The notes under the pieces: model-generated
Seen by the model: the letters and a program-made list of their open reading frames with translations, nothing else
Told to the model about the DNA's origin: nothing
The model's database searches: none
In this document: positions 1 to 64,000 of the stretch, in pieces
Layout: each line of letters begins with the position of its first letter
How positions within the stretch are numbered: position 1 is the first letter of the stretch
DNA from: Hoeflea prorocentri
Lineage (GTDB): Bacteria; Pseudomonadota; Alphaproteobacteria; Rhizobiales; Rhizobiaceae
NCBI RefSeq assembly: GCF_027944115.1
Contig: NZ_JAPJZI010000001.1
Coordinates: 1,922,001 to 1,986,000, forward strand
Direction of reading: 5' to 3'
Length of the DNA stretch: 64,000 nucleotides
Translations under genes and position numbers: made by a program

Positions 1-291
1 GACTTCGACGAATGTGGTCGTCTTTGGCTTTTGCGTTTCATCACGGCTGTAGCAGACGCGTGGCGTCACCTGAAGCGCACCGAATTGAACCGTTTCGTCG
101 ATGTAAACATCAAAGGTTATGATGCGGCCGGTGATTTTGTCGATGCCGGAAAAGACGGCAACCTTGTTGTCGTTGCGCGGGTCCTTGGCCGGAGCCAGCT
201 CTTCTGATTCGACCTGATCCTGCGCAAAGGCCATGACCGCCGTAATAAGCAAAGCAGACAAAGCAGCTGCGCACAGGCTCCATGGCTTCAT
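1..291 (-). CDS. DUF2155 domain protein, C-terminus cut by window edge
   Basis: The reading frame starts with ATG at 291 and runs off the left edge of the window, so only 97 residues are visible. An N-terminal signal peptide (hydrophobic stretch at about residues 5-22, ending near Ala-Phe-Ala) is followed by a segment with ITGRIITFDVYIDETVQFG and a later CYSR motif, which matches the DUF2155 family of small secreted alphaproteobacterial proteins as I recall it. Function is unknown. In Hyphomicrobiales this gene commonly neighbours the NDUFA12-type gene, which lies just upstream here on the same strand. Family call is from memory of the motif. Confidence 0.8.
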   Translation of the reverse strand, partial: MKPWSLCAAALSALLITAVMAFAQDQVESEELAPAKDPRNDNKVAVFSGIDKITGRIITFDVYIDETVQFGALQVTPRVCYSRDETQKPKTTTFVEV

Positions 292-327
292 TGCGCTATG
301 ACCAAAAATTCCCATGTTCGGCCAGAC

Positions 328-726
328 TTACGATCCCGGTGTCCAGGCGTCATAGTCGCCGGTCACGCGTGGCCGATCGGCCGGATTGAGGATAGAGCCT
401 TTCGGCCTATATGCGCCGGCTGTCCCCGTCATATTGGGCTGATGGGCTTTTTGCCAGTCCCTTGGCTGATAGGATTCGTCCGCCGGCGAAACGTCCGTCC
501 TGTGATGGATCCAGCCATGCCAGCCGGGCGGAATAGCCGATGCATCCGACTGGCCGTTGTAGATCACCCAGCGGCGCGTGCGGCCTTCGCTATCATGGTC
601 GCCCTGATAGTAGACATTTCCAAATTCGTCCTCACCGACGCGGGTTCCCTTGCGCCATGTATAGAATAGCGTTCCGGGTGTCTTTCCGTTCCACCAGGTA
701 AAAATCTGGAGCAGGAAATTCTTCAT
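328..726 (-). CDS. NDUFA12 / B17.2-type NADH:ubiquinone oxidoreductase accessory protein
   Basis: A 132-residue protein resembling the 17.2 kDa accessory subunit of complex I (NDUFA12 family), which in alphaproteobacteria binds the peripheral arm of the proton-pumping NADH dehydrogenase. Family signatures visible are GTLFYTWRKGTRVGEDEFGN near residues 18-37, RRWVIYNG near 51-58 and PPGWHGWIHH near 66-75. The length fits the bacterial family. It is the first gene of a short minus-strand pair with the DUF2155 gene, 36 bases apart. An ORF reaching upstream in another frame to 841 looks like a shadow. Confidence 0.88.
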   Translation of the reverse strand: MKNFLLQIFTWWNGKTPGTLFYTWRKGTRVGEDEFGNVYYQGDHDSEGRTRRWVIYNGQSDASAIPPGWHGWIHHRTDVSPADESYQPRDWQKAHQPNMTGTAGAYRPKGSILNPADRPRVTGDYDAWTPGS

Positions 727-847
727 CGATATCCTCTTGCCGCCTGTGGCCCTTGACGTCTGACGCCTTATGCCGCGCCCATGCCGGCTTGTCCAGTTGC
801 ATATCCCATGTGTGCCGGCGAATGTGCCGATTCAATGACACTTGTTC

Positions 848-1336
848 TTACTGGAGGTCAAGCCGCAGGATCAGCGCGGGCATTCCTGAACCCGGATCGC
901 CGCAATTTTCGGTCCTGCCGATTTCACGAAAACCCTTCTTCTCGTAAAACGCGATGGCGTTGACATTGCTTTCCTCGACTTCAAGCATGATCTGCCGGAC
1001 CTCGGGAAAGCAATCCTTGATCTCCGCAAGCAGAAGACCTCCGGCCCCCTGCCCCTGGAATTCAGGCAGAACATAAAGCTGGTGCAGGAGAATCAGTTTG
1101 CCATCTTCCGTCGATGCAAATGCAACGGCACATATCTTCTCGCCATTGTCGGCCACAACAAACTCGCTGTGCGGCTGGGTCAGCCTCTGACGCAAAACGT
1201 TTATCGCATGCCAGTCATCGGTAATCTCGGTGACCCTCTGCGCGCCGTAGATACTGTCATAGGTATCATGCCAGGTGGCGACGAGAAGCGCGCGAATCTC
1301 GTCCAGATCCCGCTCGCTTGCCGTCCTTACCCACAT
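848..1336 (-). CDS. GNAT family N-acetyltransferase
   Basis: A 162-residue single-domain GNAT acetyltransferase. The acetyl-CoA binding motif A is visible as LYVLPEFQGQGAGGLLL (about residues 88-104, Q/R-x-x-G-x-G/A pattern), followed by motif B with VEESNVNAIAFYEKKGF, where the asparagine and FYEKKGF are typical. Substrate cannot be inferred; small-molecule, antibiotic or ribosomal-protein N-terminal acetylation are all possible. It lies 12 bases downstream of gatB on the same strand and is probably co-transcribed with it. Confidence 0.85.
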   Translation of the reverse strand: MWVRTASERDLDEIRALLVATWHDTYDSIYGAQRVTEITDDWHAINVLRQRLTQPHSEFVVADNGEKICAVAFASTEDGKLILLHQLYVLPEFQGQGAGGLLLAEIKDCFPEVRQIMLEVEESNVNAIAFYEKKGFREIGRTENCGDPGSGMPALILRLDLQ

Positions 1337-1348
1337 GATCCGGTTTCC

Positions 1349-2848
1349 CTACTCGACACCCAGCTTCTTGCGCACAAGTGCATTGACCGCCTGGGGATTT
1401 GCTTTGCCCTGTGTGGCCTTCATGACCTGTCCGACGAACCAGCCGGCCATGGAGGGCTTGTCCTTGACCTGCGCGGCCTTGTCGGCGTTGGCGGCGATAA
1501 CCTCGTCGACCGCGGCCTCGATGGCTCCCGTGTCGGTTACCTGCTTCATGCCGCGATCCTCGACGATGGCATTGGGATCGCCACCCTCGTTCCAGACGAT
1601 CTCGAACAGGTCCTTGGCGATCTTTCCGGAAATCGTGCCTTCCTTGATCAAATCAATGACCGCACCGAGTTGTGCCGGTGAAACCGGTGTCTCGTCGATC
1701 TGTTTGCCGGCCTTGTTTAATGCGCCGAGCAGGTCGTTGATCACCCAGTTTGCCGCAGCTTTGCCGTCCCGGCCGTCCGCGACGTCCTCGAAATAGTCGG
1801 CAATGGACTTTTCAGAAACCAAGATCGACGCGTCATAGGCGGAAAGGCCCATATCGGCCATGAGCCTTGCCTTCTTGTCATCCGGCAATTCCGGCAGGTC
1901 GGCGGCGAGGCTTTTGACAAAGGCATCGTCAAATTCCAGCGGCAGCAGGTCGGGATCGGGGAAGTAACGGTAGTCATGCGCATCTTCCTTCGAGCGCATG
2001 GAGCGGGTCTCACCCTTAACCGGATCGAACAGCCGGGTCTCCTGATCGATCTGGCCGCCATCCTCAAGGATAGCGATCTGCCGGCGGGCCTCCGACTCGA
2101 TCGCCTGACCGACGAAACGGATCGAGTTGACGTTCTTGATCTCGCAACGTGTTCCGAAGTCTTCCCCTTCGCGCCGCACCGAGACATTGACGTCTGCACG
2201 CATGGACCCCTCATCCATATTACCGTCGCAGGTTCCGAGGTAGCGCAGGATCGTACGCAACTTGGTTACATAGGCCTTGGCTTCCTCCGATGAGCGCAAA
2301 TCCGGCTTCGACACGATTTCCATAAGCGCCACGCCCGAACGATTGAGATCGACATAGCTCATGGTCGGATGCTGGTCGTGCATCGACTTGCCGGCATCCT
2401 GTTCGAGATGCAGGCGTTCAATGCCAATCTCGATATCCTCGAAATTTCCCTTCTTGTCCGGCCCGACCGAGATAATGATCTCGCCTTCGCCGACAATCGG
2501 GTCCTTGTATTGGGATATCTGATAGCCCTGCGGCAGATCAGGATAAAAGTAATTCTTCCGGTCGAAGATCGAACGGTGGTTGATCTTGGCTTTCAGCCCC
2601 AACCCGGTTCGAACAGCCTGCCTGACGCATTCTTCATTGATGACCGGCAGCATTCCGGGCATGGCCGCATCGACCAGCGAGACGTTGTCATTCGGAGCCT
2701 TTCCGAATTCCGTGGACGCGCCGGAAAACAGTTTGGAGTTGGAAAGAACCTGCGCGTGGACCTCCAGGCCAATGATTACCTCCCAGTCGCCGGTGGCACC
2801 CGGGATGAAGCGTTTGGGATCCGGCGTACGCGTGTCGATAATCGTCAT
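1349..2848 (-). CDS. gatB: Asp-tRNA(Asn)/Glu-tRNA(Gln) amidotransferase subunit B
   Basis: GatB is the tRNA-binding and kinase subunit of the GatCAB complex, which makes Gln-tRNA(Gln) and Asn-tRNA(Asn) by transamidating misacylated tRNAs; many alphaproteobacteria need it because they lack GlnRS or AsnRS. The 499-residue length is normal. Clear signatures are [12 protein letters not shown] near the N-terminus, [11 protein letters not shown], the signature [16 protein letters not shown], and the C-terminal GatB/YqeY tail domain ending in [11 protein letters not shown]. gatA and gatC are not in the window. The GNAT gene follows closely. Confidence 0.97.
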
Positions 2849-2989
2849 GTCAGGTTTTCTTGTGGCTTGAGTTATGCGGAAATCGGGGTCGGCGAAGGGT
2901 TAAACCAACCAACTCGAGTGTTCAAGCGTTTCCGCCTGGCCGGCTCTTTCCAGGGTCCTCATCGCCATAAATGGAAATCGCCAGAAAGT

Positions 2990-3003
2990 TTGACATAAAT
3001 CAA
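2990..3003 (+). promoter_or_regulatory. FixK/FNR-type box upstream of the DUF6455 gene
   Basis: The 14 bases TTGACATAAATCAA form the inverted repeat TTGA-N6-TCAA, the half-sites of the FNR/FixK anaerobox. The site is centred about 69 bases upstream of the ATG at 3066, a distance compatible with activation around -41 if the transcript starts roughly 28 bases before the gene. It suggests low-oxygen control by FixK or FnrL. The gatB start lies about 140 bases to the other side, transcribed away. Sequence match is direct; regulation is inferred. Confidence 0.6.
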
Positions 3004-3065
3004 ACGGCCTGTCTTTTCCGACGCGTAAAATCTGCGCAACTGGCAAAGAAATATGAGGGAAAACA

Positions 3066-3341
3066 ATGAAATTTCAGAATTTTATATCCCGCATCGATCG
3101 ACACGCCGATTTGTTCAACAAAATGACAGAAAAGCTCGGTGTGCGCGAAGACCTTGCTGACATGAACAATGTCGGACCAGTGAGCCGCAGAGCCGCGTTG
3201 CGTTGCCTGAGTTGCGCGAACGCTGACGATTGCGAGAACTGGCTGGACAAGAGAACAGAACCGGAGGAAGCCCCGTCCTACTGCCGCAACCGCGGACTGT
3301 TCGCAAGACTTAAGGCAGCACATCCGCTGCACCAAGAATAG
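3066..3341 (+). CDS. DUF6455 family small cysteine-rich protein
   Basis: A 91-residue soluble protein with no signal peptide. The central segment has CLSCANADDCENWL with three cysteines, and a fourth follows in YCRNRGLF. This CxxC...C...C arrangement is typical of the DUF6455 family of small alphaproteobacterial proteins, whose function is unknown to me. The cysteines could bind a metal or an iron-sulfur cluster, which is inference. A FixK/FNR-type box sits upstream, a long hairpin and a terminator follow, and the cyo oxidase operon comes next, so a role in respiratory or redox adjustment is plausible but unproven. Confidence 0.75.
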   Translation: MKFQNFISRIDRHADLFNKMTEKLGVREDLADMNNVGPVSRRAALRCLSCANADDCENWLDKRTEPEEAPSYCRNRGLFARLKAAHPLHQE

Positions 3342-3379
3342 AAACAGGCCCGACTGCAAGTCTGCAGCGGGCCGGTTTC
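3341..3379 (+). other. Long hairpin immediately after the DUF6455 stop codon
   Basis: GAAACAGGCCCG pairs with CGGGCCGGTTTC (one mismatch), and the inner CTGCA/TGCAG arms extend the stem around an AGTC loop. No T-run follows, so this is probably an mRNA 3' stabilising or processing structure rather than a terminator; a real terminator follows at 3415. Confidence 0.5.
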
Positions 3380-3414
3380 TCCACAGCTCCCTATGGGAGA
3401 GTATCCCTCAACTT

Positions 3415-3447
3415 GCCCCGGCGCTTTTGCGTTCGGGGCCTTTTTTT
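3415..3447 (+). terminator. Rho-independent terminator between DUF6455 and cyo
   Basis: The stem GCCCCG...CGGGGC, with an inner GCGC/GCG pairing around TTTT, is followed by a run of seven T. It insulates the DUF6455 gene from the cyo operon. The rest of the gap to 3658 shows no further gene and presumably holds the cyo promoter; I could not assign a clear -35/-10 pair. Confidence 0.75.
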
Positions 3448-3658
3448 GCTGACACACAGCTTTCCACAATCGATCCGACGGGTAAAGCCCTTTAAGGTTG
3501 CGTTAGACAAAGACCTAAATCCAGACCGCTTCATTGAGGAAAACACCCGTATCGGCTTGCCAAGCCACAGGGCCATCGTAAGATACCGTTTTTGAGACTC
3601 ACGGCAGACGGCCAAATCCGGCCGGCCGACATCTCAAAACTCTTTCGGAGTCGGGGAC

Positions 3659-4546
3659 TTGGAAAAAGCCACAGGTACAGGACTGATCAGACACCTTCCG
3701 GTCCTGCTGGCGGCATTCCTACTATCAGGCTGCGGCCTCGATACCGCGCCGATCCTCAACCCCAAGGGCCCCATCGCGCAAGCGGAGCGCGATCTTCTCT
3801 TCACCGCGATCTATGTGATGATGATCGTCGTGATCCCCGTGTTCATCCTCGCCTTCCTTTTCGTGTGGCGCTACAGGGCATCGGGCGGCAAGGGAAAGTA
3901 CACACCGGATTGGTCCTATTCGGCCAAGATCGACGCCCTTATCTGGCTGGTTCCGGCCCTCATTGTCGCAACGCTCGGCTATCTTCTGTGGACAACGACG
4001 CACAAGCTCGACCCCTACAAGCAACTTGCCTCATCCGAACAGGCCATTGAAGTGCATGCCATTGCCCAGGATTGGAAATGGCTGTTTCTTTATCCCGAAT
4101 ACGGCATCGCCAGTGTCAACGAACTGGCATTTCCAAGTGAACGCCCGCTGGCGCTGAAGATCACATCGGACACGGTCATGAACTCATTTATGATTCCGGC
4201 GCTCGGCGGGCAGATCTATGCAATGGCGGGCATGACAACGAGGCTGCATCTGATTGCCGACGAGCCGGGACAATTTACCGGACGCAATACAATGTATAGC
4301 GGCAACGGCTTTGCAGATCAGCATTTCCAGACCTTTGCGATGACCAATGAGGATTTCGACACATGGGTTCAAAAGGTGCGTTCCGGCGGAACGTCCCTTG
4401 ATGCAGCCGCCTATGCGGTGCTGGCGGAGCCGAGCGTTGCTCACAGTGTCGAGTATTATGCGCAGTACAAAGCTGATCTCTTTGAAACCATCCTGGCGAA
4501 ATACGCGTCGCGGCCGGCGCACACGTCCCAGATGGCCGATCAGTAG
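3659..4546 (+). CDS. cyoA: Cytochrome bo3-type ubiquinol oxidase subunit II
   Basis: Subunit II of a haem-copper quinol oxidase. The start is TTG, preceded by GGAG about 8 bases upstream; it is needed for the lipoprotein signal, whose lipobox LSGC places the modified cysteine at residue 25. Two transmembrane helices follow (about residues 47-70 and 90-112). The periplasmic cupredoxin domain keeps WKWLFLYPE and MNSFMIPALGGQIYAM, but the CuA cysteine/histidine ligands are absent: the corresponding region reads YSGNGFADQHF. This identifies a quinol rather than a cytochrome c oxidase. First gene of cyoABCD. Confidence 0.95.
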   Translation: MEKATGTGLIRHLPVLLAAFLLSGCGLDTAPILNPKGPIAQAERDLLFTAIYVMMIVVIPVFILAFLFVWRYRASGGKGKYTPDWSYSAKIDALIWLVPALIVATLGYLLWTTTHKLDPYKQLASSEQAIEVHAIAQDWKWLFLYPEYGIASVNELAFPSERPLALKITSDTVMNSFMIPALGGQIYAMAGMTTRLHLIADEPGQFTGRNTMYSGNGFADQHFQTFAMTNEDFDTWVQKVRSGGTSLDAAAYAVLAEPSVAHSVEYYAQYKADLFETILAKYASRPAHTSQMADQ

Positions 4547-4558
4547 AGGGAGGACAGC

Positions 4559-6589
4559 ATGCTTGGACGACTGACGATCGATGCCCTTCCGTTCTATAGC
4601 TGGGTCGCGATGGCGGGTGCCGGCGTGACCGTTCTTGGCGGGCTGATCGTCGTCGGCCTGCTGACCTATTTCAAAGCCTGGCGCTATTTCTGGACCGAGT
4701 GGGTGACGAGCGTCGATCACAAGAAGATCGGCATCATGTATATCGTTCTCGCTCTCGTGATGCTGCTGCGCGGGTTTATCGACGCCATCATGATGCGGGC
4801 GCAACAGGCCTTTGCACTGAACTCCGAGGGCTATCTGCCACCGGATCACTTTGAACAGATATTCAGTTCTCACGGCACGATCATGGTCTTTTTCATGGCC
4901 ATGCCGTTCCTGACCGGGCTTTTCAACATTGTTGCCCCACAGCAGATCGGTGCGCGCGACGTTGCTTTTCCATTCTTGAACTCTGTCAGTTTCTGGCTGA
5001 CGGCTGCCGGCGCCGGGCTGGTTCTGATTTCACTGGTTATTGGCAAATTCTCAGAGGCGGGCTGGACCGGATATCCCCCTTTCTCCGGCATCGAATACAG
5101 CCCGGGTGTGGGTGTCGACTACTGGATCTGGGCATTGGCTGTCAGCGGGGTCGGCAGCACGCTGACCGGCATCAACTTCGTCGTGACGATCCTGAAAAAG
5201 CGTGCGCCCGGCATGACGCTGATGCGCATGCCGATGTTCTCCTGGACGACGCTGGTGGTCAGCCTGTTGATGGCCTTTGCATTCCCTGCGCTGACCGTCG
5301 TCGCGATTCAGCTTGGCCTCGACCGCTATCTCGAGTTCCATTTCTTCACCAATGGCGACGGCGGAAACATGATGAACTTCGCCAACCTGCTTTGGATCTG
5401 GGGACACCCGGAGGTCTATATCCTCATCCTGCCGGCTTTCGGCGTCTATTCTGAAGTCGTCGCGACCTTCTCCGGCAAGCGTCTCTTCGGCTACGATTCG
5501 CTGGTCTATGCAACCGGCTGCATCGGCATCCTGTCGTTCACCGTCTGGCTGCACCACTTCTTCACGATGGGTTCGAGCGCCAATGTGAACGCGTTTTTCG
5601 GCATTGCAACCATGGTGATTGCCGTACCGACCGGTGTGAAAGTGTTCGATTGGCTGTTCACCATGTATCGCGGCCGGATTGTCTTTCACCCGTCCATGTA
5701 CTGGACCATCGGCTTCATCGTGACCTTTGTCATCGGCGGCGTCAGCGGCGTCCTTCTGGCCCTGCCGCCTGCGGACTACCTGATGCATAACTCGACCTTC
5801 CTGGTCGCACATTTCCACAATATGCTGATCCCCGGCGCCCTGTTCGGCTATTTCGCCGGAATGAATTACTGGTTCCCCAAGGCTTTCGGCTTCAAACTCA
5901 ACGAGACCTGGGGCATTCGCGCCTTCTGGTTCTGGATCATCGGCTTTTATCTGGCCTTCATGCCGCTCTACGTGCTCGGTTTCATGGGAATGGTCCGGCG
6001 GATGGAGCATTACAACGTGCCGGAGTGGCAGCCCTATCTGCAGGTCGCCGCCATCGGCGCGGTCCTGATCCTGATCGGCATCGGCTGCATCATCATGCAG
6101 CTCATCGTCAGCGTACGCGACAGGGCCCAGAATATGGATGTGACGGGCGATCCGTGGAACGGACGTACACTGGAATGGGCCACCGCCTCACCTCCGGCTC
6201 CGTACAATTTTGCCGTACTTCCCCAGGTCAAGGATCTTGACGCCTTCGCCGACATGAAACGGCGCGGCGTGGTCGCAGCGAAGCCCACGCAATACGAGGA
6301 CATTCACATGCCCAAGAGCACGGGCGCCGGCGTTATCCTCGGAGGATTAGGCTTCCTTCTGGGCTTTGCTATGATCTGGCATATTTACTGGCTGGCCGCT
6401 CTCTGCCTTGTCGCAGTGCTTGCGGTTCTGATCATCCGCTGCAGCAATGACGATGACGAATATACAATCACCGCTGCAGAGGTGGAGGCGTTTGAACGCA
6501 CACGAGTTTACTCCACGCTGACCATCCCCTCAGATGCCGAAGTTGCCGGCGGCACAGCCGGTAAACAACCGCAACCGGGAAATATCTGA
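4559..6589 (+). CDS. cyoB: Cytochrome bo3-type ubiquinol oxidase subunit I
   Basis: The 676-residue catalytic subunit, with the low-spin haem and the haem-copper centre where oxygen is reduced and protons are pumped. Visible motifs are WGHPEVY (CuB histidine and cross-linked tyrosine), LHHFFTMG (CuB histidines), [13 protein letters not shown] (haem ligands), the K-channel lysine in PTGVKVFDW and the D-channel aspartate in [11 protein letters not shown]. Length is close to the E. coli protein (663). It lies 12 bases after cyoA. cyoE for haem O synthesis is not in the window. Confidence 0.97.
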
Positions 6590-6590
6590 C

Positions 6591-7208
6591 ATGACGATTG
6601 CGGACACGCCCACCACGGATCACGGAACCCTTGAGCTAGGCGGCGGCAAAGCATTCGAGGAACGTGAATTCGGCTTCTGGCTCTACCTGATGACGGATGC
6701 GATCATCTTCGCACTGATGTTTGCAACCTATGTGGTCATGAGCGGCAATATTGCGGCCGGCCCCGATGCCAAATCACTTTTCGACCTGCAGCATACGGCA
6801 GGCGAAACCTTCCTGCTGCTGCTTTCAAGCATCACATTCGGCTTCGCGACACTTTCTTCGCTTGAGAATCAGAACAACCGTGTCATTTTCTGGTTGGTGG
6901 TCACGGCATGTCTTGGCGCGGGCTTTGTTGCCATGGAAGTCAGCGAGTTCGTCGGCATGATCAATGCGGGCGCAGGCCCCGGCACAAGCGGTTTCCTGTC
7001 GGCCTTCTTCACGCTGGTCGGCACGCATGGACTGCATGTGACAGCCGGCATCGTCGGAATTCTCGTGATGGTCGGCCAGATTGCAGTCAAGGGGCTCACC
7101 AATCCCGTGCGTTCCAGGCTCTACCGGCTCGGCCTCTTTTGGCATTTCCTCGACATTGTCTGGATCGGGATCTTCTCGGTCGTCTATCTGCCGGGGATCC
7201 TGTCATGA
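6591..7208 (+). CDS. cyoC: Cytochrome bo3-type ubiquinol oxidase subunit III
   Basis: A 205-residue membrane protein with five predicted helices. FGFWLYLMTDAIIFALMFA and GTHGLHVTAGI are subunit III signatures, and HFLDIVWIGIFSVVYLPG closes the protein. An upstream start at 6534 is possible, but ATG at 6591, one base after the cyoB stop, gives the expected N-terminus and fits tight translational coupling. It stabilises subunit I and does not carry redox centres. Confidence 0.95.
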   Translation: MTIADTPTTDHGTLELGGGKAFEEREFGFWLYLMTDAIIFALMFATYVVMSGNIAAGPDAKSLFDLQHTAGETFLLLLSSITFGFATLSSLENQNNRVIFWLVVTACLGAGFVAMEVSEFVGMINAGAGPGTSGFLSAFFTLVGTHGLHVTAGIVGILVMVGQIAVKGLTNPVRSRLYRLGLFWHFLDIVWIGIFSVVYLPGILS

Positions 7209-7516
7209 GTCAGCGCGAAGTCACACATACCTACCGGTCTTATCTCACCGGTTTCATCCTCGCCCTGATCCTGACGGCGATCCCGTTTGCACTGGTGTGG
7301 ACGGGCGCAATGGCGGTTGGAACGACGCTGGTTATCATTGCGATTGCGGCAGTCGTGCAAATGCTTGTGCATATGTACTTTTTCCTGCACCTCAATCTTC
7401 GGACCACGCCGCGTGAGAACCTGCTGGCGCTCGCCTTTGCCGCTGTCTTGATCTTCATAATGGTCGGTGGCTCGCTTTGGATCATGTTCGATCTGCACCA
7501 CAGGATGATGGGTTGA
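7205..7516 (+). CDS. cyoD: Cytochrome bo3-type ubiquinol oxidase subunit IV
   Basis: A 103-residue protein with three hydrophobic helices (about residues 11-34, 39-61 and 72-94) and the family motif VHMYFFLHLN. The frame is open far upstream, but the ATG at 7205 overlaps the cyoC stop by four bases (ATGA) and gives the length usual for CyoD. Last gene of the operon. It is thought to help assemble the CuB site in subunit I. No terminator with a T-run is obvious before the tRNA. Confidence 0.95.
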   Translation: MSQREVTHTYRSYLTGFILALILTAIPFALVWTGAMAVGTTLVIIAIAAVVQMLVHMYFFLHLNLRTTPRENLLALAFAAVLIFIMVGGSLWIMFDLHHRMMG

Positions 7517-7660
7517 GACGGCGCTAGGCACCAGTCGGCGAGTGTTTCCACCGTCGCGCATCAAACTGCTGGAAATGAACCGCAAAAAAACAATGCCGCC
7601 CCTTGTAAGGCACAGGGTGATTTGGTACATGCGGCGCGCCGGTAACGGCTTCTACCACGT

Positions 7661-7745
7661 GCGGTCGTGGCGGAATTGGTAGACGCGCAGCGTTGAGGTC
7701 GCTGTGGGGCAACCCGTGGAAGTTCGAGTCTTCTCGACCGCACCA
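7661..7745 (+). tRNA. tRNA-Leu (anticodon GAG)
   Basis: An 85-base class II tRNA. The acceptor stem GCGGTCG pairs with CGACCGC at 7735-7741, the discriminator A is followed by an encoded CCA (7743-7745). The D-arm GGAATTGGTAGACGCGC is typical for leucine. The anticodon stem CAGCG/CGCTG holds the loop TTGAGGT, giving anticodon GAG. A long variable arm GTGGGGCAACCCGTG and the T-loop GTTCGAGTC follow. No integrase or duplicated tRNA 3' end lies beside it in this window. Confidence 0.97.
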
Positions 7746-7862
7746 TTTTTCCAGGTTATCAAAACTGAACGATGGCTCTCGGCCGTATTTTACGCTGTCG
7801 ACTTGCGCGATGGTCAAGGCTGCGCCACATAGTGCGCTGGTGGTTACCGGAGCACCTTGCTC

Positions 7863-8582
7863 ATGCAAAGAAGCGACCTTGAAGCACAATTCCTTCCCAC
7901 CGGCGGTTCACCGCCGGTCGAATGGCGCCTTGTGCCGGGGCTGACGGATTACGAAGACGCCGTGCGGTGCATGGAAGCCCGGGCCAAGGCCATTCGCGAC
8001 GGCGACGCGAACGAGCTGGTGTGGCTGGTTGAACATCCGCCGCTCTATACAGCGGGCACCAGCGCGCGGGAGAGCGATCTGCTGGCACCCAACCGCTTCC
8101 CTGTCTATCAAACCGGACGTGGCGGTGAATACACTTATCACGGCCCCGGCCAGCGCGTGGCATATGTCATGCTCGATCTCAAACGGCGACACTGCGATGT
8201 CCGCGCCTTTGTCGCAGCGCTGGAAGCCTGGATCATCGACACGCTGGCGGGCATGAATGTCAAAGGCGAGCGGCGTGAGGACCGTGTCGGCGTCTGGGTG
8301 ACCCGGCCGGAGCGCCCTGCCCTTCCCGACGGCGCACCGGCCGAGGACAAAGTTGCCGCAATTGGTATCAGGTTGCGCCGGTGGGTCAGTTTCCACGGCA
8401 TATCCATCAATGTGGAACCGGATCTTGAGCATTTTTCCGGCATTGTACCCTGCGGCGTCACCGGTCACGGGGTTACCAGCCTGGTGGATCTTGGCCTTCC
8501 GGTGACGATGGAAGACACAGACGTGGTTTTGCGCCAGTCCTTTGAAGAAGTCTTTGGGCCAACGGTTGTTTCCAGGGACTGA
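7863..8582 (+). CDS. lipB: Octanoyl-[acyl-carrier-protein]:protein N-octanoyltransferase
   Basis: LipB moves octanoate from ACP to lipoyl domains, the first step of lipoate synthesis; the H protein of the glycine cleavage system encoded in this window would be one acceptor. The start at ATG 7863 is preferred over TTG 7857. Visible motifs are [17 protein letters not shown], the family signature [36 protein letters not shown] with the catalytic lysine, and [14 protein letters not shown] with the catalytic cysteine. The length (239 residues) is normal. lipA is not in the window. Confidence 0.96.
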
Positions 8583-8614
8583 AACAAACCCGTTTCAATC
8601 CAGCCACCTGATAT

Positions 8615-9046
8615 CTAGAAGTGTTTGCCGGCTTCAAACGGGCCAATGCGCGTCGACGCTGCAACAAGATACGCGGTTGACCAGCCGATCAGCACGAAAC
8701 CGCTCAGTCCCTCCATACCAGCAAGCATACGCCATTCCACATTGATCAGGGAGTCGCCATAGCCGAGGGTCGAGAAGGTTATTGCGGAAAAGTAGATGCC
8801 ATCCGAAATGCTTTTGACTGCGCCGGTGACGCGATAGATTCCTGCCCAGATCCATATTTCGATTGTGTGGAGCGCAAGAAGCCCATGAACCAGAATCACC
8901 ATTGATATGATCTTGCTGCGAAATTCATGGAGCGGGTTCCGCCCGGCAAACCGGTTCATCACATTCGCCACGCCGATCAGGCCAAACGTGTGAACAATGA
9001 CCGTCAGCGATACGACGAATGAACCGAGCAACAATTCTTTGAGCAT
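8615..9046 (-). CDS. Two-transmembrane potassium channel (Ion_trans_2 family)
   Basis: A 143-residue membrane protein. Hydrophobic segments at about 5-28, 45-70 and 108-130 flank a pore loop whose filter reads TLGYGD at residues 93-98, the potassium selectivity signature (TxGYGD). No cytoplasmic RCK or cyclic-nucleotide domain is present, so it is a minimal pore, perhaps relying on a partner or on simple voltage- or pH-dependent gating. It converges with lipB with only 32 bases between the stops; a small hairpin TGAAAC...GTTTCA lies between. Confidence 0.85.
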   Translation of the reverse strand: MLKELLLGSFVVSLTVIVHTFGLIGVANVMNRFAGRNPLHEFRSKIISMVILVHGLLALHTIEIWIWAGIYRVTGAVKSISDGIYFSAITFSTLGYGDSLINVEWRMLAGMEGLSGFVLIGWSTAYLVAASTRIGPFEAGKHF

Positions 9047-9253
9047 GAAGTCTCACTCCGAATGCCAGTTTTCTGCAGTTACAACCAAGCGCATGCCCGG
9101 CGCGAACTGCTTGCGAATGTGATTGGTCCGCTGCGCCGTGTCAAAGCGATTGGCAACCAAGGGTGTCAAACAAACCACCTTGCAACGGCAATCGGCATAT
9201 AAATGACGGAAACGGAAAAGCCGCACCCCCTCGCCATTGCTTAACATATATAG

Positions 9254-9267
9254 CGACTTATAAGTCG
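9254..9267. promoter_or_regulatory. 14-base perfect palindrome, probable XRE operator
   Basis: CGACTTATAAGTCG is a perfect inverted repeat 51 bases upstream of the start of the XRE regulator gene and about 207 bases from the divergent channel gene. The TTATAA core overlaps a likely AT-rich promoter element. Autorepression by the downstream regulator is the simplest reading, by inference. Confidence 0.5.
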
Positions 9268-9318
9268 TTGCAGCGCAATACCGATTGCAAGCAAAACACC
9301 GACATGCAGGAGAAACCC

Positions 9319-9708
9319 ATGATGGCCGCAGCCGACCTAATTGTCGCGCCTCCCGATTACGATACACTTGGCGGCCGCATCTCCCGCGCCCGGGACGCTC
9401 TGGACCTTACGTCGTCTCAATTGGCCCGCAGGCTGGGTGTCAAGACCGAAACCGTGCAGGCATGGGAGACAGACCGGTCCGAGCCTCGCGCAAACCGTGT
9501 CACGATGCTGGCCGGCGTTCTTGGCGTCTCACCCACCTGGCTCCTGAACGGCATTGGCGAATCGCCGGCGGTTCATGTGGTCAATTCGGAACTGAAAGTT
9601 CTGAGTGAGCAATTGTCCAAGCTTAAACGAGCCCATGCGGCGATGGGGCTGATGATCGATTCGATTGCGGCTGAGACAGAACGAGTTTCAAGACAGATCG
9701 AGAAATAG
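9319..9708 (+). CDS. XRE-family helix-turn-helix transcriptional regulator
   Basis: A 129-residue protein. Its HTH (about residues 14-68) reads RISRARDALDLTSSQLARRL, then GVKTETVQAWETDRSEPRAN, the classic XRE/Cro pattern, followed by LGVSPTWLLNGIGESP. The C-terminal 50 residues look like a coiled coil (LSEQLSKLKRAHA, IAAETERVSRQI) that may mediate dimerisation. The start at 9319 follows AGGAG by 7 bases; ATG 9304 and 9322 are alternatives. It lies 108 bases before the class III ADH gene on the same strand, so control of formaldehyde detoxification is possible but not shown. Confidence 0.85.
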   Translation: MMAAADLIVAPPDYDTLGGRISRARDALDLTSSQLARRLGVKTETVQAWETDRSEPRANRVTMLAGVLGVSPTWLLNGIGESPAVHVVNSELKVLSEQLSKLKRAHAAMGLMIDSIAAETERVSRQIEK

Positions 9709-9816
9709 ATCCTGCGACTGACGTGCGGTTTTTATCAAACTGGCATGTTGATCGCCGGCCTTTGCTCTGACAGTGTGCGGTTCGATACAGGTTCAGGGAC
9801 CGGCAGGAGGAAGAAG

Positions 9817-10926
9817 ATGGACGTTCGCGCTGCATTGGCTGTAGAGGCCGGCAAACCGCTGGAGATAGCCACCGTACAGCTTGAGGGGCCGCAAGAGGGC
9901 GAGGTTCTCGTTGAAATCATGGCAACCGGCATCTGCCACACGGATGAGTTTACGCTTTCGGGCGCTGATCCGGAGGGCATTTTCCCGGCCATTCTCGGTC
10001 ATGAAGGTGCGGGTATCGTTCGCGAAGTGGGGCCGGGTGTCAAATCGGTCAAACCCGGCGACCATGTCATTCCGCTCTACACGCCCGAATGCCGCGAGTG
10101 CGAATATTGCCTCAATCCGAAAACCAATCTGTGCCAGGCCATACGCACCACCCAGGGTCAGGGTCTCATGCCGGACGGGACAAGCCGGTTCTCTTTGAAC
10201 GGCGAGAAGATTTTTCACTATATGGGAACGTCGACCTTCGCCAATTTTACGGTCCTGCCTGAAATCGCGTTGGCGAAAATCAACCCGGACGCCCCCTTCG
10301 ACAAGGTTTGCTATATCGGTTGCGGCGTCACAACCGGGATTGGCGCCGTCATCAACACGGCGAAAGCGGAACCTGGATGTCGGGCCGTCGTTTTTGGTCT
10401 CGGCGGAATCGGCCTCAACGTTATCCAGGGTTTGCGGCTGATCGGCGCGGAGATGATCGTCGGCGTCGACCTCAACAACGACAAGAAGGAATGGGGCGAG
10501 CGGTTCGGGATGACGCATTTCGTCAATCCGAGCGAGGTTGAAGGCGATCTGGTGCCCTATCTCGTCGATCTGACCAAGGGCGGCGCCGATTACTCGTTTG
10601 AATGTATTGGCAATGTGAAAGTGATGCGCGATGCACTCGAATGCTGCCACAAGGGCTGGGGCGAATCCATCATCATCGGCGTGGCCGGGTCGGGTCAGGA
10701 GATCTCCACACGGCCCTTCCAGCTGGTCACCGGACGCTCCTGGCGGGGCACCGCTTTCGGAGGCGCGCGGGGCCGGACCGATGTTCCCAAGATCGTCGAC
10801 TGGTATATGCAGGGAAAGGTCGAGATCGACCCGATGATCACCCACACGCTCAGCCTCGATGAGATCAACAAGGGTTTCGATCTGATGCATGCGGGCGAAT
10901 CCATCCGCTCGGTCGTGGTCTACTGA
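9817..10926 (+). CDS. frmA: S-(hydroxymethyl)glutathione dehydrogenase / class III alcohol dehydrogenase
   Basis: A 369-residue zinc medium-chain dehydrogenase that oxidises S-hydroxymethylglutathione to S-formylglutathione with NAD+, the main bacterial formaldehyde detoxification step; it can also reduce S-nitrosoglutathione. Catalytic zinc residues appear in [12 protein letters not shown] and GHEGAGIV; the structural zinc motif is [15 protein letters not shown]. The Rossmann motif is [15 protein letters not shown] 9817 with AGGAGG upstream gives the standard N-terminus MDVRAALAV. fghA, the next enzyme of the pathway, lies 1.6 kb downstream on the same strand. Confidence 0.96.
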
Positions 10927-10933
10927 TCGAAGA

Positions 10934-11401
10934 ATGAGCGAAATCGCGACGATCTTCGTCGATGCGGATGCCTGCCCCGTCAAGGCCGAAACGCTCAAAG
11001 TCGCCGAACGTCACGGCATGATGGTTACGCTGGTCGCCAATAGCGGCCTGCGCCCGTCCCGAGATCCGATGGTGAAAAACGTGATTGTATCGGCTGGGTT
11101 TGACGCGGCGGACGATTGGATCGTCGAGCACGCCGGCGCGAACGATATTATCGTGACGGCAGATATTCTCCTTGCCGGACGCTGCGTTGAAAAGGGCTGT
11201 GTTGCGGTCGCTCCCAATGGGCGACTGTTTGACAGTCAATCCATCGGCATGGCGACGGCGAACCGCAATCTCAACCAGTATCTTCGCGAAGCCGGCGAGA
11301 TCGACGGGCGCAATGCCCCGTTCACACAACGGGACCGCTCGCAGTTCCTGCAGGTGCTTGATCAACTGGCCAGGCGAAGCCCCGGGGCAAAGACATCATG
11401 A
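10934..11401 (+). CDS. YaiI/YqxD family protein (DUF188)
   Basis: A 155-residue PIN-like-fold protein of the YaiI/YqxD family, of unknown biochemical function. The signature IFVDADACPVKAE opens the protein, with VANSGLRPSRDP and DIIVTADILLAGRCVEKG further in; the acidic residues are those expected for a metal-binding PIN-type site. It begins 7 bases after the frmA stop and its last bases overlap the start of the GST gene, so it is embedded in the formaldehyde operon. Confidence 0.92.
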   Translation: MSEIATIFVDADACPVKAETLKVAERHGMMVTLVANSGLRPSRDPMVKNVIVSAGFDAADDWIVEHAGANDIIVTADILLAGRCVEKGCVAVAPNGRLFDSQSIGMATANRNLNQYLREAGEIDGRNAPFTQRDRSQFLQVLDQLARRSPGAKTS

Positions 11402-12480
11402 AGATGTACGGCGCAGAGGTTTCGTACTTCTCCGGGAAGCTGCGATCCTACCTGGACTGGAAGGGTCTGGACTATGAGGAGGTCCCGGCGACACGAGATG
11501 TCTATGTTCACAAGATCCTGCCCAATATCGGATGGCTGGTCATTCCGGTCGTTGAACTTTCAGACGGAACATTCCTCCAGGACACAACGGAGATAATCCG
11601 GCGGTTCGAGGCCGCCCATCCATCGCCGCCGGCCATTCCCGGTGGTCCCAGACGCACACTCGCCTCGCTTCTTCTGGAACTTTATGCGGACGAATGGCTT
11701 GTCCTTGCGGCTATGCATTATCGGTGGAACTACAATCGGGATTTTGCGATCTCCGAGTTTGGGGCACTGTCTGCACCTGCAATGCCTGCGGGGGAGCAAC
11801 TCGCAATCGGTGAACGTATTGCAAAGCCATTCGCGGAGGCTCTACCGGCGCTGGGTATCAGCGAGGCAACGATCCCGGCCATTGAACAGAGCTATCTCGG
11901 CCTGCTTCGCGAGTTGGAGCGCCATTTCAGCGTCCATGATTATGTTCTCGGCGCGGCACCCACGCTTGGCGATTTCGCCCTTTTCGGCCCGCTATATGCA
12001 CACCTTTACCGCGATCCGGCATCCGGTGAACTGATGCGCCAAAGGGCGCCGGCCGTTGTGCGATGGGTTGAACGTGTGCGCAGTGCAAAGGACCGCGGTA
12101 CCCATATCAGCAGCGATGAAGATGCCCTGCCAGCAACGATCTTGCCGGTCCTGCGCCGTGCCTGCAGCGAGCATTTGCCGGTCCTTCTCGACACAGTCCG
12201 CGAGATTGAGAAACACGCCGCAACACACAGGGAGCGCGAGCTGCCGCGGGCAATCGGTTTTCACGCCTTCACACTGGCCGAAGCCACCGGACGGCGGGCG
12301 GTTTTCCCATATACGCAATGGATGCTTCAGAACCTTTGCGATCGGCTGCAGAGCTATTCCGGCGATGATGAGCAGAGCGCCCTGACATTTTTGTCGGAAA
12401 TCGGCGGTGGCGATCTGAGCTCGTTGCGTATTAAGTCCCGGGTCCGGCGGGAGAATTTTCAACTCATTCTCGATCGGTAA
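11398..12480 (+). CDS. Glutathione S-transferase family protein with C-terminal extension
   Basis: A 360-residue protein. Residues 1-75 form a thioredoxin-like GST N-domain (SYFSGKLRSYLDWKGLDYEE, VIPVVELSDG and the glutathione-binding LQDTTEIIRRFE). A helical GST C-domain spans about 95-230 (YVLGAAPTLGDFALFGPLYAH). About 120 further residues form an unusual extra domain. The gene overlaps yaiI by four bases and sits between the two glutathione-dependent formaldehyde enzymes, which hints at a role with glutathione adducts. Substrate unknown. Confidence 0.85.
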   Translation: MKMYGAEVSYFSGKLRSYLDWKGLDYEEVPATRDVYVHKILPNIGWLVIPVVELSDGTFLQDTTEIIRRFEAAHPSPPAIPGGPRRTLASLLLELYADEWLVLAAMHYRWNYNRDFAISEFGALSAPAMPAGEQLAIGERIAKPFAEALPALGISEATIPAIEQSYLGLLRELERHFSVHDYVLGAAPTLGDFALFGPLYAHLYRDPASGELMRQRAPAVVRWVERVRSAKDRGTHISSDEDALPATILPVLRRACSEHLPVLLDTVREIEKHAATHRERELPRAIGFHAFTLAEATGRRAVFPYTQWMLQNLCDRLQSYSGDDEQSALTFLSEIGGGDLSSLRIKSRVRRENFQLILDR

Positions 12481-12504
12481 CTTGCAGCAGAGGAACGACT
12501 GTTC

Positions 12505-13341
12505 ATGGAAATCGTCAGCAAAGCCAAATCTTTCGGCGGCACACAGGGCGTCTACAGGCATGCATCGCAATGCTGCGGTTGCGACATGACGTTTGCCGTC
12601 TTTATCCCGCCCCAGGCAAAGAAAATGCCCTGCCCGGTGCTTTGGTACCTCTCCGGCCTCACCTGCACCCACGCGAATGTGATGGAAAAGGGGGAATATC
12701 GCCGCCTCGCCGCAGAGCTTGGGCTGATCATCGTTTGTCCGGATACAAGCCCGCGCGGTGATGACGTCGCCGATGTGGAGGACAACTGGCAGATCGGCAA
12801 GGGCGCCGGCTTTTATGTGGATGCGACCGAGGCACCCTGGGCGAAAAACTACCGGATGTACTCCTATGTTGTAGAGGAACTGCCGCGCATCATCGCCGAT
12901 GAGTTTCCGGCCGATATGGGCAGACAAGGCGTGTTCGGCCACTCCATGGGCGGTCATGGCGCGTTGACCATGGCCCTGAAAAACCCCGATCGCTTCAAGA
13001 GTTGCTCGGCCTTTGCGCCGATCGTTCATCCGGCGACGGCGGACTGGTCAATGAATGCCTTTCGCGCCTATCTGGGTGACGACGAGGCTGTCTGGCGCCA
13101 ACACGATGCCTGTTTTCTGATCGAGGACGGTGCATCCTTTCCCGAGTTCCTTGTCGATCAGGGCGGTGCCGACGGCTTTCTAGATAGCGGCCTGCGGCCA
13201 TGGCTTCTGGAAGCTGCCTGCAAGGATACAGGCAGCAAGCTGACCTTGCGGATGCAGGAGGGCTATGACCACTCCTACTATTTCATTTCCACGTTCATGG
13301 ACGACCATTTGCGCTGGCATGCTGAGCGACTCTCGGTTTAG
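12505..13341 (+). CDS. fghA: S-formylglutathione hydrolase
   Basis: A 278-residue alpha/beta hydrolase (esterase D family) that cleaves S-formylglutathione to formate and glutathione, completing the pathway started by the class III ADH. Key motifs are [23 protein letters not shown], the nucleophile elbow GHSMGG with serine 147, and [14 protein letters not shown] with the catalytic histidine near the C-terminus. The stop overlaps the last four bases of the convergent tgt gene, so no intergenic space is available for a shared terminator. Confidence 0.96.
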
Positions 13342-14471
13342 ACCGGGTCGAGATCGCCCTTGTCCCAGCGGGCCTGGGTTTCCGCCATGAATGCATGAAA
13401 ACGACCCGCCTCGATGGCGTCGCGCGCACCCTGCATGAGCTGCTGATAATAAGCCAGATTGTTCCAGGTCAGCAGCATGCCGCCGAGGGCTTCATTCGAA
13501 CGAACCAGATGGTGGAGGTAAGCGCGCGAATAGTCCCGTGCTGCCGGACAGGCGGACTGTTCATCCAGCGGCCGCGGATCCTCTGCATGGCGCGCATTGC
13601 GCAGGTTGATCTTGCCAAGGCGCGTATAGGCAAGGCCGTGACGCCCTGCCCTGGTTGGCATGACGCAGTCGAACATGTCGATGCCGCGTGCAACCGACTT
13701 CAAAATATCGTCCGGTGTGCCGACACCCATGAGATAGCGTGGCTTTTGCTGCGGCAACAACGGCGCGGTAATGTCGAGCATATCAAGCATGACATCCTGC
13801 GGCTCGCCAACGGCCAGACCACCTATGGCGTATCCCTTCAGGTCCATCGCGCTTAAGGCTTCGGCTGAACGCTCGCGTAGGGCCTTGACGTCGCCGCCCT
13901 GAACGATGCCGAACATCGCCTTTCCCGGCTGGTCGCCAAAGGCCGCCTTACATCGCTCAGCCCAGCGCAGGGACATTTCCATGGCCCGTTCTATCTCGTC
14001 GGCATCGGCGGGCAAACGTACGCACTCGTCCAGCTGCATCTGGATGTCGGAGCCGAGCAGGCCTTGTATCTCGATCGAACGCTCCGGCGACATGTCGTGG
14101 CGGGAACCGTCAACATGGGACTGGAAAGTCACGCCCTTTTCGGTGATTTTGCGCAGACCTGCCAGAGACATGACCTGGAACCCGCCGGAATCGGTAAGGA
14201 TCGGGTGTTGCCAGCGGCAAAATTCATGAAGGCCGCCAAGGCGCGCCACTCTTTCCGCGCCAGGGCGCAACATCAGGTGGTAAGTGTTGCCGAGGATCAC
14301 ATCGGCTCCGAGCTCGCGCACCTGATCCATATACATGGCCTTGACCGTGCCGCCTGTTCCAACCGGCATGAAAGCAGGTGTGCGGATCTCGCCGCGTGGC
14401 ATGGTAATGGACCCGCGACGCGCGCCGCCATCGGTTGAAAGAAGCGAAAACTGAAACGTTTCCGTGGTCAT
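13338..14471 (-). CDS. tgt: Queuine tRNA-ribosyltransferase (Tgt), zinc site reduced
   Basis: Tgt exchanges guanine 34 of GUN-anticodon tRNAs for preQ1. The start is ATG 14471, overlapping the queA stop by four bases (377 residues). [12 protein letters not shown] carries the catalytic aspartate region, and [18 protein letters not shown] and MGVGTPDD are conserved. The usual C-terminal zinc site CxCxxC...H is altered: aligned by the conserved YSRAYLHHL, the first and third cysteines are Ser and Ala, only the middle Cys remains, and the histidine of TIHNL is Asn in TWNNL. The fold is otherwise intact. Confidence 0.95.
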
Positions 14472-15559
14472 GATTCCCGCTCCGCTCTTATCAGGAGGCT
14501 GGCATCGCCATAGGAATAGAACCGGTAGCCGGTCTCGATAGCATGACGATAGGCCGCCTGCATTCTGTCGTATCCCGAAAAAGCGCAAACCAGCATGAAA
14601 AGGGTCGATCGCGGCAAGTGAAAATTTGTCATCAGCATATCGACGAAGCGGAACCGGTAACCCGGCGTGATGAAGATATCCGTCGGGCCGTGCCAGGCAT
14701 GAAGTTGTCCGTCTTCATCCGCCGCGCTTTCAAGCAGGCGCATCGAGGTGGTGCCAACAGAGACGATACGGTTTCCCCGCGCCTTTACCGCATTGAGGGC
14801 ATCGGCAACAGAGCTCGGTATTTCACCGACTTCGGCATGCATGACATGGTCGTCCGTGTCATCGGCCTTGACGGGCAGGAACGTGCCGGCGCCGACGTGC
14901 AGGGTCAAAAAGTGCTTCTCAATGCCCGCCTTTTCCAGCCTGTCAAAAAGTTCACCGGTAAAATGAAGACCGGCTGTTGGTGCCGCGACGGCCCCATCCT
15001 GGCGCGCATAGACGGTCTGGTAGTCGGTCCGGTCTTGCTCATCGTCTGGACGTTTGGAGGCGATGTAAGGCGGCAGCGGCACATGACCGATCGCATAGAT
15101 GGCCTCATCAAGGGCAGCTCCTGAAAGATCAAATCTGAGTTCGACCTCGCCTGCCTCTCCCTTGCTCTCCACGGCTCCTTCAACGAAGCCGGCCTGACAG
15201 GCATTTCCAAAACCGAAACGGAACCGGTCGCCAGCGACAATCCTCTTTGCCGGTTTTACAAACGCCTTCCAGCGATCTGCTCCTGTGCGCATGTGCAAGG
15301 TTGCGGAAAAGTGTGAGACAGCCTCTCCGTCTTGCGTCTTACGCAATCTCTGTCCATCGAGTTGCGCCGGAATCACCCGTGTGTCGTTGAGCACCAGCGC
15401 ATCGCCCGGCCGCAATACTTCGGTGAGATCGCTGACGGACCGGTCGCTCAGACCAGATTGCGGATCGACAATCAGCATTTTGGCACTGTCGCGCGGAGCC
15501 GCGGGGCGCAAGGCAATCGCGCTGTCGGGTAGTTCAAAGTCGAACAGATCTACGCGCAT
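14468..15559 (-). CDS. queA: S-adenosylmethionine:tRNA ribosyltransferase-isomerase
   Basis: QueA transfers and isomerises the ribosyl moiety of S-adenosylmethionine onto preQ1-modified tRNA to form epoxyqueuosine, the step after Tgt. The 363-residue length and the motifs [64 protein letters not shown] and [11 protein letters not shown] are those of the family. It precedes tgt with a four-base overlap and follows two cyclophilin genes, a common alphaproteobacterial order. Confidence 0.97.
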
Positions 15560-15576
15560 GGAAACCGCTGGAACTC

Positions 15577-15611
15577 AAAAAATGAACGCCCGCTTCCAAT
15601 GAAACGGGCGT
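15577..15611 (-). terminator. Rho-independent terminator after the cytoplasmic cyclophilin gene
   Basis: On the minus strand ACGCCCG (15611-15605) pairs with CGGGCGT (15592-15586), followed by TCATTTTTT. It ends transcription from the ppi genes 22 bases past the stop, and lies only 18 bases before the queA start, so queA needs read-through or a promoter inside the ppi gene. Confidence 0.7.
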
Positions 15612-15633
15612 CTGTCTTTTATAGGTGAATGGT

Positions 15634-16107
15634 TCAGATGTCAGCAGCAACGCGCATGCTGGAAATGCTGTCGGGATCATTGACGGGCTCTCCGCGCTTG
15701 ATCTGATCGATGACATCCATTCCTTCGACCACCTGACCCCAGACACTGTATTGCTTGTTCAGCCAAGGTGCCTCGTCAAAACAGATGAAGAACTGGGAAT
15801 TGGCAGAATTCGGGCTTTGTGAGCGGGCCATGGAACAGGTTCCGCGCACGTGGTTCATATTGGAGAATTCAGCCTGCAGATCGGGTTTTTCCGAGCCGCC
15901 CATGCCGGTGCCGGTCGGATCGCCGGTCTGGGCCATGAAGCCGTCAATAACCCGGTGAAACACGACGCCGTCGTAGAAGTTTTCCCGCGACAGTTCCTTG
16001 ATACGGTTGACATGGTTCGGCGCAAGATCCGGCAGGAGTTCGATAACGACCTTGCCCTTGCTGGTTTCCATGACGATGGTGTTTTCCGGATCCTTGTAGT
16101 CGGCCAT
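15634..16107 (-). CDS. ppiB: Peptidyl-prolyl cis-trans isomerase, cytoplasmic cyclophilin
   Basis: A 157-residue cyclophilin without a signal peptide; it catalyses proline isomerisation during folding. Conserved motifs are GVVFHRVIDGFMAQTGDPTG (the FHRV catalytic arginine region), NSANSQFFICFDEAPWL and YSVWGQVVEGMDVID. It lies 18 bases downstream of a second, exported cyclophilin. The gene symbol is by analogy to the cytoplasmic member. Confidence 0.93.
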   Translation of the reverse strand: MADYKDPENTIVMETSKGKVVIELLPDLAPNHVNRIKELSRENFYDGVVFHRVIDGFMAQTGDPTGTGMGGSEKPDLQAEFSNMNHVRGTCSMARSQSPNSANSQFFICFDEAPWLNKQYSVWGQVVEGMDVIDQIKRGEPVNDPDSISSMRVAADI

Positions 16108-16125
16108 CTTAATCTCCTTGTTTTG

Positions 16126-16701
16126 TTATTCGCCGACCCGCACCTTGATCATGCGGTCCGGATTTTGAACGGCCCCATTGGCCGCGGCGTCGCCACGCTT
16201 GATATTGTTTACATGTTCCATGCCGTGAACAACACGGCCAAACACCGTGTATTGGCCGTCCAGCGAGCCGGCGCGCTCGAACATGATGAAGAACTGGGAA
16301 TTTGCTGAATCAGGATTGCTCGAGCGTGCCATGCCAACAATGCCGGGTTCGAATGGAACGCCGGAAAACTCCTGCTTGAGGTCCGGTTGGCTTGACCCGC
16401 CGGTTCCGACCAGGCGCGCATTGAAGCCGCCTTCCATGTCACCGTATTCAACGTCGCCGGTCTGCGCCATGAACCCTTCGATCACGCGATGAAAGGCAAC
16501 ATTGTCGTATTCACCCGAATTGGCGAGCTCACGAATGCGGGCGACATGCTCCGGCGCAACATCCGGCAGCAATTCGATGACAACATCACCATCCTTGAGG
16601 GTGATCGTCATCTTGTTTTGCGGATCCATATCCGCCCATGCATACGATAAGCTCGAAAACGCAAGCACAACCGCAACGGCAAAGGATTTGATGAACTTCA
16701 T
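16126..16701 (-). CDS. ppiA: Peptidyl-prolyl cis-trans isomerase, exported cyclophilin
   Basis: A 191-residue cyclophilin with an N-terminal signal peptide (hydrophobic residues about 7-21, cleavage near SYAWA-D). The catalytic motif is VAFHRVIEGFMAQTGDVEYG, followed by SANSQFFIMFERAGSLDGQY and VFGRVVHGMEHVN. The loop between them (MEGGFNARLVGTGGS) is longer than in the cytoplasmic paralogue next door. It should act in the periplasm. The two genes probably arose by an old duplication and are co-transcribed. Confidence 0.93.
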   Translation of the reverse strand: MKFIKSFAVAVVLAFSSLSYAWADMDPQNKMTITLKDGDVVIELLPDVAPEHVARIRELANSGEYDNVAFHRVIEGFMAQTGDVEYGDMEGGFNARLVGTGGSSQPDLKQEFSGVPFEPGIVGMARSSNPDSANSQFFIMFERAGSLDGQYTVFGRVVHGMEHVNNIKRGDAAANGAVQNPDRMIKVRVGE

Positions 16702-16748
16702 GATTACTCCAGGGGTTTTTCAGGAATAGCTGGGGCGGCCCGCGCAGA

Positions 16749-17240
16749 TCAGCTCTGTCTGTTTTTAAGTGCGTTCAGGACCGGGGGCGGCACAAATGCA
16801 CTGATATCTCCGCCCATGGCAGCGATCTGACGCACCAATGTGGCGGTAATAGGCCGGTTCAACGGGCTTGCGGGAAGAAACACCGTCTGGATTTCCGGCG
16901 CCATCTCGCGGTTCATCCCGGCCATCTGCATTTCATAATCAAGATCAGAGCCGTCCCGGAGACCTCGCATCAAGAGGCTTGCACCGGCTTGCCGTGCGGC
17001 GTCGACGGCCAGTTTGTCGAACGAAACGACGGAAACGCGCTTTTCATCGCCGGGCGTAACATCCGCAATGGACTGGCGTATCAGGTCTGCCCGTTCCTCA
17101 AAGCTGAACATCGGTTTTTTGGAAACCTGAATCCCGATCCCGACAACAACAGTTTCGGCAACGTTGAGCGCCTGGATCAAAACATCCAGATGACCGTTGG
17201 TGATGGGATCAAAGGATCCCGGATAAAACGCGATCGTCAT
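16749..17240 (-). CDS. coaD: Pantetheine-phosphate adenylyltransferase
   Basis: CoaD converts 4'-phosphopantetheine and ATP to dephospho-CoA, the penultimate step of CoA synthesis. The 163-residue protein starts [20 protein letters not shown], containing the nucleotidyltransferase motif TxGH, and has [20 protein letters not shown] and the region [17 protein letters not shown] (ISST/TATLVR loop). It begins the coaD-ppiA-ppiB-queA-tgt run on the minus strand. Confidence 0.96.
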
Positions 17241-17450
17241 GGGCTACCCGGATCAAATCGGTCCGTAGCGGACCAGTTTCCTGCTTTTGTCATTTCCGCG
17301 CCTGCCACGCAAGCAAAACGAACGCGGCAGCCATCCGCAGTAGGCACTTCCAACCGGATTCGGCACATGAACGAAGGCTGAACGGGCGCTTCAGACAGGC
17401 TTCAGCGTGAATTCGTTAACGTGATCAGGACAATTCGAGAGGAAACGCAA

Positions 17451-17567
17451 ATGCTTATTTTAGCTTTCATCGCTACGTTATTTATCACGATCAGTTTTGC
17501 CGCTGCGGCCCTTCTGGCTTCCGAGCGCGATGAGCGCCAGACCGTCAGAAACCGCATCCGCAAGTGA
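17451..17567 (+). CDS. 38-residue single-helix membrane microprotein
   Basis: A short ORF opening with MLILAFIATLFITISFAAAA, a single hydrophobic helix (about residues 2-22), then a charged tail ERDERQTVRNRIRK. A GAGAGG ribosome-binding site lies about 8 bases upstream, and the ORF occupies an otherwise empty gap between coaD and gyrA on the opposite strand. It shares its layout with the next small ORF. No family is recognised. The good ribosome-binding site and the hydrophobic/basic architecture argue that it is real. Confidence 0.5.
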   Translation: MLILAFIATLFITISFAAAALLASERDERQTVRNRIRK

Positions 17568-17745
17568 CCAGGATGAGGAAAAGAGCGTCGACGCCGAATT
17601 CACGAAGACGTGTGCATAAAGAGACCGAAGATCACAAGGCGCTTGATGCACATTGAATGCGGGAGAATGGAACCCCATATCTTCAACAAGGGCGTTGGAA
17701 AAACACCCTTCGTCATTCGGCTAATGACACCGAGGAGACAAAAAA

Positions 17746-17880
17746 ATGGTTACAGCGCTGACAATACTGGCGGTACTTATAGCCTCAATGTTCCTTGCGA
17801 CCATGGGCGCGGCAATGCATGCCATGCATCGCGAACAGGTCGAAGCAACTGAAAAAGCACGTCGCCGAATTAAGGGATAG
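17746..17880 (+). CDS. 44-residue single-helix membrane microprotein
   Basis: A short ORF with an N-terminal hydrophobic helix (residues 2-19, ALTILAVLIASMFLATMGA) followed by a charged tail EQVEATEKARRRIKG. GAGGAG lies 9-10 bases before the ATG. A perfect-stem terminator follows 61 bases after the stop, so this is a complete small transcription unit. Like the ORF at 17451 it places a short helix before a basic C-terminus; the two may be related. No known family recognised. Confidence 0.55.
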   Translation: MVTALTILAVLIASMFLATMGAAMHAMHREQVEATEKARRRIKG

Positions 17881-17940
17881 TCTTACAGTTTTCTTATTTA
17901 CCCTAGGGACTCTCAATGACCTCCAATCAAGTCCCCAACT

Positions 17941-17974
17941 AATCCGGATGGCCCCAACCATCCGGATTTTTTTA
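17941..17974 (+). terminator. Rho-independent terminator after the microprotein gene
   Basis: AATCCGGATGG pairs perfectly with CCATCCGGATT around a CCCCAA loop, followed by a T-run that touches the gyrA 3' end (17972). The T-run supports termination on the plus strand; on the minus strand the hairpin is not followed by T residues. Confidence 0.85.
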
Positions 17975-20725
17975 TTCCGTTGCCTCAGCGCCTTCGGCGC
18001 TTTCGTCACCCTCGCCGCCGTTTTCATCCTCTTCGTCTTCCGGTTCGTTGATACGTTCGACCGAAACCACTTTTTCCTGTTTTGACGTTGAGAATATAGT
18101 CACACCCTTGGTTGCCCGGCTGGCGATGCGAATTCCATCGACCGGCACCCGGATCAGTTGCCCGCCATCGGAAACCAGCATGATCTGGTCGTCATGTTCG
18201 ACCGGGAATGTTGCCACCAACTGGCCGATCTCGTCGACCTTGCTGGTATCGGTTGCACGGATCCCCTTTCCGCCGCGACCGGAAATCCGGAAATCATAGG
18301 AAGATGAGCGTTTTCCAAAACCCTTCTCACTGACAGTCAACACGAACTGCTCACGTTCCTGCAGTTCTTTTGCCCTTTCGTCCGTCAGTTCCTCTTCGCC
18401 ATCGGCCGAGGTGTCCTCACCAACAAGTTCGACATCATCGGCCCGGCTGCGCTTGATATAAGCCGCCCGCTCGGCCGGCGTTGCCTCCACATGTTGCAAA
18501 ATGGCCATCGAAATCACATGATCGCCGTCTGCAAGCGAAATTCCGCGCACTCCGATCGAATTGCGCCCGGCAAAGACACGCACATCGGTCACCGGGAAAC
18601 GGATGCATTGTCCGAGCGCTGTGGTCAGCAAGACATCATCATTTTCGTCGCAGGTCTCGACATTGAGAATCTCATCCTTCTCATCGTCGAGTTTCATGGC
18701 GATCTTGCCGTTGCGGTTCACCTGTACGAAATCGGAAAGCTTGTTGCGCCGAACCGTACCGCGTGTCGTCGAGAACATGACGTCGAGCTGACTCCAGCTT
18801 TCCTCGTCCTCCGGCAGCGGCATGATTGAAGTGATGCGCTCACCCTGTTGCAGTGGCAGCATGTTGATGAGCGCCTTGCCGCGTGCCTGAGGCGACCCGA
18901 TCGGTAGCCGCCAGACTTTCTCCTTGTAAACGATGCCACGCGAGGAGAAGAACAGAACCGGGGTATGCGTGTTAGCCACAAAAAGACGGTTGACGAAATC
19001 CTCGTCGCGCGTCGACATGCCGGAGCGACCCTTACCGCCGCGCCGTTGCGCGCGGTAGGTCGCGAGCGGCACCCGTTTGATGTAGCCGGAATGCGATACC
19101 GTAACGACCATGTCTTCACGGGCGATGAGGTCTTCATCGTCCATGTCGGCACCGCCTTCAGTGATCTCCGTTCGCCGTGGTGTCGCGAATTCGTCGCGGA
19201 CATCTTTCAGTTCCTGCTTGACGATCTCCAGAATGCGAATGCGTGAGCCAAGGATTTCAAGATAGTCCTTGATCTCGGTGCCGATCTCGTTGAGTTCATC
19301 CGCAATTTCATCCCGGCCAAGCGCTGTTAGGCGCGCAAGCCGCAATTCCAGAATGGCACGCGCCTGCTCTTCCGAAAGGTTATAGGTCCCGTCTTCATTG
19401 ATGCGATGGCGTGGATCGTCAATCAGGACGATAAGCGGCTCGACATCCTTTGCCGGCCAGCGGCGCTCCATCAACTGGCTCCGTGCCGTACCGGGATCCG
19501 GCGCGTTGCGGATCAGGCTGATAATCTCATCGATATTCGCAACAGCGATCGCCAGACCGACCAGGACATGCGCCCGGTCACGCGCCTTGTTCAGCAGAAA
19601 TTTCGTGCGCCGGCTGATGACCTCTTCGCGGAAGGTGACAAACGCCTTCAGCATGTCCATTAAGGTCATCTGCTCAGGTTTGCCGCCGTTCAATGCGACC
19701 ATGTTGCAGCCGAACGATGTCTGCAGCGGCGTAAACCGGTAAAGCTGGTTCAAGACCACGTCGGCGACGGCGTCGCGCTTCAGCTCGATGACAACGCGGT
19801 ATCCGTCGCGGTCGGATTCGTCACGAATATCAGAAATGCCCTCGATGCGTTTCTCTCGCACCAGTTCGGCCATTTTCTCGATCATCGACGCCTTGTTCAC
19901 CTGATACGGAATCTCGGTGATAATCAGGGCCTCGCGGTCGCCCCTGATCTGTTCGACATCGACCTTTCCACGCATCATGACCGAGCCGCGGCCCGTGTCA
20001 TAGGCGGAGCGAATGCCTGAACGGCCCAGGATCAGACCTCCGGTCGGAAAATCGGGTCCCGGTATGATTTCCTGCAGTTCGGCGAGTTCAATCGAGGGAT
20101 TGTCGATCAAAGCAAAACAGCCGTCGATCACCTCGCCAAGATTGTGCGGTGGAATATTCGTTGCCATTCCGACGGCGATACCGCCGGCGCCGTTGACGAG
20201 CAGGTTCGGGAATCGTGCTGGAACAACGCGCGGCTCCTTGGCCGAGGCATCATAGTTTTCCTGGAAATCGACCGTGTCCTTGTCGATATCTTCCAGCAGC
20301 TCATGCGCAACCTTTGCCAGGCGCGATTCCGTATAACGCATCGCAGCCGGAGGGTCGCCATCGATCGAACCAAAATTGCCCTGACCGTCGATCAGCGGCA
20401 CACGCATGGAGAAATCCTGAGCCATGCGCACCATGGCATCATAGATCGCCTGGTCGCCATGGGGGTGGTACTTACCCATGACGTCACCGATGATGCGGGA
20501 CGATTTCACATATTTGCGGTTCCAGTGAAATCCGCCCTCATGCATGGCGTACAGGATACGCCGGTGAACGGGCTTGAGACCATCGCGTACATCAGGCAGC
20601 GCACGGCTGACGATCACGCTCATGGCATAATCGAGATAGGAGCGCTGCATCTCCTCCATGATGGAGATGGGTTCAATACCTGATGGATCGGAGGGAGGCG
20701 TCAGGGAGTTATCGTGTTCCGACAA
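17972..20725 (-). CDS. gyrA: DNA gyrase subunit A
   Basis: The 917-residue breakage-reunion subunit of DNA gyrase. The catalytic tyrosine is Tyr131 in [10 protein letters not shown], and the GyrA box QRRGGKG, which separates GyrA from ParC, is present before the beta-pinwheel C-terminal domain. The quinolone-determining region reads [14 protein letters not shown], so the position of E. coli Ser83 is Gln92 and Asp87 is kept as Asp96. The C-terminus is an acidic tail rich in Glu and Asp. No partner gyrB in the window. Confidence 0.97.
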
Positions 20726-21034
20726 AAATAAAGTCCGTCATAAGATGCAGAATCAGTTGTGCCTTTTATAGACGATCAGCCCCTTAAAAGCCAACTTGAA
20801 GACCATCAAATATCGGCGATATTTTCCAATGTTTTCAGACGGTTATTTCAATATTTTTCGGCGAGCTCATATTCGTCCGGCACGATTCGGCGATAAACGG
20901 CATTTTCACTGTCTATTACCCGGTTCAGGCGAACGAGCCCAACTGATCTTCCGAACGCAACAGAAGCGGAATCCGGTGGGCAAAATGCGGCTCTATCCAG
21001 CGTTTCCGGGTGCTTTTTCAACGCCACAACCGGC
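20726..21034. other. Intergenic region upstream of gyrA
   Basis: This 309-base stretch separates gyrA from the secreted small protein gene, both on the minus strand. It should hold the gyrA promoter. Several AT-rich blocks are visible near 20750-20870, but I cannot assign a convincing -35/-10 pair. A plus-strand open frame here (20796-21077) has no plausible ribosome-binding site or family features and is taken as chance. Confidence 0.4.
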
Positions 21035-21421
21035 TTATTTCAACTCCAGAACGAGTTCCTTGCCTCCCAGTCCATGAACGTTGTCATGGCCTCGAATGGT
21101 TACGGTTGTCACACCCTCGGGAATTGAGACACCCGGCAGAGAACGTGTGAACGGCTGCTCATTTTCGTGCGGGTGCGCCAGAACGCGCTCGCCGTAAACC
21201 GTACCGTCCGGACCAACCACATCCCAGCGGTCGGCATAGTGATCCCACCCTTCATCATCGTGCAGAAGCGTGACCGAGAAGCGCCACTTGCCGTCGGACT
21301 GACGTTCCGCTTCAGTCGCAACAACGTCGACCTCACCCGCAACGGCCGGCGATATCATAACGGCAAGGCAAAGAGCACTGACCAGGCGAAGGAGTTGGTG
21401 TTTATATTGCGCTGGTTTCAT
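21035..21421 (-). CDS. Small exported protein of unknown function
   Basis: A 128-residue protein with a signal peptide (hydrophobic residues about 11-28, cleavage near PAVAG). The mature part is beta-rich, with WRFSVTLLHDDEGWDHYADR and WDVVGPDGTVYGERVLAHPH, then ENEQPFTRSLPGVSIPEG; the proline- and histidine-rich PHENEQPF segment resembles small periplasmic Ig-like domain proteins in alphaproteobacteria. I do not recognise a named family. It lies 92 bases downstream of ssb. Confidence 0.75.
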   Translation of the reverse strand: MKPAQYKHQLLRLVSALCLAVMISPAVAGEVDVVATEAERQSDGKWRFSVTLLHDDEGWDHYADRWDVVGPDGTVYGERVLAHPHENEQPFTRSLPGVSIPEGVTTVTIRGHDNVHGLGGKELVLELK

Positions 21422-21513
21422 GGACTGTAATCTCCCTTTTTAAATCCCATCGCACAAGGAGTGGATTGAGGGAAATCACATGCACGCGAGGATCGAATGA
21501 CACCCCGTGTTGG

Positions 21514-21990
21514 TCAGAACGGGATTTCGTCGTCCATGTCTCTTGAAAAACCGCCTTCCTGCGCGGGCGCCGGCTGACCGTAATCCTGCTGCGTATCGCC
21601 AAAACCACCGCCGCCTCCGCCGCCACCGGGGCTATCAGAACGGCCATCCAGCATCGTCAGAGCGGAATTGAACCCCTGGAGCACCACTTCCGTGGAATAG
21701 CGGTCCTGTCCGCTCTGGTCCTGCCATTTGCGCGTCTGAAGTTGACCTTCCACGTAAATCTTCGAGCCTTTTCGCAGATACTGTTCCGCAATCTTGCAAA
21801 GGCCCTCGTTGAAGATCACCACACGGTGCCACTCTGTGCGTTCACGCCGTTCGCCGGAATTGCGATCACGCCAGCTCTCCGAGGTCGCAACACGCAGATT
21901 GGCAATAGGCCGCCCATCCTGTGTGCGGCGGATTTCCGGATCTGCACCGAGATTGCCCACCAAAATAACCTTGTTGACGCTGCCTGCCAT
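21514..21990 (-). CDS. ssb: Single-stranded DNA-binding protein
   Basis: A 158-residue SSB with an N-terminal OB fold (residues 1-110: [37 protein letters not shown] and [16 protein letters not shown]) and a glycine/glutamine-rich linker ending in the acidic tip MDDEIPF that recruits repair proteins. ATG 21990 with GAGG upstream is preferred over TTG 21996. It diverges from uvrA, with a LexA box between them. Confidence 0.97.
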
Positions 21991-22115
21991 ATCCAAACCT
22001 CATAAGTGTGGAAAAGGGTCTCTTGCCGTGGACCCTGCCCTTCGATTTCCGGCGACCATAGACCATCGCACAGCCCCATGGGTGTCAGGATAAAACTATC
22101 CACAGGAGCTTTTTT

Positions 22116-22130
22116 GTTCACATTATGTTC
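22116..22130. promoter_or_regulatory. LexA (SOS) box between ssb and uvrA
   Basis: GTTCACATTATGTTC fits the alphaproteobacterial LexA operator GTTC-N7-GTTC exactly. It is 126 bases from the ssb start and 178 bases from the uvrA start in the divergent promoter region (21991-22307), so one or both genes should be DNA-damage inducible. The rest of that gap shows no gene. Confidence 0.75.
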
Positions 22131-22307
22131 TAGTTCGACTATTGTGCCTTGTCAAATGATTCAGCTTGGGTCATGAACTTGAGGCAATGTGGCGTGTGTA
22201 TCTCGACTTTGGGTATCCGGCTCCTAGATTCACTTCCGCATTCAATCCACGGATTTGTGTCATCACGCGCGGCGCGCAGAAGATCAGCCTGATTGCGGAC
22301 GGAGACC

Positions 22308-25229
22308 ATGAGCGAACTTAAGACCATTTCGATCCGCGGCGCGCGCGAGCATAATCTAAAGAGCGTCGATCTTGACCTTCCGCGCAATACGCTGATCGTT
22401 ATGACCGGTCTTTCGGGGTCCGGTAAATCGTCCCTTGCCTTCGATACGATCTATGCGGAAGGCCAGCGGCGTTATGTCGAAAGCCTCTCGGCCTATGCGC
22501 GCCAGTTTCTGGAAATGATGCAGAAGCCGGATGTCGACCAGATCGACGGTCTGTCTCCGGCCATTTCCATCGAACAGAAGACAACGTCGCGCAATCCACG
22601 CTCGACCGTGGGCACCGTTACGGAAATCTATGACTATCTGCGCCTGCTCTTTGCACGGGTTGGCGTGCCCTATTCGCCGGCCACGGGCCTGCCGATCGAA
22701 AGCCAGACAGTCAGCCAGATGGTTGACCGCGTCATGGGGCTGGATGAGGGTACGCGTCTTTATATACTCGCGCCGCTGGTGCGGGGCCGTAAGGGCGAAT
22801 ACCGCAAGGAACTCGCAGAGCTGATGAAAAAGGGCTTCCAGCGGGTCAAGGTGGACGGTGTCTACTATGAGATCGCGGATGTGCCGGCGCTCGACAAAAA
22901 GTACAAACACGATATCGATGTGGTTGTCGACCGTGTCGTTGTGCGCGAGGATCTTGCCACACGCCTTGCAGACAGTCTGGAAACCTGTTTGACGTTGTCT
23001 GAGGGGCTCGCCGTAGCCGAACTTGCCGACAAGCCCCTGCCCGAAGAGGCGACCTCCGGCGGCAGCGCAAACAAATCAAAGAACGAGACCCATGAGCGGC
23101 TGGTCTTTTCGGAGAAATTCGCCTGTCCCGTCTCGGGTTTTACCATTCCCGAGATCGAGCCGAGACTGTTTTCCTTCAACAACCCGTTCGGCGCCTGCCC
23201 GACCTGTGACGGTCTTGGAACCCAACAGAAGATTGATCCGGCGCTGATCATCCCCGAACCCGGCCGGACGCTGCGCGACGGCGCGGTGGCGCCCTGGGCC
23301 AAATCAAGCTCGCCCTATTACGGACAGACGCTGGAGGCGCTTGGCCGCCATTTCGGTTTCAAGCTCGGTGACCGGTGGAACGAACTGCCCGAGGCAGCAC
23401 AGGAGGCCATCCTTCGCGGAACGAAAGACAAGATCGATTTTCATTACGACGACGGTTTGCGCTCTTATAAAACCTCCAAAAATTTCGAGGGCATCATTCC
23501 CAATCTAGAGAGGCGCTGGAAGGAGACCGATTCATCCTGGGCGCGCGAGGAAATCGAGCGGTACATGGCCGCCGCCGCCTGCCCCAGTTGCAAAGGGTAT
23601 CGGCTGAAGCCCGAAGCCATGGCTGTCAAAATCGACGGGTTGCATGTCGGCAAGGTCACTGAGATGTCCATTCGCGACGCCGGCGCCTGGTTTGAAGACC
23701 TGCCCGCCAGGCTGACCGACAAGCAGAACGAGATTGCCGGACGTATTTTCAAGGAAATCAGGGACCGGTTGAAATTCCTCAACGATGTCGGACTGGACTA
23801 TCTGACGCTCTCGCGCAATTCGGGAACGCTGTCCGGTGGTGAGAGCCAGCGCATCCGCCTCGCCTCGCAGATCGGCTCGGGATTGACCGGTGTTCTCTAC
23901 GTGCTGGACGAACCTTCGATCGGACTGCACCAGCGGGATAACGCGCGCCTGCTTGGAACGCTGAAACATCTAAGGGACATCGGCAATACGGTGATCGTTG
24001 TCGAACATGACGAGGACGCCATTCTGACGGCCGATCATGTTGTCGATATCGGACCGGCCGCCGGCATTCATGGCGGCGAAATCGTTGCTCAAGGCACGCC
24101 GCAGGAGATCATGGCATCTTCGAGTTCGCTGACCGGGCAATATCTTTGCGGTGCACAGGAAGTGGCCGTTCCGGCAGAACGGAGAAAGATCGACAAAAAA
24201 CGGCAGATCACCGTCGTTGGCGCCAGCGCGAACAATCTCAAGAATATCAGCGCCAGCATTCCTCTTGGCGTGTTCACGGCCGTCACGGGCGTTTCCGGCG
24301 GAGGCAAGTCCACCTTCCTGATCGAGACCCTCTACAAGGCGGCAGCGCGACGCGTGATGGGCGCACGCGATAATCCGGCAGCCCATGAACGTATCGATGG
24401 GCTTCAGCATATCGACAAGGTAATCGACATCGATCAATCGCCGATCGGCAGGACGCCGCGATCAAACCCGGCGACCTATACCGGGGCTTTCACGCCGATC
24501 CGCGACTGGTTCTCAGGACTGCCCGAGGCCAAGGCACGCGGCTATCAACCCGGGCGCTTCTCATTCAACGTCAAGGGCGGGCGATGCGAAGCCTGTCAGG
24601 GCGACGGCGTCATCAAGATCGAGATGCACTTCCTACCGGACGTCTACGTCACCTGCGATGTATGTCACGGCAGACGATATAATCGCGAAACCCTTGAGGT
24701 GACATTCAAGGGAAAATCCATCGCCGATGTCCTGGAAATGACCGTCGAGGAAGGATGCGAGTTTTTCTCGGCCGTACCTGCGGTTCGGGATAAGCTGACA
24801 ACGCTGCGCCGCGTCGGTCTTGGCTATATCAAGATCGGCCAGCAGGCGACCACACTCTCCGGCGGCGAGGCACAACGCGTCAAATTGGCAAAGGAACTGT
24901 CCAAGCGCTCAACCGGACGAACGCTCTATATTCTGGACGAGCCGACAACCGGCCTGCATTTCCATGATGTGGCGAAACTGCTCGATGTGCTGCATGAGAT
25001 CGTCAACCAGGGCAATTCCGTGGTGGTGATCGAGCACAATCTCGAAGTTATCAAAACGGCCGACTATATCATCGACCTCGGCCCCGAAGGCGGAGATGGT
25101 GGCGGCGAAATCGTTGCCACCGGCACACCGGAGGACGTTGTGGAGGAGACGCGATCGTATACCGGGCACTTCCTGAAGGAACTGCTTGAAAGACGTCCCT
25201 CAACAAAGAACGTCGAAGCGGCTGAATAG
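22308..25229 (+). CDS. uvrA: Excinuclease ABC subunit A
   Basis: The 973-residue damage-sensing ATPase of nucleotide excision repair. Two ABC modules are visible: Walker [14 protein letters not shown] and signature [14 protein letters not shown] in the first, [10 protein letters not shown] and [14 protein letters not shown] in the second. The C-terminal zinc finger CEACQGDG...CDVCHGRR is complete. The N-terminal finger reads CPVSG...CPTC, with serine in place of the second cysteine. ATG 22308 gives the standard [17 protein letters not shown] start; an upstream ATG at 22293 is less likely. Confidence 0.97.
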
Positions 25230-25249
25230 GACAAACCTGGAGAACCGCA

Positions 25250-26062
25250 ATGACTGAATCCGGCATGATCAGAGCGGGCATCGGCGGATGGACCTTCGCA
25301 CCCTGGCGCGGAACGTTTTATCCTGATGATCTGCGACAGAAGGATGAACTGAACTATGCAAGCCGTCAGCTTGAAACGATCGAGATAAACGGCACCTATT
25401 ACGGCTCTCAGAAGCCCGCAACCTTTGCCAAGTGGGCGGCGGATGTACCGGATGGGTTTGTTTTTTCCGTCAAGGGAAACCGGTTTGTCACGAACCGGAA
25501 GGTGCTCTCTGAAGGCGCGGAATCGTTGGAACGGTTCCTCGGTTCGGGCGTCACGGAACTCGGCGACCATCTGGGTCCGTTCTTGTGGCAGTTTGCACCG
25601 ACCAAGAAGTTTGACCCGGACGACTTTGGAGCATTTCTGGAGATGCTGCCGTCCTCCCGTGACGGAATCGCGCTAAAGCATGCGGTCGAGGTGCGGCACG
25701 AGAGTTTCGGTACGCCCGAATTCATTGCACTTGCCGCGCGTCACGGGATCGCAATCGTCTATGCTGATCATCATAAATATCCGGAAATAGCCGATGTGAC
25801 GGCGCCCTTCGTCTATGCCCGCCTTCAGAAGGGACAGGACGATATCCCGACGGCTTATACGGCGCAAGACCTGGACCAATGGGCACGGCGTGCGAGCCTG
25901 TGGGCACAGGGGCTTGTCCCGGATGACCTGCCTTACGCCGATGCAAATCGTCCGGTTGAACAGCAGTCCCGCGACGTTTATGTCTACTTCATTCACGAAG
26001 GCAAAGTCCGTGCGCCCCAGGCGGCCATGGCCATGCAGGAGCGGTGCGGTACGGCGCTCTAA
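25250..26062 (+). CDS. DUF72 domain protein
   Basis: A 270-residue TIM-barrel protein of the DUF72 (YecE) family, function unknown. Signatures are IGGWTFAPWRGTFYPDDLRQ, the conserved TIEINGTYYGSQ, FVFSVKGNRF, and DVYVYFIHEGKVRAP at the end. It begins 20 bases after the uvrA stop on the same strand and is probably co-transcribed. The stop overlaps the convergent cupin gene by four bases. Confidence 0.92.
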   Translation: MTESGMIRAGIGGWTFAPWRGTFYPDDLRQKDELNYASRQLETIEINGTYYGSQKPATFAKWAADVPDGFVFSVKGNRFVTNRKVLSEGAESLERFLGSGVTELGDHLGPFLWQFAPTKKFDPDDFGAFLEMLPSSRDGIALKHAVEVRHESFGTPEFIALAARHGIAIVYADHHKYPEIADVTAPFVYARLQKGQDDIPTAYTAQDLDQWARRASLWAQGLVPDDLPYADANRPVEQQSRDVYVYFIHEGKVRAPQAAMAMQERCGTAL

Positions 26063-26487
26063 TCCTCATCCGGTCGATGATGGATTGCCAGCCAGACTGT
26101 CGGCGGTCTCTGCCGGGTCCAGGTCACCCTGTGGCGGCAATGGGCAGGTAGAAATATCCAATCCCCTTCACCGAGTTCCCGTTCGTCGCCTTCACCTTCT
26201 ATTTGCAGCCTTGCCGAACCTTCGATGACGGCGACCCACTCGTCGTCGTCCTGGTCGTACCATTCGCCCTCCGGGGTCATCTGTCCTGTCGAGATGATGC
26301 GCTCGATGCGCAGGTTCGAGCGCGCATGGAGGACATCAAAAACTTCCTCCCTGAGGATCTCGGCGGGAAGTCCGGCAGTCAGATTGCCGACGACAGGCTT
26401 GCCTGTTTGCTGAACCACGGCTTTATCCCCGCCCTCGATTATCGGATTGGTAATGCGTGAGGGGCGGTATGGCGTCCGGCAGGTCAT
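26059..26487 (-). CDS. Cupin domain protein
   Basis: A 142-residue protein with a single cupin barrel: TPEGEWYDQDDDEWVAVIEG then ERELGEGDWIFLPAHCRHRV, the two cupin motifs with their metal-binding His/Glu. The family is often induced by stress or links to cell-wall or heavy-metal response; the substrate is unknown. The frame given from ATG 26487 overlaps the nnr 3' end by 65 bases; a GTG at 26418, just past the nnr stop, gives a 119-residue protein closer to the family's usual N-terminus. Confidence 0.85.
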   Translation of the reverse strand: MTCRTPYRPSRITNPIIEGGDKAVVQQTGKPVVGNLTAGLPAEILREEVFDVLHARSNLRIERIISTGQMTPEGEWYDQDDDEWVAVIEGSARLQIEGEGDERELGEGDWIFLPAHCRHRVTWTRQRPPTVWLAIHHRPDED

Positions 26488-27943
26488 CAGCGATCAGCCC
26501 TTCCCCTGCCCTTTTCCCGGCCTCGCCATGGAGAAAGGCCGCTGCAGCGGCAGCCTCAAACGGCGGCATCTGCTGTACAAGAAGCGCTCCGACGATACCC
26601 GCCAGGCAATCACCGGATCCAGCCGTCGCCAACCAGGGCGGCGCATTGTTGTTGATGACGACCCGACCGTCCGGTCCAGCGATCACTGTGTCTGCTCCCT
26701 TGTAAAGGATGACGGCATTGGCTCTTTCCGCAGCTTTTCTTGCGCGATCGACCTTGGACAGTTCCGCATCGGCATGAAGATCAGGAAACAGACGGGCAAA
26801 TTCGCCGTCATGCGGCGTCAACACCGTGTTTAAAGGGTTTTCCCGGCACAGCGCAAAAAGCATCTCGGGACCATCGCTGAAGGCGGAAATTCCGTCCGCG
26901 TCCAGCACGCAAGAGCGGCCGGCCTTCACGATGCTCAATGCGAATTGTCTCAGCTTTTCGCCTATGCCGAAACCCGGCCCGAGAACAAAGCCTCCCAAGC
27001 GCTGGTCGACGAGCAATTCGTCAAGATCAGATTGATCCTCCACCTTGCGTAGCATGACGGCGGTCAGATGGGAGGCGTTCGCCGCGACCGCGGAGGAAGG
27101 AGAAAGCACGGTGACGAGACCCGCTCCGGACCTCAACGCCGAATGGGCGGCCAGCCGGGCCGCACCCGTGTGCGAGAACGATCCGCTGAACACACACAGA
27201 TGACCCCTTGTGTACTTGTGGCCGGCTGCTCCTGTCACCGGCAGGTCCGCGCCCCAGAGCGCCGGATCATTGCGCCACATGGCCTCATTATGTTCATCAA
27301 TGACCCGTCGGGGAATTCCGATATCGACAAGATGTGTTTCACCGGAGCACCCGGCGCCAGGCAATAGCAGGTGCCCCGGTTTCAGGGCTGCAAAGGTAAC
27401 CGTGTGCTCAGCCTGCAGTGCGGTGCCCTGGACCTGTCCCGTCCTGCCTGAAATTCCGGATGGCAGGTCGGCGGCAACAACCGGCAAAGCGGACGCTGTG
27501 ATTGCCGCTATCGTTTCTTCAATCAGACCCTCAATCGGACGATCAAGACCGGCTCCAAAAAGGGCATCGACCACAACATAGCCGGGCATGCAATCCAATT
27601 CCTCCAGCGGATACACCGGCCCGCTCCAATCCGCGCGCGCGCGGCCAGCATCACCCTTCAACCGTTCCGGCTCGATACTGGAATAGAGCAGCACGGGCAT
27701 ACCGGCTTCGGCGAGATATCGGGCGGCAACATAGCCATCACCGCCATTATTGCCCGGTCCGCACAGCACGATGGCACCCACTGCCTCGGAATAGTACTCA
27801 AGTACACATGCGGAGATCGCCGAGCCGGCAATCAGCATCAGGCGGTAACCCTCTATGCCCGAACCGATGGCCGCTGCGTCAATGCGCCCCATTGTTTGCG
27901 GTGTCACGATTGGCAGCGGTGCATGGTAAGTGTGAGGCGGCAT
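26423..27943 (-). CDS. nnr: Bifunctional NAD(P)H-hydrate epimerase/dehydratase
   Basis: A 506-residue fusion of NnrE (residues 1 to about 215, with VLCGPGNNGGDGYVAARYL and VDALFGAGLDRP) and NnrD (about 225-506, with GHLCVFSGSFSHTGAARLA, NTVLTPHDGEFARLF and LATAGSGDCLAGIVGALLVQ). Together they repair hydrated NADH and NADPH, the dehydratase half using ATP or ADP. The cupin gene follows and overlaps. The glnB start lies 369 bases away, divergently transcribed. Confidence 0.95.
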   Translation of the reverse strand: MPPHTYHAPLPIVTPQTMGRIDAAAIGSGIEGYRLMLIAGSAISACVLEYYSEAVGAIVLCGPGNNGGDGYVAARYLAEAGMPVLLYSSIEPERLKGDAGRARADWSGPVYPLEELDCMPGYVVVDALFGAGLDRPIEGLIEETIAAITASALPVVAADLPSGISGRTGQVQGTALQAEHTVTFAALKPGHLLLPGAGCSGETHLVDIGIPRRVIDEHNEAMWRNDPALWGADLPVTGAAGHKYTRGHLCVFSGSFSHTGAARLAAHSALRSGAGLVTVLSPSSAVAANASHLTAVMLRKVEDQSDLDELLVDQRLGGFVLGPGFGIGEKLRQFALSIVKAGRSCVLDADGISAFSDGPEMLFALCRENPLNTVLTPHDGEFARLFPDLHADAELSKVDRARKAAERANAVILYKGADTVIAGPDGRVVINNNAPPWLATAGSGDCLAGIVGALLVQQMPPFEAAAAAAFLHGEAGKRAGEGLIADDLPDAIPPLTHYQSDNRGRG

Positions 27944-28038
27944 TGGCAGGCGTTTTCCTTACGAGTCGTCGCTGGCAAGACCATAACAATCAGCTTGAAT
28001 TGGGGAATAGTCCAGCACCATCATTTCTGATTATTTTT

Positions 28039-28052
28039 TGTGCATTTGCACA
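28039..28052. promoter_or_regulatory. Inverted repeat in the nnr-glnB gap
   Basis: TGTGCATTTGCACA is an inverted repeat (TGTGCA-TT-TGCACA) in an AT-rich context 163 bases upstream of the sigma-54-like promoter of glnB, a position where enhancer-binding proteins act. It lacks the half-site spacing of the NtrC consensus (TGCAC-N7-GTGCA), so the binding protein is unknown. Confidence 0.35.
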
Positions 28053-28214
28053 TTAATTAGACAAAGCGTGGCGGCTATTTTTTAGGCAGATCATACGCAG
28101 CCGCATCAACCTGCTAACACAAAGAGCCCATTTCCGCCCATTCGTCACTGGCATTCGATGAAATTGGTCACAACGGGACGCCTTTCTAGGAAAAAATGCC
28201 GCAGGGATTTCAAA

Positions 28215-28231
28215 CTGGCACGGCACATGCA
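28215..28231 (+). promoter_or_regulatory. Sigma-54-like promoter of glnB-glnA
   Basis: CTGGCACGGCACATGCA matches the -24/-12 consensus (TGGCACG-N4-TTGCA) with one mismatch (ATGC for TTGC) and keeps the 10-base spacing between GG and GC. It lies 81 bases before the glnB start. It implies RpoN/NtrC control under nitrogen limitation, as known for glnBA in other Hyphomicrobiales. Confidence 0.6.
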
Positions 28232-28254
28232 TTTGCGTGTGTGGGTGGATATAA

Positions 28255-28650
<396 letters not shown>

Positions 28651-28653
28651 TCC

Positions 28654-28671
28654 GCACCGATACGTCGGTGC
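28654..28671 (+). other. Intercistronic hairpin between glnB and glnA
   Basis: GCACCGA pairs perfectly with TCGGTGC around a TACG tetraloop, 3 bases after the glnB stop, with no T-run after it. It is likely to protect or process the glnB-glnA transcript, allowing different amounts of the two proteins, rather than to terminate it. Confidence 0.5.
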
Positions 28672-28706
28672 AAGACTACAATCACTCTGGAGACTAGGAA
28701 GAATAA

Positions 28707-30116
28707 ATGACCAGTGCCTCTGATATCCTCAAGCAGATCAAAGACAACGACATCAAGTTTGTCGACCTGCGTTTCACCGATCCACGCGGCAAGATGCAGC
28801 ACGTTACGATGGATTCCAGTGTCGTTGACGAAGACATGTTTGCCGATGGCGTCATGTTTGACGGTTCGTCGATTGCCGGTTGGAAGGCCATCAATGAATC
28901 CGACATGGTTCTGATGCCCGATACCGCATCGGTTCATACCGACCCGTTCTTCGCACAGTCCACCATGGCAATCATGTGCGACATCCTCGACCCGATCTCC
29001 GGCGAGCCCTATAACCGCGACCCGCGCGGGACAGCCAAAAAAGCTGAAGCCTACCTTCAGGCATCCGGCGTCGGCGATACGGTTTATGTCGGCCCGGAAG
29101 CCGAGTTCTTCGTCTTCGACGATGTTCGGTTCTCAACCGACCCTTACAATACGGGCTTTGCCCTCGACAGCTCCGAACTGCCGTCCAATACCGATGCGGA
29201 ATATGAGGTCGGAAACCTCGGCCACCGTCCGCGGACAAAGGGCGGATATTTCCCCGTACCGCCGGTCGACAGCGCCCAGGACATGCGCTCTGAAATGCTG
29301 ACCGTGATGGCCGAGATGGGCGTTACCGTTGAAAAGCACCACCATGAGGTGGCTGCCGCTCAGCATGAGCTCGGCATCATGTTCGACACGATGACCCGCA
29401 ATGCCGACAAGCTGCAGATCTACAAGTATGTCGTCCACCAGGTGGCGCACGCTTACGGCAAAACGGCAACCTTCATGCCGAAGCCGGTCTATGGCGACAA
29501 CGGAACCGGAATGCACGTTCACCAGTCGATCTGGAAAGGCGGCAAGCCGACATTTGCAGGCGATGAATATGCCGGCCTTTCGGAAACCTGCCTCTATTAC
29601 ATCGGTGGCATCATCAAGCACGCCAAAGCGCTCAACGCCTTCACCAACCCGTCCACCAACTCCTACAAGCGTCTGGTGCCGGGTTACGAGGCGCCGGTTC
29701 TTCTGGCCTATTCGGCCCGCAACCGTTCGGCGTCCTGCCGCATACCTTTCGGCTCATCGCCGAAGTCGAAGCGTGTTGAAGTTCGCTTCCCCGACCCGAC
29801 GGCCAACCCGTATCTGGCCTTTGCAGCCATGCTGATGGCCGGCATGGACGGCATCAAGAACAAGCTGCATCCGGGCGATGCGATGGACAAGGACCTTTAC
29901 GACCTGCCGCCGCAGGAACTGAAGGAAATTCCGACCGTTTCCGCTTCCCTGCGTGAAGCCGTCGAAAACCTCGACGCTGATCGCGAGTTCCTGACAGCCG
30001 GTGGCGTCTTCTCGGACGACCAGATCGACGCCTATGTGGAACTGAAGATGGAAGAAGTCATCCGTTTCGAACACACACCGCACCCGGTTGAGTTCGACAT
30101 GTACTACTCCGTCTAA
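28707..30116 (+). CDS. glnA: Type I glutamine synthetase
   Basis: A 469-residue GSI that joins ammonia to glutamate with ATP. Visible motifs include FDGSSIAGW, the metal-site [39 protein letters not shown], and the adenylylation loop [11 protein letters not shown] with the target tyrosine. It follows glnB by 56 bases and ends before a strong terminator. Regulation by PII and adenylylation is expected, and is consistent with the sigma-54-like promoter. Confidence 0.97.
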
Positions 30117-30139
30117 CGCACATAAAAGCGAAATTTGAA

Positions 30140-30163
30140 ACCGGGCGTTCGCGCCCGGTTTTT
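30140..30163 (+). terminator. Rho-independent terminator after glnA
   Basis: ACCGGGCG pairs with CGCCCGGT around TTCG, a very stable tetraloop hairpin, followed by seven T. It ends directly at the stop of the convergent hydrolase gene. Confidence 0.88.
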
Positions 30164-31060
30164 TTATCCTCCGACCTTGAACATCCAGTTCAGGGTGTCG
30201 CGCCAGTCAACCATCCTTATCGGGGTGCCGTGGCTGCCGCTTTGAAACAGAACAAATCGGATCGGATACGCCTGCTGCGTTGCATAGAGCACCCGCTCAT
30301 ACAGCGCGTGCTGGCCGCGCCAGTCATAGACACTGTCACCGCTTCCGTGGGCAAATAGAACCGGCACCCTGGCGTGATAGGCGGCGCTACGCAAGAATGA
30401 CTCATCACCCGTCCCGCCTAGAATAACGATGCCGGACAATCGCGACGATATTCCCGGGTCATTGCTGCCCTGCCAGCACAAAAGGCTGCCCATTGAGCCG
30501 CAGGCCAGGACAATCGGGGCGCGCGGAGCAGTGCGCCTGATATAGGTGACAAGCGTCTTGAGGTGCTCGAGGCCTACCCTGTCAAAGCTGGGAATAGTCG
30601 GGGAATAATAGACCCCGCCATTCCTGACGGCGAGGTTCTTCAGGCGATTGAAGTTTCCGCCAAATGTCCAGTCCTTGACGCCAAGCCTGCGGTCGCCGCC
30701 ACGTCCATGGATAAAGATGACCGCGAACTTGGCCTTCTTGGCCGCACCCACCTCATAGGTTTCAACCGCCGCCTCGGGTGAACGAATTGTCAAGGTACGC
30801 TGTTGCCGCTTTGGCCGCAGGGATACGTAGTCTCTGCGGGCACGCAGTTCAGGAACCTGATCGCGCTTGTTTATGTCGCGCGCGCTGCGGTAGTCGATTT
30901 TCACGAAGGCTCCGCCATCCCGGCTTTCCAGCACCTTGGGATAGGCAAACAGGCGGTCCTTATACGGGCGCACCTGTATTGATTCGCCATTGGCCGCCGT
31001 CGCGGAAACGACAATGGACATCAAAACGGCGAGGAAGATACGGAAATTCATCGGCTGCAT
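30164..31060 (-). CDS. Exported alpha/beta hydrolase
   Basis: A 298-residue protein with a signal peptide (about residues 5-24, cleavage near TAANG) and an alpha/beta hydrolase fold: AVIFIHGRGGDRRLG carries the oxyanion-hole HGRGG, IVLACGSMGSLLCW the nucleophile serine in GSMGS, and VLFAHGSGDSVYDW an aspartate loop; a histidine near the end (GSHGTP) could complete the triad. Substrate unknown; an extracellular esterase or thioesterase is possible. It converges with glnA and diverges from the gcv riboswitch. Confidence 0.85.
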   Translation of the reverse strand: MQPMNFRIFLAVLMSIVVSATAANGESIQVRPYKDRLFAYPKVLESRDGGAFVKIDYRSARDINKRDQVPELRARRDYVSLRPKRQQRTLTIRSPEAAVETYEVGAAKKAKFAVIFIHGRGGDRRLGVKDWTFGGNFNRLKNLAVRNGGVYYSPTIPSFDRVGLEHLKTLVTYIRRTAPRAPIVLACGSMGSLLCWQGSNDPGISSRLSGIVILGGTGDESFLRSAAYHARVPVLFAHGSGDSVYDWRGQHALYERVLYATQQAYPIRFVLFQSGSHGTPIRMVDWRDTLNWMFKVGG

Positions 31061-31198
31061 GCCAGTTTACCGCCCGCAGGCAGGGGAATTTATGTCGTTT
31101 GATCAACCAACAGTGAATTGATCCAACAATAGATGACAGTTCAGCATTATTCTACTAAGCTTGCCACCGCCTGTTGGTGTTTGTGAACACCAAATGTC

Positions 31199-31412
31199 GA
31201 CTGCGGGAGAGAGCGGGATTTGCAGAAATTGCCGCCGCCGAAGGGGAAAATGCCCATAATCTCTCAGGCAAAAGGACCGTAGACGATAGGCACTCTGGAA
31301 AGTCGGGACAGCCGTCCCGCGCCGAAGGTGTAAGCGTCGCCGACAGAGTTCCGGTTGCGCGAGTCTCTCAGGCTCCAGACAGAGGGGCGCTCGCTCCGCA
31401 CGAGAGTGCGGA
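31199..31412 (+). ncRNA. Tandem glycine riboswitch upstream of gcvTHP
   Basis: Two glycine aptamers are visible in series. The first contains GCGGGAGAGAGCGGG, GCCGAAGGGG, ATCTCTCAGGCAAAAGGACC and ACTCTGGAAAGTC; the second GCCGAAGGTGTAAGCG, GTCTCTCAGGCTCCAGACAG. After it, CCGCAC pairs with GTGCGG around GAGA at 31396-31411, 12 to 27 bases before the candidate gcvT starts, probably the expression platform. Family signatures (GCCGAAGG, CTCTCAGGC) are seen directly; glycine activation of gcv genes is established for the class. Confidence 0.92.
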
Positions 31413-31438
31413 CATGCGCAACTATGTTTGGAACCAGA

Positions 31439-32542
31439 ATGGCAAAACAGCTACCGCTCAAAAATCTTCATACCGAGGCAGGCGCCCGTTTCGGGCTGTT
31501 TGCGGGCTATGACATGCCGATCACCTACCCGCTTGGCGTTATGAAGGAGCATCTTCATACCCGAGAAGCGGCGGGACTGTTCGACATTTCGCATATGGCG
31601 CATCTCGAGGTGCGGGGACCACAGGCCGCCGACCTTGTTGCCCGTGCCTGCCCCTATGCATCCGCGGCACAGGGATGCAGAACAGGTCGATACACCTTCA
31701 TGCTTAACGAAAATGCCGGGATGATCGACGACTTGATTGTCAGTCGGCTGGAGAGCGACCGTTACCTGGTCGTGGCCAATGGTGCCTGCGCCGAAAAGGA
31801 TCTCGCGCATCTTGAATTGCTCGCAGAAGACTTCGATGCTCAGGTTACGCAGATTCCGCGCGTCTTTCTGGCGCTGCAAGGGCCGAAGGCAGCCGCGACA
31901 CTCGGGAAGATATTTCCTGAGGTCGTGAAGCTCCTGTTCATGCAGGTTAAGGAGCTTGATGACGGAACCTTTATCTCCCGCTCAGGCTATACCGGGGAAG
32001 ATGGGTTTGAAATTGCCTTGTCGCTTGAGGCAGCGGAGCCGTTCGCCAGACAATTGGCGGATATGCCGGACGTCGAATGGATTGGCCTTGGCGCGCGCGA
32101 CAGCCTGCGGATCGAAGCCGGCCTTCCCCTTTACGGTCAGGACATGGACGAGGAAACCGATCCGGTTACCGCCGGCTTGATCTGGGCTGTACCAAAGGAC
32201 TTGAGAAATGGCGGCACCTATCTCGGCGCCGATGCCCTCCGCGAGGTGGTTTCGAACGGAGCCAGTCAAAAGCGTATTGGTCTCAAACCGGATGGCCGTG
32301 CACCGGTGCGCGCGGGATCGCACCTATACGCCGGTGAGGAGACGGAAGCCGCGGCAGTCGGCATCGTAACCTCCGGCGGGTTCGGACCATCCTGCGGGCA
32401 TCCGGTAGCCATTGCCCGAATTCATTCTGACCATGGAACAGTTGGAGACCGCGTTTTCGCCGAGGTTCGCGGAAAACGGCTCGCCTGCTCTGTCGAGAAA
32501 ATGCCCTTTGTGGCGCACAATTACTATCGAGGAGAACAATAA
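31439..32542 (+). CDS. gcvT: Aminomethyltransferase (glycine cleavage T protein)
   Basis: A 367-residue T protein that moves the methylene group from the H protein's aminomethyl-lipoate to tetrahydrofolate and releases ammonia. Conserved segments are [50 protein letters not shown] and [21 protein letters not shown] 31439 is chosen; ATG 31424 (adding five residues) is possible, and neither has a strong ribosome-binding site, in keeping with riboswitch control. gcvH overlaps its stop. Confidence 0.94.
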
Positions 32543-32910
32543 TGGGAACAACCTTCTACACCGAAGATCATGAGTGGATCCGCGTCGATGGCGATCAGGC
32601 TGTTGTCGGCATAACCAACTACGCGCAGGAACAACTTGGCGACATTGTTTTCGTTGAGTTGCCCGAAGCGGGACGCAAGGTTGCGAAGGCCGAGACGGTT
32701 ATTGTGGTCGAATCGGTCAAGGCGGCCTCCGACGTCTATTCCCCGGTCGGCGGTGAGGTACTGGCTGTCAACGACAAGCTCGAGGCAGAACCCGGGCTGA
32801 TTAACGAGGCCGCTGAATCAGACGGCTGGCTCATGAAGCTACGGCTCGACGACAAGGCAGAACTCGAGGGCCTGATGGACAAGGCCGCCTATGACGCCAC
32901 AACCGGCTAG
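32542..32910 (+). CDS. gcvH: Glycine cleavage system H protein
   Basis: A 122-residue lipoyl carrier that shuttles the aminomethyl group between P, T and L proteins. The lipoylated lysine is Lys60 in [10 protein letters not shown]. Its start overlaps the gcvT stop by one base (TAATG), showing translational coupling. The lipoylation enzyme LipB is encoded in the same window (7863-8582). Confidence 0.97.
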
Positions 32911-32937
32911 ACCGATCAACAGTTGCTGGAGAAAACG

Positions 32938-35769
32938 ATGACAGCGCACAGCCACAAGAAGGCAAGGGAATCCACGGATCAGGTCCTGCCTTTTGCAGCC
33001 CGGCACAACGGACCGACACCTGCAGATGTCAGAACCATGTTGACGACAATCGGCGTGCCGTCGGTTGAAACGCTGATCAATCAGACGGTTCCTGAACAGA
33101 TCCGCCTGTCCGGCGAACTGGACCTTCCGTCACCTTCAGATGAACATGACGCTCTCGAAGAACTCAGAAGCATCATTGAACAGAATGTGGAAGCACGCTC
33201 CTTTATCGGACAAGGCTATTATGGGTGCCGTGTTCCTGCTGTCATTCAACGCAACATGTTTGAAAATCCCGCCTGGTATACGGCCTATACGCCTTATCAG
33301 CCGGAGATCAGCCAAGGCCGTCTGGAGATGCTGTTCAATTTCCAGACGCTTGTCAGCGAATTGACGGGGTTGCCCGTTGCCAATGCCTCGCTGCTTGACG
33401 AGGCAACAGCCGTTGCGGAGGCCGCGGGCATCGCCTATCGCCATCATCGTATGAAGCGGCATACCGTCAAAATTGCGTCGCCCCTCCATTCGCAGTCGGC
33501 TGCAGTCCTTGCAACCCGAATGGAGCCGTTAGGCATCAAGATCGCCGAGGGAGAACCTGACGAGGACACTGCTGCTGTTGTTTTCTCATGGCCTGATACG
33601 TTCGGATGTTTCGAAGACCCGAGAGAACATGTGGATGCGGCAAAGAAAGCCGGCGCGCTGGTGATTGTTGTGACGGATCCGCTTGCCCTCACCTTGCTTG
33701 AACCGCCCGGTCACTGGGGTGCGGATATAGTTGTCGGCTCGGCTCAGCGCTTCGGTGTACCCATGGGATTCGGTGGCCCGCATGCCGCTTATATGGGCGT
33801 ATCGCAACCGTTGACCCGCCTCATGCCCGGACGGCTCGTAGGCGAGTCGGTCGACGCGCGTGGCAATCCCGCCTACCGGCTGGCGCTTCAGACCCGGGAA
33901 CAGCACATACGCCGAGACAAGGCCACATCCAATATATGCACCGCACAAGCTTTGCTGGCCAACATGTCGGCCGCCTATGCCATCTGGCACGGACCGGACG
34001 GGCTTCGCGCGATCGCACAACGTGCCGCCAGATACGCCAGCAGGTTTGCTGAAAGCCTGGTTGCAGCGGGCTTCGAACTCGTGTCCGACCGTTTCTTCGA
34101 CACGCTTACCGTTCGAACCGAGGGCAAAGCGGAAGACATACACAAGCGTGCGCATGATGCCGGCTACCTTCTGCGGACAATCGACAGAGACAGGATCGGA
34201 CTGTCGTTTGACGAGACCACGTCCGAGGCGGACTTCCAGGCTTTGTGCGAGGTTTTCGGAATTGAGGCTACTGACGCTGGCGATAGAGGACATCTGCCAC
34301 CGCAAACACGTCATGAAGCATTCCTAACTCAACCCATATTCAACGCTATCCGTTCGGAAACGGAGATGATGCGGTATCTGCGGAAGCTGGCGGATATGGA
34401 TCTGGCGCTCGATCGGGCCATGATCCCGCTTGGATCCTGCACAATGAAGCTGAATGCCGCGGCGGAACTTGCGCCGGTCAGCTGGCGCAAAATCGGCAAT
34501 ATCCACCCGCTGGCGCCCAAACCGCACAGCACCGGCTATCGCAAAATGATCGCCGACCTTGAAAGCTGGCTGTGCGAAATAACGGGTTTCGCGGCCGTCA
34601 GCTTGCAGCCCAATGCCGGCAGCCAAGGCGAATTCGCCGGTTTGGCCGCTATTCGTCACTATCATGCCTCTAAAGGGGATGAGCATCGCGATGTGTGCCT
34701 GATACCGTCTTCTGCACATGGCACAAACCCGGCAAGCGCGTCCATGTCGGGTATGCGCATCGTCATGGTCGCCTGCACCGAGGCCGGAGATGTAGACATC
34801 CATGATCTGAAGGCGAAAGCCAAGGAGCATGAAGATAAGCTGGCTGCACTGATGATCACCTATCCATCGACGCACGGTGTTTTCGAGACGCAAATCAAGG
34901 ACATCTGCGAGGTTGTGCATGATCATGGAGGTCAGGTCTATTTCGACGGGGCGAACCTCAATGCGATGATCGGACTTGCAAAGCCCTTCGACATCGGGGC
35001 CGATGTCTGCCACATGAATCTGCACAAAACCTTCTGCATACCGCACGGCGGAGGTGGGCCGGGCATCGGACCGATCGGCGTTGCCGCACATCTGAAGCCG
35101 TTTCTTCCGGGTGATCCGCTTGATACGGACAGCAATGCCGTAGCGGCGGCGATGTTCGGCAGTGCATCAATCCTGCCGATTTCCTGGATGTATATCCGCA
35201 TGATGGGCGCGGCGGGGTTAAAGAGCGCATCGCAGATAGCTGTGCTTTCCGCCAACTATCTGGCCGCTCGTCTTGAGGGGCGTTTTGACATTCTTTACCG
35301 CGGCCACAAGGATCGGGTCGCGCATGAATGCATTGTCGACACGCGCCCTTTCAAGGAAAGCGCCGGCGTCAGTGTCGAGGATATTGCGAAGCGGTTGATC
35401 GACTACGGTTTCCATGCGCCGACCATGTCATGGCCGGTTGCCGGAACCCTGATGATCGAACCGACGGAATCCGAACCGCTGGCCGAGCTCGACCGGTTTT
35501 GTGACGCAATGCTTTCGATCCGCGAAGAAATCGCCCACATCGAAACCGGCGAATGGACCCGGGAAGACAATCCCCTGGTCAACGCGCCGCATACGGCCGT
35601 TGAAGCTGTTTCCTGGGAGCACGGATATGATGCGATGACAGCCGTCGCACCAACCGGGCCGGCCCAACTGTCATCGAAATACTGGCCTCCGGTCGCCCGC
35701 GTGGACAATGTATTCGGAGATAGGAATCTTGTCTGTACGTGCCCGCCCATAGAACAGTTGGCGAGCTAG
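32938..35769 (+). CDS. gcvP: Glycine dehydrogenase (decarboxylating), P protein
   Basis: The 943-residue single-chain PLP enzyme that decarboxylates glycine and loads the H protein. The N-terminal half is the inactive-type domain ([25 protein letters not shown]); the C-terminal half holds the PLP lysine in [17 protein letters not shown]. The start at ATG 32938 gives the usual length; TTG 32923 is an alternative. Last gene of the riboswitch-controlled operon; it converges on lpxB. Confidence 0.97.
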
Positions 35770-35795
35770 CATTCCAAGAACCGTGGATTAAACAA

Positions 35796-36992
35796 TCAGG
35801 AACTGCCGGTGGTTGCGGGGCTTATCAGTTCAGCAACCACGGCGGCCGCTATGTCCGCCGGTGGTTTGTCCACGGTCATTTTCTCGCGCACGATGTCAAA
35901 GCCCTGCAGCATCTCGTGGCGCTCGGCCGATTCGTGAAGCAGTCTCTCAAGACGCCGGGCTATCAGGGGCGGCCTGATCATCTGGGCCATGTACTCGTTG
36001 ATAAGTGGATAGTCGGCAATGAAATTCGGCAATGCGGCCGTCCAGGCCGTGATGCGATGAGCAATCAACATCGACAAGGGATCGACCCGATAGGCCGAAA
36101 CACACGGAACGCCAACCAGCGCAAGCTCAAGCAAAACGGTTCCGGATGCCGCGAGTGCAACGTCTGCCTGGGCAAATGCCTCTACCTTCTCTTCCGCAGA
36201 CGTCGTCACGCGGACCGGCACAGTCCATTCGGCCACGCCTGCCCTCACCTTGTCTTCAAGGCGTGGCAGGGTCGGTATCTGAAACCGCACGCCCGGCATC
36301 CGCTCGGCCAGCACATGCGCTGTTTCAGAAAAGTCGGGGAGAAGCCTCTTGAGCTCGCCGCTGCGCGAGCCGGGCATAATCAGGCATAGCGGCTCTTGGG
36401 ACACGGGCTCTTCAGGGGACACCGTCAGCGCGCGCCGCGACCGCTGATGCGAGGCAGCAGCCAGCAAGGATGCATCGGTGGCAAGGCGATGACCGACATA
36501 GGTCAATGGTGGGCCACCAAGGCGTTCCACGACTTCGGCTTCAAAGGGGAAGATCGACAGAACGTGATCCACATAGGCTCTCATGCGAGGCGCACGTTCC
36601 GGCTTCCAAGCCCATACGGTGGGGCAAACATAGTTGATGATCGGCAAATCCGGCAACGTCGCCCGTGCACGCCGGGCAACCCGGTGTGTAAACTCGGGAC
36701 TGTCGATGATGACAAGCACATCGGGTCGCGCGGCTATCACGGCCCTGGATGCCTTCCTTAGATGCGACAGAAGCTTTGGAAGCTGCGCCACGATCTGGCC
36801 GACGCCGACGATCGACAGGTCGTGGTAATCGAAAAGCGATTTCAGCCCCTGTGCCGCCATGGCTTCGCCGCCCACCCCGATCAACTCGACCGCGCCATAG
36901 TGTTCGTGCAGCGATGCTATCAGATCGGCGCCGAGCAAATCGCCGGACGGTTCACCGGCGATGATGGCAAGTTTGAGCGGACGGGACGACAT
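35796..36992 (-). CDS. lpxB: Lipid-A-disaccharide synthase
   Basis: LpxB joins UDP-2,3-diacylglucosamine to lipid X, making the lipid A disaccharide. The 398-residue protein has the family start IIAGEPSGDLLGADLIASL, the motif VCPTVWAWKPERAP, CLIMPGSRSGELKRLLP and GTVLLELALVGVPCV. ATG 36992 has TGAGGA upstream; ATG 37013 would overlap the end of lpxI. It is the distal gene of the lipid A operon. Confidence 0.96.
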   Translation of the reverse strand: MSSRPLKLAIIAGEPSGDLLGADLIASLHEHYGAVELIGVGGEAMAAQGLKSLFDYHDLSIVGVGQIVAQLPKLLSHLRKASRAVIAARPDVLVIIDSPEFTHRVARRARATLPDLPIINYVCPTVWAWKPERAPRMRAYVDHVLSIFPFEAEVVERLGGPPLTYVGHRLATDASLLAAASHQRSRRALTVSPEEPVSQEPLCLIMPGSRSGELKRLLPDFSETAHVLAERMPGVRFQIPTLPRLEDKVRAGVAEWTVPVRVTTSAEEKVEAFAQADVALAASGTVLLELALVGVPCVSAYRVDPLSMLIAHRITAWTAALPNFIADYPLINEYMAQMIRPPLIARRLERLLHESAERHEMLQGFDIVREKMTVDKPPADIAAAVVAELISPATTGSS

Positions 36993-37005
36993 GGGAGAAT
37001 TGTCC

Positions 37006-37890
37006 TCAATCATTTTTTGCCGGCTGATCACGATTGACGCCGGTCACAAAGAGACCAAGGCGGTCAGCCTCACTGACAACGGCGGCGCGGTCCAGCACCA
37101 GCGCCCTGCCCGCATCCACGGCTATGCCCGAAAGTCCGGCTGCATGAGCATTGGTGACCGTGTCCGGTCCGATGGACGGAAGGTCGGCCCGCTCATCCTG
37201 CTGCGGCTTGCATAATTTCACCAGAACGCCTCGGCGTTTGGCGGAGATGCGGCCGCTTGACCTGAGCTCAGCGACCCTGGCCAGCATCGCGTCAGTGCCT
37301 TCTGCTCCCTCAAGAGCAACAATGCGCCCTCCCACGGCCACTGCACCCTGTCCGACGTCAAGGGCACCCAAAGCATTGGCGCCGGCGCAGCCTGCCTTAA
37401 TATTGGTCCAATCCGACTTGTCGGGTGCGCGTTTGGTAATAGGGCCGTATTGCGCAAGAAGATCCGGTACGACTTCATGCGCACCCACGACCCGGCATCC
37501 GGCAGATTCGATGATCGATATGACAATGCGAAGAAGCTTGTCATCGCCTCCCGACGAAAGTGCGCTGATCACCCGGGGAAGAAAAGCAAGAAGATTGAAC
37601 CAACCGCGAAGTTCAACGATCTCAGGACGGCGGTTCACGCCTCCTGAAAGCACAACCTTGTCGATCTTCCTTTCTTGAAGGAGCGCCTGAATACGGCCGG
37701 CATCGCCCAGCCCAACTTCGACATGGTCGAATTCAGCGGGTATGTCCGAAGCCTCACCTCTAAGTCCGATGATGAACGGGTCATCTCCATTCGCCTGCGA
37801 GGCCCGGGCAATGTCAATCGGCAATCTGCCCCGGCCGGCAATGATGGCCAACCGCGCTTTTTGAGCAGACTTTTGGCCGACCGTCTCCAT
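37006..37890 (-). CDS. lpxI: UDP-2,3-diacylglucosamine pyrophosphatase LpxI
   Basis: LpxI hydrolyses UDP-2,3-diacylglucosamine to lipid X; it replaces LpxH in alphaproteobacteria. The 294-residue protein starts IIAGRGRLPIDIARA, with GGVNRRPEIVELRG, VVGAHEVVPDLLA and LVKLCKPQQDERADLPSIGPDTV, features of the DUF1009/LpxI family. It lies between lpxA and lpxB, 6 bases after the lpxA stop. Confidence 0.94.
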   Translation of the reverse strand: METVGQKSAQKARLAIIAGRGRLPIDIARASQANGDDPFIIGLRGEASDIPAEFDHVEVGLGDAGRIQALLQERKIDKVVLSGGVNRRPEIVELRGWFNLLAFLPRVISALSSGGDDKLLRIVISIIESAGCRVVGAHEVVPDLLAQYGPITKRAPDKSDWTNIKAGCAGANALGALDVGQGAVAVGGRIVALEGAEGTDAMLARVAELRSSGRISAKRRGVLVKLCKPQQDERADLPSIGPDTVTNAHAAGLSGIAVDAGRALVLDRAAVVSEADRLGLFVTGVNRDQPAKND

Positions 37891-37896
37891 CTGGTT

Positions 37897-38709
37897 CTAG
37901 GACCTCTTTTCCTTGGCAGCCGATGCCAGCCCGCGATGACTGTCTGCATCGATAAACGCAAACAGATCTTTCAGCGCCGGAATGTCCTCATAGTCATGTC
38001 GGATCGCATTCAGATTTTCCCGGACCGTCCCCGCACCGTGAAATATGAGTTTGAAGACCCGCCTGACCGTATGAACCTCGGTCTTGTCCATGCCCGAGCG
38101 CGACATCCCAATGACATTGAGACCGCCAAGAATTCCCGGATTGCCGTTGAGCATGCCGAACGGAATAACATCCAGTGAGCAAGCCGCCAGCCCGCCGACG
38201 AATGCGTGGTGCCCGACGCGGCAGAACTGGTGAACCGCGGCGCCACCGCCCATGATCACGCGGTCACCGACCTCAACATGGCCGCCAAGCATGACGTTGT
38301 TTGACAGGATAACATTGCTGCCGACCTGACAATCATGGGCGACATGGGAATAAGCAAGGAAGAGCGACTGATTGCCAACCGAGGTTATCCCGCCGGCATC
38401 CGGCATGCCGGTGTGCATCGTGACGCCTTCGCGTATGACACAATCGGAGCCAACCCTGAGCTCTGTTTCCTCACCACGGTAGTTGATGTTCTGAGGTTCG
38501 GCGCCGAGTGCCGCTCCGTGAAAAACCGCGGTGCGTGCGCCGATACTTGTCTTTCCGGTTACAACGACGTGGCTGATCAGGCGAACACCCTCACCCAGCA
38601 CCACCTTCTTGCCGACATAACAGAAAGGACCGATCTGAACCCCCTCGCCAATTTGAGCTCCGTCCTCCACAACGGAAGACGGATGAATAACGGCGGATTC
38701 TGAGATCAT
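37897..38709 (-). CDS. lpxA: UDP-N-acetylglucosamine acyltransferase
   Basis: LpxA adds the 3-O-hydroxyacyl chain to UDP-GlcNAc, the first lipid A step. A left-handed beta helix of hexapeptide repeats fills the N-terminal 190 residues, with the catalytic histidine in [13 protein letters not shown] and the pattern [21 protein letters not shown]. The C-terminal helical domain is normal, and the 270-residue length is standard. fabZ overlaps its start by four bases. All catalytic features are intact, unlike its LpxD neighbour. Confidence 0.96.
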
Positions 38710-39185
38710 CTGGTTGAACCTTCCGTGTCGCCTTCGACCAGCATCGCGCCGACATCGGCTTCTGCGACCTTGGTGCTGTCAACCATCGCCTCACAATGAA
38801 ACTTCCAGATATTGCCGCGCTGTTTGAGTTTCTTGACATGATATTCAACCCGGTCGCCTGGCACCACGGGCTTGCGGAACCGCGCATTGTCGATTGTCAT
38901 GAAATAGACGATATTTGCCTTGGACACCTGCGTGCGGGCACAGATGGCGCCAGCTGTCTGGGCCATTCCTTCAATCAGCAACACACCGGGCATGACAGGG
39001 TTTTCAGGAAAATGGCCTGAAAAATGCGGCTCATTTGCGGTGACGTTCTTAATCCCAATTGCTGATTCATCCGCATCTATTTCAATGATCTTATCGACAA
39101 GCAGAAACGGATAGCGATGCGGAAGCAGTTTCAGGATCTCATAGAGATCGACACTGTCCAGAACACTTTTATCACTTTCACTCAT
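38706..39185 (-). CDS. fabZ: 3-hydroxyacyl-[acyl-carrier-protein] dehydratase
   Basis: A 159-residue hot-dog-fold dehydratase that makes trans-2-enoyl-ACP from 3-hydroxyacyl-ACP; its substrate is also the acyl donor for LpxA and LpxD, which explains the operon. The catalytic His and Glu lie in [18 protein letters not shown] followed by LLIEGMAQ. It sits between lpxD and lpxA. Confidence 0.96.
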
Positions 39186-39234
39186 CCGCCGGATCCCCTT
39201 TCAATGCCGTCGGGCGCCACGGGCGCCTTCCGGT

Positions 39235-40188
39235 TCAATCTGTCTGCCGCAATGGTTGTTTCAATGTTTGCCGGGCTGCATAGTCACTGTCGGCGTTAAC
39301 ACTAGCGTTTACTGTTGCGCCTGCCTGAATGCTCGCATGATCTGCGATTGATACATCACTGGCGATGCCAACATGGCTTGCAATCCTGCAGGCGCGGCCA
39401 ATGCGTACGTTAAAGCCGATGCTGACAAGGCTTTCGATTACCGTTGTGTCCCCAATGACCGTGTCTTGCAATGCCCCGCGGTCTATCGTTGAGTTGGCGC
39501 CTATTTCAACCTTATCCTGAATTATCACACGTCCGATTTGCGGGATCCGGACGGATTTATCCGGCGTACCGATGTACTGATCAGAACCTTCACCGATACG
39601 TACGCCGGCGTGTAATCCGACATCATCACCAATCAAAGCGTTGTGCACCGTGGCATGCGCAGAGAGCGTGCATCGTCTTCCAATCTGGCACCCTGGTCCA
39701 ACAACAGCGCCCGGGCCAATGGTGGTGTTGGCTCCAATATGCGCGCCCTTAGCTATCACAGCACCCTCAGCCACCGAGACCCGACCACCTTCCAGGATGG
39801 CTTCGGTATCAACGTAAGCATGTTTAGAAACAATCGTCTGTTTCTGTGCTGCCGCACTCTCTGAAGCTTCCGGATAAAGCAGCTCCAACGCGTCGGCAAA
39901 TGCTTGGAGCGGGGCTGCAGAGATCAATACCGCACAGTGGGTGGGCACTTTGGGCGCCACGGCCTGCGGACATATAATTGCCGCTGCTTGCAGCTTTACA
40001 AGCTGGTCTGTGGAGTCACCCGGCAGAAACACGCATAAATCCTGCTCACCAGCTCTGGACAAGGAAGCCACGCCAGCTATCAACCGCCTGCCCTTGACTG
40101 GATGATAGAGGCTCGCACCGATATCCTCGGCCAGTGCGGTGACATCTATTCCGAGGTGATGCGGGGGGAAGCGGGCGTCATCCATCAT
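39235..40188 (-). CDS. lpxD: LpxD homologue (acyltransferase) lacking the catalytic histidine
   Basis: Occupies the normal lpxD position and has an LpxD N-domain and hexapeptide beta helix ([20 protein letters not shown] then [12 protein letters not shown]). However, where the family reads QIAHNVVIG or QIGHNVQIG, with the catalytic histidine (E. coli His239), this protein reads SIGFNVRIG. About 18 residues, one coil, are missing afterwards, and the usual DGFGY segment is replaced. The protein is 317 residues from ATG 40188, shorter than the usual 340-355; GTG 40248 extends the frame but lacks family similarity. Probably inactive or altered; a second LpxD may exist elsewhere. Confidence 0.8.
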
Positions 40189-40271
40189 ACACGCGTTCAG
40201 GGCCCGCCACCAAGAGACAGGCCCCTCCATCGGCTCGCCCCGCAGCACGAGGTCGAGCGGACTTTCTACAA

Positions 40272-42596
40272 TCAGAACTTTCCGGCTGTACCGAAGCGGA
40301 ATGTCTGCGTTTTATCAAACGATTCCTTGGCGATCGGGAAACCGAAGTCTATCCGGAAAGGACCGAATGGCGATGACCAGATAACACTACCGCCTACGGA
40401 TGCGCGCCACTGCATGTCAAGACCGTTGACGGTTGCACCGCCAAGGTTCAAGTCAGTGCCGTAAAGCGTAGCAGCATCAGCAAAGACAGCTCCACGCAGT
40501 CCGAAGTCTCTTGGAAGAACCGGAACCGGGAAGCCAACTTCCGCAGTGGCGTTGAAATAGGTCGTGCCACCCAACGCATCACCATTTGTATCGCGCGGCC
40601 CGATACCCTGGCTTTCGAAGCCACGGATCGTCTCACCGCCAATGAACAGTTGGTCGAACACGCGCAAATCACCCGATGTGGAGGCAACATAACCACCTCC
40701 GGCACTCAGCATACCGATGATGTCTCCGTACTCCGAGATCGGGTGATAATAGCTGCCGCGAGCGGTAAATTTAACAAACTTTGCGTCGCCGCCAAGGCCG
40801 GCAAATTCCCCGGTCATACGGGCGAAGATACCCTCCCTAGGCAGCCGCTTGTCATCAATCGTGTCGAAGATCAGCGAGTTCGAGATCGACGACTTCACCC
40901 ATGGACTGTTGTTGATGGCGTCCTGAATAGGTGCCGAGAACGTCGCCCCGGTTTCAGGATCATACTCCTCGCGGGAATAGTTATAGGCAACAACCGTTCT
41001 CAGTCGATCGGTGATCGGCGCGGCGACACGGAACGTTACACCGAGCGTTTCAATATCATAATCGTCCTGTGACGTATCCTCGGTCTTGGCCACATCAAAG
41101 CCCGCAGCCAGCCGATAGCCAAGGAAATATGGCTCGGTGAACGAGAAACGGTAAGTCCGCGTATCCACACCGCCGCCGACGGCAACCTTGATGAATTGAC
41201 CCCTGCCAAGGAAGTTGCGCTCGGATATACCCAGTTCGGCAGTCGCACCCGACGTTCCAGTTGAGTAACCTGCACCGATGGAGAATTCACCCGTCGCCTG
41301 GTCTTTCACATCAACGATGATCACGACACGATCAGGTTCAGATCCCGGCTGTGTCGTAATGTTGACCGACTGGAAATATCCCAAACCCTCAAGCCGCCTT
41401 TTTGCACGGCGGATAAGAACCTGGTTAAAGGCATCGCCTTCACTGATATCGAACTCGCGACGAATAACGTAATCGGCTGTGCGCGTATTGCCACGGATTT
41501 CGATCCGCTCGATATAGGCCCGCTGGCCCTGGTCAATCAAATAGGTGACGGAGATCGTGCGATTGGCAAAATCACGATTGCCGCGCGGAGTGACCTGAGC
41601 AAAGGGGTAACCGTCCGCAGCAGCGGCTTCGGAGATGGAAATTATCGAATCTTCCACCTTCTCGGCGCTGTAGACGGCACCTTTCCTGCTCGCCAGATGA
41701 CGGCGAACGGCCTCAGCGTCGATGCCGGCGACCGTGCTTTCCACTTCGATATCGCCGAACGAGTAGCGCTCGCCTTCATCAAGGGTGATCGTAATCACGT
41801 AGTCACCGCTGGCCGGATCAAGATCGGCAGACGAAGAAATTATGCGAAAATCAGCGAAGCCGCGATTGTAGTAGAACCGACGAAGCAATTCTTCGTCTGC
41901 ACGCAGCTTGTCTGGGTCGTAGACGTCCTTGCGCGACAGGAACGACAGAATGCCTGATCTTTTCGTATTGATGACGTCTGCCAGGCGACCGTTGGAGTAC
42001 GCCTTGTTTCCGACGAAGTTGATCGACGTGATCTTTGTGCGACCGCCTTCACTTATGTCAAATGCGACGTTTACGCGTCCACCGTTCAGATTAACGACCT
42101 GTGTCGTTACCGTGGCATCGCTGCGGCCGATCCTGTCATAGGCTTCGCGGATCGCGTCCGCATCGTACTCGATTGTTGTTTCACTGTAGGGTCCAAGCGG
42201 TCTGGATTGGACAATCGCCTCGAGCTGCTTGTCCTTGATCTTCTTGTTTCCGTTAAAAACAATCTGGTTAATGATCAGGTTTTCATCAACCGTAACAATG
42301 AGAACGCGACCTCTTTGATCTATTCTCACATCGGAAAACAAGCCGGTGGCAAACAGCTGCTTAATGGATTCATCGATATCCACATTGGTGAAATTCACGC
42401 CTGGCTTAATGGTCATATTGCCGCGAATGGTGTCTGCATCGACACGCTGATTGCCGCGAACGTCTATCGTATTAACGACAGCAGCCTGAGCAGTCACGGC
42501 AGAGGCCAAAAAGGCCGCACCGGCACCGCTCAAAACAACACACATGGAAAGAGCTAGCGCGGATAGCGCGCCCAGTAACTTTGAACCGGCCTTCAT
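40272..42596 (-). CDS. bamA: Outer membrane protein assembly factor BamA
   Basis: A 774-residue Omp85 protein that folds beta-barrels into the outer membrane. A signal peptide (about 1-38, ending TAQA) is followed by five POTRA domains (for example [20 protein letters not shown]) and a C-terminal barrel with VRGF-type loop [12 protein letters not shown] and terminal FRFGTAGKF. It lies between rseP and lpxD, the usual order. A 240-base gap to rseP probably holds its own promoter. Confidence 0.96.
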
Positions 42597-42837
42597 TGGC
42601 GTCTTTTACCCTTTTCCCAATGTCCCCAGAGCACGATCATGCGAATCCTGCTTAGCTGCCGTTTTACTATGTTTTGAGCGACACGCAAGCCATTGAGTTA
42701 TTTTCTGTTTGTTAACTGTCAACAAGTGGCGAAATCGCAACGCTAGAGCGGGTTTTACTTATGACGATTTGTTAAAACCTTGAAGCAATTCGCGAGCCCG
42801 CAAGACCGGAACGGCCCAACCGGCCGGTCTATAGCAA

Positions 42838-43971
42838 TCAACCGATCCATCTCGATATATCAATCCACGTCACAAACAGCATCAACATCAAAACCAGGCT
42901 CAATCCGATCTTGAACGCGATCTCCTGAGTTTGCTCACCAACCGGGCGGCCGCGAACAATCTCGGCAGCGTAAAAAACCAGGTGACCACCATCAAGGACC
43001 GGAATTGGCAGCAGATTAAGAAATCCAATCGAAACCGATAGCACGGCAGCCAATTGCAGAAGCGCGCCGGGCCCAAGTGTCGCCACCTGCCCGGACATTT
43101 GGGCGATACGGATGGGCCCCCCCAGCTGGTCCGGCTTTTCGCGCCCCACAATAATGTTTCCGACATACCCGACGGTGCGCGATACGATGTACCAACTTGA
43201 GTTGACACCCTCCAAAAGCGCTTGGGCAGGGTTCAAGTCAAGTGTCCTGAAGTTGCCCGTATCGGGATTGGTACTCACGCCGATAAGCCCGACTTCCAGC
43301 TTGTTGCCGAACTGGTCCTCGATCTCCGATCGGCGTGGCACGAGGGGTATCTCCAAACTGTCTCCACCGCGCTCTATGGTGACGACGATAGGCACCTCTG
43401 GCCGCGGCGAAACGTAGCGACGCACATCCTCAAACGTTGGGACCGGCGTTCCATCGATCGCAATGATGATATCACCCGGAAGCAACCCGGCCTCTTCCGC
43501 CGCGCTACCGGTCTGGATATCGGCGATCACCGGGTCAGCGACGGGCTTACCGTAAAGGCTGAACATGACGGCAAATATCAGGATCGCAAGAATGAAATTC
43601 GCAATTGGCCCGGCGGCAACAGTTGCAACGCGTTTCCAGACATTCGACCCCATGAACGTGCGGGCCCTGTCTTCTTCGCTCATGGCTTCAACGCCCTCGA
43701 AATCAGGTGCGCTTGCGGCGTTTTCATCGCCAAAAAACTTGACGTAACCCCCTAAGGGGATTGCGGAAATCTTCCATCGTGTGCCATGCCGATCATTGAA
43801 GCCGACAAGTTCGGGGCCAAAGCCGACGGAAAAGGTGACTATGCCGATGCCGCACCAGCGGCCGACCAGATAGTGACCCATCTCATGTACAAAAACGACC
43901 AGCGTCAGAACGATGAGAAAAGGAACGATATATCCGACAAGGAGGCTGTAAACCGATAACAGAAAGTCCAT
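42838..43971 (-). CDS. rseP: RIP metalloprotease RseP
   Basis: A 377-residue intramembrane site-2 protease. The zinc motif is FVHEMGHYLVG in the first helix; a PDZ domain follows (about residues 125-205, GSAAEEAGLLPGDIIIAIDG); the second motif LLPIPVLDGGHLVFY carries the zinc aspartate. Start ATG 43971 gives the proper N-terminus; the frame is open further up. Acts on anti-sigma factors or signal peptides. dxr, common next to cdsA in other proteobacteria, is absent here. Confidence 0.95.
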   Translation of the reverse strand: MDFLLSVYSLLVGYIVPFLIVLTLVVFVHEMGHYLVGRWCGIGIVTFSVGFGPELVGFNDRHGTRWKISAIPLGGYVKFFGDENAASAPDFEGVEAMSEEDRARTFMGSNVWKRVATVAAGPIANFILAILIFAVMFSLYGKPVADPVIADIQTGSAAEEAGLLPGDIIIAIDGTPVPTFEDVRRYVSPRPEVPIVVTIERGGDSLEIPLVPRRSEIEDQFGNKLEVGLIGVSTNPDTGNFRTLDLNPAQALLEGVNSSWYIVSRTVGYVGNIIVGREKPDQLGGPIRIAQMSGQVATLGPGALLQLAAVLSVSIGFLNLLPIPVLDGGHLVFYAAEIVRGRPVGEQTQEIAFKIGLSLVLMLMLFVTWIDISRWIG

Positions 43972-43993
43972 TGAGTTCAGTCGTCCCTCGTTT

Positions 43994-44833
43994 TCAAGGC
44001 CCAAGCAGTTGAAGTGCGATACCGTTGCCGCCGTCAGCCGACATTCTATGTCCTGGCAACGCGACCCCGACAAGATATGCAGAAAATGCGGCAAATATGA
44101 TGCTGTCAACGCGATCCATCACACCACCATGACCGGGAATGATGGTGCCGGAATCCTTGACACCAAACTGCCGCTTGAAGCCTGACTCGAACAGGTCGCC
44201 GACTTGTCCTGATACAGAGATTAGAGTTGCAAGGACAATAATCCAGCCAACGCTTGAGCCGACCAGTACAACGGCGGCGATGGTGCCGGCAACAACACCG
44301 CCGAACAAGCCGATTGCAAATCCGGACCAGGTCTTGCCCGGCGAGATTACCGGCGCCAACTTTGGCCCGCCAAAGTGCCGGCCTCCGAAATAGGCACATA
44401 TGTCGGTGGCCCACACGACAGCGAACAAGAAGATGAGAATAGCAAAACCGTATTGTCCTGAGTCACGCAGTTCGGCAAAAGCCACTCCGGCAAATCCCGC
44501 ATAAACCACACCGATTGCGGGCCAGGCGTCCCGCCCTTCCAGCGCCCTGACAAGCATGCACAGGCCCGCACCGGCAGCTGAAACCGCCATGGCAAGCCCG
44601 CCCCACCTGGCGAAAATACATATGGCCACCAACAGAAGCGATACGGCCCCGATAGCCCAGACTGTCTTGCTTAGCTGCCTGGTCTGAACAATCCGGAACC
44701 ACTCGTAGAACACGAGGCCCATTCCAACTACCGACAACAGCTTGAAGGCAAGACCGCCAATCCAAGTCAAGGCTAGAACCACCAGCCCAAGCGTAACGCC
44801 GGAAGCCGTTCGGACCAGAAGCTCACGAGACAT
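43994..44833 (-). CDS. cdsA: Phosphatidate cytidylyltransferase
   Basis: A 279-residue multi-helix membrane enzyme making CDP-diacylglycerol from phosphatidate and CTP. The CdsA signature near the C-terminus reads QVGDLFESGFKRQFGVKDSG, followed by IPGHGGVMDRVDS, with the conserved acidic residues. ATG 44833 overlaps the uppS stop by one base (TGATG). Confidence 0.95.
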   Translation of the reverse strand: MSRELLVRTASGVTLGLVVLALTWIGGLAFKLLSVVGMGLVFYEWFRIVQTRQLSKTVWAIGAVSLLLVAICIFARWGGLAMAVSAAGAGLCMLVRALEGRDAWPAIGVVYAGFAGVAFAELRDSGQYGFAILIFLFAVVWATDICAYFGGRHFGGPKLAPVISPGKTWSGFAIGLFGGVVAGTIAAVVLVGSSVGWIIVLATLISVSGQVGDLFESGFKRQFGVKDSGTIIPGHGGVMDRVDSIIFAAFSAYLVGVALPGHRMSADGGNGIALQLLGP

Positions 44834-45558
44834 CAAGAACCCAATGCCAGGTCACGTTCCGCGACACTGCCGAAACGTCGGTCGCGGCAGCTGTATTGCC
44901 GAATTGCCTCCTCGAAATCGGCACGCCCGAAATCCGGCCAAAGACAGGGAAGAAATACAAACTCCGCATAGGCTGCCTGCCAGATCAGGAAGTTGGAAAT
45001 CCTCTGTTCACCACTCGTACGGATAATGAGATCGGGATCCGGGATTCCAGCCGTGTCCAGCGCATTGCTGATCGCGTCTTCATTGATTGACTGCGGATCG
45101 AGCTCTCCGCGCGCAACCTGATCGACCAGCCCCCTGGCGGCGCGCGCTATGTCATCTCGCCCGCCGTAGTTGAAAGCGATGATAAGCTCGAGCGCGCTGT
45201 TGTTGCGGGTCAGGTCCTCTGCTTCCGCCAGAAGCGAAAGAATATCCGCTTTCAACGCCCTGCGGTTGCCGATAACCCGGACACGCACACCTTCGCGGTG
45301 CAACTCCGCCAAATCGCGGCGCACAAAAAACTTGAGAAGCCCCATGAGGTCGTTCACCTCGTCTTCAGGGCGGCTCCAGTTTTCCGATGAAAATGCAAAT
45401 AGCGTCAAATACCGGATGCCGAGTTCGCCGGCGGACCTGACAGCTTCACGGACAGCCTCAACGCCCATACGGTGGCCGGTTGTGCGCATCTGCCCGCGAC
45501 GCTGCGCCCATCGTCCATTGCCGTCCATGATGATGGCCACGTGTTGAGGCGTATTCAA
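44833..45558 (-). CDS. uppS: Isoprenyl transferase (undecaprenyl diphosphate synthase)
   Basis: A 241-residue cis-prenyltransferase that makes undecaprenyl diphosphate, the lipid carrier for cell-wall and O-antigen synthesis. Motifs [17 protein letters not shown], with the catalytic Asp, [14 protein letters not shown], and [18 protein letters not shown] are all present. It lies in the usual frr-uppS-cdsA order. Confidence 0.97.
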
Positions 45559-45615
45559 CGATCGACCCCTGCTCTAGCCTTTCAAACGGTAATTCGACGC
45601 CGATTCGCGCGACAA

Positions 45616-46176
45616 TTAAACCTGCATGATTTCGGCTTCTTTGTCACTCAGCAGCCTGTCTACTTCTGCAATCATCTCGTCGGTCAGCTTCTGCACGTCC
45701 TCAGCCTGATCGTGGCTTTCATCCTTGCTGATGTCGCTGTCCTTCTCGGCCTTCTTCAATGCGTCCATCCCGTCACGTCGCACATGCCTTATCGCGACCC
45801 GGCCGTTTTCAGCATAATTGTGCGCGACCTTTACAAGCTCTTTGCGGCGCTCTTCGTTCAACTCCGGAAGCGGAATACGCAAAGTTGCGCCATCCGTTAC
45901 CGGATTGAGGCCGAGATTGGATTCACGAATTGCCTTCTCGACCGAACCGACCATCGACTTGTCCCATACGGAGACAAGGATCATGCGCGGCTCCGGAACC
46001 GAAATGTTCGCCACCTGATTAAGCGGCATTTTGGAGCCGTAAGCATCGACCGACACCGGGTCGAGCACGTTGGCCGATGCTCTGCCGGTACGCAAGGCCG
46101 CGATATCGGTCTTGAACGCGGAAATCGCACCTTCCATACGGCGCCTCAAATCAGCAAAATCTGCACCCTCAGTCAT
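45616..46176 (-). CDS. frr: Ribosome recycling factor
   Basis: A 186-residue factor that, with EF-G, splits ribosomes after termination. Typical segments are [39 protein letters not shown] and [13 protein letters not shown]-like [21 protein letters not shown] 46176 is used; TTG 46182 is possible. It follows pyrH by 127 bases, as in related genomes. Confidence 0.96.
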
Positions 46177-46303
46177 CGTCAACCAATCTCCAATTTATAC
46201 CGGACTTGCCGCATTGCCCGATATCCAAACTACAAACGCTAAGAGGTCTACATCAGCATATCGTGAAACTACCGATCAGCCATGAGCTGGTCTATACCTT
46301 CCA

Positions 46304-47026
46304 TCAGCTGTCTGTGACCACCGTCGCACGACCACCACCATTGAGAATTGCCGCAAATCCACCTTCTTCATGTATCGAGAACACAATGATGGGTATGGCA
46401 TTTTCTCTCGCAAGCGCCACCGCTGCGACATCCATTACCGCAAGCCCTTTGTCCAGAACCTCGTCATGCGTCAAGGTGTCGTAACGGCTCGCTTCCGGAT
46501 TGGTTTTGGGATCATCGGAGTAAATGCCGTCGACCTGCGTTCCCTTGAAAATAGCCTCTGCGCCCATCTCAGCAGCCCGCAGTGCCGCAGCCGAGTCGGT
46601 GGTGAAAAAGGGATTTCCCGTTCCGCCGGCAAATATTACGACACGTCCCTTGTCCAGGTGATGAAGAGCTGCGCGCTGTGAAAAACTCTGACAAATCTCC
46701 GGCATCGCGATGGCGGAAAGGACTTCGGTCTCAATACCGAGCTTTCGCAGCGACGTTGCCAATGCCAATGCATTGATAACTGTTGCGAGCATCCCCATGT
46801 GGTCGCCGGTCACCCGGTCGCCGCCTTTGGAAGCAACCGCAACACCGCGAAAAATATTGCCGCCGCCGACAACGACACCGACATCCACGCCCATGGTCCT
46901 GACCTTGGCGATGTCCGAAGCAATGCGGTCTGCAACAGCCACGTCGATCCCAAATCCCTGCTCGCCCATCAGGGCTTCACCGGACGCTTTGAGAAGAACG
47001 CGTTTGTATTTGGGGTTTTGTGACAT
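46304..47026 (-). CDS. pyrH: UMP kinase
   Basis: A 240-residue hexameric UMP kinase of the amino-acid-kinase fold. Motifs KRVLLKASGEALMG, VVVGGGNIFRG and ARNCPYVNA-type substrate loops (IFAGGTGNPFFTTDSAAALR) are visible. Start ATG 47026 gives MSQNPKYKRVLLK; the frame continues upstream to 47086 without family similarity. Confidence 0.96.
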   Translation of the reverse strand: MSQNPKYKRVLLKASGEALMGEQGFGIDVAVADRIASDIAKVRTMGVDVGVVVGGGNIFRGVAVASKGGDRVTGDHMGMLATVINALALATSLRKLGIETEVLSAIAMPEICQSFSQRAALHHLDKGRVVIFAGGTGNPFFTTDSAAALRAAEMGAEAIFKGTQVDGIYSDDPKTNPEASRYDTLTHDEVLDKGLAVMDVAAVALARENAIPIIVFSIHEEGGFAAILNGGGRATVVTDS

Positions 47027-47120
47027 GACTTGTTCCGTGCGAGAGCCTAGTGCCGGATACACGAAGGGCATCGCGTTGTCACGCAATGCCCCAGCATTTT
47101 CACTTAATTATGACGGATGC

Positions 47121-48044
47121 TTAACCGTTTGCGGCAGCAGCAACCTCCGCAGCGAAATCGCTCTCTTCCTTCTCGACACCTTCACCGAGCTGGAACCTTA
47201 TGAAACCGGTCACTGTGATTGGCGCTCCGGCTGCGGCTTCGGCTTCCTTGATGGCTGCCTCCACAGTCAGGTCCGGATTGACCACAAAACTCTGCGACAT
47301 CAGCGCTACTTCTTCAAAGAATTTGCGCATACGCCCTTCAACCATCTTCTCGATGATGTTGTCCGGCTTGCCGGACTCACGTGCCTGCTCGATGAAAATC
47401 GACCGTTCCCGTTCGGCAACCGTCGCGTCCACATCGGCAGACGTGACCGCCAGAGGATTGGTTGCGGCGACATGCATCGCGACCTGCTTGCCGATTGCGG
47501 CAAGGGCTTCGGCATTGCCGGAAGACTTCACAGCCACCAGAACTCCAAGTTTGCCCAAACCATCACCGACCGCGTTGTGCACATAGCTGGCAACGACGCC
47601 TTCATCGACGGACAGAAGAGCGCTACGGCGCAAATTCATATTCTCACCGATCGTAGCGACCGCATCGGTCACACTATCGGTAACCGATTTGCCGGTAGGC
47701 GGATAAGTTGCTGCTGAAACCGCTTCAACCGTTCCGTCCGTTCCAAGCGCCACTTCGGCAACGCCACGAACCAGATCCTGGAATGCATCGTTGCGAGCAA
47801 CGAAGTCGGTTTCAGAATTGATCTCTACAACGACAGCCTTGTTACCGTCGGAGGCCACCCCAACGAGACCTTCTGCGGCGGTACGGCCGGATTTCTTGTC
47901 TGCTTTTGCAATACCCTTGGCGCGAAGCCAGTCAACAGCTGCTTCCATGTCGCCATTGGTTTCAGTCAACGCCTTCTTGCAGTCCATCATACCTGCGCCG
48001 GACTTCTCGCGCAGCTCTTTAACTTGAGATGCAGAAATGCTCAT
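47121..48044 (-). CDS. tsf: Elongation factor Ts
   Basis: A 307-residue nucleotide-exchange factor for EF-Tu. The N-terminal UBA-like region [18 protein letters not shown] is followed by the signature [16 protein letters not shown] and the core and coiled-coil domains. It follows rpsB by 108 bases, the usual rpsB-tsf operon. Confidence 0.97.
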
Positions 48045-48152
48045 TTTCGCCTCTTATCAAGCGTAGGACGCGTTCCTTCTGGAAGCGTCTGATTGTAATT
48101 GACCCTGTGCAGATTCGCGTGACGTATCCGTGACACGCCACGCATCCGACGA

Positions 48153-49040
48153 TCAGGAAGCCGGCGTTTCTTCGGCAGCCGCCTCAGGTTTCTCAGGCTC
48201 TGCTTCAGCTTGCTGTTCAGCAGCGGGTTCTTCCGGCGCAGCTTCTGTGGAAGCCGCTTCTTCAGCAGGCTTTTCCTCAACGGCCGCCTCTTCCAGGGCC
48301 GGTTCGACCGGCGCCTCTGCCGACGCTCCAATGTCCACACCGGCGGTTCCTTGCTGGCGCGCAATGCCGTCAAGCGCAGCTTTCGCAATGAGATCGCAAT
48401 AAAGCGAAATTGCGCGCGCGGCGTCATCGTTGCCCGGGATCGGAAAATCGATCGGATCGGGATCGCAATTCGAATCCACAATGGCGACCACCGGAATATT
48501 CAGCCGCTTGGCTTCCTGAATGGCAATCGATTCCTTGTTGGTGTCGATGATGAACATCAGGTCCGGTGTTCCGCCCATGTCGCGAATACCGCCGAGCGCA
48601 CGCTCCAGCTTGTCGCGTTCACGCTCCAGGTTAAGGCGTTCTTTCTTGGTAAAACCCTGTGCTTCAGCAGCAAGAAGCTCATCAAGCTTACGCAGGCGCT
48701 GAATGGAGTGAGAAATCGTCTTCCAGTTCGTCAATGTGCCGCCAAGCCAGCGTGCGTTGACATAATACTGGGCGGAACGTTTCGCAGAATCTGCAACGAG
48801 CTCGGAAGCCTGCCGCTTGGTGCCGACAAAAAGCACTCGTCCGCCTCCGGCCACGGTGTCGCTGACGACCTGAAGCGCCTGAGCGAGCATCGGGACGGTC
48901 TGACCAAGATCGATAATATGTACGTTGTTTCGGTCGCCGAAAATGTATTGTTTCATTTTCGGGTTCCAGCGGTGAGTCTGGTGACCAAAGTGGACACCAG
49001 CTTCAAGCAACTGGCGCATGCTGAAATCAGGCAATGCCAT
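48153..49040 (-). CDS. rpsB: 30S ribosomal protein S2 with acidic C-terminal extension
   Basis: S2 signature segments are [46 protein letters not shown] and [23 protein letters not shown]. The body ends near residue 238; then about 55 residues of Ala/Glu/Pro-rich low complexity follow ([15 protein letters not shown] and similar). This makes the protein 295 residues, longer than most S2 proteins. Whether the acidic tail is retained in the ribosome is unknown. Confidence 0.96.
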
Positions 49041-49260
49041 GCCTTGTCTCCTTTCCGGTTTAACCTCCGTGGTGCGTCAGCAGATTTTCTGCCACCGGCG
49101 GAAATGACCGGATTTCTCCCGGGCAGTCCCATGCACCACGTGTGGAATGGGCGCTTCCCTACAGCGGAACACCGGATATTTCAAGTGTAGAATCCGAATT
49201 CGCGAAAAGCCTTGCAACAAACGGCCTTGCAAGCCCCTAGCCCGTCGGCTGTGTTCCGGT
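49041..49260 (-). other. rpsB leader region with possible hairpin
   Basis: A 220-base gap between the phosphate transporter and rpsB. On the minus strand CCCAT and ATGGG (49161-49117) can pair around CACGTGGTG-type sequence, a possible S2 autoregulatory leader, but I cannot confirm a named r-protein leader family. No gene is seen. Confidence 0.3.
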
Positions 49261-50790
49261 TCAGGAGATGAGGGAAAGTACGACGTAGATTGTTGCCGAA
49301 AGAAGCGCTGCGGCCGGGACCGTGACGAGCCAGGCGGCAACAATGGTCATAAAATGCGAACGGCGAACCAGTTTGCGTCGGCGTAACTCGGATTGATTGA
49401 TATTGGGTACACCGGCAGCGGAAACCGAAGCTTGTTTGCTCACATAGCGCCGGCGTCGTTTGGAATTGCCCGTATACCACTCGCGAAAGAACCCGACACC
49501 GAAAACCGCACCGACCGCGATATGCGTCGAGCTGACCGGAAGCCCTAACCAGGATGCAATTATCACTGTGATAGCCGCTGACAGAGCAACACAATAGGCC
49601 CTCATGGGATTGAGCCTCGTGATCTGTTGGCCGACCATTCGGATCAGCTTCGGACCAAACAAGAGCAGGCCAAAGGAAATTCCCAAGGCGCCAATCACCA
49701 TAACCCAAAGCGGTATCGTCACCTTGGTTGCGATTTCTCCGGCGTTCACCGTATGAACGATCGCAGCCAACGGACCAACCGCATTGGCCACATCATTTGC
49801 ACCATGCGCGAAGGACAAAAGTGCGGCAGAGCATATCAAAGGTATCGAAAACAGCTTGCGAAGGGACTGGTTGCGGTTTTCCAGATTGGCCGACTGGTAG
49901 GCAATCACCGGGCGCAACAACGCCCATGCGGCGATCGCGGTAACGAGACCTATCAGCAGTGCCGTCTGGATATCGATCCTGATGACCTTCTTGATACCTT
50001 TGAGAGCCAGATAGCAGGCGAAGGCACCCGCCATAATGGCAATCAGAACAGGGACCCATCGCCGGGCTGCCGCGATCTTGTCTTCCTGATAGACGATAAG
50101 CGTTTTGATCAAAGCCAGAAATAGAGCGGCTATAATACCGCCGATCAACGGCGATATCACCCAACTTGCCGCGATTCCTGCCATGGTCGGCCAATTGACA
50201 ACGCTGAATCCTGCGGCGGCAATTCCAGCCCCCATAACCCCGCCCACAACGGAGTGGGTGGTCGATACGGGCGCACCGACCCATGTTGCCAGGTTGACCC
50301 ACAGCGCCGATGAAATCAGCGCTGCCATCATCGCCCAGACGAAGCTGTTGCTGTCAGCGAAATTTGCCGGATCGATGATGCCCTTTGATATGGTGTTGAC
50401 CACATCACCGCCAGCGATCAACGCTCCTGCACTTTCGAATACGGCCGCAATGACCAGGGCAACGCCCAAGGACATGGCATTCGATCCGACGGCCGGGCCG
50501 ACATTGTTCGCAACATCATTAGCACCGATGTTCAACGCCATGTATGCGCCGACAACAGCCGCCGCTATGACAATCACTGATCCTGGAAGGCCGCTCACGA
50601 AAAAACTTGCAAATACGAGCGCCAACGCAAGGAAGGCGACGCCAATGCCAAGCCCCAACAACCGACGGGATACGAACTGAGTTGCGAGTTCGAACCGGGT
50701 CAATTTGTCCAGGTCTTTGTCGAGCGTATGTTTGCTGTAGCTCTTTTGGATTTCTGACAAGCGAACCGTTCCCAGCGAAGACGTCTTCAC
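49261..50790 (-). CDS. pit: Inorganic phosphate transporter, PiT family
   Basis: A 509-residue membrane protein with about ten helices and the two PHO4 signature repeats: GANDVANNVGPAVGSNAM and GANDVANAVGPLAAI, typical of low-affinity metal-phosphate/proton symporters. A large cytoplasmic linker lies between the halves, and a basic loop (KRRRRYVSKQ) is seen near residue 430. The start is GTG; another start cannot be excluded. Confidence 0.93.
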   Translation of the reverse strand: MKTSSLGTVRLSEIQKSYSKHTLDKDLDKLTRFELATQFVSRRLLGLGIGVAFLALALVFASFFVSGLPGSVIVIAAAVVGAYMALNIGANDVANNVGPAVGSNAMSLGVALVIAAVFESAGALIAGGDVVNTISKGIIDPANFADSNSFVWAMMAALISSALWVNLATWVGAPVSTTHSVVGGVMGAGIAAAGFSVVNWPTMAGIAASWVISPLIGGIIAALFLALIKTLIVYQEDKIAAARRWVPVLIAIMAGAFACYLALKGIKKVIRIDIQTALLIGLVTAIAAWALLRPVIAYQSANLENRNQSLRKLFSIPLICSAALLSFAHGANDVANAVGPLAAIVHTVNAGEIATKVTIPLWVMVIGALGISFGLLLFGPKLIRMVGQQITRLNPMRAYCVALSAAITVIIASWLGLPVSSTHIAVGAVFGVGFFREWYTGNSKRRRRYVSKQASVSAAGVPNINQSELRRRKLVRRSHFMTIVAAWLVTVPAAALLSATIYVVLSLIS

Positions 50791-50876
50791 CTCGATTGCG
50801 GAGATGAAACGGCTTTATTGCTTTATGCAATCAGGCAGGCTGGAGCAAGTTCTCCCGGGCTTTCTGCACGAGAAAG

Positions 50877-51341
50877 CTATGGACAAAACGATTTTATCAG
50901 ATCCTGCAGTTGAGGTTCGTCGACTTTGCCGGCGGCTTCCTCAACGCTGAACCACTTGCGCTGTCTCTGATCCTTTTCCGGATAATCGTCCTCTAAACGT
51001 TCCACTTCCAGAGGATAAACCTGTACGGTGCAGGGAACAGGCATGCCGTGCACCCATTTGTCGAACTCAAAGGTGCCGAGAGCTGTTGGGTCGATGTTCC
51101 CGACAACACCAGCCTCCTCATACGCCTCCTGGGCAGCGGTTCCCGGCTCGGACTCCTTTTTCATGGCCCATCCTTTGGGAAGAATCCAGCGTCCGGTGCC
51201 TCGTGATGTTATCAGTAGGATCTCGGCCTTATCCGCTCTGCGCCGATAACAAAGGGCAGCATACTGCAAGGGAGTCGGACGGCGCACCATCAGACTCAAG
51301 TATTCAGAAGCTGCAGTCCAGCTTTGCTTAATCGCAGACAT
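50877..51341 (-). CDS. NUDIX hydrolase
   Basis: A 154-residue protein with one Nudix box: GWAMKKESEPGTAAQEAYEE followed by AGV, matching GX5EX7REUXEEXGU with Gln for Arg. The family cleaves diphosphates linked to another group; the DIPP-like members act on diadenosine polyphosphates or inositol pyrophosphates. A nearby WILPKG precedes the box. Substrate not predictable. Confidence 0.9.
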   Translation of the reverse strand: MSAIKQSWTAASEYLSLMVRRPTPLQYAALCYRRRADKAEILLITSRGTGRWILPKGWAMKKESEPGTAAQEAYEEAGVVGNIDPTALGTFEFDKWVHGMPVPCTVQVYPLEVERLEDDYPEKDQRQRKWFSVEEAAGKVDEPQLQDLIKSFCP

Positions 51342-51501
51342 AATAAATATCCCTGTGTAATCGGGATTCTTTTTCCCGCTTACTTTAATCTAGGTGGGCA
51401 CGCGGTGGAATACACCATTGCTGCCAAGACGATATTTGAGTTCTTCACCCAACACCGTGATTCGATTTCCATTTTGCCTTTAATTGCTTACCAGGGGAAA
51501 T

Positions 51502-52317
51502 CTAGCAACCTTCCCCTTCAAAGGTTTCAAGCGATGAAAGCGTCCCTTTGAGAGAGAATTCACCATAATCCATAATCAAATCACGGGTAATCCCGTTCTC
51601 ATAAAGCTTGAATGAAACCCGATAAACAGGTGTTTCATCTTGGCTTTTCGTTTCATCGAAATAGGCAATCGTAACAGGCCAGGTTGGCTGTTCGGCTAGT
51701 TTGCCCGTTGCTTCAAGTTCTTTTTGCTGGATGTCCGAAATACGAGGCGAGCCGACGACGCTGGTGGTCAACATGACCTTGCGCCCTTCATCCGAGCCAT
51801 CAAAAAGATGTGACTGAAAAAAACGATCGCCGTTTTTGGCCCGCTCAATCAGCGCAATCATCTGCGCGGTCGGGAACTGGGCCGGATCCAGTGTCAGCTT
51901 ATCCCGCCTGGGGGTGGTCAGATCAACGGAGGTTCCGTCTTCGTCCGCCTTTGCGCTGCCGCGAACCTCCTGGTCCAGCCGCTGGTTCACATAGGACTTT
52001 GTGATGAACCGGAAGGTCTGCTCCTCCAGGTTCTCGTAGGTCGTTGTTTGCTGGTCGGTAAGACGCACGGAGTTGCCGGTGTCGAGCTGGGTGACAAATC
52101 GAAACCCGACGGTATATCCGGCACATTCAGACCCGTTAAACTCATACACCATCCGCCCGAACATGGATTCGATACCGGAACGCTCGGATGCATCCTCAAG
52201 CTCCAGATCATAAACTGCCCTGTGTGGCACCAGAGTTTCGGCAACTCCTGCTAAAGCCGCACCGCCCAGCGCCGCATTCAGATTGATTACAGCAATCGCA
52301 CAGATTATCAGTCGCAA
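51502..52317 (-). CDS. eipB: Cell envelope integrity protein EipB (DUF1849)
   Basis: A 271-residue exported protein of the EipB/DUF1849 family, a periplasmic beta-spiral protein that supports envelope integrity and virulence in Brucella. The signal peptide spans about 1-25; conserved segments are LVPHRAVYDLEL, YEFNGSECAGYTVGFRFVTQ, and a C-terminal EGEGC. Cys65 and the last residue Cys271 match the conserved disulfide pair described for EipB. The start is TTG, with AAGGAA about 6 bases upstream. Confidence 0.9.
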   Translation of the reverse strand: MRLIICAIAVINLNAALGGAALAGVAETLVPHRAVYDLELEDASERSGIESMFGRMVYEFNGSECAGYTVGFRFVTQLDTGNSVRLTDQQTTTYENLEEQTFRFITKSYVNQRLDQEVRGSAKADEDGTSVDLTTPRRDKLTLDPAQFPTAQMIALIERAKNGDRFFQSHLFDGSDEGRKVMLTTSVVGSPRISDIQQKELEATGKLAEQPTWPVTIAYFDETKSQDETPVYRVSFKLYENGITRDLIMDYGEFSLKGTLSSLETFEGEGC

Positions 52318-52447
52318 ACGGAGATTCCTTCCTTCTTTGCGCGCCGTTTAACACGGTATTGCGACAAAATAGAGAGGCAAAACACAGTTTCATCTCTTTG
52401 TGTCAGTGAGCGCATGGTATCAACCGAGACCTTAACGGAGTCGAAAA

Positions 52448-52921
52448 ATGTCAGAGACGATAAATGAACGCCTGATGGCGCGTGGAATTGAGCTGCCGGA
52501 TGCGCCGGCACCGGCTGCGGCCTATGTCCCGTACGTCATATCCGGCGCAACACTTTATATTTCCGGCCAATTGCCCATGCGCGAGGGCCAGGTGAACATC
52601 ACCGGACAACTTGCCGGCGATGAGGACATCGAAGCCGGGCAACAGGCCGCTGAACTGTGCGCCATCAATATTCTGGCGCAGGCAAATGCCGCGTTGAACG
52701 GCGACATGGACCGCATAACCAGACTTATCAAGCTGCAGGGCTTTGTCGCTTCGACCCCCGACTTTCACAAGCAACACCTCGTGATCAACGGCGCCTCCAA
52801 CCTGCTGGCGGATATCCTCGGAGAACGCGGCGCCCATGCCCGCGCAGCCGTCGGCATGGCAGCGTTGCCGTTCAACGCTTCTGTCGAGATCGACGCAATC
52901 TTTGAAATTGGTTCGGAATAA
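52448..52921 (+). CDS. RidA/YjgF family protein
   Basis: A 157-residue protein of the RidA family, which deaminates reactive enamine/imine intermediates. Segments are GATLYISGQLPMREGQVNI, GQQAAELCAINILAQANAAL, KLQGFVASTPDFHKQHLVIN and a YjgF-like ARAAVGMAALPFNASVEIDAI; the arginine of the usual active site (R105-type) is replaced in the ARAAVG loop context. It starts a plus-strand run with GDPD and a DUF482 gene. Confidence 0.88.
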   Translation: MSETINERLMARGIELPDAPAPAAAYVPYVISGATLYISGQLPMREGQVNITGQLAGDEDIEAGQQAAELCAINILAQANAALNGDMDRITRLIKLQGFVASTPDFHKQHLVINGASNLLADILGERGAHARAAVGMAALPFNASVEIDAIFEIGSE

Positions 52922-52927
52922 CGAGCC

Positions 52928-53650
52928 ATGTCGGCTGGCTGGATCATCGACAAACCGATCGCCCATCGCGGCTATCACGACCTGAATCGGATGGTTTGGG
53001 AGAATACCCGGACTGCCTTCGACCGTGCGATGAATATGAGCATCCCGATCGAGTGCGATCTTCAGATGACTGGAGACGGTTCGGCTATCGTCTTCCATGA
53101 TTACGAAACGGACAGGCTTTGTGGTGTTGAAGGCACCGTTCGGACCATGGACACAGAGGCACTTGTCCAGCTTCCAATCGGAACCGGAGCAGACACAATT
53201 CCGACCTTCCGCGATCTTCTGAACCAAGTGGACGGGCGGGTGGGCCTGGTTGTTGAACTGAAAAAACCGGCGCCTTTGGATGCCGACGCATTCGCTTCAG
53301 CAGTCCTTTCCGATTTGCAGGATTACGACGGGAAGCTTGCGCTGATGTCATTTGATCCAGTGCTGCTTGGCTGTTTGCTTGACAAGCAAGCAACGTGGCC
53401 TCTCGGCCTTGTGGCGGCGGAGTTCAATGAAGACGACAAACGCAGGAATGAAGACGCACTCTCACTGCCTCTGGATTTCGTTTCTTTTTGCGTCAAGCAT
53501 CTGCCAAGCAGCTTTGTCACCAGGGTTCGAGCGGCGGGATTGCCTGTCATATCCTGGACCATCAGGGATCAGGAGACGCTGGAAACGGCACGCGCCCACA
53601 CCGACCAGATTACCTTTGAGGGCTTTGACCCTCTGGTCTTGCCAGACTGA
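52928..53650 (+). CDS. Glycerophosphodiester phosphodiesterase
   Basis: A 240-residue GDPD-family TIM barrel. The HRG catalytic motif is PIAHRGYHDLN, the metal-binding ENT...ECDLQ is seen as ENTRTAFDRAM and IECDLQMTGDG, and IVFHDYETDRLCG follows. It hydrolyses glycerophosphodiesters to glycerol-3-phosphate and an alcohol. No signal peptide, so cytoplasmic. It begins 6 bases after the RidA gene. Confidence 0.93.
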   Translation: MSAGWIIDKPIAHRGYHDLNRMVWENTRTAFDRAMNMSIPIECDLQMTGDGSAIVFHDYETDRLCGVEGTVRTMDTEALVQLPIGTGADTIPTFRDLLNQVDGRVGLVVELKKPAPLDADAFASAVLSDLQDYDGKLALMSFDPVLLGCLLDKQATWPLGLVAAEFNEDDKRRNEDALSLPLDFVSFCVKHLPSSFVTRVRAAGLPVISWTIRDQETLETARAHTDQITFEGFDPLVLPD

Positions 53651-53672
53651 AAGCCGGCCTTAGATAGAGCCC

Positions 53673-54893
53673 ATGCCTGACGCGAAAGCCAGCGACGACG
53701 ATCAAACGAAGAGCCACGACGACGGTGAGTTCCTGATAAGGGTCGTTAATTCATTCAATGCCATAGACCCGGATCAATGGGCAAAACTCAAGGGGACAAC
53801 ACGCGGGTCGGAAAAGGACGCACCGTACAATCCGTTCGTCTCGCACGGTTTTTTATCGGCGCTCGAAGCAGCAGGATGCGCCACAGCCCAAACGGGTTGG
53901 CTTGGTCAACACCTTTTGTTGCAGACGACCGGCGATGAGCTCCTCGGCGCGCTCCCCTGCTATCTGAAAGGTCACAGCCAGGGCGAATATGTCTTCGATC
54001 ATGCCTGGGCCGACGCTTTCGAACGCGCCGGCGGGAACTATTATCCAAAACTGCAGTCCTCAGTGCCGTTCACGCCGGCAACCGGGCCACGTTTGCTTTT
54101 CACCGACGATATGATCGCCGCCTCCACGAGGACTGCGCTGGCACAGGGCTTGACGACCCTAACCGACAAAAACGGATTATCCTCCGCGCACGCAACCTTT
54201 GTCCCGGATAACGAGATCGATATCTTTTCCAGTTGTGGCTACCTGGTCCGCACCGATCAACAGTTCCATTTTCATAATGACGGCTATGGCGCCTATGACG
54301 ATTTTCTGGGCACGCTTGCATCGCGCAAACGCAAAGCGCTCAAAAAAGAGCGCCGCGTGGCTTTGGAAAACGACATATCCATTGATTGGCTTAGCGGCAG
54401 CGACCTGACAGAAGCGGTCTGGGACACATTCTTCGATTTTTACATGGATACCGGGTCACGCAAGTGGGGACGTCCCTATCTGACGCGCGAGTTCTTTTCG
54501 CTGATATCGGAAGCGATGGCCGACGACATCTTGCTGATCATGGCGAGCCGTGGATCTCGTTATATAGCCGGCGCCATCAATTTCATCGGTTCAGATACCC
54601 TTTACGGCCGGCATTGGGGATGCATCGAAGATCACCGTTTTTTGCATTTTGAAGTCTGCTACCACCAGGCCATCGACTTCGCGATCGAAAAGGGATTGAA
54701 AACCGTTGAAGCCGGTGCCCAGGGAGAACACAAGCTCTCACGAGGATATATGCCTGTGACAACGCATTCCGCGCATTACATCGCTCATCCTGGTCTAAGG
54801 CGCGCCGTCGCTGATTATCTTGGCCATGAACGGGCAGATGTTGAACGGATAAGCCAGCTTCTTCACGATCATGGCCCGTTTCGCAAAGGCTGA
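53673..54893 (+). CDS. Peptidogalycan biosynthesis-type GNAT protein (DUF482)
   Basis: A 406-residue protein of the DUF482 / GNAT superfamily. It has LPCYLKGHSQGEYVFDHAWAD, then SSVPFTPATGPRLL, SRKRKALKKERRVAL, and the C-terminal VEAGAQGEHKLSRGY with PVTTHSAHYI, all typical of the family. Function unproven; a role in envelope or amino-acid modification is often proposed. It begins 22 bases after the GDPD gene and converges on the MerR gene. Confidence 0.88.
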   Translation: MPDAKASDDDQTKSHDDGEFLIRVVNSFNAIDPDQWAKLKGTTRGSEKDAPYNPFVSHGFLSALEAAGCATAQTGWLGQHLLLQTTGDELLGALPCYLKGHSQGEYVFDHAWADAFERAGGNYYPKLQSSVPFTPATGPRLLFTDDMIAASTRTALAQGLTTLTDKNGLSSAHATFVPDNEIDIFSSCGYLVRTDQQFHFHNDGYGAYDDFLGTLASRKRKALKKERRVALENDISIDWLSGSDLTEAVWDTFFDFYMDTGSRKWGRPYLTREFFSLISEAMADDILLIMASRGSRYIAGAINFIGSDTLYGRHWGCIEDHRFLHFEVCYHQAIDFAIEKGLKTVEAGAQGEHKLSRGYMPVTTHSAHYIAHPGLRRAVADYLGHERADVERISQLLHDHGPFRKG

Positions 54894-54911
54894 CTGCCGC
54901 TTCGCCGCACC

Positions 54912-55268
54912 TTAAGTTTTTCCGGCAAGCGCGTCTCTGGTGGCGCGCAGCGTTTCCAGGAACCTGTTCGCCCGTTCTATGTTGACTTCAACCTCTTGGA
55001 TCTTTCGGGACAGAAACTCGTCCATATCAAACTCTTGATCGACCGGACGCTCTATCTGTCGCAGAAAGAAACGCAGCTCCGAGATCGTAAAACCTGCCTT
55101 TTGCGCTTCATCAATCATACGTAACCGCTCAAAGATTTCCTCTTCGAAAACACGGTAAGAGTTGGTTGAATCCTGGCTCGCGCCGGAGGCAATCAGGCCG
55201 TTGCGTTCATAGAACCTGATCGTGTCTCTGCTCAAACCTGAGCGCCGGGCAACCTCGCCTATTCTCAT
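54912..55268 (-). CDS. MerR-family transcriptional regulator
   Basis: A 118-residue MerR-type regulator. The N-terminal winged helix reads MRIGEVARRSGLSRDTIRFY then ERNGLI; a long coiled coil follows (about residues 75-115). No conserved cysteine effector site is seen at the C-terminus, so it is not a heavy-metal sensor of the MerR/ZntR kind. It is divergent from the zinc-ribbon gene with palindromes in between. Confidence 0.9.
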   Translation of the reverse strand: MRIGEVARRSGLSRDTIRFYERNGLIASGASQDSTNSYRVFEEEIFERLRMIDEAQKAGFTISELRFFLRQIERPVDQEFDMDEFLSRKIQEVEVNIERANRFLETLRATRDALAGKT

Positions 55269-55283
55269 CTGATACTCGACAAA

Positions 55284-55304
55284 ACCATTGACAATGGTCC
55301 ATTG
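55284..55304. promoter_or_regulatory. Nested palindromes between merR-type and zinc-ribbon genes
   Basis: Two overlapping perfect inverted repeats share CAATGGT: ACCATTG-A-CAATGGT (55284-55298) and CAATGG-T-CCATTG (55292-55304). They lie 16 bases upstream of the MerR-type gene and about 88 bases upstream of the zinc-ribbon start. TTGACA at 55288-55293 lies inside the first. Binding by the divergent regulator is inferred. Confidence 0.55.
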
Positions 55305-55391
55305 TTAACATCAACTCGAATATCTGAAAAGCTCAAAGACAGCGGCTTCAACGTCAGGCTTGTTTGGAGAATAGATTGGGGAGAATTCGAT

Positions 55392-55655
55392 ATGGGCAGA
55401 AAATGCCAGAGTTGCGGCATGCCGCTTGCCAAGGACGAGAACGGCGGCGGTTCCAACAAGGATGGGTCCACAAGCACGCTCTATTGCTCTTTATGCTACC
55501 AAAATGGCGTATTCCTGCATCCGGACTTCAGTGCCAAGGACATGCAGGACTACTGTGTCGAACAGCTTACGAAGCGCGGGATGCCGCGTTTTATGGCCTG
55601 GATTTTTACCCGGGGAATTCCAAGTCTTGACCGTTGGAAAATCGCCGAAAGCTGA
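55392..55655 (+). CDS. Small zinc-ribbon protein
   Basis: An 87-residue protein whose N-terminus has two CxxC pairs, CQSC (Cys5, Cys8) and CSLC (Cys32, Cys35), fitting the zinc_ribbon_2-type family. The second half, HPDFSAKDMQDYCVEQLTKR, is helical. GGGGAG lies 11 bases upstream of ATG 55392. The frame could start earlier at 55302, but the palindromic operator would then overlap it. Probably controlled by the divergent MerR-type regulator. Function unknown. Confidence 0.8.
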   Translation: MGRKCQSCGMPLAKDENGGGSNKDGSTSTLYCSLCYQNGVFLHPDFSAKDMQDYCVEQLTKRGMPRFMAWIFTRGIPSLDRWKIAES

Positions 55656-55771
55656 GCGGCCATATCCGGGTATTACAGGATTGTAATGCTCCCGTAAGGC
55701 ACACGATATGTTGCGCCGGTAGACTTCTCTCATGGATTGCAAGCGGGACTCGCACTGCAGGGGAGAGGAAC

Positions 55772-56539
55772 ATGAACAAGAAACTTGTTGTTTTGGCCGG
55801 CGGTGTGGCAGCCGCGGCGATTGCCGGTTACGCAACGGCAGCCGGCAACTGGGTGGAAATCAGTGAGCGGGGCAATCAAATTTGCATCCGTTCGAATTCG
55901 ATTCCGAACCATGCGACCGGCCAGTTTCCAAATCGCGGCAATCCTCACACAATCCGTCCGCAAAACATCAATGTGTGTGTCACTGCATCGCCAACCAAAG
56001 GAAGCCGGGCGCGCGGCACCGGCCCGGGCGCGATCGGGATAGCTCTGAACGGCGTCCTGATCCGCCCGGGAACAGCTGATTACTGGGATCCGACTTCACC
56101 ACGAGGACACAGCCGCAATCGCAGTTCGGGCTGGAACCTGGAAGGAATGGGTTCCGCGAAGATGCTGGGAATGGATTCGGCCAATGCCCATGTCGACAAT
56201 CGCGGCACCTATCACTATCACGGCGCGCCGATTCGTGCTGTCAGGACCCAGGGCGGAACACAAGTCGGATGGGCAGCCGACGGCTTTGAAATTCATTATG
56301 TCGGGTCAAGAGCCAAATCGGGCTACAGACTGAAGAAAGGGACGCGCCCCTCCGGCCCGGGCGGGCGCTACGACGGCAGATATGTCGAAGACTGGGTTTT
56401 CGTTGGCGGAGCCGGCAAACTCGACCAGTGCAACGGTGGAACCCTGAACGGTCAATATGTCTACTTTGCCACCGATACCTTTCCGTTCTACCCCCGTTGC
56501 TTTTGGGGCAGACCAAGCCGGAGTTTCAGAGGTCTGTAG
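55772..56539 (+). CDS. Exported YHYH domain protein
   Basis: A 255-residue protein with a signal peptide (about residues 3-22, cleavage near TAAGN) and the YHYH motif in NRGTYHYHGAPIRA (about residue 150), with GWAADGFEIHYVG and VEDWVFVGGAGKLDQCNGG following. Proteins of this family are exported and of unknown function; the histidines may bind a metal. GAGAGGAAC lies just upstream of the ATG 55772. It is the last chromosomal-type gene before the phage module. Confidence 0.82.
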   Translation: MNKKLVVLAGGVAAAAIAGYATAAGNWVEISERGNQICIRSNSIPNHATGQFPNRGNPHTIRPQNINVCVTASPTKGSRARGTGPGAIGIALNGVLIRPGTADYWDPTSPRGHSRNRSSGWNLEGMGSAKMLGMDSANAHVDNRGTYHYHGAPIRAVRTQGGTQVGWAADGFEIHYVGSRAKSGYRLKKGTRPSGPGGRYDGRYVEDWVFVGGAGKLDQCNGGTLNGQYVYFATDTFPFYPRCFWGRPSRSFRGL

Positions 56540-56583
56540 TGTCTGCCCGAAACGGAGCCCGGTAATCTCCTGCCTCAGCGGGT

Positions 56584-56847
56584 TCAGCGCTCGACAGCTT
56601 CCAGTATGCGCTCAAGCGTCTGGTTTTGCTGCTGTTGAATGACCTCAATAGCCTTCAGCCTTTCTCGAACATCGCCGGACCTTTCTTCAAGTCGGTCCAT
56701 GCGCCTTTCCATCTCAGCCACGTCCGAAACGTTCGCCGAGACATTGCTTCGCAAGGTGGTAAAGGCGGCAATGATGCTGGCGGCAACCACACAAAGGGCA
56801 ATCAGGCTGCTCCAGGGCAAACCGGCGGGCTTGCAGGGATCCGACAT
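56584..56847 (-). CDS. Phage-type small membrane/coiled-coil protein, possible spanin component
   Basis: An 87-residue protein with one helix (about residues 11-29, SSLIALCVVAASIIAAFTTL) and then a continuous coiled coil to the end (DVAEMERRMDRLEERSGDVR and onward). This topology is that of inner-membrane spanins or of phage tail-associated membrane proteins. Start at ATG 56847 shares a base with the stop of the previous gene, so it is translationally coupled. No family certainty. Confidence 0.6.
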   Translation of the reverse strand: MSDPCKPAGLPWSSLIALCVVAASIIAAFTTLRSNVSANVSDVAEMERRMDRLEERSGDVRERLKAIEVIQQQQNQTLERILEAVER

Positions 56848-57191
56848 CAAACCGGCCGCCCGAACCATTCGCGGCTCTGCATGCCTCGGGCTACGAGGCA
56901 GGCAAGCTTGCGGCCCTGGCGGTCCCGGGCGATATTGAACAGGAACCATGTCCCATCCCGCCCAACCAACAACTCCAGTTCTCCGGCGTGACGGTCATGA
57001 GCTCCCTTCCAGACGCGGCGCAGTTGCAGCGACACCAGCAGGGCCTCAAATCGCTCATCAGCAAGACCACAGCTCGGTATGGTATTCGTCATAAGCGGGT
57101 TTGCCGACCGCACGCTGCCCGTCGCAACGAAAAACGCACATGCCGCAATGACGGCAAGGCAAGGCAACCGCCCGAAGCGTGTTCCGATCAT
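56847..57191 (-). CDS. Phage-module small exported protein
   Basis: A 114-residue protein with a signal peptide (about residues 10-29, ending near VRSA). The mature part has two cysteines (SCGLADERFEAL, ACLVARGMQSREW) and the segment LLVGRDGTWFLFNIARDRQG, a pattern I associate with small secreted proteins in rhizobial prophage and GTA lysis loci. It overlaps the holin gene by four bases upstream and the coiled-coil gene by one base (TGATG) downstream. Could be the outer partner of a spanin pair; no lipobox is seen. Confidence 0.6.
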   Translation of the reverse strand: MIGTRFGRLPCLAVIAACAFFVATGSVRSANPLMTNTIPSCGLADERFEALLVSLQLRRVWKGAHDRHAGELELLVGRDGTWFLFNIARDRQGRKLACLVARGMQSREWFGRPV

Positions 57192-57583
57192 CGACGCAAC
57201 CTTCCTGCAATGGTTTCGCCGATTTTAGCGACAAACAGAGAGCCGATGATCGCTCCGGCCCATTCGTCAAGCGGTGACGGCAGGGCTGCGACGGTCCAGT
57301 CTTGCGGAAAGGCGCAGTCCGCGCACCATAAGACGGAATAGAGACAGACCGCGGCAAACCAGAGGCCGAGCGGCACGATAAAAAACAAAGGGAACCACCA
57401 CCCGCGCCCGGTTAAGACAGTGACCTGAGCTCGCATGTAATCGGCAAGAACATCTGCCCGGATCCGGTCACGTTCCGTCTTGTCGTCCACTTTGTGATCG
57501 ATGGTATCGAGAATGCGATCAAGCGTTCCGCCGGTGAGCCGCCCAAACGCTGTGCCGAGCAACTTTACCAAAACAGTCACCAT
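57188..57583 (-). CDS. 3-TM holin (GTA_holin_3TM type)
   Basis: A 131-residue protein matching the three-transmembrane holin family found in gene-transfer-agent and phage lysis loci. The N-terminal amphipathic part VKLLGTAFGRLTGGTLDRIL is followed by DKTERDRIRADVLADYMRAQ, then helices at about 66-90 and 105-125 (WWFPLFFIVPLGLWFAAVCL; WAGAIIGSLFVAKIGETIAG). Start ATG 57583 is tied to the previous gene stop by one base. It would form membrane lesions for the endolysin. Confidence 0.78.
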   Translation of the reverse strand: MVTVLVKLLGTAFGRLTGGTLDRILDTIDHKVDDKTERDRIRADVLADYMRAQVTVLTGRGWWFPLFFIVPLGLWFAAVCLYSVLWCADCAFPQDWTVAALPSPLDEWAGAIIGSLFVAKIGETIAGRLRR

Positions 57584-57789
57584 CAGCCGTCCTTTCCGCG
57601 CAGTCCGATCAGCCCGAGGCCGAACGAGATCATGACGGCAGGCGGCACATCGGTCATAGCGCTGAGAATATTGGCAGCAGGCTTCAGGCTCGGGATTTCT
57701 CCCCCGGCGGCAACAACCGCGCCGGCCAACAGGGCAGCGAAGCCAGTCCACCAGGTCAGTGATCGGGGTTTGAAGTATTTCCTGGTCAT
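57583..57789 (-). CDS. 68-residue membrane protein of the lysis cassette
   Basis: A small protein with two hydrophobic stretches (about 13-33, LTWWTGFAALLAGAVVAAGG; about 46-63, PPAVMISFGLGLIGLRG). It lies between the endolysin and the holin with overlaps at both ends, so it is coupled to both. It could be a second holin or antiholin; similar short ORFs occur in rhizobial prophages. Not assigned to a family. Confidence 0.62.
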   Translation of the reverse strand: MTRKYFKPRSLTWWTGFAALLAGAVVAAGGEIPSLKPAANILSAMTDVPPAVMISFGLGLIGLRGKDG

Positions 57790-58571
57790 CGTTTTCCTCC
57801 AAATACCAGGGTGAGGATGGACAGCAGCATGGCCAGCGGACGGAAACCGGGCTTTGTATCTGAAACCACGCGCGGGGCGGCGTCGGGTTTGCTGCCGGGT
57901 GAAGTCAAACCGCACTTTCGTTCGGTGAAACCCGCTTGGGATACCGATGCCGGGTTGACCGTGTCCCTGGGCACACCGCCTGCATTGCGGATCGCCATGA
58001 GAAACGAGCGGTAGTAGCCGGCAATCACTTCCCACTTGTCGGTAATGTTGACGGTCCGCCGGGCGCCCTTGAGATCATCCTTGCGGGCATCGGGCAGGTA
58101 ATGAGCAATTCCGAAACCACGGCCGTTCCAGCGCCCGTCCAGCAAACCTCGAATGAGAATGCGCGCGCCGATAACCGGATCGAGCGCCTTGTCAGGATAT
58201 CTGACGAGGTCGACACCGGCGTCCTCGCTTGAACGCTCGTAATTGCGCTTCCAGGTAAGCTGCACCTGGCCACGGCCGTAATAGGCGTGGCCGTAAGGTG
58301 GTTCCGGTTGGGCATATCTGGCCTGGCGCAACCGGTGGCGAGCCGTGGCGTCATCCTTCGCGAGCGTTTCACGCACCGGAACCATGCGCCGAGCGGTCTC
58401 GTGATAGGCGGTGGCAAGTGCGTAGGCGAGCGTCTTCGCCCGCCCATCGCCATGGGAGACAAAGGCATCAAGAATACCCTCGATACCCCTCACCTGCTGC
58501 TGGGATAAGGACGTGCCAAACACGCCACTCCCACGACGCCGCAGCGCCGTAAAGAATGCTGTACGGTTCAT
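57786..58571 (-). CDS. GH19-type endolysin
   Basis: A 261-residue lysozyme-like protein. The chitinase/GH19 catalytic region shows TLAYALATAYHETARRMVPV (catalytic Glu in YHET) and YGRGQVQLTWKRNYER, both family hallmarks. A C-terminal hydrophobic segment (PLAMLLSILTLVFGG) could anchor it in the membrane. It degrades peptidoglycan for lysis. Its 5' end is duplicated, decayed, at 59118. Confidence 0.88.
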   Translation of the reverse strand: MNRTAFFTALRRRGSGVFGTSLSQQQVRGIEGILDAFVSHGDGRAKTLAYALATAYHETARRMVPVRETLAKDDATARHRLRQARYAQPEPPYGHAYYGRGQVQLTWKRNYERSSEDAGVDLVRYPDKALDPVIGARILIRGLLDGRWNGRGFGIAHYLPDARKDDLKGARRTVNITDKWEVIAGYYRSFLMAIRNAGGVPRDTVNPASVSQAGFTERKCGLTSPGSKPDAAPRVVSDTKPGFRPLAMLLSILTLVFGGKR

Positions 58572-58604
58572 GAAGTTTCCTCAATTCAAGACGTAGAGGT
58601 GAAG

Positions 58605-58633
58605 TTGACACATCTGTAGCCCGCAAGTTAAAG
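58605..58633 (+). promoter_or_regulatory. Possible promoter of the first short leader-like ORF
   Basis: TTGACA at 58605-58610 and TTAAAG at 58628-58633 are separated by 17 bases, 32 bases before the ATG at 58666. The -35 is perfect, the -10 weak. Confidence 0.4.
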
Positions 58634-58665
58634 TTATTGTTTCTAAACATCACAAGGTTTAGGCA

Positions 58666-58758
58666 ATGAAAAAAAGCTACGAAAAACCACAGGCTCGAGC
58701 ACAAGGCAGACTCGAGAAGACTACAGCAATCGTTCCGCTGTCTCTTAAGAAGAAATAA
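58666..58758 (+). CDS. Short RiPP-leader-like peptide, 30 residues
   Basis: A 30-codon ORF. Tyr5, Pro8, Gly14 and Thr20 fit the spacing of the lasso-peptide leader motif YxxPxLxxxGxxxxxT, with Ala at the Leu position. The remainder after Thr20-Ala21 is only IVPLSLKKK, without the Asp/Glu at position 7-9 needed for a lasso ring. It begins MKKSYE, identical to the next ORF. A plausible promoter precedes it, but the ribosome-binding site (AAGG) is weak. Too short for ordinary gene callers. No maturation enzymes are nearby. Confidence 0.45.
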   Translation: MKKSYEKPQARAQGRLEKTTAIVPLSLKKK

Positions 58759-58858
58759 GAACCGGATAAGCTCTTGTTCTTGAGATACCGCACGCCGTCG
58801 CGGCTATCTGAACAACTACACTCGCTTTGATTGGGGGTGTATGGCCTCGAGGAATGAC

Positions 58859-59011
58859 ATGAAGAAGAGCTATGAACGTCCTGTCATGAAAAAGACGGCC
58901 AGACCTAGCAACGACACGGCCATGACGGTGGTCTCCGGAGCAGGTACCAAGGGCGGCGGCAGCCCACCCGCTTTACCTGCCGATGGTGGTGGACTGATTT
59001 TAATTCCTTAA
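58859..59011 (+). CDS. Short RiPP-leader-like peptide, 50 residues, Gly/Pro-rich C-terminus
   Basis: A 50-codon ORF with GAGGAA 5 bases upstream. It begins MKKSYERP and keeps Tyr5, Pro8, Met10, Ala14 and Thr20 in the spacing of the lasso leader motif (YxxPxLxxxGxxxxxT). The part after Thr20-Ala21 is Gly/Pro-rich (VVSGAGTKGGGSPPALPADG, ending LILIP) with no Asp/Glu at ring positions 7-9. Codons for the residues it shares with the previous ORF differ mostly in the third base, a sign of coding constraint. An in-frame ATG at 58841 is an alternative start. Precursor function is inferred only from the leader. Confidence 0.5.
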   Translation: MKKSYERPVMKKTARPSNDTAMTVVSGAGTKGGGSPPALPADGGGLILIP

Positions 59012-59117
59012 TTTGTCGAAATTTTATTTGCGTGCCGTATCCGGTTTCTGCCGAGGCAAGTACCGCCTAGATATTGTCTGCATTTAGGTTGACGACCAAC
59101 GCCACCTGTCTACAGAC

Positions 59118-59196
59118 CGTGCGCAACACGCCACTACTACGACTCCGATTTGCCGCGAAGAATATTGTGCGGATCACGGGAATTCCTCTTTTCAAA
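59118..59196 (-). pseudogene. Decayed copy of the endolysin 5' end
   Basis: The 60 bases 59118-59177 align without gaps to 58512-58571 of the endolysin gene at about 44 of 60 positions by eye. Translated on the minus strand they give VIRTIFFAANRSRSS then GVLRT, against MNRTAFFTALRRRGS then GVFGT of the endolysin, with GTG at the start position. Similarity continues past the start into the ribosome-binding region, keeping GAGGAA. The frame then stops near 59070. It is a remnant of a paralogous endolysin. Confidence 0.65.
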
Positions 59197-59297
59197 ATTC
59201 GTCAAACAGGAGTGCCAACGTTAGCACTTGTCTTGCGGCAACGAATACCAATGGCCATCGGTGACGGTTTTAAAATCAGAAATGAGAACAATGTCCG

Positions 59298-59826
59298 CTA
59301 ACCGCCGGTGATGAACGTTAGAAACTGGCCATAGCTTTTACGGAACTCATCCCTAAAGTAGGCTTCTTGCGTATACTCACCGATCATAACCATATGTTGT
59401 GCGACTTCCTCGCGGAAAACTATCTTCAGCATCGTAGACTGTCCATGTGGCCAAATTCTTGAAGAATCCTGTCTAGTTGGGCTACCGACCCTCCTCAATT
59501 CGCAACTTGCGTCAACCAAACGGTACGACTTCCTTTTTTGGCGGAACAAGAGACGATGTTGAAGTATCGTATTTCGTTAGCTTCAGTTCACGCGCTTGAA
59601 TGCCGACTGCAGGATCGACTTGAAAGATTCGTAGTCGTGTAACAATTTCCTTGTCTGGGTCGAAGACAACGTCATCTGTCGGATTATGCATATCCGCAGA
59701 ATTATCGATTAAAATCTGCGCTGCAGCTTTTGGAGAAAGTGCGCGCACTGCCACGATGGTGCGATTTAGGTCATAGAACTTTCTGAGTGCCTACTTTGCA
59801 AACTGGCTGCGTTCCCAGTTAAACAT
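59298..59826 (-). pseudogene. Broken gene with one stop and one frameshift
   Basis: Two adjacent minus-strand frames read as one protein if a single base is removed from a six-T run (59534-59539): the first ends in KYDTSTSSLVPPKK and the second continues KSYRLVDASCELRRVG. Upstream the same frame reaches ATG 59826 (MFNWERSQFAK) but for a TAG at about 59791, plausibly from CAG. The restored protein would be about 175 residues. No family is recognised. Both lesions suggest decay; a sequencing error in the T run could account for the frameshift only. Confidence 0.45.
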
Positions 59827-60091
59827 TCTGCCCCAACGGCCTTCCTATTCACAATGCCCATGTCAGCGGTTTGCTAAATGGTATCATCAGAGTTGCTTGC
59901 CTTCAGAAGACAAAACTGCATCGCCTTCGGACACGTAGGCGCGTTCATCTTTACCCCGTGCTACTATCATCCAGACCCTACTGGGGCTTAGGAAGCAACC
60001 GACCATGACTCCTTAAAAGAAAAGCTGACATTTCGAAAACACTATTGCCACGCTGTTGACTTGTGGTTGCAGATGTATATCCCATATCACC
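59827..60091. other. Intergenic AT-rich region before the glycosyltransferase
   Basis: No gene is visible. TTGACT at 60056-60061 and TATCCC 16 bases later could form the promoter of the glycosyltransferase gene, 31 bases before its ATG. Confidence 0.35.
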
Positions 60092-60892
60092 ATGCCGATT
60101 ACCGTGGTGATCCCCTCTATCCCGTTTCATGTTCAGTATCTGCCAAGCTTGCTAAGGGCTTTTGCATCCGGTGAAACCGTCCCCAACGAGTTGATCGTCT
60201 CACTGAGCAATGCCGACCAGGTGTGGCGCCCCACAGTCAACGCCCTTGAACGTTTAGGGAAAGAGCTTTTCCCGTCATTCCATCTGCTTCGACACGTAAA
60301 AACATTGAAACATGGACCAAACCGGCAAGCCGCTGTGGCTCACTGCACAAACGACATCATTTCTTTTTTTGACAGTGACGATTTACCTTACCCAAATAGG
60401 ATCAAGGTGCTTGAGGAAGTCTTCAAGGACGAGGCTGTTTCTCACGTCAGCCACGGGTGTACATCGCTAGGGTCGCCGCTTTTTTGTCACTGGCCAGACA
60501 CAATTCCTATTCGTGCAAAAACTGATGACTTATTGCGCTTGCACTTCTCAAATGGACAACAATCAATCTCTGACTGCACCGGTTCAGTGTACTGCGCAGG
60601 TCTTCCTCAAAGCCGGTATAGCAACCAATACATAGGCATTCACTCCGGGCATGTGACCGTTCGAAAGAACGTGTTTGAAAAAGTGCAGTGGAAAGATTGG
60701 GGAGAGCTTTGTTTTGGCAGTGCTGAGGACTTCGAATTCGATATCGAATGTCTATTTCACTATCGACAATCAATAGTCATCGACCTTCCGCTATCACAAT
60801 ATCGAAAAGGACATAAACCCGCAAATCGGGTATCCCGATTGATACGTTCAACCGGTCGTGCATTAATCCGCAGAGCCAATAATTTTGTCTAA
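60092..60892 (+). CDS. Family 2-type glycosyltransferase
   Basis: A 266-residue GT-A fold protein. It starts MPITVVIPSIPFHVQYLPSL; the nucleotide-sugar DxD motif is IISFFDSDDLPYPNRI (about residues 88-103), and HGPNRQAAVAHCTND precedes it. The second half is divergent (GSAEDFEFDIECLFHYRQS may provide the acidic catalytic base). It is the only plus-strand gene of the phage module, with lower GC than the neighbouring core genes, so it may be a lysogenic conversion (O-antigen) gene. Substrate unknown. Confidence 0.8.
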   Translation: MPITVVIPSIPFHVQYLPSLLRAFASGETVPNELIVSLSNADQVWRPTVNALERLGKELFPSFHLLRHVKTLKHGPNRQAAVAHCTNDIISFFDSDDLPYPNRIKVLEEVFKDEAVSHVSHGCTSLGSPLFCHWPDTIPIRAKTDDLLRLHFSNGQQSISDCTGSVYCAGLPQSRYSNQYIGIHSGHVTVRKNVFEKVQWKDWGELCFGSAEDFEFDIECLFHYRQSIVIDLPLSQYRKGHKPANRVSRLIRSTGRALIRRANNFV

Positions 60893-60932
60893 GACCCCTT
60901 GCATTCATCCACGTAGTTATGTGGCGTGCTAC

Positions 60933-61808
60933 CTATCGAGTGATTTTCAATGTATACTTACCTTCAAAGCCTACAAAGCGTTGACTTAAAATATTGATTA
61001 CTTCTTCAGGTTCGGCATTGAGTATCTGGTCAATGTCTTCATGCCATGAAAATAGTTCGGCCCGATCCGGCTTATCCCTGAAACCCTCATCATAAGCAGC
61101 GACTATGTCCTTGTCCTCGATAACCTCATTGCACTCCGATGTAAGAACAAACATTGCGTTGTTATATTGAAGGGACTCTAGCTTATACCCAAACGGTCGG
61201 ATAACTTCCGCCGCGGCGACCAAGGAACACCCGTTGAATGCACCATTTCCATACTCCACATCCTCATGATAATCCACAGTGAAGAACACGGGTGGCGGGA
61301 TGCTTTCATTAATTTCCAAAGTGATAATCGTCGGTCGATAACCACCCTTAAGCAACGCCTCGGCAACGGGCAAATCATAGGAATCGATATCGATATTCAG
61401 GATCGAAAACCGCTCTGGAACCTCATGTGCCTGCAGTAAGGAGCGGACATTGGTAGGTGTTACCCGGTTCATTGCCAATTGGGTGTTTGAAAACTCCGTG
61501 TAAACGAATGCCATCTGACCAAACTGCTCTGGCCTCACCTCCACCGCAAGTCCCGACCAGTCCGGGCGCTTGAAAAACCCTAGTGTGCAGGACTGATTGA
61601 CGCCATCGCTCGCCCCGATATCGACTACATAGCCGGCTTCAATACCGAGCTTTTCGGCTAGTTGATTCAGGTGGGCATATTCCCCCGCGAAGGATCTATC
61701 TTCCTTCCGTGACCGGCGATGGTGTCTTACCATGCCACGTGCTTTCTTTATGACTGTCCCTGACGGAATGAGCCGTCTTATTCTTTCTTCTAATGCCTGT
61801 GAAATCAT
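60933..61808 (-). CDS. FkbM-type methyltransferase-like protein
   Basis: A 291-residue protein. The SAM-binding motif I reads YVVDIGASDGVNQSCTLGFF (about residues 59-78), followed by an acidic residue in GLAVEVRPEQFGQMAF, and FSILNIDIDSYDLPVAEALL is motif IV-like. The pattern fits FkbM/methyltransf_21, often acting on sugars or surface polysaccharide. Next to the glycosyltransferase (converging, 40 bases apart), a role in modifying a surface glycan is plausible. Codon use is AT-richer than in core genes. Confidence 0.75.
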   Translation of the reverse strand: MISQALEERIRRLIPSGTVIKKARGMVRHHRRSRKEDRSFAGEYAHLNQLAEKLGIEAGYVVDIGASDGVNQSCTLGFFKRPDWSGLAVEVRPEQFGQMAFVYTEFSNTQLAMNRVTPTNVRSLLQAHEVPERFSILNIDIDSYDLPVAEALLKGGYRPTIITLEINESIPPPVFFTVDYHEDVEYGNGAFNGCSLVAAAEVIRPFGYKLESLQYNNAMFVLTSECNEVIEDKDIVAAYDEGFRDKPDRAELFSWHEDIDQILNAEPEEVINILSQRFVGFEGKYTLKITR

Positions 61809-61892
61809 CGCGCTGCGTTTCTGGTTACATTGTGCATCGAATAATCATATTGTGCACTTATTGCTAGAGCATCTAACTCACCAATCGAATAT

Positions 61893-62306
61893 TTATCGGA
61901 AGTCCCTAGCATGAATCCATGCTTCGTCAATTTGCGCGTCGGAGACACCAAGAATAGGCGCAAGAGAAGAAAATAGCCTATCCGTACGCTCGTATTCCAA
62001 TGATTTCCGTATTTTTGATTTAGCAAAGGCGTTTTCGGCCGGATCGTTTATTACCTCATCAATAGCCATATCGATTTGCTCGACGGTTATGCGCATCAAT
62101 GAAAGAGCCACATCAAACTGCGCCGGACTCAGTGGGTAGTCAACTGCCTGAGTTGATGCCGGAGACGATGGCGGAGAAAATGTCCCGTTACCGTTGTCCA
62201 AAAAGTTTGCATAGACACCATCCGAGACTTTACTCCATCCTCGCCCATACGGTTTCTGCAGTCGGATTACGTCAACAACACCGTCTATAATTTTTGCATA
62301 TTTCAT
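61893..62306 (-). CDS. Tail-fibre-associated protein, phage tail chaperone-like
   Basis: A 137-residue protein that starts 1 base after the tail fibre stop, which is the usual position of tail fibre assembly proteins. The N-terminus (MKYAKIIDGVVDVIRLQKPY) resembles phage tail-fibre companion proteins; a proline/serine linker (SPPSSPASTQAVDYPLSPAQ) and a helical C-terminus follow. Name is inferred mainly from position. Confidence 0.6.
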   Translation of the reverse strand: MKYAKIIDGVVDVIRLQKPYGRGWSKVSDGVYANFLDNGNGTFSPPSSPASTQAVDYPLSPAQFDVALSLMRITVEQIDMAIDEVINDPAENAFAKSKIRKSLEYERTDRLFSSLAPILGVSDAQIDEAWIHARDFR

Positions 62307-62307
62307 C

Positions 62308-64000
62308 TTACTGTTTCCAAAGCTTTACTCTGAGATAATGTTCCGTTTCACCGTGGTTACCCGCAGCATTTGATTGCGTGCCATGCCAATATCGAAGCTC
62401 AACGCGATAAGTTTTGTTCGGAAGAAGATCGCAAATACCGTGCACGTTGAATGTCGCATGCGACCCGCCAGCAAAGCCAGAAGTTGACGAAGCAACCACA
62501 ACTCCATCAGTCACATTATAAACCCGACTTTGCATGTTGTTTGCACGTCGCACGGGGGTCATCCATTCACAATGGCAAGCCACTATTGGAGTGAACTGAT
62601 TAGATGTGATCGAAACAATGTTCTTTGGGTCATGCACCTCGGTGTTAAGGTCCAGATGTCGCCAAGCACCCGCCGCAATGGACTGACCGCTTGTTCCTGG
62701 AGCCTTCTGATCTTCAAGAATGGCGTCAGGCCAACCACCTCCCCCCAAAGCCCCAATCGCCTGAGCCGTTCGTTGTGGGGTCATAAGCTTGTTGGTCACC
62801 GCACCTGCTTCCGCTTCAGCCTGGCTGGCGATGTTTGCGCTGATGGTACGATTTGCTGATAATACACCACCACCCGTCAAACCCGTTCCCGCTGTCACCG
62901 TGCGTGTTGTCGGCACCTTCGCATTTAACGCCGCCTGCTGTGCTGTACTCACCGGCTTTGCCGCGTCCGCTGTGTTGTTGACATTGCCCAGCCCCAGCGT
63001 CGCGCGGGCGTTGCTTGCTGCGGTATCGTCGATCAGTGCTGCGCCGAACGCGCTGATCGTCGTGTTCGCCGGCAGGCTGAGGGTCTTGATATCGGCGTCC
63101 ACCTCGCTGTCCATCAGCGCGCCGGCCGCCGTCACGTTGGCGGTGTCGGTCACGTCCGCGCCCGCTTCCACGCTGTCGAGCTTGGTCTTGAGCGCGGTGG
63201 TGAAAGCTTGATCCGTGCTGTCGAGAACCGGTTTGTGCGCCTGCACGTCGGCTCCGATGGCAAGGCCAAGATTGGTGCGTGCCGTCGCAGCATTTGACAG
63301 ATCCGAAAGATTGTTGACCGCAAGCATGTCGCCGGCGCCGATGCCGTCCGTGCCGCGCTGGGCGAGAACCTCCCAGTAGGTCGTCCAGTTTGCGCCGACG
63401 CCCGGCTGGCTGGCCGAACCGGAGGTGTGCGCCTGCATGCACACATAACTGCTGCCATTGTTGCCGACCGCCTGTCTCGGATTGACGGCGCTGTAGGCCG
63501 TTGCGGTCGCCCAGGCGCCCGTCCAGTCGATCTCCGCAACCTGCGCGGCGGTCGCACTGTTCGCGGCGGCTGTTTCGCTCGCCCCCGCGGCGGAGGCGCT
63601 GCCGGCCGCATTCGCTTCGGATGTTGCCGCATTCGCCGCGGAAGCCGCAGCGCCCGCTGCGGATCCTGACACGCTGGTCTCGGATGCTGCCGCATTGGCA
63701 GCGGAGGTTGCCGCCGCCGCTGCGCTGCCGGCCGCATTTGTCTCGGATATCGCGGCATCGCCGGCGCTCGCCGCCGCGCCCGCGGCGCTGGCCGAGGCTT
63801 CGCCCGCCTTCGTGTTGGCCGTCGTGGCGGAGCCTGCCGCGCCCGTTTCCGAAAGCCCGGCTGCCGCCGCGCTCCCCGCCGCCGCCGTTTGCGAGGCCGC
63901 CGCGTTGGCGGCGCTTGTCGAGGCCGAACTCGCACTGCCGGAGGCGGACGCAGCGCTTGAGGCTGCCGCCGTCTCGCTGGCGGCGGCGTTGATCGCAGCC
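62308..64000 (-). CDS. Phage tail fibre protein, N-terminus beyond window
   Basis: The frame is open to the right edge, about 564 residues visible. From the visible N-terminal side: about 115 residues of Ala/Ser/Thr-rich repeats with recurring AASET and ATSEANA units (as in lambda Stf-like fibres), a carbohydrate-binding-like segment (WATATAYSAVNPRQAVGNNG, then SSYVCMQAHTS), stalk repeats (AVNNLSDLSNAATARTNLGL; GTGLTGGGVLSANRTI), and a C-terminal tip. A GTG at 63672 is an internal, less likely start. The C-terminal third is visibly AT-richer, suggesting tip exchange. Confidence 0.85.
   Translation of the reverse strand, partial: AAINAAASETAAASSAASASGSASSASTSAANAAASQTAAAGSAAAAGLSETGAAGSATTANTKAGEASASAAGAAASAGDAAISETNAAGSAAAAATSAANAAASETSVSGSAAGAAASAANAATSEANAAGSASAAGASETAAANSATAAQVAEIDWTGAWATATAYSAVNPRQAVGNNGSSYVCMQAHTSGSASQPGVGANWTTYWEVLAQRGTDGIGAGDMLAVNNLSDLSNAATARTNLGLAIGADVQAHKPVLDSTDQAFTTALKTKLDSVEAGADVTDTANVTAAGALMDSEVDADIKTLSLPANTTISAFGAALIDDTAASNARATLGLGNVNNTADAAKPVSTAQQAALNAKVPTTRTVTAGTGLTGGGVLSANRTISANIASQAEAEAGAVTNKLMTPQRTAQAIGALGGGGWPDAILEDQKAPGTSGQSIAAGAWRHLDLNTEVHDPKNIVSITSNQFTPIVACHCEWMTPVRRANNMQSRVYNVTDGVVVASSTSGFAGGSHATFNVHGICDLLPNKTYRVELRYWHGTQSNAAGNHGETEHYLRVKLWKQ

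Follow-up and report, generated by a model that had tools for sequence, protein, structure and literature searches.

The two short open reading frames analyzed here, ORF1 and ORF2 of Hoeflea prorocentri, most probably encode precursors of a distributed RiPP system that are brought in trans to a single cyclase-less RRE-B2-kinase locus and yield a linear product. We assign this reading a probability of about 0.78. The ORFs lie in a stretch of 64,000 nucleotides (the window, C1:1922001-1986000); the genome has two contigs and a size of 5.04 Mb. An earlier note had described them as tandem ORFs with a lasso-type leader, and both were found on the forward strand, ORF1 at 58666..58758 (30 amino acids) and ORF2 at 58859..59011 (50 amino acids). 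In each of them residues 1-21 are the leader, followed by the core peptide IVPLSLKKK in ORF1 and MTVVSGAGTKGGGSPPALPADGGGLILIP in ORF2. The leaders have MKKSYE, Pro8, Arg15, Thr20, and Ala21 in common, and the lasso-type features, the YxxP motif and a Thr near the leader end, are present in our alignments A1, A2, and A5. A recount of the eight common codons listed in the note confirmed that six differ and that all six differences are silent; the Arg15 codon is identical in the two ORFs.

Shine-Dalgarno-like sequences were read by eye on the forward strand 5′ of ORF1 (AAGG, 58654..58657) and of ORF2 (GAGGA, 58849..58853). The latter favors a start of ORF2 at position 58859 over the alternative ATG at 58841, which would produce a peptide of 56 amino acids. 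A candidate sigma-70-like promoter 5′ of ORF1, TTGACA-18-TAAAGT (58605..58634, forward strand), is a consensus match and a weak one, since one such pattern was found when 0.5 were expected in shuffled sequences. A terminator-like site at 58977-58992 is located inside ORF2 and was no better than those found in shuffles.

The genes surrounding the two ORFs include a GH19-type endolysin on the reverse strand (57786-58571; PF00182, 1.9e-7; phrog_181, 3.8e-23), a candidate Rz-like spanin (phrog_739, 4.4e-4), and a tail-fiber-like protein (62308-63672) that matches several phrogs. Between these phage-like neighbors sit a glycosyltransferase family 2 gene identified by Pfam (60056-60892) and an FkbM-like gene (60933-61808). 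FkbM-type methyltransferase-like genes were observed near both precursor groups that are set among phage-like genes; the copy in the window scored under the Pfam cut-off and the other one (L022:9145-9957) above it.

The H. prorocentri genome was found to have nine leader-bearing short ORFs at five chromosomal places. A genome search with ORF2 as the query identified a paralogue at C1:545572 (50% identical, E 8.6e-8) and weak matches that were later seen to be further leaders, and a profile of six paralogues, A1, recovered three more precursors. The five places are C1:545572 (one ORF, adjoining a polysaccharide cluster that by eye looks alginate-type), C1:1551937-1552549 (two ORFs), the window (C1:1980666-1981008, two ORFs), C1:2004738-2005439 (three ORFs with phage-like genes around them, including a portal gene matching phrog_332 at 1.4e-89 and an endolysin), and C1:2233807 (one ORF). 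The leaders of this genome approximate MKKxYEKP...L...TA. In the wider alignment A5 the consensus is MKKxYEKPxLxKRxKLSxVTA, with Tyr5 and Pro8 invariant in 26 of 26 rows. ORF1 matched A1 with an E value of 4.0e-14 and A5 with 8.7e-10, scores that are not independent of its membership because ORF1 is a row of each profile (A1 includes both window ORFs). The earlier note had also considered that the ORFs might be prophage-borne peptides for immunity or signaling. The sole support for this idea is the prophage-like neighbors, and three of the five places, as judged by eye, are not visibly prophage.

The proposal that the leader is under selection was sustained by the pooled pN/pS of the nine leaders (36 pairs), which was 0.49 in frame and 1.21 in the +1 frame. 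This value, together with the silent differences in six of the eight common codons, the Shine-Dalgarno-like sequences, and the promoter candidate, bears on the possibility that ORF1, and maybe also ORF2, is a decaying copy or a mobile-element decoy that no longer gives a product; a decoy might keep the RRE occupied. Such an origin would agree with a core that in ORF1 is the shortest of its genome and has no Ser-Gly, with the prophage-like genes adjoining both ORFs, and with the Pro found at position 16 of the ORF2 leader where the leader alignment usually has Leu. ORF1 may be decaying, but we consider decay or decoy function a rather unlikely explanation of the pair.

The same note had reported that the ORFs lack enzymes. 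This holds for their neighborhood and fails for the genome, where the suggested search for enzymes identified an RRE, a transglutaminase-like B2, and two asparagine-synthetase-like proteins. Transglut_core3, the lasso B2 family, had one match in the genome, at C1:3775770, and PqqD had three, one of them adjoining B2. The resulting B1-B2-kinase locus (L021, C1:3775376-3777091) is ~1.8 Mb from the window. It encodes a B1 (RRE) of 96 amino acids with the PqqD fold (PF05402, 4e-14), a B2 leader peptidase of 147 amino acids (NF033537, 52.4 bits, cut-off 33), and an HprK-like kinase of 329 amino acids that matched TIGR04352 at 3.1e-8, far under the family cut-off. On the opposite strand are genes for an NTP_transf_5 protein (8.6e-21), a small ACP-like protein whose acyl-carrier match is weak (0.0088), a GNAT (1.5e-8), and an AMP-binding (acyl-AMP) ligase (9.7e-44). 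A profile of ten B1 proteins compared with solved structures matched the lasso RREs TfuB1 (2.6e-11) and TbiB1 (6.9e-7), both ahead of PqqD; by sequence, none of the solved structures was like B2. Residues Cys83 and His120 of B2 and the kinase P-loop SGxGKTTT are invariant in 12 of 12 aligned proteins each, as are K-G and D-x-D in nine of nine aligned NTP_transf_5 proteins. There was no asparagine-synthetase-like cyclase in the 19.9 kb around B1-B2 and no SpI-like peptidase among the seven proteins of the locus that were scanned. Since an RRE and a B2 are encoded elsewhere in the genome, the suggestion that the ORFs are orphan precursors was discarded, and the one that they act in trans with a distant RRE was supported by this locus and its near-perfect co-occurrence with the precursors across genomes.

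The GNAT, ACP-like, and acyl-AMP ligase trio (L021:11112-14383) is also found in L093-L097, L101, L102, and L109, and accompanies the locus in nine of 20 family genomes. Its presence suggests acylation of the peptide or of its decoration. Two further PqqD-type RRE genes of H. prorocentri have HprK-like proteins nearby and no B2 (L023:8029-9142, on C2, and L024:5690-9562, at C1:1199-1203 kb). L023 also includes a small Tat-like protein (6312-6617) that, as judged by eye, could be a substrate of the RRE/HprK-like pair.

The homologues of the leaders were collected and aligned, and the genes that co-occur with them were scored in two sets of genomes. In the family sample of 297 genomes, B2, scored by NF033537, was present in 25. 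The B2 loci were of two kinds. Twenty genomes have the cyclase-less kind and nine the canonical one, which includes an asparagine synthetase; four genomes have both. The 20 cyclase-less loci include B1 and HprK in 19 cases, NTP_transf_5 in 18, and GNAT and ACP in nine; in G213, B2 is alone of the set in its 18.5 kb stretch, and the locus of G267 has no NTP_transf_5. At an E value of 0.001, the 26-row profile A5 detected precursors in exactly the 20 genomes that have a cyclase-less B2 locus, in none of the five canonical-only genomes, and in none of the 272 genomes without B2 (20/20 versus 0/277, Fisher 1.6e-31, kinship of the genomes ignored), a count that is not independent because A5 rows come partly from this sample and because related genomes are not independent events. 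Profile A2, made from the H. prorocentri genome alone, matched 26 genomes at an E value of 0.01, 19 of them with matches at the leader start, and all 19 have B2. The remaining seven (G003, G026, G072, G094, G103, G126, and G129) were set aside as false, since their matches start at model position 7-15 in longer frames, and none of them passed with A5.

The order sample also consisted of 297 genomes, at least 10 of them common to the family sample. B2 was found in 19 and precursors in 12, all of them among the 19. Thirteen genomes have a cyclase-less locus and 12 of these have precursors, which were detected in 0/6 canonical-only genomes and 0/278 without B2. The exception, G371, has a cyclase-less locus and no match at E 0.001. 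Beside its B1 are three tandem ORFs with a divergent leader, MKKPYVPPMVTxTVRL...VPVSG (L272:6949-8093), which were found with a looser pattern after the fact and left out of the counts. In a second B2 locus of this genome (L271) neither cyclase nor kinase was seen, and it is unclassified. G537 and G554, both from the Mesorhizobium-type genus g74, have neither B2 nor precursors. These results indicated that precursors recur in relatives, where they often adjoin B1-B2, and that the cyclase-less B2 locus tracks them. In four Mesorhizobium-type genomes, the cyclase-less locus and a canonical lasso locus with its cyclase are ~12-27 kb apart (G073, L100/L099; G155, L104/L103; G217, L107/L120; G271, L111/L119).

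The co-occurrence also weighs against two other explanations. One is that the peptides are substrates of the other PqqD-type RRE and HprK-like loci (C2:61881 or C1:1202858) and not of B1-B2. Three PqqD-type genes are indeed present in the genome, and an HprK-like protein is encoded near each of the two outside the B2 locus, a likeness judged by eye and naming, one of the two having no family match. However, 114 of the 297 family genomes have PqqD-type genes, and 94 of those 114 have no precursors, so RRE presence alone is not predictive of precursors, whereas precursors track the cyclase-less B2 locus in 20/20 genomes and in relatives often adjoin B1-B2. PqqD-type RREs in general were therefore rejected as the partner, and we regard substrates of those two loci as quite improbable. 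The other explanation is that the ORFs are short, arose by chance, and are unrelated to RiPPs. Both are indeed short, and searches with ORF1 and ORF2 gave no match in NCBIfam (E up to 10) or Pfam (E up to 5). A search of a phage collection gave weak and unrelated-looking matches with a best E of 2. In NCBIfam, seven relatives matched nothing but lasso leader models, all under cut-off. The E value of the paralogue, the family-wide recurrence, and the co-occurrence with enzymes refute chance for the family and leave it a negligible probability for these ORFs. The protein WP_258589678.1, from the Mesorhizobium plasmid pMspAR02b, has a leader of the same family and is named "putative RiPP precursor" by NCBI; the 12 kb around it showed no partner enzymes, and none are named in its record.

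When named genomes were scanned with the B2 alignment, 117 relatives were found. The best 80 of the 117 were analyzed, and these are mostly Mesorhizobium, with Hoeflea poritis, Nitratireductor sp. XY-223, Oricola, Chelativorans, Ancylobacter, and some metagenome bins also among them. In the 80 loci, 70 of them full length, B1 and HprK were found in 80, B2 in 79, NTP_transf_5 in 78, and asparagine synthetase in none, a zero that is partly a matter of selection because the scan patterns were made from cyclase-less B2s. Precursor-like ORFs are in the flanks of 39 of the 80 loci. In the B2 tree, one branch with support of 98/98 splits 27 cyclase-less from nine canonical rows (two rows are long-branched); by this sequence comparison the cyclase-less B2s are one distinct group.

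The cores were examined in 139 profile matches. Nine, ORF2 of the window among them, were not splittable into leader and core and were dropped; the 130 parsed cores include 121 distinct ones, with a core start that is uncertain by a residue or two. The middle half are 8-13 residues long. Ser-Gly is present in 59 of the 121, approximately threefold over the 19.2 ± 3.6 obtained when residues were shuffled within cores (maximum 31 in 2000 shuffles). Ser is found in 109 cores, Ser or Thr in 120, and Cys in seven. The 62 cores without Ser-Gly are in many cases from outside the own genus, where Ser-Gly follows the leader in 25 of 26 distinct peptides, ORF1 being the sole exception. As had been noted, both window cores lack the Asp/Glu needed for a ring, with neither residue at position 7-9. 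This was common: Asp/Glu occur at core position 7-9 in 11 of the 121 and are accompanied by Gly, Ala, Ser, or Cys as the first residue in two. Judging from their sequences, the cores would rarely permit a lasso ring.

These data bear on the proposal that the ORFs are genuine lasso precursors served by a macrolactam cyclase from another place in the genome. The leader, the RRE, and B2 are all of lasso type, and the genome has five matches to the asparagine synthetase family, three of which look by eye like other superfamily enzymes. The other two, at C1:2830715 (691 amino acids) and C2:87762 (620 amino acids), are full-size asparagine-synthetase-like proteins, either of which could be the missing cyclase. 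However, both start with MCGIAG, its Cys presumably being that of glutamine-dependent amidotransferases, and neither adjoins an RRE or B2. In addition, a cyclase was found in 0/20 cyclase-less family loci and 0/80 further loci, few cores have a suitable Asp/Glu, and four genomes have, in addition to a cyclase-less locus, a second, canonical lasso locus with its own cyclase. A separately encoded cyclase is thus very unlikely, and a canonical lasso product was rejected on account of the missing cyclase at the locus and the unsuited cores.

Leaders of this family were also observed in other arrangements. Six ORFs in four genomes of three genera have the leader fused to a Peptidase_S74 domain, an endosialidase-type self-cleaving chaperone (L124:9606-10034 and L124:8875-9492 in G279; L229:1694-2011 in G213; L219:1690-2031 in G151; L283:6857-7252 and L288:1811-2311 in G453). 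Two of the six were submitted to Pfam, and S74 was confirmed in both (24.1 and 30.9 bits, cut-off 22). The domain may act as a removable follower. In L231 (G213:C49:629500-634200), far from the B2 of that genome, approximately nine leader-bearing ORFs are arranged in tandem and have the leader variant RKSYEKPxxRKSxxLLQSVTAQ.

In the pathway that we propose for the distributed system, B1 would bind the YxxP leader, and the HprK-like kinase would phosphorylate a Ser of the core that typically belongs to a [VIFA]-Ser-Gly motif. In ORF2 the candidate phosphorylation site, suggested by the Ser-Gly enrichment, is Ser26 in the VVSGA motif (codon at 58934..58936, forward strand); in ORF1 a candidate modification site, placed by its position in the sequence, is Ser26 (codon at 58741..58743, forward strand). 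The NTP_transf_5 protein could then elaborate the Ser phosphate, and in the own genus and some others the ligase/ACP/GNAT trio might add an acyl group. Cleavage after Thr-Ala by B2 would release a linear peptide and not a lariat. As there is no cyclase at the locus, linear phosphorylated peptides are probable. From the neighboring polysaccharide genes we would guess at a role at the cell surface.

We lean slightly toward a broader view, in which these peptides constitute a distinct Hyphomicrobiales RiPP family that arose from lasso machinery whose cyclase was lost or lacking. One hub would serve scattered precursors, some on prophages or plasmids and some fused to S74 as a removable follower, and the products would be linear, phosphorylated, and decorated peptides of rhizobia and their relatives. 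Since NCBI already names one relative as a putative RiPP precursor, the precursor family itself is not new; the open-access literature that was searched held no account of a connection between the family and a cyclase-less B1-B2-kinase locus, of the scatter of the precursors, or of their co-occurrence. If this view is correct, the tiny genes of Mesorhizobium and relatives, unannotated or annotated as putative RiPP precursors, acquire an enzyme partner, and linear phosphorylated lasso-like peptides extend beyond Bacillota. It would also mean that a B2 peptidase of ancestral type works without a cyclase and that a pool of RiPP precursors is spread over the chromosome, prophage-like regions, and plasmids. 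The product would be directly testable, with one locus, many leaders, and natural Mesorhizobium strains that have neither part.

To our knowledge, the prochlorosin system has no RRE, B2, or kinase. Prochlorosins are lanthipeptides, with a leader and an enzyme unlike those described here. They are similar in that many diverse cores follow one conserved leader and are processed in trans by one promiscuous enzyme, ProcM (PMC10783134). Lasso peptides share with the H. prorocentri system the YxxP leader with a Thr near its end, the RRE, and B2, but they have a cyclase together with B1/B2 and a core Asp/Glu at position 7-9, neither of which characterizes the system described here. Within the lasso peptides, paeninodin and pseudomycoidin are closest in gene content, with an RRE, a B2, an HprK-like kinase that phosphorylates Ser, and a nucleotidyltransferase-like protein; PMC9266682 reports phosphorylation of Ser by PadeK and ThcoK and the addition of hexoses to phospho-Ser by PsmN. 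These peptides have a macrolactam cyclase, a C-terminal phospho-Ser, and a threaded lariat structure (PMC9266682), whereas here there is no cyclase and the Ser is internal.

The nearest published relatives of the system described here are the linear polyphosphorylated peptides (LPP) of Bacillota. As presented in PMC13381572, LPP clusters have a discrete lasso-like RRE, an HprK-like kinase, an NTP transferase, and no macrolactam cyclase, and they combine a YxxP leader motif with one to three variable short precursors and a frequent location near polysaccharide loci. In this cyclase-less system with an SpI-type peptidase, LppK phosphorylates Ser3 of the core of a linear peptide; according to the same paper, LPP occur only in Bacillota and their RREs group in a clade of their own. 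The differences are also clear. The leader peptidase of LPP is an SpI-like signal peptidase and here it is the B2 cysteine peptidase; the LPP leader is YxxPxVLxHQxIxFETxxS and ours is approximately YEKPxLxKRxxLSxVTA (PMC13381572, for the LPP features). An MsbA-like transporter belongs to the LPP locus, and no transporter was noticed next to B1-B2 here. LPP precursors lie within the cluster, whereas here there are up to 13 matches per genome, often distant, and PMC13381572 does not name the acyl-AMP ligase/ACP/GNAT trio as part of the LPP core genes. Since the system departs from lasso peptides in its cyclase and core, and from LPP in its peptidase and leader motif, we have filed it as neither.
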